This document shows, piece by piece, positions 1 to 41,666 of a stretch of 41,666 nucleotides of DNA. The position numbers and the translations under genes were made by a program. Each line of letters opens with the position of its first letter. Position 1 is the first letter of the stretch. Below the pieces are notes generated by a model. It worked only from the letters and a program-made list of their open reading frames with translations. It was not told where the DNA came from and ran no database searches. The stretch comes from an uncultured Spirochaetota bacterium (GTDB lineage Bacteria; Spirochaetota; Spirochaetia; Treponematales; Rectinemataceae): positions 1-41,666 of the forward strand of contig CAIJMU010000021.1 of assembly GCA_903821875.1 (NCBI GenBank), written 5' to 3'.

Positions 1-449
1 GCTCCAAACTAACAAGCATCACCATTCCTTCCAGCGTCACCAGCATCGGAGTTTACGCATTTTCTGGCTGCTCCGGCCTGACAAGCATCACCATTCCTTC
101 CAGCGTCACCAGCATTGGCAATTTCACATTTAGTGGGTGCTCCGGCCTGACAAGCATCACCATTCCTTCCAGCGTCACCAGCATTGGCAATGCTTCATTT
201 TATAGATGCTCCAAACTAACAAGCATCACCATTCCTTCCAGCGTCACCAGCATTGGCTATTCCGCATTTGATGGGTGCTCCAGCCTGAACAATCTAATAG
301 TATCGGCAACAACCCCGCCCGACTTGTCACCGGGAGTGTTCGATGAATGTCCCGCTGGACTACAAATACATGTTCCATCTGGCACTTTGCCAGCCTATCA
401 AAATGCATTAGGCTGGTGTGCTTTTGCTTCTCAAATAGTCTTTCCTTGA
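1..449 (+). CDS. BspA-like leucine-rich-repeat protein, C-terminal part (5' end outside window)
   Basis: The reading frame (codons starting at position 3) is open from the window edge to TGA at 447-449, giving about 148 residues. It contains four successive 23-residue units with the core [13 protein letters not shown] followed by xxxFxxCSxL, the signature of BspA/Treponema LRR_5 repeats. After the last repeat comes a capping segment ([15 protein letters not shown]...) and a tail with [17 protein letters not shown], the usual end of this family. Such proteins are typically secreted or surface-exposed and have been linked to adhesion in Tannerella and Treponema. That role is family knowledge and is not shown here. 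The start, signal peptide and most repeats lie upstream. Base composition is lower in GC than the main body of the window, which fits an accessory or transferred gene. Confidence 0.9.
13..253 (+). repeat. 69-bp tandem repeats inside the LRR gene
   Basis: A 34-nt block beginning CAAGCATCACCATTCCTTCC recurs at 13, 82, 151 and 220, exactly 69 bp apart, with no base changes. The 35 bp between copies vary. Conservation at third codon positions means the copies were duplicated or homogenised recently, beyond what selection on the protein alone requires. Copy number can probably change by slippage or recombination. Confidence 0.92.
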
Positions 450-758
450 AAGAGCGAATTATTCTGAATATTCTGACGCCAAGTTGCCATCGTAATCCTA
501 ATTGAATTCTTCCTGATCATCGTCATCACCTTCTTCCTCATCGTCTTCATCATCCTCGGAATCTTCGTCCTCTTCGTCAAACTCATCATTAAGCTAAGTC
601 GTCGTCACCTTCTTCAACAGGTTCGTCATCGCCGGAATCCCGTATGGTTCTAGTCTTGTGATGAAGCCTGGGAGAGCCCCCATTTCGATGCTTTTTACGA
701 AGGCGAGGAAGATGCGTTAGCGGCCTTCGATCTACTCCTGAAGTCTCGTCCGAGCCCC
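450..758. other. Gene-poor spacer with a frame-broken acidic coding remnant on the minus strand
   Basis: No complete gene is supported here. Read on the minus strand, 513-600 encodes an almost purely Asp/Glu stretch (DEFDEEDEDSEDDEDDEEEG...) ending in TAG. 601-645 encodes a second acidic stretch (DSGDDEPVEEGDDD) in a different frame that ends in TAA. The two could be one acidic C-terminal tail split by a small indel. On the plus strand, the frame of the following gene is open from 654, just after TAG at 651-653, and reads like protein (DEAWESPHFDAFYEGEEDAL), but no ATG or GTG is present in it. Confidence 0.45.
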
Positions 759-1709
759 TTGTATGAAAAGGCGAGCGAACAACGGGCTTTGCAGGAAGCG
801 CTCGGCACCGTGCCTCGACGCGATTTAAAGCTCAATGACACCTTTGCTTCGCCGCCTTCTGTTTTCTCCGAACCTGCTGACTCCCCATCGCCACTGCTGC
901 TAGCGGTTTCAGAGTTGGTTCGATCGTGGCTAGATGCTCAGAACTCTGCGCCGCTGGCGCAGGCTTGCGTCCGCTACGCACTTACCGTGAATACACTCGA
1001 CGAGCGGTGGCTCGACGGCATTTTCACATCCGCAGTGACCTACGAATCACAAAGTTCTTTCGAGCTTTTCGAAGGCAGATCCAAGGTCAAGCGCTATCTT
1101 GCAGGCAAAGTCGAACTCCTTCGTGAAAGGCCCGAACTGACGACGCGCTACGAACTCGGAATCCTGGAGTCCGGAGAACCCTGCGTCCTGGGCTTCCAGT
1201 CCGCAGGCGCGCATGACCACAATTGGCTGGAACGAGCCCTCGTTGCCGTCACCTTCAAGGTAGATGCCACAGGGCTTGTCGAAAGAGTCTTTTTGATCAC
1301 TGTGGTACCGGATCCTGCGGCTGCGACGCGATGCGAGCTTTATCCCGGGGTGAAAGAGGAGGTCTTCGAGCGACCACTGTCGATCTCCAAGGAGCCGGAA
1401 GACTGGAGCGCACTCCTATTTCTGGTGATGCTCAATGATGTATCGTCCGCCCAGGAATGCCGCATGGTAGAGGAGGCAAATACAGCATTCGGGCTTTTCC
1501 CCGGCTCGAGCCTGCGCGTCATCAAGTCGGTCGAGCCCTCAGAGGCAATGGGCGAGAGTATGCACAAGACTCTCGCGAAACTTTCCTTTGTCGCCTTCCC
1601 CTCGATCGCCCTCCTGTGGCTTGACGAGATCCTCTGGCGGCATCAGGGCCTTGTCGACTGTGACACCCTTGCTATTGCGGTAAGAGCCTGTTGTTGTCTC
1701 AAGGACTGA
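759..1709 (+). CDS. Hypothetical protein with a possible NTF2/SnoaL-like segment; 5' end probably lost
   Basis: I do not recognise the family. The only start for 316 residues is TTG at 759, with no Shine-Dalgarno sequence before it. The same frame continues open and protein-like back to 654, where a TAG closes it, so the gene is probably 5'-truncated or frameshifted. Residues about 60-150 (RYALTVNTLDERWLDGIF..., then FELFEGRSKVKRYLAGKVELL) resemble the alpha helices and first strand of an NTF2-like (SnoaL) fold: this is a weak pattern match. The protein has no signal peptide and no clear membrane span. The last dozen residues (VRACCCLKD) look unlike the rest, which suggests the 3' end is altered as well. 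It lies between the acidic remnant and a toxin-gene relic, in a stretch that looks degraded. Confidence 0.5.
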   Translation: MYEKASEQRALQEALGTVPRRDLKLNDTFASPPSVFSEPADSPSPLLLAVSELVRSWLDAQNSAPLAQACVRYALTVNTLDERWLDGIFTSAVTYESQSSFELFEGRSKVKRYLAGKVELLRERPELTTRYELGILESGEPCVLGFQSAGAHDHNWLERALVAVTFKVDATGLVERVFLITVVPDPAAATRCELYPGVKEEVFERPLSISKEPEDWSALLFLVMLNDVSSAQECRMVEEANTAFGLFPGSSLRVIKSVEPSEAMGESMHKTLAKLSFVAFPSIALLWLDEILWRHQGLVDCDTLAIAVRACCCLKD

Positions 1710-1892
1710 TGTGCGGCAAGAACCTGTCGTGGTTGCTAAGCTTGGCGATTGACGACAAGCGGCTCTCGTTGTATCTCGATAGGCGGGTTGTCACGCGCCG
1801 GATCGAGCAGTTCCAAGCATCCATTTGCGCTGTTCCTCTATGGTGTGCGGAAATCCAGGGCGAGGTAAAAGCCGCTCGCCTAGCGCGGTACG

Positions 1893-1991
1893 ATGCGGAT
1901 CGTAGTTGATACGAATCTCTCCGCTGCTGGGACAGGGGGGAGGGGAAATTCCAGTCGGAGATGCCCAATCTTAAAATACGTTCAATTGTAA
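1893..1991 (+). pseudogene. Relic of a PIN-domain (VapC-like) toxin gene
   Basis: An ATG at 1893 opens a 32-codon frame starting MRIVVDTNLSAAG. MRIVVDTN is the conserved first strand of PIN-domain ribonucleases and carries the first catalytic Asp. After about 12 residues the match stops, the frame runs into unrelated sequence and ends in TAA, so the body of the domain is gone. A second frame upstream ends at 1909, overlapping the ATG by 17 bp, an arrangement like the antitoxin-toxin overlaps of vapBC operons, but that upstream product shows no recognisable antitoxin motif. The call rests on a short motif and could be chance. Confidence 0.4.
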
Positions 1992-2076
1992 GTTTTAAGC
2001 TCATGCGCAGCAGGCTTTTTAATCCCAGGTTCGCACGAGTACTTGTTTCGCGATCTCAAATGAGGGTTGGGAAAAC

Positions 2077-2853
2077 CTATTCCTTCTTGGCCGATTCCGC
2101 CTTCTTCAGGTCGATGGGGGTGATGGTGGGATCGCCGGGCACTGGCTTGGTGCCGATCCTGAGAATGGAGACGCTGCGCTCGTATCTGTTCGTCGCCTTC
2201 TCGCTGTTGAGCGGGTCGGTGATCATCTGGCCCCGCAGGACAAAGTTGTAGAGCTGGATTCCGGGAGGCAGTTCGAGCTGGAGTTCGTAGCGGCCCGGGC
2301 CAACCTCTTCCATCGTGTGCACAAAGGGATCCCAGTTGTTGAAACTGCCGGCGACGGAGATGTTTTCGCCAGGCCTTCCCTTGAAGAGGAAGCGGGCGGT
2401 TTTTCCATCCTTTGCGAGAACCTCATAGATGCCTGGCAACTCATCCGAAAGCCGGGGGACATTGACGAGCGACACTGTCAATCCGGCTCCGCTGATCGTG
2501 GCGCGCCGCGGATTGCCGGGGTCTGCGATCCAGGCTCCATCGATGACCAGGCGATAGGCCAGGGGCGACTGGGAGTTAGGCGGAATTTTCCAGGCCAGAA
2601 TGAAGATGCCCTTGTCGTTCCGCTCGAAGGGATGGATCTTCACAAAGTCTTCATGGGCAAAGGCTGCACCGACAAAGCGGTGCACGCCTCCGAGGGTCAG
2701 GATCAGGTAGCCATCGTGGATGCTGGCTTCTTCGGCGTGGTCCAGGTTCTTGAGGTGGATGTGGAGGGGCAGCGAATCGATGGTCACCGCCGGGGCAAAG
2801 GGCGCGACGAGGAGGAGGGCAAGCGTGAAGGCTAGGGTGTGCGCTTTCATCAT
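2077..2853 (-). CDS. Secreted protein with tandem glycogen-binding-type (CBM48/E-set) domains
   Basis: The product is 258 residues from ATG at 2853. The longer frame from 2874 is unlikely because AAGGGA lies just upstream of the 2853 ATG. Residues 1-22 form a Sec signal peptide (MKAHTLAFTLALLLVAPFAPA). The C-terminal half carries a clear AMPK/CBM48 glycogen-binding fold: ISVAGSFNNWDPF, then GRYELQLELPPGIQLYNFVL and a final MITDP. The N-terminal half repeats the pattern more weakly (VGAAF..., AYRLVIDGAWIADPGNP), so two copies of the fold are likely. CBM48 modules bind alpha-glucans or act as beta-sandwich interaction modules; no catalytic domain is present. The gene is divergent from the FlcA-like gene across about 90 bp. 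A periplasmic or envelope location follows from the signal peptide. The exact ligand is unknown. Confidence 0.75.
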   Translation of the reverse strand: MMKAHTLAFTLALLLVAPFAPAVTIDSLPLHIHLKNLDHAEEASIHDGYLILTLGGVHRFVGAAFAHEDFVKIHPFERNDKGIFILAWKIPPNSQSPLAYRLVIDGAWIADPGNPRRATISGAGLTVSLVNVPRLSDELPGIYEVLAKDGKTARFLFKGRPGENISVAGSFNNWDPFVHTMEEVGPGRYELQLELPPGIQLYNFVLRGQMITDPLNSEKATNRYERSVSILRIGTKPVPGDPTITPIDLKKAESAKKE

Positions 2854-2945
2854 GTCTCTTTCCCTTATCGGCAAATGGCCCAGGCACTAATAGTGGTTTC
2901 CCTCAACTCAAGCTGCCATATGCCGTTAATATAGGCGGACAACCT

Positions 2946-5900
2946 ATGCCAAGCATCAAGGACCTCGATCGATTCAGGCGCGACCTCACCGCACTCGCCC
3001 GCGAACCGGAGGTTCTTACCCAGTGGGGTGAGATTTCCGATCCCTACCCCGAGCCCTCAGACTCTCCGGCCAAGGTGGAATCCCCTGCCAAGACCGCCAC
3101 CCCTGCCCAGGGGGCGGCCACAGAGCTGGATAGCGACCTCGCCGACCTCCTTGGCGATTTTTCACCCTCCCCCGCGCGCGATGCCCCCAGGGGTGAAAGC
3201 CCGGGCTTTGATGACGACCTCGCGGCCCTCCTCGGACCCACGGGCGATGACGAGGAGCCTGAGTCTCCCCCCGATTCCGGTGGCGCCACCGAAGGCGATG
3301 ACGGCTTCGGTGACTTTCTCGCCTCCCTCGGTTCGGAGGATGGCGCTGCCTCCAGCAGCCCTTCTTCAGGAGCCGATACTGCCGACGATTTCGGCGACCT
3401 GTCCGAAAGCAGCTTCGATGAAGCCGAGGAGCCAGGGGACGAGTCTCCGCTCGAGGGGGAATCTGACTCCGCCTCCGAGGCCGGCGGCTTTGATCTCGCT
3501 TCCTTTGCCGAATCGCTCGATGAACTGGGGGAAGCTGAGCCGGAAGTCCCGGCATCCCCGACAGGGGAGGCTCCTTCCGAAACCGGACTCCCTGAAGACT
3601 TCGATGAGCTATCGAGCTTCGGGGAAGAGCTCGCTGAAGTACCCGACCCTGCTTCGGGCAGCGGTGACGGGCTCCCCGACATGGATTTTGACCTCGGCGG
3701 TCTTGATGACCTTGGCAGCCTTGGTGACCTCGGTACCGAGGCGCCAGCCGAAGAAGCCGAAATCATGGACACCGAGACAGTGGAAACTGATTTCGCTGGG
3801 GCCGGCGCCGAGGACTCGGCTGTCGATGGGCTGGGCGAACTTGGTGAGCTGGGTGAATTAGGTGAATTAGATGAACTGGGTGAACTAGGCGAACTAGGCG
3901 AACTAGGCGAACTGGGTGAGCTGGATGAGCCTGAGGAGCTTGGAGCTTCCCGTGCGGGAACCGATGCCCAGGAGATCCCTGACTTCGATGAACCTGGGCC
4001 AGGTGCCAAGCCCCCCTCAGGAAAGGCGCCGGCCAAGGCCGTCGCAGGCAGCTCTCCCATCGCAGCTCCGGACCTGCCCGAGATGGACGGTTTCGACTTT
4101 TCTTCGCAGGAAGCCGAGGGCAGCTCCGACGGTTTCGATTCCTTCAGCTTCGGTGAGCCCGGCGAGGCGCCCCTTGCAGGCGATGCCATCGACCGTGAGC
4201 TCGCCAACCTTGGCGAGGGCGGCTCGGGCACAGCCACCTTCAATCTGGAAGGGAGCTGGGGCGGCTTCGGCGGGACCGACCAGGAAGATGGGTCGCGGCC
4301 TCCTGCAGCCATCTCCATGGTCAGGGCGAAGACCGAAGAAAAGCCGGTAAAGCCCCTTTCGCTGACCGAAGCCCAGGTCGACCGCCTCCAGGACTGCCTC
4401 CTTGAGCTGCCCCTCAACCTGAGGCTCTGCATCGAGGACGTCATCGCCAACGAGAAGGGCAGCGAGGCCCAGCGCAACGACCTCGTCCTCCTCCTGGTCG
4501 AGAATGCCGCCCCCAAGGACATCGCGAACCTGGCCGGCAAGATCCTGAAGCGCCGCATTTCCATCCCCGACGACTACACCCATCGCACCGGCGCCGCCTT
4601 CCTCCAGGAAAAGGGGAGCATCGGCTATCTCTTCATCCACACGATACTGCCTTTATTGCGGACGGCCATCCTCGTGTTCATTGTGGCGGGTACCCTGGGC
4701 TACCTCGGCTACCGTTTCGTGTGGCGTCCCCTTGCAGCAACCTCCCTGTACCGCAGCGGCTACGAGGCCATTGCCCAGGGCCGTTACCCCGAGGCGGAAA
4801 AAGACTTCGCGCGCGCTACCGAGATCCGCGAATTCATTCCCTGGTACTACCGCTACGCCCAGGCCTATGTCGCCAAGCGCCATTTCCTCGACGCGGAGAA
4901 CAAGTATTCCGACCTCATCCGCCGCCATCCCGGCGAGAAGCAGGGCGCCATGGAATGGGCCAGCCTCGAGCGCGACCAGCTCAAGTACAAGGAAGCCATC
5001 ACAATACTGAACAAGCATGTCCTGGACCGGGAGGCCCTCGACAAGGACGCCCTCCTCCTCCAGGGAGACATCTTCCTCGAATGGGCCGACGAGATTCCCG
5101 CCCGCTTCGAGGACGCGAGGAAGCGCTTTGCCACGCTGATCACGAACTACGGGGCCAAGGACATCTATCTCGAGCGCATGCTCATGTACTTCATGCGCGT
5201 GGACCAGAGCTCCGAGGTGATGCCGCTCAAGACCCGTTTCATGGCCATGCCAAAGCCACCGCTTTCGGCCTCGACCCTCGCCGAACTCGGGGGCTACCTC
5301 ATTGGCAAGGACAAGATCGAGGATGTCCACGAGATCCTGAAGCTGGCCCTCGAAGAGGATATACGGCTTCCCGAGACGCATTGGCAGTTTCACCGCTACT
5401 ACCGGACCGTGGGCGAAGGAGCGGAGGAGAAGAAGGCCCTCGGCAACGCCATCGTCGGTTTCGAATCCCTTCCCGCCCTCGGGAAGCGCCGCCTGGGCAT
5501 GTACCTTGAGGCCCTCATCCGACGCGGCGACCTCCTCATAGGCGACCAGGAATACCTCCTGGCCGACGAGGATTTCGGCAAGGCTGCGGTGGAGTATGAA
5601 AAGGCCCTCGATCTTGGGCGCCTCCAGCGTAGCCCGGCCTTCGGCCGCGCCTATGCCGGCCTTGGAGACGTCGCCTACCTCGCCAAGGATGACCTGACCG
5701 CTGCTGGCGAACTCTATTCCCGGGCCGAAAAGGCAGGCTGGGACAATCCGGAAATCCGCTATCGTCGCGGCTTTATCGCCTATCGCGCCTCCAGCTACGG
5801 CGACGCCCTTTCGCAGTTCTGGCAGTCCTGGCAGGGCGGGAACGAAAGCCCCTGGCTTTCCTGGGCCCTCGCGAACACTTTTTTCAGGCGCCAGGACTAC

Positions 5901-6365
5901 GCCTCGGCGGAGAGCTACTTCAGGCGCATCGCGGACGATTTCGGCGACAAGTACGCCGCTATGGATTACCTCGAACCCAAGGAAAAGTCATACGATCGTA
6001 CCATCTCGAAGATCCTCATGGAGGCGAAGAACAACCACGGCGTCGCCTTGTTCAAGCTCGGCAGCCGGAACGGCGCCTCGAAGCTCAAGGCCGAGGCAGT
6101 TGCCGACTTCGCCGAGTCCGCCCGCCTCTACGACGCATTTGTCCAGGACGCCAGGAGCCTCACCGAGGCCAACCAAGCCAATCTCGGCTACGCCAACCTT
6201 GATTACGCCCTGCACCCGGGGCGGGGCATCGAGCTTTCGACCTACGATTCGATAGCCAAGGACGGCGAATGGGCGTACCCAAGGCTCTACGCCTTCGGAG
6301 CCGGTCTCCTCACGCGTCCAAGCGCTACTCCAGCCAAGCCGGCTGAAACAGAGAAGAAGGAATAG
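2946..6365 (+). CDS. flcA: Membrane-anchored TPR protein, probable periplasmic flagellar collar protein FlcA
   Basis: The 1139-residue product has three parts. Residues about 30-450 are low-complexity and very acidic, rich in Asp, Glu, Gly, Ser and Pro, with repeated DLADLLG/DLAALLG motifs and a (GEL)n run. Residues about 470-555 are a folded, charged helical segment, followed by one transmembrane helix near 560-590. The remainder (about 600-1100) is a solenoid of TPR-like helical hairpins (ARATEIREFIPWYYRYAQAYVAKRHFLDAENKYSDLI and successors). An acidic cytoplasmic N-terminus, single span and periplasmic TPRs match the layout I know for Borrelia FlcA (BB0326), needed for assembly of the flagellar collar. 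From memory, Borrelia also has its opp genes close downstream of bb0326, as here. The assignment is by architecture and context only; another spirochaete TPR protein is possible. The ribosome-binding site is weak. Confidence 0.6.
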   Translation: MPSIKDLDRFRRDLTALAREPEVLTQWGEISDPYPEPSDSPAKVESPAKTATPAQGAATELDSDLADLLGDFSPSPARDAPRGESPGFDDDLAALLGPTGDDEEPESPPDSGGATEGDDGFGDFLASLGSEDGAASSSPSSGADTADDFGDLSESSFDEAEEPGDESPLEGESDSASEAGGFDLASFAESLDELGEAEPEVPASPTGEAPSETGLPEDFDELSSFGEELAEVPDPASGSGDGLPDMDFDLGGLDDLGSLGDLGTEAPAEEAEIMDTETVETDFAGAGAEDSAVDGLGELGELGELGELDELGELGELGELGELGELDEPEELGASRAGTDAQEIPDFDEPGPGAKPPSGKAPAKAVAGSSPIAAPDLPEMDGFDFSSQEAEGSSDGFDSFSFGEPGEAPLAGDAIDRELANLGEGGSGTATFNLEGSWGGFGGTDQEDGSRPPAAISMVRAKTEEKPVKPLSLTEAQVDRLQDCLLELPLNLRLCIEDVIANEKGSEAQRNDLVLLLVENAAPKDIANLAGKILKRRISIPDDYTHRTGAAFLQEKGSIGYLFIHTILPLLRTAILVFIVAGTLGYLGYRFVWRPLAATSLYRSGYEAIAQGRYPEAEKDFARATEIREFIPWYYRYAQAYVAKRHFLDAENKYSDLIRRHPGEKQGAMEWASLERDQLKYKEAITILNKHVLDREALDKDALLLQGDIFLEWADEIPARFEDARKRFATLITNYGAKDIYLERMLMYFMRVDQSSEVMPLKTRFMAMPKPPLSASTLAELGGYLIGKDKIEDVHEILKLALEEDIRLPETHWQFHRYYRTVGEGAEEKKALGNAIVGFESLPALGKRRLGMYLEALIRRGDLLIGDQEYLLADEDFGKAAVEYEKALDLGRLQRSPAFGRAYAGLGDVAYLAKDDLTAAGELYSRAEKAGWDNPEIRYRRGFIAYRASSYGDALSQFWQSWQGGNESPWLSWALANTFFRRQDYASAESYFRRIADDFGDKYAAMDYLEPKEKSYDRTISKILMEAKNNHGVALFKLGSRNGASKLKAEAVADFAESARLYDAFVQDARSLTEANQANLGYANLDYALHPGRGIELSTYDSIAKDGEWAYPRLYAFGAGLLTRPSATPAKPAETEKKE
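3831..3929 (+). repeat. 9-bp (Gly-Glu-Leu) codon repeat within the FlcA-like gene
   Basis: Eleven near-identical 9-bp units of the type GGTGAACTG encode GEL or DEL triplets in a row. Codons vary a little (GAACTT, GAGCTG, GAATTA, GAACTA) and blocks of identical units sit next to each other, such as GGCGAACTA three times near 3888-3914, which points to slippage. Every unit change keeps the reading frame, so only the length of the acidic linker would vary. Confidence 0.9.
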
Positions 6366-6451
6366 CCTTCGCTTCCTGATAGCTACCCGGAAAGTCCGAA
6401 CAAGGTCTCAGCCTGGCGCAGCAGGGGCATCCCTGCCCCGCAACATTTCAG

Positions 6452-6479
6452 TTGACATGCCCGGAAGTGGTGCTATTGT
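6452..6479 (+). promoter_or_regulatory. Sigma-70-type promoter of the opp-nag operon
   Basis: A consensus -35 hexamer TTGACA (6452-6457) is followed after 16 bp by TATTGT (6474-6479), which matches four of six -10 bases. The predicted start of transcription, near 6486, falls inside the LacI-type operator. The position, about 105 nt before the binding-protein gene, fits a promoter for the whole transporter and nag gene set. Confidence 0.7.
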
Positions 6480-6481
6480 TG

Positions 6482-6495
6482 CGTTAGCGCTAACG
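6482..6495. promoter_or_regulatory. LacI/GalR-family operator
   Basis: CGTTAGCGCTAACG is a perfect 14-bp palindrome with a central CG, the form recognised by LacI/GalR-family repressors. It begins 3 bp after the -10 element and covers the predicted start site, the classical place for repression. No LacI-type regulator is encoded in this window. The inducer is probably a sugar or sugar phosphate from the pathway below. Confidence 0.75.
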
Positions 6496-6516
6496 TCGTT
6501 TTTCTGGGAGGTTCTC

Positions 6517-6540
6517 ATGAGGGCCTGCTGCCTCATGTAG
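6517..6540 (+). CDS. Seven-codon leader ORF (MRACCLM) within a leader hairpin
   Basis: GGGAGG at 6506-6511 lies 5 nt before an ATG that opens a 7-codon ORF with two adjacent Cys codons and ends in TAG, 49 nt ahead of the oppA start. The same bases form a perfect 7-bp inverted repeat, CATGAGG (6516-6522) and CCTCATG (6531-6537), with an 8-nt loop. The repeat alone could create the ATG and end codons by chance. A leader peptide, an RNA hairpin or a protein-binding site are all possible; translation is unproven. Confidence 0.35.
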   Translation: MRACCLM

Positions 6541-6589
6541 ACGCATCCAACGTTCAGTCTGCGATTTTTACCCAAGGAGGCTTCGCTAC

Positions 6590-8518
6590 ATGAGAAAAGG
6601 CAAACTCACGGTCCTGGTTTTGGCGGTGGTTTTCAGCACCGTCGCGATGGCTTCATTGCAGGCCCAGGCAGCCGGCAAGTACAACGAGGCACCCCAGCTC
6701 GCCGAGCTGGTCAAGGCAGGAAAGCTGCCTCCCGTCGTACAACGCCTGCCCGACAATCCTCCCGTCGTTCCCGTAACGGACGAGATCGGCCGCTACGGCG
6801 GCGTCTGGCGTCGCGGCTTCCTCGGTCCCTCCGATGCCAACCACTATGTCCGGATGGTCTATGACGGGCTGGTCCGCTTCTCCCCCGATGGCAGCAAGGT
6901 CGAACCCAAGCTTATCGAATCCTGGACCTCTAGCGCGGATTTCAAGACCTGGACCTTCAAGATGCTGAAGGGCGCGAAATGGTCCGACGGTCATCCTTTC
7001 ACCGCCGATGATATCATTTTCTGGTACAAGGACGTCCTGCTCAACAAGGACCTGACTCCGACGCTTCCGAAGTGGATGCAGAACAAGGATGGCACGGCCG
7101 CCCTTGTCACAAGGACCAATGACTACGGATTCCGCTGGGTCTACAAGGAAGCGAATACCACCCTCCTCCTCGAACTCGCCAACAAGGATGGCGGCGACAG
7201 GACCTATGCCGCCTTCCTCCCTGAGCACTACCTCAAGCAGTTCCACGCCGCCTACGCCAGCAAGGCCACGCTCGACAAGCTCGTCGCGGACGCAAAGTTC
7301 AAGAGCTGGGCAGAGCTTTTCGCAGCCAGGAACGCCCCTCCCGAGAACCCCGACAGGCCCGTCATGGCCCCCTGGGCTCCCGCAAGCCGCGTGAGCGACC
7401 AGATTTTTACCCTCAAGCGCAATCCCTACTATGTGGGCGTTGACGCGAAGGGCAACCAGCTTCCCTACATCGACGAGATGCGCTTCACCTTCTTCCAGGA
7501 CAAGCAGGCCCTCAACCTCGCTGCCATCGCGGGCAACTTCGACGAGCAGGAACGTCATATCGACATGGCCACCTACCCAGTGCTGAAAGAGCAGGAAGCC
7601 AAGGACGGCAAATACCGTGTGATCACCTGGCCGACCTTCGGCGGTTCGGACGCCGCCGTGGTGTTCAACCAGACCTTCAAGGGCGATGCCAAGGTTGCTG
7701 ACCTCCTTCGCCAGAAGAACTTCCGCATCGCGATGTCCTACGCCATCGACCGTGACCAGATCAAGGAATCGGTGTTCATGGGCCTCGGCGAGCCCCGCCA
7801 GGCCGTTCCCGCCCCCTGGAGTCCCTTCTATCCGGGCGATGCCGTTGCGAAGAAATACACCGAGTACAATCCCGACGAGGCCAACGTCCTCCTGGACAAG
7901 CTCGGTCTGGACAAGAAGGACAGCGAGGGCTACAGGCTCTACCCGAGTGGCAGCCGCGTGGTCGTGGAGCTGGGAGTCGTCCCCGCCTTCGCCAACTGGC
8001 CCGACGTCGGACAGCTTATCGGCCGTGACTGGCAGAAGGTGGGCATTCAGACCATCGTTCAGATCCGCGAGCGCGCCACCCACTTCCAGATGCGTGAATC
8101 CGATGATCTGCAGATCGAGATCTGGAACGAGGATACGACCGGCTATCCCTTTACCGGAGCGCCGAAATTCGACCCACGCACGAGCCCGGGTCTGGCCCTC
8201 GGCCGCGCCTACCAGAAATGGTACACGAGCAACGGCAAGGAAGGCATGGAGCCCCCCGCCGAGATGAAGCGGGTCACTGAGCTCATCGACCAGGCCAAGT
8301 CCGCCAGCCCCGAACAGCAGGTCAAGATGGCCAAGGAACTGTTCACGATCTGGGCCGAGCAGCTCTACGAGGTCGGAACGATCGGCCTGACGCCGATGGT
8401 CCAGGGCGTCGTGGTGATCAACAAGAACATGCGCAACATCCCCGCTACCCTCGGCAACGACTGGCCACTGCGCACGCCAGGCAACGCCCGGACCGAGCAG
8501 TTCTACTTCAGGCAATAG
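6590..8518 (+). CDS. ABC transporter substrate-binding protein, Opp/Dpp family (SBP_bac_5), probably for GlcNAc-containing saccharides
   Basis: The product is 642 residues with a Sec signal peptide (MRKGKLTVLVLAVVFSTVAMASLQAQA) and no lipobox Cys, so it should be a soluble periplasmic protein. AAGGAGG lies 9 nt before the ATG. Family 5 binding-protein features include GRYGGVWRRG near the mature N-terminus, the YDGLVRFSPDG...VEPKLIESW block, the KGAKWSDGHPFTADDIIFWY motif, and FRIAMSYAIDRDQI near residue 380. The mature N-terminal pattern EAPQLAELVKAGKLPPVVQRLP is one I associate with Opp-like carbohydrate-binding proteins, such as the cello-oligosaccharide type of Thermotogae, rather than peptide-binding OppA. 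The downstream nagA and nagB point to chitobiose, peptidoglycan or glycan fragments. Peptide binding is not excluded. Confidence 0.85.
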   Translation: MRKGKLTVLVLAVVFSTVAMASLQAQAAGKYNEAPQLAELVKAGKLPPVVQRLPDNPPVVPVTDEIGRYGGVWRRGFLGPSDANHYVRMVYDGLVRFSPDGSKVEPKLIESWTSSADFKTWTFKMLKGAKWSDGHPFTADDIIFWYKDVLLNKDLTPTLPKWMQNKDGTAALVTRTNDYGFRWVYKEANTTLLLELANKDGGDRTYAAFLPEHYLKQFHAAYASKATLDKLVADAKFKSWAELFAARNAPPENPDRPVMAPWAPASRVSDQIFTLKRNPYYVGVDAKGNQLPYIDEMRFTFFQDKQALNLAAIAGNFDEQERHIDMATYPVLKEQEAKDGKYRVITWPTFGGSDAAVVFNQTFKGDAKVADLLRQKNFRIAMSYAIDRDQIKESVFMGLGEPRQAVPAPWSPFYPGDAVAKKYTEYNPDEANVLLDKLGLDKKDSEGYRLYPSGSRVVVELGVVPAFANWPDVGQLIGRDWQKVGIQTIVQIRERATHFQMRESDDLQIEIWNEDTTGYPFTGAPKFDPRTSPGLALGRAYQKWYTSNGKEGMEPPAEMKRVTELIDQAKSASPEQQVKMAKELFTIWAEQLYEVGTIGLTPMVQGVVVINKNMRNIPATLGNDWPLRTPGNARTEQFYFRQ

Positions 8519-8548
8519 GGTTCTTTATCCGGTAATCGGGTTTCTGGG

Positions 8549-8591
8549 CCGGTTCCTGGCCCCCCTCCTTCGGGGAGGGGGCGGGAACCGG
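8549..8591 (+). other. Large intercistronic stem-loop between binding protein and permease genes
   Basis: CCGGTTCC at 8549-8556 pairs with GGAACCGG at 8584-8591, and the inner C-rich and G-rich arms pair around a TTCG loop, giving a roughly 20-bp imperfect, GC-rich hairpin. It has no run of U after it, so it is not a standard intrinsic terminator. Hairpins at this place in ABC-transporter operons commonly protect the upstream mRNA from 3' decay and keep the binding protein in excess over the membrane parts; that role is inferred here. Confidence 0.75.
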
Positions 8592-8621
8592 TCTGTATTG
8601 TCCAGGCCATGCGGAGGCGAA

Positions 8622-9608
8622 ATGCTCAGGTTCATCATGCAACGGGTCCTGCTCATGCCTGTACTGCTCGTTGTCTTCTCGGTGATCGTGTTCGCCCTCG
8701 TCCAGGCGCCTCCAGGCGATTTTCTGACAAGCTATGCCGCGACCCTCGCATCCTCGGGTTCATCGATAGGCGAGACCGAGTTGCAGGCTCTCAGGCAGAC
8801 CTATGGCCTCGACAAGCCCATATACGTGCAGTACCTCTACTGGATGGGGAATCTCCTCCGGGGAGATCTCGGCCTGTCGCTTGAGTACCAAAGACCCAAT
8901 GCTGAGTTGATAGGCGAGCGCCTCGTCCTCACGCTGGCACTCGCGGCCTTTTCCTTCATATTTACCTGGATCATCGCCATTCCTGCAGGCATCCTTTCGG
9001 CCCGGCACCAGCACGGGCCGATCGACTATTTTTTCACCTTCTTCAATTACATCGGGGTGGCCATCCCCAATTTCATGCTGGCCCTGATCCTCATGTGGCT
9101 GGGTTTCTCGGTCCTGGGCATCAGCGTCACCGGGCTCTTTTCGCCGGAATTCGAGCAGGCGCCCTGGAACCTGGCCCGGGTCGCGGATCTCATGAAGCAC
9201 ATGTGGCTACCAGCCATCGTCATCGGAATTTCAGGCACTGCCCGGCTGACGCGGGTCATGCGCGCCAACCTCCTGGACGAGCTCAACAAGCTCTATGTCG
9301 TCACAGCCCGGGCCAAGGGCATGTCGGAATGGAAGCTCGTCCTCAAGTACCCGGTCCGCCTGGCCATCAACCCCCTGATCAGCACAATTGGCTGGTATCT
9401 GCCCCAGCTTTTTTCCGGGAGCCTCATCGTCGCGACGGTCATGAACCTTCCCAACATCGGGCCGCTTCTCCTCCGTTCCCTCATCAGCCAGGACATGTAT
9501 CTCGCCGGCAGCCTCCTCTTGATCTACGCCTTCCTGACGATCATCGGGACCCTCCTGTCCGACATACTCCTGGCACTGGCTGATCCGCGGATCAGGATGA
9601 GGGGCTGA
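8622..9608 (+). CDS. oppB: ABC transporter permease, OppB/DppB type
   Basis: The product is 328 residues from ATG at 8622, with GGAGG four bases upstream. A TTG eight codons earlier is in frame but has no ribosome-binding site. It begins with the standard OppB opening (MLRFIMQRVLLMPVLLVVFSVIVFAL), followed by a periplasmic loop ending YGLDKPIYVQYLYWMGNLLRGDLG and then five more hydrophobic spans. The cytoplasmic EAA loop is NKLYVVTARAKGMSEWKLVLKYPVRLAINPLIS, which couples the permease to its ATPase. It should pair with the following OppC in the inner membrane to form the channel for the sugar-oligomer (or peptide) substrate delivered by the upstream binding protein. Only 2 bp separate it from oppC. 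Confidence 0.93.
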   Translation: MLRFIMQRVLLMPVLLVVFSVIVFALVQAPPGDFLTSYAATLASSGSSIGETELQALRQTYGLDKPIYVQYLYWMGNLLRGDLGLSLEYQRPNAELIGERLVLTLALAAFSFIFTWIIAIPAGILSARHQHGPIDYFFTFFNYIGVAIPNFMLALILMWLGFSVLGISVTGLFSPEFEQAPWNLARVADLMKHMWLPAIVIGISGTARLTRVMRANLLDELNKLYVVTARAKGMSEWKLVLKYPVRLAINPLISTIGWYLPQLFSGSLIVATVMNLPNIGPLLLRSLISQDMYLAGSLLLIYAFLTIIGTLLSDILLALADPRIRMRG

Positions 9609-9610
9609 CC

Positions 9611-10747
9611 ATGGAAGAAAGCCTCGACACCGCCCCTCTTCTCAAGGAAGCAATCCCGGAAGACCGGGTATCAGTCGCCTCCAACGCCCAGCTTGTGTGG
9701 TGGCGCTTTACAAAGCACAAGCCGGCCCTCGTGGCCATGGTCGTCCTGTTCATGTTTTTCGTGGTCCTTCTGTTTCCTGCCTTTTTCAGCATCCAGGAAC
9801 CGGAACTGACCGACGCAAAACTGGCCTTCATCCCCTCCCAGAGCCTTCACCTCTTCGATGGAGCGAAGCTCAGGCCCTGGGTGCCGACGGTCGTGGGCAA
9901 GCGGAATCCGACCACGCTGCGGATGGAATGGAAGATCGACGCGAGCAAGAAGATCGCCGTGCGCTTCCTTTCCCAGGGCTACCCCTACAAGATCTTCGGC
10001 CTCATCCCCACCCGCCTCCACATCCTCGGAGCAGTCCGGGCCGATGAGCAGAACCGCATCTACCTCCTGGGCACCGACCGCCTCGGCCGCGACCAGTGGT
10101 CCCGCCTCATGTTCGCCACCCAGACCTCGATGACCATAGGCATGGTGTCGGTTGCCTTGAGCATCTTCCTCGGCGTCCTTCTCGGCGGTATCTCGGGCTA
10201 CTTCGGCGGTTTTGTCGACCTCGTCATCCAGAGGCTGATCGAGCTCCTCCAGTCCCTTCCTACCATCCCGATCTGGCTTGCCCTCTCGGCGGCCCTCCCC
10301 CGTGACTGGCCTCCGACGCGGGTCTTCTTCGCAATTACGATAATCCTCGCCCTCATCGGCTGGACGACCCTGGCCCGCGAGGTCCGCGGGCGCTTCCTCT
10401 CCCTCAGGGAGGAGGACTTCGTCCTCTCCGCCGAGCTGGTCGGCTGCAGCCGGATGCGCATCATCCTGCGGCACATGGTGCCCACCTTCTCGAGCCATAT
10501 CATCGCCACGAGCACACTGGCCATACCGGTCATGATCATCAGCGAGACCTCCCTGAGCTTCCTGGGGCTCGGACTCCGGCCCCCTGCCATCAGTTGGGGC
10601 GTCCTTCTCCAGGAGGCCCAGAACATCCAGACCCTGGCCCTGGCACCCTGGCTCCTCATACCCGGCCTCGTGGTGGTGATCGCCGTCCTGGCCTTCAACA
10701 TCGTCGGCGACGGACTGCGTGACGCGGCGGATCCCTATGGGAAATAA
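9611..10747 (+). CDS. oppC: ABC transporter permease, OppC/DppC type
   Basis: The 378-residue product has an N-terminal cytoplasmic arm and a first membrane span (LVAMVVLFMFFVVLLFPAFF, about 39-58). A long periplasmic insertion of about 100 residues follows, ending with YLLGTDRLGRDQWSRL, the hallmark of OppC proteins. Five further spans contain the EAA loop EEDFVLSAELVGCSRMRIILRHMVPTF. The end matches the family (FNIVGDGLRDAADPYGK). The long insertion after span 1 is typical of the Opp-like sugar-oligomer transporters and longer than in dipeptide systems. It forms a heterodimer with OppB. The stop lies 19 bp before the most likely oppD start. Confidence 0.93.
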   Translation: MEESLDTAPLLKEAIPEDRVSVASNAQLVWWRFTKHKPALVAMVVLFMFFVVLLFPAFFSIQEPELTDAKLAFIPSQSLHLFDGAKLRPWVPTVVGKRNPTTLRMEWKIDASKKIAVRFLSQGYPYKIFGLIPTRLHILGAVRADEQNRIYLLGTDRLGRDQWSRLMFATQTSMTIGMVSVALSIFLGVLLGGISGYFGGFVDLVIQRLIELLQSLPTIPIWLALSAALPRDWPPTRVFFAITIILALIGWTTLAREVRGRFLSLREEDFVLSAELVGCSRMRIILRHMVPTFSSHIIATSTLAIPVMIISETSLSFLGLGLRPPAISWGVLLQEAQNIQTLALAPWLLIPGLVVVIAVLAFNIVGDGLRDAADPYGK

Positions 10748-10766
10748 GACCGACAAGGAAGGGGCG

Positions 10767-11834
10767 ATGGTGACTTTGGAGGGGGGCGGCGAGCCCCTGC
10801 TGTCAGTCCGGAATCTCAAGGTCCACTTCCCCATGGACGAGGGAAGGGTGAGGGCCGTCGATGGAGTCAGTTTCGATGTACAGCCAGGACAGGTGGTCGG
10901 CATAGTCGGCGAGAGCGGCTGCGGAAAGAGCGTCACGATGAAGGCCATCCTCAGGATCGTCGAACCGCCGGGCAGGATCGTGGAAGGGCAGATCATGTAC
11001 CACAGCCGCGCATCGGGCGAGGCAGGAACCTCCAAGGTAAGGGGAACCATCGACCTCGTGGGACTCGCCCCCAACGGCAAGGAGATGCGCGACATCCGGG
11101 GCGCAGAGATCGCCCTCATCCCCCAGGAACCCATGGCTGCCTTCAGCCCGGTCCACACGGTCGGAAACCAGGTCATCGAAGCCATCCGTCTGCACCGCGA
11201 CCTCAGCAAAAGCGCGGCCCGTCAACTCGCTGTGGATACCTTCCGCGATGTGGGAATATCCATGCCCGAGCAGCGCATCGACAGCTATTCCTGGCAGATG
11301 AGCGGGGGGCTCCGGCAGCGCGCCATGATAGCCATGGCCCTCGCCGCGAATCCCCGACTCCTGATAGCCGACGAGCCAACCACGGCCATCGATGTAACGA
11401 CCCAGGCCCAGATCCTGCGCCTTCTCCGCAAGCTGCGCTTCGAGTACAACTCGGCCATCATCTTCATCACCCACGACCTCGGAGTCATTGCCCAGATGGC
11501 AGACTACGTCGTCGTCATGTACCTCGGGAAGGTCATGGCACAGGGGCCCGTGGACGACCTCTTCCACAATCCCCTCCACCCCTACACCCAGGCCCTGCTC
11601 CGTTCCATACCGAGCGTCCAGTCGGCTCCCCGGGTCAAGCTGCCGACCATTTCCGGGTCCATCCCCCATGCCTTCAACCGCCCCAAGGGCTGCCCCTTCC
11701 ATCCGCGCTGTACGAGCTTCATGCCTGGCGTCTGCGACAGGGATGAGCCCGAACTGAAGGCGGTGGACGGGCGGCAACTGGTCAGTTGTTTCCTTTTCCG
11801 CGACACTCCGGAGGTGGCCAATGGCCAGGCCTGA
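10767..11834 (+). CDS. oppD: ABC transporter ATP-binding protein, OppD/DppD type
   Basis: The product is 355 residues from ATG at 10767, preceded by AAGGAAGGGG. Two earlier in-frame ATGs overlap the end of oppC and lack such a site. Walker A is GESGCGKS, the Q-loop region is [12 protein letters not shown], the ABC signature is MSGGLRQR, and Walker B is [12 protein letters not shown], followed by the switch His in FITHDLG. The C-terminal oligopeptide/dipeptide extension includes CPFHPRC and a later Cys (GVCD), which in some family members bind a [4Fe-4S] cluster. It forms the ATPase heterodimer with the next gene product on the inner face of the cytoplasmic membrane. Its last 14 bp overlap oppF, which indicates translational coupling. 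Confidence 0.93.
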
Positions 11835-12858
11835 AACGAACCCGGATCCGGCCCCGCCCTTCCTCGAGGTCCGGAGTCTCACTAAATATTACCCAATTAC
11901 GAAGGGTTTCCGCCGCAGGGTGACAGGCCTTGTCAAGGCGGTGGACGACGTCAGCTTCTCGATCCGCGAGGGCGAGACCATGGGCCTGGTCGGCGAGAGC
12001 GGCTGTGGCAAGACCACCACGGCGCGCTGTGTCCTCCGGGCCCTCGAGCCGACGGGCGGCCAGATCCTCTTCCAGACCGCCGACAGCGGGACGGTCGACC
12101 TCGCCCCCCTGTCCCGACGCGAACTTCGGCCGCTCAGGCGTCAGATGCAGATGATCTTCCAGGACCCCTTCGGCTCCCTCAATCCGAGGATGAACCTCTT
12201 CGACATCGTCGGAGAGCCCCTCCTGGTCAATGGCATGCCGAACCGCAAGGAGAGGCAGGAGCGCGTGGCAGAGCTGCTGGGACTCGTGGGCCTTCGCCCC
12301 GAATACATGCAGCGCTTTCCCCACGCCTTCTCGGGGGGCCAAAGGCAGCGCATCGGCATAGCGCGTGCCCTCGCCCTCAACCCCCGGCTTGTCGTGGCCG
12401 ACGAACCGGTGTCTGCCCTCGACGTCTCGGTCCAGGCCCAGGTGCTCAATCTCCTCCTCGAACTCCAGGAACGGCTTGGCCTCACCTATCTTTTCGTGGC
12501 CCACGACCTCTCCGTGGTCAAGCACATCTGCGATCATGTGGCTGTCATGTATGTCGGAAAGCTGGTCGAGACCGCCGATACCAAGACCCTCTTTTATTCT
12601 CCCAAGCACCCCTATACGGCCTCCCTCCTCTCCGCCGTCCCCATCCCCGATCCCCGCCTGCGCTCCGAGGGTATCGAGCTTTCCGGTGAGGTCCCGAGTC
12701 CCGCCAACCCGCCACCCGGCTGCTACTTTCACCCCCGCTGCGCCTACGCCATCGATGTCTGCAAAACGCAGTCGCCGCTGCTCCGTCAGGTATCACCCGG
12801 ACACTTTGTGAGCTGCCATCGCGCAGGGGAGCTGCCCCTCCAGGGGATAGTCACGTGA
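11821..12858 (+). CDS. oppF: ABC transporter ATP-binding protein, OppF/DppF type
   Basis: The product is 345 residues, starting at ATG 11821 after GGAGGTGGCCA. Walker A is [12 protein letters not shown], the Q-loop is [14 protein letters not shown], the signature is [15 protein letters not shown], Walker B is [14 protein letters not shown], and the switch His is in FVAHDLSVV. The C-terminal extension has GCYFHPRC and CKTQSP. These are the diagnostic features of the second Opp ATPase. The stop overlaps the nagA GTG by 4 bp, so transport and catabolic genes are translated in step and belong to one operon. Confidence 0.94.
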
Positions 12859-14018
12859 GTGTCCTCGCCCTCGTGGGCGGCCGCATTGCCCTTCCCGACA
12901 GGATTGTCGAAGGCAAGGCACTCCTTATCGAGGACGGCTGCATCGCGGGCCTGGCAGAGGACTCTGAGCTTGGTCCGGGCATCGAGCACCTGGATGTCGG
13001 AGGCAGGCTCATCGCTCCCGGTCTCGTGGACATGCACACGCACGGCGCCCTCGGTCGTGCCTTTGACGAGTGCGATGCGAGGGCCTGGGAACTTATCACC
13101 GACGAGAATGCCCGAAGGGGCGTCACCTCGATCCTGGCAACCCTCGTAGCCACGCCTCTGCCCGATCTTCTCGCATCCTTGGACTTCGCCCGCCATTGGA
13201 TGGGCTCGAAACACGGCGGCTCTCAGGTCCTGGGCGTCCACCTCGAAAGCCCCTACATCAGCCCTGCCCAGTGCGGCGCCCTCGATCCTGCCAGCTTGCG
13301 GCTCCCCGGCGACGGCAGTCCGCTTTCAATCCTTCAGTACTCTGACATACTGAAGGTCTGGGTCCTGGCACCCGAACTTCCCGGCGCCCTCGACCTGGTG
13401 GAGACCCTCGCCAGGGCCGGCATCCTCGTCGCAGCTGGCCACAGCGCCGCCCAGGACGGCGTGGTCGCGGCGGCGATGAAGCGGGGCCTCAGCCACGTGA
13501 CGCACATCTGGAGCGCGATGTCGAGCGTCATCCGCGAGGGCCCCTGGCGCAAGCCAGGCCTCCTCGAAGCCGCGCTGACCTTCGATGGCCTGTCGGTGGA
13601 GATGATCGCCGACAACCGGCACCTCCCCCCGACCCTCATGAAGCTGGCCTATAAGTGCCTGGGCCCCGACCGCCTCTGTGCCGTATCCGACGCCGGAAGC
13701 GGAGCGGGCCTCGCCGAGGGTGAGAGCTACGCCCTCGGAGCCCTGACCTTCGAGGTCCGCGACGGCGTCGGCCAGTCCCAGGACCGGAAGGTTTTCGGCG
13801 GCAGTTCCACCCTCTTGAACCAGATGATTCCCGTGCTGACCGAGGTAGTTGGTATCTCCCTGCCCGAGGCACTCAGGATGGTCAGCCTCACACCCGCCCG
13901 CGCCATCGGCCTGGAGGGGCGAAAGGGCAGCATCGAAAAGGGCAAGGATGCCGACCTGGCGATTTTCAACGATGATTTCTTCCCCTGGCGGACGATGATC
14001 CGGGGCCAGTGGATCTGA
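12855..14018 (+). CDS. nagA: N-acetylglucosamine-6-phosphate deacetylase (divergent NagA)
   Basis: The 387-residue amidohydrolase starts with GTG inside the oppF stop (GTGA overlap). It should convert GlcNAc-6-phosphate to glucosamine-6-phosphate and acetate in the cytosol. Visible active-site parts are the HxH motif in GLVDMHTHG (about residue 60), the metal-binding Glu in [10 protein letters not shown], the His in AGHSAA, the His in VTHIWSAM, and the catalytic Asp in AVSDAG. The C-terminus has the usual [28 protein letters not shown]. It departs from the common sequence where most NagA have HLFNAM (here HIWSAM) and around [11 protein letters not shown], so it belongs to a divergent subfamily and the acyl or sugar specificity could differ. 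The adjacent deaminase gene supports the NagA role. Confidence 0.85.
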
Positions 14019-14047
14019 CGACACCGAACCCAAGGAGAGCCCTTCCC

Positions 14048-14824
14048 ATGAGCATCAAACCCCTGCGTGAAATGACCTATGGCAGCCTGCCCGCGGCTGT
14101 CTATGCCTCGAACGAGGAACTCGGGAAGGCGGCTGCGCTGGAGGCGGCGGCGGTGATCGCAAAGGCCATCGGGGCACGAGGCGAGGCGAATATCATAATT
14201 GCTACGGGCAATTCCCAGCTGAGCTTCCTCGCCGCCCTCGGAAGCATGAGGGAGATCCGCTGGTCGGCTGTCAATGTCTTCCACATGGACGAATACGTCG
14301 GCATCGACCCCGCCCACCCCGCAAGCTTTCCCCTCTTCCTCAGGAAACACCTCATCGACAAGGTCCAGCCCAAGGCTTTTTTCCCCGTACCCAATTCGGG
14401 ACTGGAGGCCGATTGCAGGGCCTACGAAGCCCTCCTCCGTGCCCACCCCGCTGACCTTTGTGCCCTGGGCTTCGGAGAAAACGGACACCTGGCCTTCAAT
14501 GATCCGCCCTGGGCTAAGTTCGACGATCCAGTATGGGTCAAGGTCGTAAAGCTCGACGAGCGATCGCGCAGGCAGCAGGTAGGGGAGGGCCACTTCGCCA
14601 GCCTCGCGGTGGTGCCGACCGATGCAATTACCCTGACCATCCCCGCCCTCCTCTCCGCCACGCGGGTCCTCGCCATCGTCCCCGAGGCGCGAAAGGCCGA
14701 GGCCGTGGAGCGCTGCCTCCTTGGTCCCATCACCGAGGACTGTCCCGGGTCCATCCTGCGCCAGACGCCACAGGCCCGGCTCTACCTGGACAGCGAGTCC
14801 TCGTCGCGGCTCACGCTGGCGTGA
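14048..14824 (+). CDS. nagB: Glucosamine-6-phosphate deaminase/isomerase family (NagB-like)
   Basis: The product is 258 residues from ATG at 14048, preceded by AAGGAGAG. An in-frame ATG at 14009 overlaps nagA and has no ribosome-binding site. It should convert glucosamine-6-phosphate to fructose-6-phosphate and ammonia. Visible motifs are the phosphate-loop region IIIATGNSQLSFL, FHMDEYVGI (Asp81, matching E. coli Asp72) and GFGENGHLAFNDPP (142-154). Compared with E. coli NagB, Asn145 takes the place of Asp141 and Asp152 that of Glu148, while His147 is kept. The GENGH...FNDPP form followed by DERSRRQQVGEGHF is common in a separate branch of the family. That branch is usually annotated as deaminase, but its activity is less well established. 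The stop overlaps the next start by 4 bp. Confidence 0.82.
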   Translation: MSIKPLREMTYGSLPAAVYASNEELGKAAALEAAAVIAKAIGARGEANIIIATGNSQLSFLAALGSMREIRWSAVNVFHMDEYVGIDPAHPASFPLFLRKHLIDKVQPKAFFPVPNSGLEADCRAYEALLRAHPADLCALGFGENGHLAFNDPPWAKFDDPVWVKVVKLDERSRRQQVGEGHFASLAVVPTDAITLTIPALLSATRVLAIVPEARKAEAVERCLLGPITEDCPGSILRQTPQARLYLDSESSSRLTLA

Positions 14825-15984
14825 AGCTACAATCCAGTTCGAGGGATCGAGTGCTGGCTGCCCTCTCCCATCGCGAGGGCGACCGCCTTCCCCTGGACAT
14901 CGGCAGCGTGCAGGTCACCGGTATCCATGTGGACGCCTACCGTGGCCTCCGGAGCGCCCTCGGCCTGAGGGAAACCGGGGCTACACTCTGCGACTCCATC
15001 CAGCGCCTGGCCCTCCCCGATGACGACTTCATCGCCCGCCTCGGCGTGGACGTACGTGGCCTCTATCCCCTCAATAGTCACAATTGGAATGTTGTCGAAG
15101 CCGAAGCCGGCGACTACTGGGAATACCACGACGAGTGGGGCATAACCCACCGCCGGAGCCGCCCCGGTGGCCTGTACCACAGCGTCTTCAAGGTGCCCCT
15201 TCCCGGTCCCGGTCTCACTGTCCGGGACATCGAGAGGCAGCCCTGGCCGGACCTGGGCGACGAGCGGCGGATCGAAGGCCTCAGGGAAAGGGCCCAGGCC
15301 TACCGCAGCGCGGGATTTGCCGTCCTCCTCAAGGATCCCTTTGCCGGCATCTTCGAGATGTCCCAGAGGATCATCGGCATGGAGGAATTACTCATGACGA
15401 TGGCGGCGGAACCGGAAATCGCCGAAGCCCTCTTCGACAAGATGCTGGAACTCAAGCTCGCCTTCTGGGAGATGGCCCTGCCCCGGCTCGGAGACCTCGT
15501 GGACGTGGTGAGCTACGCGGATGACTATGGCACCCAGACTTCCCAGATCATCTCACCTGCGATGTTCCGTGAACTCGTCAAACCCCGGGTGAAAATCCTC
15601 TTCGATGCAATGAAGCGGCTCGCTCCGGGCGCCAGGCGCTTTTTCCATTCCTGCGGCAATGTCCGGCCCCTCCTCCCCGATTTCATCGAGATCGGTACCC
15701 AGATACTCAATCCCGTCCATATCAGCGCGACAGGCATGGAGCCCGCTGCCTTGAAACGTGACTTCGGGGCGGACCTCGTCTTCTGGGGTGGCGGCGTGGA
15801 CACGCAGGGCATCCTGCCCAGGGGCAGCCCTGACGAAGTGCGGGACGACGTCCGGAAAAACATCGAGGCCCTGGCACCGGGTGGGGGCTTTGTGTTCAGC
15901 AGCGTCCACAACATCCAGAGCGACGTCCCGCCTGCCAACATCGTCGCCATGGTGGAGGCCCTCAGGGAATACGGGGGGACCTAG
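14821..15984 (+). CDS. Uroporphyrinogen decarboxylase-fold protein (UroD/MtaA family), role unknown
   Basis: The product is 387 residues starting at GTG 14821, which overlaps the nagB stop (GTGA). The opening SSRDRVLAALSHREGDRLPLDIGS is characteristic of the UroD superfamily, which includes haem-pathway UroD and zinc-dependent methylcobamide:coenzyme M methyltransferases (MtaA, MtbA). Later motifs are a HSCGN (276-280) with the His and Cys of the zinc-binding MtaA-type site, NPVHISATGM near 300, and WGGGVDTQGILPRGSP. The last is the catalytic barrel end common to family members found in sugar operons. The protein is longer than haem UroD and lacks the UroD-type N-terminal Arg/Asp signature. 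A methyl-transfer or lyase-type step on a sugar-linked substrate can be imagined, but nothing in the sequence proves it. No corrinoid protein gene is nearby. Confidence 0.8.
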   Translation: MKLQSSSRDRVLAALSHREGDRLPLDIGSVQVTGIHVDAYRGLRSALGLRETGATLCDSIQRLALPDDDFIARLGVDVRGLYPLNSHNWNVVEAEAGDYWEYHDEWGITHRRSRPGGLYHSVFKVPLPGPGLTVRDIERQPWPDLGDERRIEGLRERAQAYRSAGFAVLLKDPFAGIFEMSQRIIGMEELLMTMAAEPEIAEALFDKMLELKLAFWEMALPRLGDLVDVVSYADDYGTQTSQIISPAMFRELVKPRVKILFDAMKRLAPGARRFFHSCGNVRPLLPDFIEIGTQILNPVHISATGMEPAALKRDFGADLVFWGGGVDTQGILPRGSPDEVRDDVRKNIEALAPGGGFVFSSVHNIQSDVPPANIVAMVEALREYGGT

Positions 15985-16059
15985 GAAACAGTGTCCCTCT
16001 GTATCTCGAATGCCTTCTTCATGAGCCGGGAAATAGGGAGCAGGAAAAGCAGTCCCTTC

Positions 16060-16575
16060 TCAAAGATACCTGAAGAACCCCGCGAAATCGTTGCTGACAC
16101 CCATCCTGTCCAAGGCGCCGGAAATTTCGCCACGGTGGTGGGTAAAGTGGTTCAGGACGTGGAAGATCGTCTGCCAGGCGATGCGCTCCTGGTCTTCCCC
16201 ACGGAAGTTCTTGAACGTGATGGACTTCTGGAGGTCTTCAAGCCCTGCTTCCTCGCTGAACGCGACATAGAGTGAGTCGATCTCCTTGGTGAGGGACGCG
16301 AGCGCGGCGAAGTCCTCGCCGACCTTCGCTTTCAGTGCGTCCACTTCCCCATCCAGGACAGTGGCGCGAAGGGAAGAAAAGTCACCCAGGGCCCTATACC
16401 GTTTCAGCCAGGAGACTTCGTACCAGACACAGTGCTGGAGGGTTCCGAGAACGGTCTTGTAGTAGGTTCCCGTTTCCTTGAGAGCTAGCTCCGCTCCCGC
16501 CTTCTCGAGGGTCTCGATCAAGTTCAGGTTAGCGCCCCGGTTGTATCGTGCGAGGGCGACGATTACTTCTTTCAT
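16060..16575 (-). CDS. DinB-family (four-helix bundle, putative metal-dependent) protein
   Basis: The 171-residue product starts at ATG 16575, with AAGGAG about 12 nt upstream. It is helical and carries the DinB/YfiT-type histidine arrangement: one His in the helix GTLQHCVWYEVSWLKRY (near residue 47) and two four residues apart in the helix IFHVLNHFTHHRGEIS (near 137-141), which together form a metal site in the family. Known relatives include thiol transferases (bacillithiol, mycothiol) and proteins of unknown role. The specific reaction here cannot be read from the sequence. It is convergent with the UroD-like gene, with 75 bp between the stops and no clear terminator. Confidence 0.8.
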   Translation of the reverse strand: MKEVIVALARYNRGANLNLIETLEKAGAELALKETGTYYKTVLGTLQHCVWYEVSWLKRYRALGDFSSLRATVLDGEVDALKAKVGEDFAALASLTKEIDSLYVAFSEEAGLEDLQKSITFKNFRGEDQERIAWQTIFHVLNHFTHHRGEISGALDRMGVSNDFAGFFRYL

Positions 16576-16870
16576 GCCAATGACTCCTTCTCCAGCTCCG
16601 TCTGATACATGATACTACAGATGGGCAGGGTAATTTCGCAATGGCCGGGAAAAACTCCCCCAGACCGACGCCATCATGCTCGAGTTCGAGTAGTGGCAAT
16701 AGAGACGCGCAACAAGAACTATCGTACCAGGGACTACTTCCAGTTCCTGAAGGAGAAACCATCAACATCAATAAGCATTATGAGGGGAGCGCTCCCTTGA
16801 CTGCCCGATTTTTTTCGAGCGCCCTTGCGTGATTCCCGGCTCCCTGGTTCCTGGCATTGACAAGGCTGCC
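16576..16870. other. Intergenic stretch without a supported gene
   Basis: Small overlapping frames here show no recognisable protein. The only clear structure is a perfect 12-bp palindrome, GGGAGCGCTCCC (16785-16796), with a run of seven T about 20 bp further on (16811-16818). The distance is too long for a standard intrinsic terminator. Both flanking genes are on the minus strand, so this stretch should hold the dinB-like promoter, which I cannot place. Confidence 0.4.
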
Positions 16871-17896
16871 TTAGCCATTCGCCTCAAATTCCAGTACGAC
16901 CTTCGTCCCCATCCCTCGCTCAATTCGTATTGTTCCAGCCAGCTGCTGGGTCAGCCCCTGGATAAGCTGAAGCCCAAAGCCCGTGGAGTTCCCGAATGAA
17001 ACGGATTCAGGAATGCCGTTGCCATCATCCTGGATGGAAATGAGCACATGGAAACCTGTCATTGTGGCCGATACGGAAATCTTTCCGCCATCTCTTCCCT
17101 TGAAAGCATACTTCATGATGTTGGTGATCAGTTCATTTATGATTATGCCCAGTGACTGGAGGCGTCTGGCATCAAGAATGAATTCCTGGACGGTCATTTC
17201 TACTTTCACCCCTGTGCTGGCAGGGAAGTTGGATACAATCTCTTCAATCAAGGCTGGCAGATAGTCCCTGATCGATAGTTCGGTAAAGTCAGGCGACCGA
17301 TACAGCCTGTCGTAGAGAAGCGCCATGCTTTGGAGTCTGGCATTTGCGTCCTCCAATGCTGTTACAGCCGATGGCTCCTTGACCGTCTGGGCTTGAAGGG
17401 ACAAAAGACTGCTGAGGTTGTTCATGTTGTTCTTTATGCGATGATGGACTTCCTTGAGAAGGATGCTTTTTTCAGAGAGAAGCGATCGGTTTGCTTCTTC
17501 TGCCTGCATTCGCTTTGATATATCGGTAAAGCTGACTACGACATGCTGGAGCTTTCCGTTCTCCATGTGCGGGATGGCGTCTACATTGAGCCATACGCGA
17601 TTGTGAGTGGTAGGACGAAATACTCCCATGACCACATCCCTGACCGGAGCGAGGGTATCGATGGCTTGTACTACGGGGTGCGTCTCACCCGGGAAGGGTG
17701 AACCGTCTTCGTGTATCACGTTCCAGTCCGGATCGAAGGATGTCTTGCCGAGAAGCTGGTCTTCGGAAAGCCCGAGAAGCTCAAGGGCCTGGGGGTTGGC
17801 CATCAGGATTTCAGCACGCGGGCCTTGGATGAGAACACCAATATCCATGTCCCAGACCAGGGACCGGAACCTTTTTTCGCTGTCCACCAATGCCAC
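16871..17896 (-). CDS. PAS-HisKA_2-HATPase portion of a sensor kinase split by an amber codon
   Basis: This 341-residue frame directly continues the frame of the upstream coding region (17897-19045) after one TAG. It has no Shine-Dalgarno sequence of its own before the GTG at 17896. It starts in a PAS linker (VALVDSEKRFRSLVWDMD), followed by a PAS domain (about 10-130) and a linker ending FTDISKRMQAEEANRSLL. A HisKA_2 dimerisation domain follows with the phospho-acceptor His in LKEVHHRIKNNMNNLSSLLSLQ (near 153), then a HATPase_c domain with N-box NELITNIMKYAF, G1 DDGNGIP and G2 GFGLQLIQGL. All catalytic motifs look intact, so the kinase half is either a separate protein, the end of a read-through product, or a recent casualty of a nonsense mutation. 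Confidence 0.8.
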   Translation of the reverse strand: MALVDSEKRFRSLVWDMDIGVLIQGPRAEILMANPQALELLGLSEDQLLGKTSFDPDWNVIHEDGSPFPGETHPVVQAIDTLAPVRDVVMGVFRPTTHNRVWLNVDAIPHMENGKLQHVVVSFTDISKRMQAEEANRSLLSEKSILLKEVHHRIKNNMNNLSSLLSLQAQTVKEPSAVTALEDANARLQSMALLYDRLYRSPDFTELSIRDYLPALIEEIVSNFPASTGVKVEMTVQEFILDARRLQSLGIIINELITNIMKYAFKGRDGGKISVSATMTGFHVLISIQDDGNGIPESVSFGNSTGFGLQLIQGLTQQLAGTIRIERGMGTKVVLEFEANG

Positions 17897-17899
17897 CTA
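17897..17899 (-). other. In-frame amber codon separating two halves of one sensor kinase
   Basis: The minus-strand reading is ATG AAA GCT GCC TAG GTG GCA TTG GTG GAC, giving TAMKAA-stop-VALVDSEKRF. The linker between consecutive PAS domains in this family is typically KxAExALxxSExRF, so the amber sits where a Glu is expected: a single G-to-T change from GAG. Reading through the codon would give one protein of about 724 residues, REC-PAS-PAS-PAS-HisKA_2-HATPase. Confidence 0.9.
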
Positions 17900-19045
17900 G
17901 GCAGCTTTCATCGCGGTGACGTCAAGGGCTGTTCCGAGGCTCCGTGTCGGCCGTCCATCGGCTCCGAATTCGACAAGCCCGTTCGCAAGAATGTGATGGA
18001 CTGTGCCATCAGAATGGATGACACGGTATTCAAGTGTCGGAAAGCTTCCGTCTTTCAGGTTGCCGTCCAGGCTGTCCGTGAATTTTCCGACATCATCCGG
18101 ATGAACAACCTTCAGTATTGTTTCGGGTTTTCCGTCGTAGGTCTCGGGGGCAAGCCCATAGATCCGATACATCTCCTTTGACCATCGGGTCGTATTGGAA
18201 ACCATATCCCATTCCCAACTCCCGATCCCCGCTATCCGTTGGGCTTCCGCGAGGTTCCTTTCGCTTTTTAAAAGCTCCTCCTCGATGCCCTTGCGTTCGG
18301 AGACGTCAAGGCAGAGCCCAGTCATCCGGATGGGCTTGCCGTTTTCGTAGTAGGCCCTTCCTGTGGCTTCAATCCATCGGATCGCCCCGCCAGGAAGCAT
18401 GATGCGATACTCGTTTCGCAGGTTGCTTCCCTTGTCGATCGCTTCCTGTATCTTGCGCGAAGCCTCTTCCCGGTCATCGGGGTAGACAGTCTTTGTCCAT
18501 GCCTCAATCCCTGCTTGCGCGTCGTTTTCCATTCCGAAGAGCGCAAAGAACTCAGGCGACCAGGTGAAGCTATTGTTGGCGATGTCCCAATCCCATATTC
18601 CCGCTCGGCTGGATTCCAGCGCCAGACCAAGATTCTCTTTTTTCAGCCAACTCTCCCTGTGTGCCTGATGCAAGCTGAAAGCCAGCCTGATGGAGGCGTC
18701 AAGGACAGTGATTGGGGAGTTCTTCAGAACATAGCCGTAGGAGGCGACCTTCCACGTCTTCTCGATGACTTCGGGTTCAGAATGGCTAGATAGGAAGACG
18801 ATGGGGATGTCATGGCCTGTGAGGATGGTTTGTGCGGCTTGTGTCCCGTCGATGCCTTTCCCAAGGTTGATGTCCATCAGGATAAGGTCGAAGGCAGCAG
18901 CCCCCTGGATGGCTTCCACAGCCTTTTCTCCGGAGCTGACCGTTGTAACGCCGTAGCCATACTTTTCAAGTTGCATTTTCTCGCTCATGGCGAGAAGGGA
19001 CTCGTCTTCAACGAGAAGGATGGTCTTTTTATTCAGTGGACCCAC
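17897..19045 (-). CDS. Response-regulator receiver plus two PAS domains (N-terminal portion of the split kinase)
   Basis: The likely start is GTG at 19045, with GGAG ten bases upstream. The frame is open to 19240, but those 65 residues (LHIPGPFKTWENRENPCYRQ...) do not look like the family and lack a domain. From 19045 the product has a receiver domain (LLVEDESLL, phospho-acceptor Asp58 in LILMDINL, Lys in YVLKNSP), then two PAS domains with PAC segments. The first is AGIWDWDIANNSFTWSPEFFALFG..., ending LDVSERKGIEEELLKSE; the second is IGSWEWDMVSNTTRWSKEMYRIYG..., ending ALDVTAMKAA at the amber codon. Without the kinase half this would be a receiver-PAS protein with no output. Cytoplasmic; no membrane span. 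Confidence 0.8.
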   Translation of the reverse strand: MGPLNKKTILLVEDESLLAMSEKMQLEKYGYGVTTVSSGEKAVEAIQGAAAFDLILMDINLGKGIDGTQAAQTILTGHDIPIVFLSSHSEPEVIEKTWKVASYGYVLKNSPITVLDASIRLAFSLHQAHRESWLKKENLGLALESSRAGIWDWDIANNSFTWSPEFFALFGMENDAQAGIEAWTKTVYPDDREEASRKIQEAIDKGSNLRNEYRIMLPGGAIRWIEATGRAYYENGKPIRMTGLCLDVSERKGIEEELLKSERNLAEAQRIAGIGSWEWDMVSNTTRWSKEMYRIYGLAPETYDGKPETILKVVHPDDVGKFTDSLDGNLKDGSFPTLEYRVIHSDGTVHHILANGLVEFGADGRPTRSLGTALDVTAMKAA

Positions 19046-19263
19046 GGTTCTCGGCTCCAATCCCAGCTCTGAAACAGCAAGTGAGGATGAATTAGAGTGT
19101 GGAAGAGATGGCTGGCGGTAGCAAGGGTTTTCCCGGTTTTCCCATGTTTTAAAAGGTCCAGGAATATGGAGAAGGGCTATGGATTCCCTCATTCGACGGA
19201 ATTCTGGGCGGCCATCCCGGCTATATTGCATGAGCATCAATTCAGGCTTTACATAGAGGTATC

Positions 19264-20019
19264 ATGAAAGTAGCCACCTACAACCTTCACTTTGGTGGAA
19301 GCGGGAAGGAAAAGAACCATCTTGATCGACTCATCAGTGACAGTGGAGCCGACATCGCTTTTGTCCAGGAAGCTTTTGACCCAAAGAGCTATCCAGTCTC
19401 CTTCCTTAACCAGGAAGCAGTCTGGCACAGCGTCGAGAACGTGAACTGGGGAAGCGGCATTGTCACAAGAAACATTCCTATAGAAGAATTCCCCTTGCCA
19501 GTATTCAATGGCTGGGTCATTGCAGGAAGGGTCTTCTGTGAAGGGCAGGAGATTCTCCTTGTCAATGTCCACAATCCATCCAACAAGATGACATACCTGG
19601 AAAACCTGATTGCCATCCTTGATTCCATAAAAGAGCTTAAATATGACAACATCATAATCGGAGGAGACTTCAACATTTCCCTTGGAAGCCGATTGCCGAG
19701 TGAACCCTTGAAAAGCAATTCCGAGGACAGAAGAGGATTGGCGCTGCTGGAAGGAATGGGGCTGATTCAAGCATGGCAACTGATGAACCCCGGCATGCCA
19801 CTTGCCCAGACTCTCAGGTGGAGTAAAGATCCTGCCTTGCCCTTTCATATCGACTGCTTCTTCATAAACAAGACCTTGGCTGACAGGGTAACAAGCTGTA
19901 GCGTCCTGCTTGATCCTGGCTGGACCGGAATGAGCGACCATAATCCGCTTGCCATGGAGTTTTCAAGGCTGGATTCCGTTCAGGGCTGGAGCAGATGGAC
20001 GCCTTCCTCGCTGACCTAA
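19264..20019 (+). CDS. Endonuclease/exonuclease/phosphatase-family protein
   Basis: The 251-residue product starts at ATG 19264 with AGAGGT seven bases upstream. EEP-fold catalytic motifs are in order: VATYNLHFG (Asn at the first strand), DIAFVQEAF (metal-binding Glu), VNVHNPSN, IIIGGDFNIS (Asp-Phe-Asn) and GMSDHNPLAMEF (terminal Ser-Asp-His). All key residues of the Mg-dependent phosphodiesterase fold (DNase I, exonuclease III, inositol phosphatases) are present. There is no signal peptide. Substrate choice cannot be inferred: DNA, RNA, lipid or sugar phosphates are all possible. The 3' end overlaps the next gene by 25 bp in another frame. GC content here is lower than in the opp-nag operon. 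Confidence 0.85.
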   Translation: MKVATYNLHFGGSGKEKNHLDRLISDSGADIAFVQEAFDPKSYPVSFLNQEAVWHSVENVNWGSGIVTRNIPIEEFPLPVFNGWVIAGRVFCEGQEILLVNVHNPSNKMTYLENLIAILDSIKELKYDNIIIGGDFNISLGSRLPSEPLKSNSEDRRGLALLEGMGLIQAWQLMNPGMPLAQTLRWSKDPALPFHIDCFFINKTLADRVTSCSVLLDPGWTGMSDHNPLAMEFSRLDSVQGWSRWTPSSLT

Positions 20020-20387
20020 TCGTCGTCATCCACCTTGTCATAGTCTCATTCTGTGTGGGAGGGGAAATCCTCATCCTCATGGGATTTGCGCTGAAATGGG
20101 AATGGATCAGGAACACCCTTTTCAGGGTTCTCCACCTCGCCGCTATCCTGTATGTTGCGCTGGAAGCCATTCTCGGAATCACCTGCCCGCTGACCCTGTG
20201 GGAATACTACCTTAGGCTCAAGGCTGGACAGGGAAGTGGAGAACAGCTCTCCTTCGTCGCAAGTTTAGTCAGAAAGATTATCTTTTACGACTTTCCTCCA
20301 TGGGTCTTTACGGCGCTCTACAGTGGGTTTGGGGTGCTTGTGCTCCTGACATTCATTTTCATCAGGCCACGAAGGAAGTCATCATGA
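19995..20387 (+). CDS. DUF2784-family small membrane protein
   Basis: The 130-residue product starts at ATG 19995, inside the end of the upstream gene, with GGAG ahead of it. It begins MDAFLADLIVVIHLVIVSFCVGGEI and contains the conserved ITCPLTLWEYYLR motif, followed by a short cytoplasmic or periplasmic loop and a last span ending in RPRRKSS. Three to four transmembrane helices are evident. DUF2784 proteins have no known function. The 25-bp overlap suggests coupled translation with the EEP-fold enzyme, but no functional link is known. Confidence 0.85.
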   Translation: MDAFLADLIVVIHLVIVSFCVGGEILILMGFALKWEWIRNTLFRVLHLAAILYVALEAILGITCPLTLWEYYLRLKAGQGSGEQLSFVASLVRKIIFYDFPPWVFTALYSGFGVLVLLTFIFIRPRRKSS

Positions 20388-20449
20388 ACTTTGCAGAGGA
20401 CGACAATTGGAGGCAGGACTGGTTAAGTCGTTACGGAATAAAAGAATAA
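20384..20449 (+). CDS. Possible 21-residue small protein overlapping the DUF2784 stop
   Basis: An ATG overlapping the DUF2784 stop by 4 bp (ATGA), with AAGGAAG eight bases upstream, opens MNFAEDDNWRQDWLSRYGIKE, which ends in TAA. The ribosome-binding site and overlap fit a real coupled small gene. The peptide is charged and soluble, and I recognise no family. It could also be the start of a longer gene lost by deletion next to the tRNA. Confidence 0.35.
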   Translation: MNFAEDDNWRQDWLSRYGIKE

Positions 20450-20454
20450 AAAAT

Positions 20455-20526
20455 TGGGCGATACTGGGATTGAACCAGTGACTTCTACCGTGTGAAGGTA
20501 GCACTCTCCCGCTGAGTTAATCGCCC
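20455..20526 (-). tRNA. tRNA-Val (anticodon CAC)
   Basis: The minus strand folds into a complete cloverleaf of 72 nt. The acceptor stem is GGGCGAT with ATCGCCC, the D stem ACTC/GAGT, the anticodon stem CTACC/GGTAG with loop TTCACAC (anticodon CAC, reading GUG), the variable loop has 5 nt, and the T stem ACTGG/CCAGT has loop TTCAATC. The discriminator is A. CCA is not encoded; a T-rich run follows on the minus strand. It is transcribed opposite to its neighbours. Confidence 0.95.
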
Positions 20527-20539
20527 GACAGCGTTTATG

Positions 20540-20569
20540 AATCTATCACTCTGCATTTTTCGCTGTCAA
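20540..20569 (-). promoter_or_regulatory. Sigma-70-type promoter of tRNA-Val
   Basis: On the minus strand a consensus TTGACA (20569 down to 20564) is followed after 18 bp by TAGATT (20545-20540), four of six -10 bases. The predicted start lies a few bases before the first base of the tRNA at 20526, leaving a short 5' leader. Confidence 0.65.
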
Positions 20570-20604
20570 GGCCGATGCATGTCTCACGAGTTCGGAAAGA
20601 GCGT

Positions 20605-20634
20605 AAAAAAAACCATACATTCACTGGATGGTTT
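20605..20634 (-). terminator. Possible intrinsic terminator on the minus strand
   Basis: Read on the minus strand, AAACCAT (20634-20628) pairs with ATGGTTT (20616-20610) around an 11-nt loop and is followed at once by five more T. The stem is AT-rich and only 7 bp. It would stop minus-strand transcripts entering from 21.4 kb before they reach the tRNA promoter. Confidence 0.35.
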
Positions 20635-20762
20635 CTAGGCGTCAGATCATTAATTGTATAACATAAATGGAATTAATAAAGATCGGCGCTCCTTTGGACT
20701 ATTGGCATGATATCTGCTATACCTAATGGTATCAGCGGTCCATCATTGGAATCGGTCCAGAG

Positions 20763-21419
20763 ATGGTGGTGCGATTTACTATGGAGAATGGAAACGTGGA
20801 ACGTGAACTTCGACTTTCTGGGTCAGGGGCAAGGTTGCTATCGATTGGGCAAGAGATACGGATCGAACTCGTCAGGAAAAGCATACATCTTCTTATCGGT
20901 CTCGTGCCCCTTTTAGCTTCCTATAATCTGAGCCTTACGTATTTCATGCTTGCCGTCGGTACCCTTGTCTATGCTACCAGCGAAACACTTCGGATGGGCG
21001 GCGTCGAGGTGCCCCTTATTTCCCGTGTCACAGCCCTGGCTGCTCGCCAGCGCGATTCAGGGCATTTTGTTCTCGGACCAGTGACCCTCGGCATCGGCAC
21101 GATGCTCTCGCTGCTTCTGTATCCCGAACCCGCCGCTTCCATTGCCATCTACTCGCTCGCCTTCGGGGATGGCCTGTCCAGCCTTGTCGGCAAGCTGTTT
21201 GGCTCGATACGTCTTCCCTTTACCGGTGGCAAGTCGCTCGAGGGGAGCCTGACCTGTTTCTTTGCCGTATTCATTTCGGCCTACTCGCTTACACAGCGCG
21301 CGCCCGAGTCGCTGGGCGTTGCCCTCGTGGGCACGCTGGTCGAGGCAGCCCCGCTCAAGGACTTTGACAACATCGTGCTTCCGATGGCTGCCGGTCTCGC
21401 CTCGTTGCTGCTCCTGTAG
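20763..21419 (+). CDS. CTP-dependent lipid kinase-like membrane protein (dolichol/phytol/diacylglycerol kinase family)
   Basis: The 218-residue product starts at ATG 20763 or possibly 20781; neither has a strong ribosome-binding site. It shows the SEC59/DGK1/VTE5 pattern: EIRIELVRKSIHLLIGLVPLL at the first span, then several spans, then SLAFGDGLSSLVGKLFG and LPFTGGKSLEGSLTCFF, the conserved cytidylyltransferase-like active region with its Gly-Asp pair. Members phosphorylate polyprenols, phytol/farnesol or diacylglycerol with CTP at the membrane. Which lipid is used here is unknown. The upstream 120 bp (20640-20760) are AT-rich and probably hold the promoter. It is convergent with the next gene, 6 bp away. 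Confidence 0.78.
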   Translation: MVVRFTMENGNVERELRLSGSGARLLSIGQEIRIELVRKSIHLLIGLVPLLASYNLSLTYFMLAVGTLVYATSETLRMGGVEVPLISRVTALAARQRDSGHFVLGPVTLGIGTMLSLLLYPEPAASIAIYSLAFGDGLSSLVGKLFGSIRLPFTGGKSLEGSLTCFFAVFISAYSLTQRAPESLGVALVGTLVEAAPLKDFDNIVLPMAAGLASLLLL

Positions 21420-21425
21420 GACCCG

Positions 21426-22253
21426 CTACTGCCAGAGGTACCAGGCGTGCAGGCGCGAAATGGCGATCTGCGCACCGATGCCCATCAGGGCAAGGCCAAG
21501 GGCCAGGGCTTCGGGCCTCCAGGAAGTGACCAACACCTCCTGGCCGGCAAGTAGTAGCAATGCGGCGATGGCGATCGAGGCAAAGCGCTTCTCCCCCGTG
21601 ATCCTGGCTCCAACGATATAGCTGGCTCCCGTAATGGCTCCAAGCGCCATGACGACCGGAAGCTGGATGTCGGAATAGCCGAAACGCGACAGGAGGGTGT
21701 CCGAAAAGGCCCCGGTATCCATGGGGATAAAGCTCGACAAGGACAATCCGACTGCTGAAACGATGCCCAGAGAGAGCCCCGGACGCTCACTCCTGAAGCC
21801 GCCTGAGCAGAGTCCGGCGAGGAGGAAGGCCCCGTATCCGGCAAAGCGCGCTGCGATGACTGTGCGCGTGACCATGGCTGCCCAGGGGATGGGGACCCCC
21901 TCGGCTGCGATCCTCACGACGACGATCCTTCCCACCTCGAATGCGCAGGTAAAAGCCCAGAAAGAAAGAAAGAAGATCTCGTCGGAGCCGGTCTTCCTGA
22001 AAGAGATGAGGATAGCGAGGAGCATGGCTGCTGCGAACATGGCCGATAGGATGCCTCCAGCCATCGCCGCAGTGATCGACCCTATCCCGATGCCCAGGAA
22101 CTCCCAGCGGTGGTGCTCGAAGTGTGCTTCGAGGGCCAGGGTCAGGAAGCCCCTCCCCAGCGCAGGAATGGCGAGACCAACGCCTGCCAGGAGCATGCCG
22201 AGGCTGAGGACAAAGAGAAGCCAGTAGACTCTCCGACGGGTAGAGATCGTCAC
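21426..22253 (-). CDS. Polytopic membrane protein of unknown function
   Basis: The frame is open back to 22391, but its first 46 residues (RTPPFTIGMQRFRLESRFQEGRRG...) have no hydrophobic or family character and cross the divergent gene's start. A GTG at 22253, just before TISTRRRVYWLLFVLSLGM, is a more plausible beginning, although its ribosome-binding site is weak. The 275-residue product has about eight hydrophobic helices, with a charged arm before the first, a pair of His (ALEAHFEHHRWEF) between the first and second spans, and a Trp-rich C-terminus (HAWYLWQ). I do not recognise the family. The neighbouring genes give no hint of its role. Confidence 0.65.
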   Translation of the reverse strand: MTISTRRRVYWLLFVLSLGMLLAGVGLAIPALGRGFLTLALEAHFEHHRWEFLGIGIGSITAAMAGGILSAMFAAAMLLAILISFRKTGSDEIFFLSFWAFTCAFEVGRIVVVRIAAEGVPIPWAAMVTRTVIAARFAGYGAFLLAGLCSGGFRSERPGLSLGIVSAVGLSLSSFIPMDTGAFSDTLLSRFGYSDIQLPVVMALGAITGASYIVGARITGEKRFASIAIAALLLLAGQEVLVTSWRPEALALGLALMGIGAQIAISRLHAWYLWQ

Positions 22254-22372
22254 CGGCACAGGATATGCCGTAGGGTCGGGAATGAAAAGCGAGGGGCAGC
22301 CTCTCCTGCCCTCCTGAAATCTGCTTTCAAGCCGGAAGCGCTGCATTCCGATAGTGAAGGGAGGAGTTCGAC

Positions 22373-23068
22373 ATGAAACATCGACACGCACTCGCGGTAC
22401 TCACCGCCCTGCTCTTCCTCGCCCCCCTTGCAGCGGGCGACCTTGCCGCCTTTGTGGATCTCGGATTCTCGGCCGATTCCAGCTGTTTCATGTACGGGCA
22501 ATACGGGATCGACGCAGCGACCTCGGGCCCCTGGGCTGAACTCGGCATCGTGGATACCAGGAAGAACCAGTTCCTGCCGAAGGGACACCTCGAGAAAGCC
22601 TGGCCCCGTGCGATCGAGGCCGGCATTTCCCCCATCGGCGCGCTGTTCTCCCTGTATGCCGAAGCCGCTCCCCTGGCTGCCTCTAAGCGCATCGATCCCC
22701 TCGATAGCGGCCGCCTGATCTACGCGCTCGTCGATGGAGTCGAATCTCCCGCCAGGCTCGAGTTCCAGGACTATGGCACCGACGACGTCTGGACGATCAC
22801 GATGAACAAGAGCGTGGCGGAGCCCAAGGACGGGAGCCCCCGCTCTTCCTTCGGCCTGCAGCTTGAACGGACGCAGAAGGACGGGAGCATCCAGCGAGTG
22901 AGCGCGGGCAACCTCTCTATCGTGCGCGAAGGAGTCCGCGACTACGTGATCCGCAGCGTGATCCTCGGCCCGGACGGGAGGACTGTGGTAATTGTCGTGG
23001 AAAAGGCCATGGTCAAGGGAACCCAGCGCTCCGTCCGCTCCATGGTCGAGACCTGCCGCATGCCCTAA
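22373..23068 (+). CDS. DUF2259-family secreted protein
   Basis: The 231-residue product starts at ATG 22373 after GGGAGGAG. A Sec signal peptide (MKHRHALAVLTALLFLAPLAAG) precedes LAAFVDLGFSADSSCFMYGQYGID and PWAELGIVDTRKNQFLPKG, the diagnostic opening of DUF2259, a family I associate with spirochaetes and alphaproteobacteria. The rest is beta-rich and ends with TVVIVVEKAMVKGTQRSVRSMVETCRMP. Function is unknown; the location should be periplasmic. It is convergent with the sensor kinase at 23109, with a hairpin between them. Confidence 0.82.
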   Translation: MKHRHALAVLTALLFLAPLAAGDLAAFVDLGFSADSSCFMYGQYGIDAATSGPWAELGIVDTRKNQFLPKGHLEKAWPRAIEAGISPIGALFSLYAEAAPLAASKRIDPLDSGRLIYALVDGVESPARLEFQDYGTDDVWTITMNKSVAEPKDGSPRSSFGLQLERTQKDGSIQRVSAGNLSIVREGVRDYVIRSVILGPDGRTVVIVVEKAMVKGTQRSVRSMVETCRMP

Positions 23069-23069
23069 A

Positions 23070-23115
23070 GCCCGACCCCGCTGAAGCGAGGCCCGACCCC
23101 GCTTCGCTTCAGCGA
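23070..23115. repeat. Hairpin with duplicated GCCCGACCCCGCT between convergent genes
   Basis: Perfect 11-bp arms CGCTGAAGCGA (23079-23089) and TCGCTTCAGCG (23104-23114) enclose a 14-nt loop. The 13-mer GCCCGACCCCGCT occurs twice, at 23070 and 23091. The right arm contains the stop codon of the minus-strand kinase. The position suggests a two-way transcription end or a REP-like dispersed element. There is no U run. Confidence 0.75.
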
Positions 23116-24716
23116 GGTGTAAATCGCAGCTCGACGCCGAAGCCAGGTGGGCCTTGATAGGCCAGCCTGCCCCGGATCTGATCTGCCAGGCTCCGCACCA
23201 AGGTGAGGCCCATGCTCGGGCAGCTGCCCGGATCCACCGATGCCAGCAGCCCCCTGCCCTGGTCTCTGACAGTCAATACGCATTCCTCGTCCTGGACGCG
23301 GAAACTCACGTCGATCCTGCCTGAGCGCAGGCCCGGGTAGGCGTGTTTGAGGGCGTTCAGGACGAGCTCGTTGGCGATGAGGCCAAGCGGAACCGCACTG
23401 TCGAGTTCAAGAAGTGAGTAGTCGGCCGAGCAGGCCAGGCCGGCGAAGTCATGGCCTGCAGCCAGTTCGTCCACGAGGCCTGTGAGGTAGGTACCCGCGT
23501 CCACTGACGAAAGGTCGTGTGAGCGGTACAGGAGTTCATGGAGCTGGGCCATGGCACGGATGCGTTCCTGGGTTTCGCGGAGCATCTCGCGGTCATCCTC
23601 GTCCTTGATTTCGTAGGATTGCAGCTGTATGAGGCTCGAAATCACCTGCATGTTGTTCTTGACGCGGTGGTGGATCTCCTTGAGGAGGACCTCCTTCTCG
23701 GCGAGGGAGGCCTTGTGCCGCTGGTCACTCTCCTCGAGCAGAGTTACCTTTTCCCTGAGCGCTGCAGTCGCCCTCCTCACCTGCACCCGGAGGGTCCAGG
23801 CGAGTCCCAGGAGCACTATGACCATGGCGAGCGCAAACAGCCCCACGCCCCGTATCAGCCTCCTGTCGAGGCCTCTCATGATCTCCGTTCCGAGCCAGCG
23901 TTCGTCGATGCGCGCGGCGTCCTTGGCCGGGATGGCTGCGAAGCCATCCTGCACGAGGGCCAGGAGTCCGGGCGAAGCCTTGCGGACTGCCCTGTGGAAT
24001 TCCCCGGAGCCGAGGGAGAAGGTTACCCGGAAATCCCTGTCCAAGCCCTCCTTGTAGAGGAGGTAGAGGGCTGGCGGCTTGTCGATGGTGAACACCCGGA
24101 TGTTCAGGTTCGCGGCTTCCTCGATGATGTCTTTGTAATTGTCAAAGAGGACGAGGTCTCTCAGGCCATTCTGCTGCAGCGTTTCGATGGCCGCGTCGCC
24201 CTTTTTTGCCCCGATGCGGAAGCCACCGAGGTCCGAGAGGCTTGCAATCCCCGAGATGGATTTATGGATGAACAGCGGAACATCGATCCGGGCGTAGGGT
24301 GCGGTGAACAGGTACTTGAGTTCGCGTGCCGGAGTCTGGAAGACGGTATCGAGAACGTCAGCCTCCCCAGACTCGAACATGGCTATCGCGCTGGACCAGG
24401 CCATGGCCCGAACCTCCGCCTTGATGCCGGTCTTCCTGCTCCAGGCTGCCCAGAGGTCAGGGACGATGCCTTCGAGCGTGCCCTTGGAGTTCCTGAACGC
24501 ATAGGGGGGGTAGTTGTCATCGCAGGCTACGACGATCCTGTCGGCTTGCCTGCTGCCAGGGGGGAGGACAAAGGTCCTTCGATTTTCCTGGGAGAGGCTA
24601 CATCCAAGGGCGAGCGCGAGGAGGAGTCCGCCTGCCACCGATCTTCCGACGCTTAAGGCAGCCTTCCTGACTATCGGGGCAGCCCTCCGGAGGCGCCAGC
24701 TTTCCCAAGGATACAT
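23109..24716 (-). CDS. Sensor histidine kinase with periplasmic solute-binding sensor (SBP_bac_3-HisKA_2-HATPase)
   Basis: The 535-residue product has a hydrophobic N-terminal segment ending LALALGCSLS, which resembles a lipobox. Residues about 58-285 form a family 3 solute-binding domain (VACDDNYPPYAFRNSKGTLEGIVPDLW, then VLDTVFQTPARELKYLFTAPY). One transmembrane helix (about 292-314) leads to a coiled coil and a HisKA_2 domain with phospho-acceptor His in LLKEIHHRVKNNMQVISSLIQLQ. The HATPase domain follows, with N-box NELVLNALKHAYP, G1 DQGRGL and G2 GLTLVRSLADQI. It should sense an amino acid-like or other small solute in the periplasm and phosphorylate a partner regulator not encoded nearby. 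The ATG at 24716 has no strong ribosome-binding site, so the exact start is uncertain. Confidence 0.85.
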   Translation of the reverse strand: MYPWESWRLRRAAPIVRKAALSVGRSVAGGLLLALALGCSLSQENRRTFVLPPGSRQADRIVVACDDNYPPYAFRNSKGTLEGIVPDLWAAWSRKTGIKAEVRAMAWSSAIAMFESGEADVLDTVFQTPARELKYLFTAPYARIDVPLFIHKSISGIASLSDLGGFRIGAKKGDAAIETLQQNGLRDLVLFDNYKDIIEEAANLNIRVFTIDKPPALYLLYKEGLDRDFRVTFSLGSGEFHRAVRKASPGLLALVQDGFAAIPAKDAARIDERWLGTEIMRGLDRRLIRGVGLFALAMVIVLLGLAWTLRVQVRRATAALREKVTLLEESDQRHKASLAEKEVLLKEIHHRVKNNMQVISSLIQLQSYEIKDEDDREMLRETQERIRAMAQLHELLYRSHDLSSVDAGTYLTGLVDELAAGHDFAGLACSADYSLLELDSAVPLGLIANELVLNALKHAYPGLRSGRIDVSFRVQDEECVLTVRDQGRGLLASVDPGSCPSMGLTLVRSLADQIRGRLAYQGPPGFGVELRFTPR

Positions 24717-24808
24717 GCCCCAATGATAGGAGCTGGCGCGTGCGGGAACAAGGAAAGCCCCCTCCTTTGCGCCCGCTTAGCCGCGATTGGGGATTGCTGC
24801 TCTGTGGC

Positions 24809-24837
24809 TTGACCCCTCCGTGCCGGATAATGATAAT
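24809..24837 (+). promoter_or_regulatory. Promoter of the fur-feoAB operon
   Basis: TTGACC (24809-24814) and GATAAT (24832-24837) are spaced by exactly 17 bp and match five of six consensus bases each. The predicted start is near 24844, only about 4 nt before the fur ATG, so the mRNA would be leaderless or nearly so. Confidence 0.72.
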
Positions 24838-24844
24838 CATTATC
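24826..24844. promoter_or_regulatory. Fur box, exact 19-bp consensus
   Basis: GATAATGATAATCATTATC is identical over all 19 bases to the classical Escherichia coli Fur consensus. It covers the -10 element and the predicted start of transcription, so iron-loaded Fur bound here would block the promoter. This gives simple autoregulation of fur together with iron-dependent control of feoAB. Confidence 0.93.
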
Positions 24845-24847
24845 GTA

Positions 24848-25330
24848 ATGAAAGCATCGGTGATCGCAACGGCGGAGTTTGGGGCGCTCGAAACCTTTCT
24901 CCGGAAAAGTGGACTCAAGATGACGAAGGCGAGGGCTGTGGTGCTGGAGGCCTTCCTTTCCATCGAGCAGCATGTATCGGCGGAGGAGCTTTTCGAGGCT
25001 GCCCGAGCGATCGACGGGGGTATCGGGCAGGCCACCGTGTTCAGGACCATCAAGCTCCTCGCCGAATCGGGCGTGGCCCGCGAGGCTCGCACAGACAAGG
25101 GTGGCCGTCAGTACGAGCGTGCGTTCCGGCGGGGGCATCATGACCACCTCGTCTGCCTGCGATGCGGGACAGTTGTCGAATTTGCCGACAGCTCCATCGA
25201 GGCAGCCCAGGCTGCCGTCTACGCAGCCCATGGTTTTTCGGCCATCGGCCACCAGCTCGAACTGGTCGGGATCTGCCCCCGCTGCTCGGGCCCAGGCGGG
25301 CAGAGCAGCCACCCCGCGAAGGAAGCCTGA
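24848..25330 (+). CDS. fur: Ferric uptake regulator family repressor
   Basis: The product is 160 residues from ATG at 24848. The frame is open to 24740, but that extension crosses the promoter and Fur box and encodes IMIIIIV from the box itself. The winged helix includes MTKARAVVLEAFL, HVSAEELFEAAR and the recognition helix GQATVFRTIKLLAESGVA. The dimerisation domain has the metal ligands HHDHLVCLRCG and a second CPRC, giving a Cys4 structural zinc site. Family alternatives are Zur and PerR. The consensus Fur box in front and feoAB behind argue for iron sensing. One base separates the stop from feoA. No Shine-Dalgarno sequence is possible between the predicted transcript start and the ATG. 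Confidence 0.9.
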   Translation: MKASVIATAEFGALETFLRKSGLKMTKARAVVLEAFLSIEQHVSAEELFEAARAIDGGIGQATVFRTIKLLAESGVAREARTDKGGRQYERAFRRGHHDHLVCLRCGTVVEFADSSIEAAQAAVYAAHGFSAIGHQLELVGICPRCSGPGGQSSHPAKEA

Positions 25331-25331
25331 C

Positions 25332-25574
25332 ATGCTGCTTTCCGAACTCGCCCCGGGTGCCCGCTTCAGGGTACAGGGGGTGACCATCGGCCGCGAGGTC
25401 GGGAAGCGACTTGCAGACATGGGATTCAACAATGGAGTGGAGGGCGAAGTTGTCCGCAGGCTCTTCCTCTCGGGGCCCATGCAGGTTCGAATCCTCGGTT
25501 ACAACCTCCTTCTCCGGAAGAGTGAGGCTGCCGCCGTCGAGGTCCAGGCAGAGACCGGGCAGCCTTCCCCATGA
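25332..25574 (+). CDS. feoA: Ferrous iron transport protein A
   Basis: The product is 80 residues from ATG at 25332, after AAGGAAG near the end of fur. It is an SH3-like small cytoplasmic protein: LLSELAPGARFRVQGVTIGREVGKRLADMGFNNG, then a beta-strand core ending VRILGYNLLLRKSEAAAVEV. The LADMGF and LRKSEA positions match the FeoA family. It assists or regulates the FeoB iron(II) transporter at the membrane. The ATGA overlap with feoB indicates translational coupling. Confidence 0.92.
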   Translation: MLLSELAPGARFRVQGVTIGREVGKRLADMGFNNGVEGEVVRRLFLSGPMQVRILGYNLLLRKSEAAAVEVQAETGQPSP

Positions 25575-27718
25575 GCGGCGGGACGAGGCAGGGAAGGCTG
25601 CGAATCGCCCTGGCGGGCAATCCCAACGCGGGCAAGACGAGCCTCTTCAATGCCCTCACCGGGGCGCGGCACAAGGTAGGAAATTACCCGGGAGTCACGG
25701 TCGAAAAGCGCGAGGGGAGCCGGATCAGGGAGGGCCGCGAGTACCGCTTCATCGACCTGCCGGGAATCTACAGCCTCACCGCCTACTCCATCGACGAGGT
25801 GGTGACGCGGGACTGCCTTCTGGACGAGCGCCCCGACCTCATCATCGATGTCCTGGATTCCACCAATCTCGAACGTCACCTCTATCTCTGCCTCCAGTTC
25901 CAGGAACTCGGGATTCCGGTCGTCGGAGCGCTCAACATGAGCGACGAGGCTAAGGCACAGGGCATTTCCATCGACTCATATGAACTTGGAAAGATCCTGG
26001 GAATACCCATGACCGCGACGGTGGCCAGGACCGGCGAGGGAATCGAGGAGCTCCTCGACCTCGCCGACAGGGCGGCGGCAGGTGGATCCGACGACCTCCA
26101 TCGCATCTCCTACGGTCCTGAGATCGAGCCCAGGCTTGCTGCCCTCGAGCTTGCTATCGCCGCGGACCCGGATTTTGCGCGCCGCTTTCCTGCGCGCTGG
26201 CTTGCGGTCAAGCTACTCGAAAAGGATGGGGACGCCCTGGAGCGCCTCGGATCCCACCGCGACGCGGCAGCCATCGCCGCCCTGGCGCGCGAGTCGGCCG
26301 CGTGGATCGGCACGCACTTCGGCAAGGACGCCGAGATCGTCATCTCGGGCCAGCGCTACGGCTACATCCACGGCGCCACGCGCGAGACCCTCCGCCTGCC
26401 GGGAAGGCGCGCAGCCTCACTCACTGACGCCATCGACGCTGTCGTCATGCATCCCTTCCTTGCCCTGCCCATCTTCGCCCTCACCCTCTGGGGTGTCTTC
26501 AGCCTGACCTTCGCCCTCGGCGCCTATCCGACAGCCTGGCTCGATGCCTTTTTCCGCTGGCTCGCGGCCTCGCTCGGCCCGGTCCTGCCCGGAGGCGCCC
26601 TCCGTTCCCACGTGGTGGACGGAGTGATCGCCGGCGTGGGAGGGGTCCTGTCCTTCGTACCCCTCATAGTGCTGCTTTTCTTCCTGATCTCGGTCCTCGA
26701 GGATACAGGCTACATGTCGAGGGCGGCCTTCGCCACCGACCGCGCCCTCCACGCTTTCGGACTCCATGGCCAGTCGGTTTTTCCCATGATGCTCGGCTTC
26801 GGCTGCTCGGTACCTGCGATCATGGCTGCCCGGACCCTGAAGAGCCCGCGCGACCGAATACTGACAATTATGATAATCCCCTTCATGAGCTGCGGGGCGA
26901 AGCTGCCCGTCCACGTCCTGTTGGCGGCGGCCTTCTTCCCGCGCCATGCCGCCGCCGCGGTGATGGCCATCTACGCCGTCGGCGTGGCCCTTGCCCTGGG
27001 CTCGGCCTGGGTCCTCCGGCGCACGGCCCTCCGGGGCGAGCCGACGCCCTTTGTCATGGAGCTGCCACCCTGGCGCAGGCCCACGCTCCGGGGCCTCCTC
27101 TGGCACGTCTGGGAAAACACGGCGATGTACGCCCGCAAGGCCGGGACGGTGATACTGGCGGCCTCGATCCTTGTGTGGGCAGTCACGAGCTATCCCAGGC
27201 ATGAAGTCGCCCCGGGCGAGCGAGAGGCAATGGCGGCGGCCTGGTCCCAGGCCCATCCCGCAGCGGGCTCCGACGATCTCGAGGCGGGACTGTCGCGCGA
27301 GCTCGCCGAGCGGTCTATGACCTACAGCTTCGCGGGGCGCTTCGGCAAGGCTATCGAACCCCTCGTGGCACCCCTGGGTTTCGACTGGAGGATCGGGGTC
27401 GCCACGGTGACCGGCTTCGCCGCAAAGGAGGTGGTCGTCTCCACGCTCGGCATACTCTACGGCGTCGGAGCGGGAAAATCCGAAGGGGCGGGGCTCAGGA
27501 GCGAACTGGCGGCAGATCCCGCGTGGACGCCCCTGGTCGCCTTCTGCCTGATGCTGTTCATCCTCCTGATCCCGCCCTGTTTCGCGGCCCTGGCGACCAT
27601 GAAGACCGAGCTCGGCTGGTCCTGGCTTGGCTTCGCCCTGGCCTTCCAGCTCTCCCTCGGCTGGCTCGTGGCCTTCGCGGTCTTCAGTATTGGTACAATG
27701 ATCGGGATCGCGGCCTGA
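25571..27718 (+). CDS. feoB: Ferrous iron transport protein B
   Basis: The 715-residue product begins with a G domain: G1 GNPNAGKTS (16-24), G3 IDLPGIYSL, G4 NMSD (commonly NMMD or NMLD) and a helical GDI-like segment to about residue 260. The membrane part contains two Gate-type halves with the FeoB signatures GVGGVLSFVPLIVLLFFLISVLEDTGYMSR, LGFGCSVPAIMAARTLKSPRDR and PFMSCGAKLPVHVL, ending in several spans. It imports Fe(II) across the cytoplasmic membrane in a GTP-dependent manner. No feoC follows. Length is close to E. coli FeoB (773), with a shorter C-terminus. The gene is convergent with the deacetylase, 18 bp away. Confidence 0.95.
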   Translation: MSGGTRQGRLRIALAGNPNAGKTSLFNALTGARHKVGNYPGVTVEKREGSRIREGREYRFIDLPGIYSLTAYSIDEVVTRDCLLDERPDLIIDVLDSTNLERHLYLCLQFQELGIPVVGALNMSDEAKAQGISIDSYELGKILGIPMTATVARTGEGIEELLDLADRAAAGGSDDLHRISYGPEIEPRLAALELAIAADPDFARRFPARWLAVKLLEKDGDALERLGSHRDAAAIAALARESAAWIGTHFGKDAEIVISGQRYGYIHGATRETLRLPGRRAASLTDAIDAVVMHPFLALPIFALTLWGVFSLTFALGAYPTAWLDAFFRWLAASLGPVLPGGALRSHVVDGVIAGVGGVLSFVPLIVLLFFLISVLEDTGYMSRAAFATDRALHAFGLHGQSVFPMMLGFGCSVPAIMAARTLKSPRDRILTIMIIPFMSCGAKLPVHVLLAAAFFPRHAAAAVMAIYAVGVALALGSAWVLRRTALRGEPTPFVMELPPWRRPTLRGLLWHVWENTAMYARKAGTVILAASILVWAVTSYPRHEVAPGEREAMAAAWSQAHPAAGSDDLEAGLSRELAERSMTYSFAGRFGKAIEPLVAPLGFDWRIGVATVTGFAAKEVVVSTLGILYGVGAGKSEGAGLRSELAADPAWTPLVAFCLMLFILLIPPCFAALATMKTELGWSWLGFALAFQLSLGWLVAFAVFSIGTMIGIAA

Positions 27719-27736
27719 GCGGGGACTTCCCTTGCA

Positions 27737-28483
27737 TCACGGACCCGCGCGGGCCTCGAGGAGCTTGAAGATGGCCCGGCGGTTCCAGTGGTACACGATG
27801 GTCCTCGGCACTGCCCAGTGGTTGAGGGCCGGATCCGTCGGATCGACGAAGCGGACTTTCTCGCTGGCGAGGAAGGCCCAGGCGTAGCCTGCCGCCCGGA
27901 CGGCGTCCCTGGCCCCGGGAGCGGCGACGCCATAGGGATAGGCGAAGACACTCGGTGCCTTGCCGGTGATTTTCGCGAGGGCGGCCATGGGAAGGGAGGC
28001 CTCGCGGAGGACCTGTTTCCGGTTCCGGAGCCAGGCACGGGGGGTCATGTACTGGTGCGTATAGCCGTGGGCCCCTATTTCGCAGCCCTCCGACTGGAGC
28101 GTGACCAGCTGCTGTGCCGTGAGCACGGTCTTCGACCGCCCTATCGCCGCAGGGTAGATGAAGAGCCCGACAGGGATGCCCCGCGGCCGGAGGACTTCCT
28201 CCACGGCAGCCATGACCGAATGGTTGCCGTCGTCTATCGTAATTGCGATGTTCTTTTTACCCACGAGCCTGCCGGCCATGGCGTCTTCGAGCGATACGAA
28301 GGTATAGCCGAGGGCCTTCATGCGGTCGAGCTGGGCAGCGAAGTCGGCGATCGGGTAGTCGAGGGTAGACTTGGCGCCGAGGAAGCTGTGGTAATCGAGG
28401 ATCAGCACGGTACCCGCAGCGAGGGAGGGAAGCACGGCAAGCACTGAAAGGGCGATGGCAAGTACTGCACGGATGGTTTTCAC
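27737..28483 (-). CDS. Polysaccharide deacetylase (NodB/CE4) family, secreted
   Basis: The 248-residue product starts with GTG at 28483, with AGGTAGAG ahead. It carries a Sec signal peptide (MKTIRAVLAIALSVLAVLPSLAAG). CE4 motifs present are IAITIDDGNHSV (motif 1, with both Asp), EIGAHGYTHQYM (motif 2, metal-binding His pair) and VFAYPYG (motif 3). The early ILDYHSF is the usual opening for this group. The domain should remove N-acetyl groups from an envelope or environmental glycan such as peptidoglycan or chitin-like chains. This is in keeping with, but not linked to, the GlcNAc operon. Two Asp follow each other in motif 1 (TIDDG), as in active enzymes. Confidence 0.88.
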   Translation of the reverse strand: MKTIRAVLAIALSVLAVLPSLAAGTVLILDYHSFLGAKSTLDYPIADFAAQLDRMKALGYTFVSLEDAMAGRLVGKKNIAITIDDGNHSVMAAVEEVLRPRGIPVGLFIYPAAIGRSKTVLTAQQLVTLQSEGCEIGAHGYTHQYMTPRAWLRNRKQVLREASLPMAALAKITGKAPSVFAYPYGVAAPGARDAVRAAGYAWAFLASEKVRFVDPTDPALNHWAVPRTIVYHWNRRAIFKLLEARAGP

Positions 28484-28511
28484 TGCGGGACTCTACCTTC
28501 GCATGAAGATC

Positions 28512-29291
28512 CTATGCAAGCGCGAAGCGGTCGATAAGAGTGCGCGCGATGCTCCCCTTCGGCGGAATTTCCGGGAGTCCGTCACGGCCGCACCAGCGGA
28601 GCTCCGCGATCTCCTCGCCATCGGGTCGGGCCTCCCCTGAAAGCCAGCGCGCGGTAAAGGCGAGCATCAGTGAATCGGGAAAGGGCCAGGGTTGCGAAGC
28701 CACGTAGCTGAGATCCCCGATCTCGATGCCTGCTTCCTCGCGGACTTCACGGACGGCCGTTTCTTCCAGGGTCTCCCCCGCCTCGACGAAACCCGCAAGG
28801 AGGCCGAAGCGCCCTCCCGCTGGCAGCTTCGCGTTGCGCGCGAGGAGGATCTGGTCACCCCGCGTCACGAGCACGATGACAGCGGGGGAGATACGCGGGA
28901 AGGTCGGGCGCCCACAGTCGGGGCAGCTTCTGGCACCCCCCTCCAGGTCTGCTGCTGCCGGATCGGCGAGGGCCGTGCCGCAGGCTCCGCAGAACTTCGC
29001 GGTCGACATCCAGTTGAGGAGTCCGAGGCCCTTCAGCGCAGGCCGGAGGGTGGCTTCGGGCCAGCGGGAGAGGGCCTGCCTGATGGGCATCCGGATGAGG
29101 CCGGCAGCTTCCAGTGCCGCCCCTGCCTCCTTCGGAAACGAGAGAGCCTCGAAGGCCTCGCCCGACCAGGTGAAACTCCTCTGCGCTTCTTCCTCTACCG
29201 CCTCAAGCCTCGGTGGAGAAAGCCAGGGCTCCCCGTCGGGGGAATCCATGAGGATGTCGCTGCCGAGAAAGGCGATCGTTCGGTGAGCCAT
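28512..29291 (-). CDS. nudC: NAD(+)/NADH diphosphatase, NudC type
   Basis: The 259-residue product has the three NudC marks: a zinc ribbon (KFCGACG... then SCPDCGRPTFPRISP), the Nudix box GFVEAGETLEETAVREVREEAGI with all consensus residues, and the diagnostic SQPWPFPDSLMLAF that separates NADH diphosphatases from other Nudix enzymes. It hydrolyses NAD(H) to NMN(H) and AMP; in E. coli it also removes NAD caps from RNA. Its ATG overlaps an ATG on the other strand at 29290, so the two divergent genes share a very short or overlapping control region. Confidence 0.94.
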   Translation of the reverse strand: MAHRTIAFLGSDILMDSPDGEPWLSPPRLEAVEEEAQRSFTWSGEAFEALSFPKEAGAALEAAGLIRMPIRQALSRWPEATLRPALKGLGLLNWMSTAKFCGACGTALADPAAADLEGGARSCPDCGRPTFPRISPAVIVLVTRGDQILLARNAKLPAGGRFGLLAGFVEAGETLEETAVREVREEAGIEIGDLSYVASQPWPFPDSLMLAFTARWLSGEARPDGEEIAELRWCGRDGLPEIPPKGSIARTLIDRFALA

Positions 29292-29352
29292 GGTGGCGGA
29301 TGATACCCTGAGTGCCTCCTTTGTGGTATATCTCCGGATGATCGGAGTCTAC

Positions 29353-30600
29353 ATGAGCGCTGTATCGATACTCTTCCTTTTTCTCGTCCTCGCCTTCATC
29401 GACCTGGCCTGGGGGCTTGTACTGTCCTTGCTCAACCGGCAGAGCGTCATCGCCGCTGACGGCAGGGTGCCCGAGGAACTCGCTTCCTCGATCACGGCCG
29501 AGGCTGCGGCGAAATCTCGTGACTACACGCTCTCCCGCCTGGGCTTTTCGCTTGTCGAGGGTCCCATAACGACGATCCTGACGCTGGCTGTCGCGGCCCT
29601 CGGCCTCTTTGGCCTCCTCGACGCCTTTCTCGGAAGTCTTGTCCCGGGGGCTTATGCACGGGCAGTGCTTTTCTTCGTCGCGATCTTCCTGGCTTTCTCC
29701 ATCCTCTCCCTGCCCTTCTCGCTGTGGTCCACCTTCGGCATCGAAAAGAGGTTCGGCTTCAACACGACCACGCTGGGCACCTGGTTCCTCGACGGCGCCA
29801 AGGAGACCCTGATATCCGCCCTCATCGGCCTGCCCCTCCTGTGGATCCTTTTCGCCTTCATGGACGCGACAGGCCGCTTCTGGTGGCTCTGGGCCGCGGG
29901 CATCTTCTCCCTTCTCAGCCTTGCCCTCTCCATCATCTTTCCCCTGCTGATCGCGCCGCTCTTCAACAAGTTCACACCCCTGCCCGAGGGCAGCCTCCGG
30001 GATCGAATCAAGGAACTCGCCGATCGCCTGGGCTTCAGGATGGGCGGGATCTTCGTGATGGATGGCTCGAAGCGCTCGAAGCATTCCAACGCCTACTTCA
30101 CGGGCCTCGGCGCGGTCAAGCGCATCGTCCTCTACGACACCCTTGTCTCCTCGATGTCGGAGGACGAGGTCCTGGCCGTCCTCGCCCACGAGATAGGGCA
30201 CGAGAAGAAGCACCATGTACTGAAGATGACAATTGTTTCGATCATCCTGTCCTTCGCGGGCTTCTACATCCTTTCCCTCCTCATGGGCTGGCACGAACTC
30301 TACGCGGCCTTCGGCTTCACGGCCGAGACAAAGGAGGCAATACTCATGATCTTCGCCCTCGTATCGGGACCGGCCACCTTCTTCCTCGCCCCGCTCTTTT
30401 CAGCCTGGTCCCGCAGTCACGAGTACGAGGCCGACCGCTACGCCGCCGGGGCGGCAGGCAAGGATGCGATGGGCTCGGCCCTCCTCCGTCTCAACAGCGA
30501 AAACGCCTCGAACCTCTGGCCCCACAGCCTCTACTCCTTCTGGCACTATTCGCATCCGACCCTCAGGGAAAGGCTGGCGGCGATAGCCGTGGCGACGTAA
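29353..30600 (+). CDS. M48 family metallopeptidase, CAAX prenyl protease Ste24-like
   Basis: The preferred start is ATG at 29353 (GGAG five bases upstream), giving 415 residues. In-frame ATGs at 29290 and 29338 would add 21 or 5 residues. The N-terminal half has several membrane spans and the Ste24 block SLPFSLWSTFGIEKRFGFNTTTLGTWFLD. The zinc protease motif is LAHEIGHEKKHH (His279-His283), and the third ligand lies in SRSHEYEADRYAAG near 355-361. The region HSNAYFTGLGAVKRIVLYDTL is also typical. It is an integral-membrane zinc protease; bacterial members process or degrade membrane proteins, and the native substrate is unknown since bacteria lack CAAX prenylation. It is divergent from nudC. 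Confidence 0.92.
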   Translation: MSAVSILFLFLVLAFIDLAWGLVLSLLNRQSVIAADGRVPEELASSITAEAAAKSRDYTLSRLGFSLVEGPITTILTLAVAALGLFGLLDAFLGSLVPGAYARAVLFFVAIFLAFSILSLPFSLWSTFGIEKRFGFNTTTLGTWFLDGAKETLISALIGLPLLWILFAFMDATGRFWWLWAAGIFSLLSLALSIIFPLLIAPLFNKFTPLPEGSLRDRIKELADRLGFRMGGIFVMDGSKRSKHSNAYFTGLGAVKRIVLYDTLVSSMSEDEVLAVLAHEIGHEKKHHVLKMTIVSIILSFAGFYILSLLMGWHELYAAFGFTAETKEAILMIFALVSGPATFFLAPLFSAWSRSHEYEADRYAAGAAGKDAMGSALLRLNSENASNLWPHSLYSFWHYSHPTLRERLAAIAVAT

Positions 30601-30764
30601 TTGCGCAAAACGGGGCCTTTGGCCTACCATGCCCCACCATGGAAGCATCAAAGGCCTGCGACGGGGTCCGCTGTGAGGATCGACAGTACTATGTAGTCCG
30701 GGGTGGCGAAGCCACCTGCCTCGGCGAGAGCATCGAGGGAACAGAATATGAGAGGGCCACCCGG

Positions 30765-32741
30765 ATGGATTCGGGCATAGGCCTCGGCATCGACGCCGGG
30801 GGAACCTACACCGATGCCGTGCTGTTCGACTTCGCCTCGCGGAGTGTGCTGGCTTCAGTCAAGGCCCTTACCACCCACGGAAACCCTGCCATCGGCATAG
30901 GACGGGCCCTCGATGCCCTGCCCCTGTCGGAGCATCCCGGCTTAAGGAGGGTATCCCTGGCCACGACCTTCGCCACCAATGCCATCGTCGAGGGCAAGGG
31001 ACGCAAGGTGGGGCTCCTCCTTGCCGGCTACGATTCCTACGACCTGGCGCGTATGGCCCACAAGCCGCTGAGGGTGGTCGCGGGCTACCACGACATCATG
31101 GGCAAGCTCATCGTGGAGCTCGACGAGGCCGGGGTGAGGAAAGCCCTCCGCGAACTCGTGGAGGGAGAGGGCGTAGAGGCCCTCGCCATAACTGCAGCCG
31201 GTGCCTGCCGCAATCCCGAGCACGAGCTCCGGATCAAGGCCATCGCCAGGGAAAGCCTGGGCCTCCCCATCGTGATGGGGCACGAGCTCTCGAGCGAGCT
31301 GGACCGGATGCTGCGGGCCACCACGACGGCCCTGAATGCGCGGATATCGCCGCTCATCGCGGAGCTGGCGGGAGCCCTCGAGGTGGAGCTCCTCCGCCGA
31401 GGCATCCTTACCCCCCTGTCGATCGTGAGGGCCGACGGTTCCCTCATGGGCCTGGCCGAAGCCTGCGAGAAGCCCATCGAGATGATCCTCTCCGGGCCTG
31501 CCGCGAGCGTCCAGGGTGCCCTCATGCTGTCGGGCCTCGAAGAGGCCATCGTGGTGGACATCGGCGGTACCACCAGCGATGTGGCCATCACCGCGCGGGG
31601 AAGGCCCGTGATGAGCGGGAGGGGAGCCGTCATCGGCGACTACCGCACTACGGTCAGGACCCTGAAGTCGAGTTCGATCGGCCTGGGCGGCGACAGCGAG
31701 ATCCGAATCAGCCACGGCAAGCCCCAGGTCGGGCCGCGACGTATCATACCAATTAGTTATGCATGCGCTGCCGACCCCAGGGTGCCTGTCCTCCATGCGG
31801 AGCTGGCCGCCTCTCGTCTGGCGGAGATCGACATGATGCATCCTGCCCAGATCTACCTCCTGGCCGCCGAACCCGCGACCGAATCCTGGCTCGACGAGGC
31901 CGAGCGCGCGATCCTGAAGATCCTCCGCGAAGGACCTGCCAACATCCTGGGGCTCTCCCGCGCCCTGGGCAATCCCTACCTGTCCTGCATACCGCTGCGG
32001 CGGCTCGAGGAATTCGGTTACGTCATCCAGGCAGGACTCACTCCCACCGATATCCTCCACGCCGAGGGGGGCTTCCTCCGCTGGGACGCCGAGGCTGCCA
32101 CGCTGGCCCTTGCCGTTTTCGCCAAAAGGCTTGCGCTGGATCCAGCCAATTGCGCCAGGCTCATCCGCGCTGCGATGGGGGAAAAGCTGGCCCACGCCGT
32201 CCTTGTCGAGGGCATCGCCGATCCAGGCCGTCCCCGAAAGCACGGCGAGCTGGCACTGAAGGGTTTTGGTGAACGCTTCTGGGAGTCTGCGGTCTCCGGG
32301 AAACGGGATGGGGCCTTTTCCTATTCGATGCGGCTGGAGCTGCCCCTGGTGGGCGTCGGGGCTCCCGTCGCCGCCTTCCTCCCTGAGCTCGCCCGGCTTC
32401 TCGGTACCACAGAGCTCTGCCCCCCGCATGCCGACACCGCAGGTGCGGTCGGTGCCGTCATCAGTTCAGTCACCGAGGAGCTGACCCTTCTGATCAGGCC
32501 CCAGAGCAATGGTGGATACAGCCTTTTCGGACCAGATTTCAAGCGGATGTACGCTGACCTCGACCTCGCCCGGAATGAGGCTCGGGCCCTGGCGCTTAGC
32601 GGGATCCTTGCCAGGGCCCGCTCCGGTGAACTCGGCGATTGCCTGGTCGAGATCACCCTCGAGGATGAAAGCGTAAGCCTCAGCCATGGCATGCACTATC
32701 TGGAAACCAGGGTGCGCGCTTCGGCCCTCGCCCTCGTCTGA
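30765..32741 (+). CDS. Hydantoinase/oxoprolinase family protein (HyuA-type)
   Basis: The likely start is ATG 30765, nine bases after AGAGGG and just before [19 protein letters not shown], the normal beginning of the family, giving 658 residues. The frame is also open from an ATG at 30639, adding 42 residues of unclear origin. Actin-like ATPase motifs are DAGGTYTD near the start, [38 protein letters not shown] and [14 protein letters not shown]. Members include ATP-dependent hydantoinases, 5-oxoprolinase, acetone carboxylase subunits and related activases. Here the beta subunit (HyuB) is absent and the C-terminal part differs from well-studied hydantoinases, so the substrate is unknown. The gene follows the Ste24-like gene on the same strand after 164 bp. 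Confidence 0.85.
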
Positions 32742-32747
32742 CCCCAG

Positions 32748-32781
32748 GGCGGCCGCAATGGCGGCCGCAATGGCGGCCGCC
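32748..32781 (+). repeat. Three 12-bp tandem repeats containing NotI palindromes
   Basis: GGCGGCCGCAAT is repeated at 32748, 32760 and 32772 (the last copy is partial), directly after the HyuA-like stop codon. Each unit holds the 8-bp palindrome GCGGCCGC, so copies can fold on each other. This is outside coding sequence and could vary in number by slippage. Confidence 0.9.
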
Positions 32782-32833
32782 ACACGTTCCTGTTTCCTCC
32801 CCCCCAGAAAAGCCCGGCTACCTCCTCCCCCTT

Positions 32834-32860
32834 TTGGAAACGGGCCAAGATCGCTATTAT
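32834..32860 (+). promoter_or_regulatory. Candidate leuS promoter
   Basis: TATTAT (32855-32860) matches five of six -10 bases and is followed at the right distance by CAGGAG and the leuS ATG. A -35 match (TTGGAA, 32834-32839) is weak and only 15 bp away. No T-box or leader-peptide attenuator is visible in the 146 bp between genes. Confidence 0.35.
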
Positions 32861-32887
32861 TCCCCGACAGTTTTACCAGGAGTTCCC

Positions 32888-35368
32888 ATGGCCAAGTATC
32901 CCTTTTCCGATATCGAGTCCAAGTGGCAGCGTCGCTGGGAAGGAGAGAGGACCTTCAAGGTCCTCGAAGACTCCGCATTTCCCAAGGAGAAGCGCCGCTA
33001 CGTCCTGGACATGTTCCCCTATCCCTCGGGTGCCGGCCTCCATGTGGGCCATCCCGAAGGTTACACGGCAACCGACATCCATTGCCGCTTTCTCCGCATG
33101 CGTGGCTACAACGTGCTGCATCCGATGGGTTTCGACTCCTTCGGCCTGCCTGCGGAAAATTATGCGATACAGACAGGTACCCATCCTGCGGTGACGACAC
33201 GCACCAACATCGAGCGCTTCCGCGAGCAGATCAAGGCCCTCGGCTTTTCCTACGACTGGGACCGCGAGGTCTCCACCTGCGAAGAGGATTACTACAAGTG
33301 GACCCAGTGGATCTTCCTCAAGCTTTTCGACAAGGGCCTCGCCTACGAGGCTGAGATGCCCATCAACTGGTGTCCCTCCTGCAAGACCGGACTCGCGAAC
33401 GAGGAGGTCAAGGACGGGGAATGCGACCGCTGCCACACCAAGGTTACGCGAAAGCGCATACGGCAGTGGGTGCTCAGGATCACGGCCTACGCCGACCGAC
33501 TCCTTGAGGACCTCGAGGAGCTTGACTGGCCCGAGGCGATCAAGATACAGCAGCGCAACTGGATCGGGCGGAGCGAGGGCGCGACCCTGGGCTTTGCGGT
33601 GGCCAGGCCCGACGGAAAGCCATCGCGGGGAGATGCCATCGAGGTCTTCACGACCCGGCCCGACACGCTCTTCGGAGCCACCTATATGGTGCTTTCGCCC
33701 GAGCATCCCCTGGTCATGAAGATCACGTCGAAGGGGCAGCGGCCCGCCGTCGAGGCCTATGTCGAATCAGCGGCCAGGAAGAGCGACCTCGAACGGACCG
33801 ACCTTGCGAAGGACAAGACGGGAGTCTTCACGGGGGCCTATGCGATCAATCCCGTCAACGAAAAGACGATACCGATCTGGATCTCGGACTACGTGCTCAT
33901 CTCCTACGGTACGGGTGCCATCATGGCCGTGCCCGCCCACGACGAACGCGACTGGGACTTCGCGAAGAAGTTCAAGCTCCCGATCATCCAGGTGGTCGCG
34001 GCCGAGGGGAGCGAGGAGGCGAAGCACGGTGCGCCCGAGGCTGCGCCAGCGGAATGCACGGCTGCCGAAGGGGTTGCGGTCAACTCCGGCGCATGGAACG
34101 GGATGCCGACGGAACGCTTCAAGACGGAGATGACCGCCTGGCTCGAGGAGAAGGGACTTGGCAAGAAAGCCATCAACTATAAACTCAGGGACTGGCTCTT
34201 CTCGCGGCAGCGGTACTGGGGAGAGCCCATTCCCCTGGTGCGCTGCCCGACCTGCGGCATCGTGGCGATTCCCGAATCCGAGCTGCCACTGGTCCTGCCC
34301 GAGGTCTCAAGCTACACACCCAGCGGTACGGGAGAGTCGCCCCTGGCCAACGTGGGGGCCTGGCTCGACACGGCCTGCCCGAAGTGCGGGGGGCCGGCCA
34401 GGCGCGAGACGAACACCATGCCCCAGTGGGCCGGCTCCTGCTGGTACTACCTCCGCTACATAGATCCTTCCAATACTGAAGAGTTTGTGGACAGGGCCAA
34501 GATGGAGTACTGGATGCCCGTCGACCTCTATGTCGGCGGGGCGGAGCACGCGGTGCTCCATCTCCTGTACTCGCGCTTCTGGCACAAGGTGCTTTTCGAC
34601 ATCGGAGCCGTCAACACCAGGGAGCCCTTCCTCCGCCTCGTGAACCAGGGGATGATCCTCGGCGAGGACAACCAGAAGATGTCCAAGTCGCGGGGCAACG
34701 TCATCAATCCCGACGACATCATCCGCGAGTTCGGAGCCGATTCCATGCGGGTCTACGAGATGTTCATGGGACCGCTCGAGGTCTCCAAACCCTGGGCGAC
34801 CGCCGGGCTTGTCGGCGTGTCGCGCTTCCTCGAACGCTACTGGGGCATGGCCGAGAAGGTCGCTTCGGGCGAGACGAAGCTTGCGGACTCGGCGCCTGGC
34901 GGCGAGCTCCTGAAGCTCCTCCACAAGACCGTGAAGAAGGTTACGCACGACACCGATACCCTCAACTTCAATACCGGGATCTCCGCGATGATGATCCTGT
35001 CCAACGAGGCGGCCAGGCTTGCGGAATTGCCCCGGTCTGTCTGGGAGTCCATGGTGCTCATGCTTGCCCCCTACGCCCCGCACCTGGCCGAGGAACTCTG
35101 GGAAAGGCTTGGCCATGCGGAGAGCCTTGCCAGGCAGTCCTGGCCTGCCTATGACGAAGCGCTCTGCGCCGACGATGAAAAAGAGATAGTCGTGCAGGTC
35201 AACGGGAAGATCCGCGAGCGCTTCACCGCCTCCGCGGGAACGTCCGAGGCCGAGCTCGAGGCGAGGGCAAAGGCCCTGCCGAAGGTCCTCGAATGGACTA
35301 TGGGCAAGGAGCTGGTGAAAGTGGTATGCGTGAAAGACAAGCTGGTCAACATCGTCGTCAAGGCCTGA
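32888..35368 (+). CDS. leuS: Leucyl-tRNA synthetase
   Basis: The product is 826 residues from ATG at 32888, preceded by CAGGAG; an in-frame ATG 18 codons earlier lies across the promoter. Class I signatures are [20 protein letters not shown] (HIGH motif at 52-55) and [16 protein letters not shown] (597-601). Zinc-site Cys pairs (WCPSC, CDRCH), the editing domain with [20 protein letters not shown] and [20 protein letters not shown], and the Leu-specific [16 protein letters not shown] are all present. It ends with the C-terminal domain [12 protein letters not shown]...[15 protein letters not shown]. All expected domains are present, so it should be the cell's normal leucine-charging enzyme. 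Confidence 0.97.
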
Positions 35369-35390
35369 TCGTGGGGCGGGGGAAAGAAAA

Positions 35391-41666
<6,276 letters not shown>

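Follow-up and report, generated by a model that had tools for sequence, protein, structure and literature searches.

An in-frame amber codon in the linker between the receiver-sensor and kinase halves of a Spirochaetota histidine kinase gene

How a sensor kinase gene comes to be divided by a single in-frame TAG, and what is then made from it, is the question raised by one gene in the window (the whole 41,666-nt stretch of DNA that was analyzed, from a draft genome, Spirochaetaceae-like judging by its relatives, that comprises 4.68 Mb on 193 contigs). A sequence-only reading had described two same-frame halves parted by one TAG, and this holds in the assembly, as the 725-codon frame contains one interior stop (TAG 17897–17899, minus strand) and no frameshift (Table 1).

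Domain layout, linker and relatives

In the Pfam comparison, the matches above cut-off were Response_reg (REC) and two PAS_3 domains upstream of the TAG and PAS, HisKA_2, and HATPase_c downstream of it, in line with the earlier impression that the domains on both sides look intact. Inspection by eye showed the Asp and Lys of the receiver as well as the kinase H, N, and G boxes. With REC, PAS, HisKA_2, and HATPase_c above the curated cut-offs, the gene has the domains of a HisKA_2 sensor histidine kinase with an N-terminal receiver; however, the single polypeptide of such a kinase is interrupted by the TAG under translation table 11. The G+C content was 54% and 52% in the two gene halves compared with 62% for the window, and the gene may have been acquired recently.

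Table 1. Coordinates of the divided kinase gene and of the interior stops in three sister paralogs
Feature	Position	Strand	Remarks
Whole frame	16871–19045	minus	GTG 19045 to stop at 16871; open also upstream of 19045
Upstream half, REC-PAS-PAS protein	17900–19045	minus	382 codons; start GTG 19045, SD GGAG
In-frame TAG	17897–17899	minus	Glu column in 98/118 homologs; K-A-A-(stop)-V-A-L-V-D-S-E linker continuous across TAG
SD-like AGGTGG and 5-nt spacer	17888–17898	minus	AG of AGGTGG within TAG; precedes GTG 17887
Downstream half, PAS-HisKA_2-HATPase_c kinase	16871–17887	minus	Alternative start GTG 17887; start aligns with ATG of L144:2289
Lone interior TAG, after REC	L215:1669		Genome G017
Lone interior TAG, inside REC	L216:1588		Genome G004
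Lone interior TAA, inside REC	L219:1922		Genome G015

The TAG had been placed at a conserved Glu position, and the tblastn alignments with relatives agree. Among the 118 distinct homologous sequences, the Glu at this column was encoded by GAG in 57 and by GAA in 41; these are deduplicated counts, and 101 homologs carried Glu when duplicates were kept. The neighboring columns of the homologs read K-x-A-E-x-A-L-x-x-S-E, which the window gene matches on both flanks of the TAG. Because the V-A-L between the TAG and GTG 17887 fits this linker motif and fused relatives exist, including two of similar length (L220, 746 aa, and L036), the ancestor of the window gene was most likely a fused kinase. No close ortholog of the window gene was found, the best full-length relative being approximately 43% identical; the same split was seen in no ortholog, and the TAG was traced in no other genome.

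Two stand-alone PAS-HisKA_2-HATPase kinases were also found among the relatives. One, L144:2289-3317 in G008, a genome of a sister genus, matches the downstream half over its full length at 60% identity, and its ATG aligns exactly with GTG 17887; the other (L200 in G004) is 54% identical. In G001, which is from the same genus, a REC-PAS-PAS gene stops in this linker and is followed by unrelated sequence with no kinase. Thus, each half is found among relatives as a gene of its own. Behind this REC-PAS-PAS gene (L213, G001:C158:18000-22500, positions 2634–4000), approximately 125 bases of a DedA-like gene are repeated, the DedA-like gene itself lying 1.2 kb further on; this reflects either a local duplication or a chimera of the assembly.

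A tree of the downstream half was built for the ancestral state (fused or stand-alone) and was not decisive, as the architecture changes many times; one further reason is that a paralog on contig C61 of the same genome is homologous only in the kinase core. A CCTAGG shared upstream of the L144 start was considered as a trace of common ancestry and dropped, since the upstream alignment score was reached by 32% of shuffles.

Decoding of the TAG

The earlier reading had raised amber readthrough at some rate, which would yield a long kinase beside a short receiver-PAS protein, and had proposed a search for an amber-suppressor tRNA or pylT/pylS. Both sides are indeed intact and in frame, and across bacteria in general, in-frame stops that show a low dN/dS have been interpreted as sites of readthrough (PMC7918605). 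In this genome, however, the decoding machinery is not that of a recoded amber gene: release factor 1 is present (500.6 bits), PylS is absent, and no CTA-anticodon tRNA was found among the recovered tRNAs, a set that is incomplete (it lacks tRNAs for Ser and Ile). TAG terminates 132 of the 484 called genes in 658 kb of the genome. The direct test for interrupted genes covered the same 658 kb (approximately 14% of the genome), and the window gene was the single UAG-interrupted gene in it, where recoding would call for several. There, 32 gene ends with coding continuation in the same frame were checked singly; only the window gene has its stop inside a homologous domain chain, and all the others look like ordinary neighbors with their own starts. 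No internal stops were found in the best 150 ABC-ATPase and best 150 receiver domains of six family genomes, these being best-scoring matches and so biased to intact copies.

On these grounds (RF1, no PylS, no CTA tRNA, no other interruption, and stop-free ABC and receiver domains), TAG was treated as an ordinary stop codon in this genome. Amber reassignment or suppression was rejected in view of the decoding machinery and of the tests across 658 kb and the six family genomes, and readthrough, for which several tests were negative and no positive evidence was obtained, is very unlikely. A tRNA-Sec gene was found at L110:315-405 (G000:C124); as it is present, the genome probably makes selenoproteins, and some of its in-frame TGA codons should be genuine.

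A plausible second start behind the stop

The claim that the downstream half has no second ribosome-binding site was not confirmed. An AGGTGG is located 5 nt before GTG 17887 (CCTAGGTGGcattgGTG), and the succession of AGGTGG, five bases, and GTG 17887 puts this start 9 nt behind the TAG (CCTAGGTGGCATTGGTG), so that a second start with an SD stands near the first stop as in a translationally coupled split pair. The predicted anti-SD duplex is −5.8 kcal/mol at GTG 17887 and −5.6 at GTG 19045, the gene's own start, with a median of −5.0 for the called starts of the genome. Because approximately 17% of internal start codons match its SD score, the SD of GTG 17887 appears usable and not remarkable. 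A third possibility, which the sequence-only reading missed, is that the kinase half is translated on its own from GTG 17887. As the second piece has its own usable start, no special decoding of the TAG is needed. A consensus search ahead of the kinase half retrieved no sigma-70 promoter inside the gene.

The second start also bears on a functional fission kept by selection, in which a receiver-sensor and a kinase would be made from one mRNA by coupled initiation and act in trans. Short stop-to-start gaps like that of the window pair are known in operons, and for E. coli a small peak of gaps between +9 and +12 nt is reported, with 203 pairs that make up 7% of the unidirectional ones; against this, reinitiation is reported to be lowered at +13/14 nt (PMC10666635). 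The intact domains and the relatives that carry both halves as separate genes also speak for such a fission, whereas the same split is found in no ortholog.

Age and probable origin of the stop

Three sister paralogs contain true interior stops (Table 1). These lie at unrelated positions, and two of them break a domain, a pattern that would be expected of sporadic nonsense mutations. The idea that TAG-interrupted kinases cluster in this family was rejected, as the other flagged stops (G001:C158, G008:C95, G003:C92, and G015:C447) are gene ends, which leaves L215, L216, and L219 as the only true interior stops among the flagged kinases. In the window gene, TAG accounts for 101 of the 226 one-step nonsense paths, and 32 of the 191 nonsense-prone codons are in linkers; a TAG in a linker is therefore not improbable.

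The ratio of nonsynonymous to synonymous changes (N:S) was determined for the kinase core, polarized by an outgroup. It was 32:26 in the window lineage and 23:34 in the intact C61 paralog, a difference that is not significant (chi-square of approximately 2.5, calculated by hand). Unconstrained sequence has an N:S of roughly 3:1, and the window lineage is far below this. As to further damage of the kind that a pseudogene may show, there was no second stop and no frameshift, and the difference in N:S was not significant. As the N:S excess is small, non-significant, and far from roughly 3:1, the TAG appears to be young relative to the gene. The earlier proposal of a recent nonsense mutation or a sequence error fits the undamaged frame, an N:S indistinguishable from that of the intact paralog, and the scattered stops of the other paralogs. 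The kinase cores of the C61 paralog (G000:C61:2565-3137, L140) and the window gene (16886–17458) are 78% identical in DNA and the preceding PAS domains are unrelated, a pattern suggestive of domain swapping or of gene conversion between kinase paralogs.

The N:S of the kinase-half lineage could also be counted, with its non-significant difference from the paralog, in favor of fission under selection; however, constraint that predates the mutation accounts for the same data, and we regard a selected fission as a tentative reading on the unlikely side. A split that is both maintained and regulated, in which one mRNA gives the receiver-PAS protein, the kinase from GTG 17887, and a little full-length readthrough kinase, is most improbable; if true, the stop would set the ratio of tethered to free kinase.

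A consensus or assembly error, with a sense codon in the organism and one intact fused kinase, would agree with the single-base change, the fully conserved linker, the lack of further damage, and the draft state of a genome in 193 contigs. There is no direct sign of it, and because no other interrupted gene occurs in 658 kb, such errors are not common in the assembly; we consider an error unlikely.

We hold it to be probable that a fused kinase recently underwent a nonsense mutation and that translation terminates normally at the TAG, with the kinase half possibly still made; this estimate spans both outcomes of a real nonsense mutation (nascent fission or early pseudogene) and overlaps with fission kept by selection. 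Starting from a fused REC-PAS-PAS-PAS-HisKA_2-HATPase kinase, the gene would recently have gained a nonsense codon in the PAS2-PAS3 linker. Ordinary termination at the TAG would leave the 382-residue REC-PAS-PAS protein as the main predicted product, and some of the kinase half would probably still be translated from GTG 17887, by its own SD or by termination-reinitiation. The gene would then be either in nascent fission into a receiver-sensor and a stand-alone kinase or an early pseudogene.

A split that is both real and fixed would be a clear snapshot of a multidomain kinase breaking into two proteins at a linker by one base change, which is possible because a usable start already stands just behind the break. 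Otherwise, it would be a nonsense mutation of a common kind, in a genome whose kinases are many and redundant.

Bacterial genes that are otherwise constrained but contain an in-frame stop have been widely reported (PMC7918605). As in the window, a single stop is found in an otherwise intact, formerly constrained gene; unlike the window TAG, the reported stops are conserved between orthologs from at least two species. Translationally coupled gene pairs (PMC10666635) share with the window pair a short stop-to-start distance with an SD between; the window pair, however, arose inside one gene, and its coupling is a candidate read from sequence. The L144 kinase shares its start position and the identity given above with the downstream half, whereas it stands alone after prfC with no REC-PAS gene in front. 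The fused REC-PAS(n)-HisKA_2-HATPase kinases of Spirochaetota (L220, L036, and others) have the same domain order and linker motif, and a similar length if the TAG is read through, and they differ from the window gene in that no stop interrupts their frame in the linker that precedes the last PAS domain.
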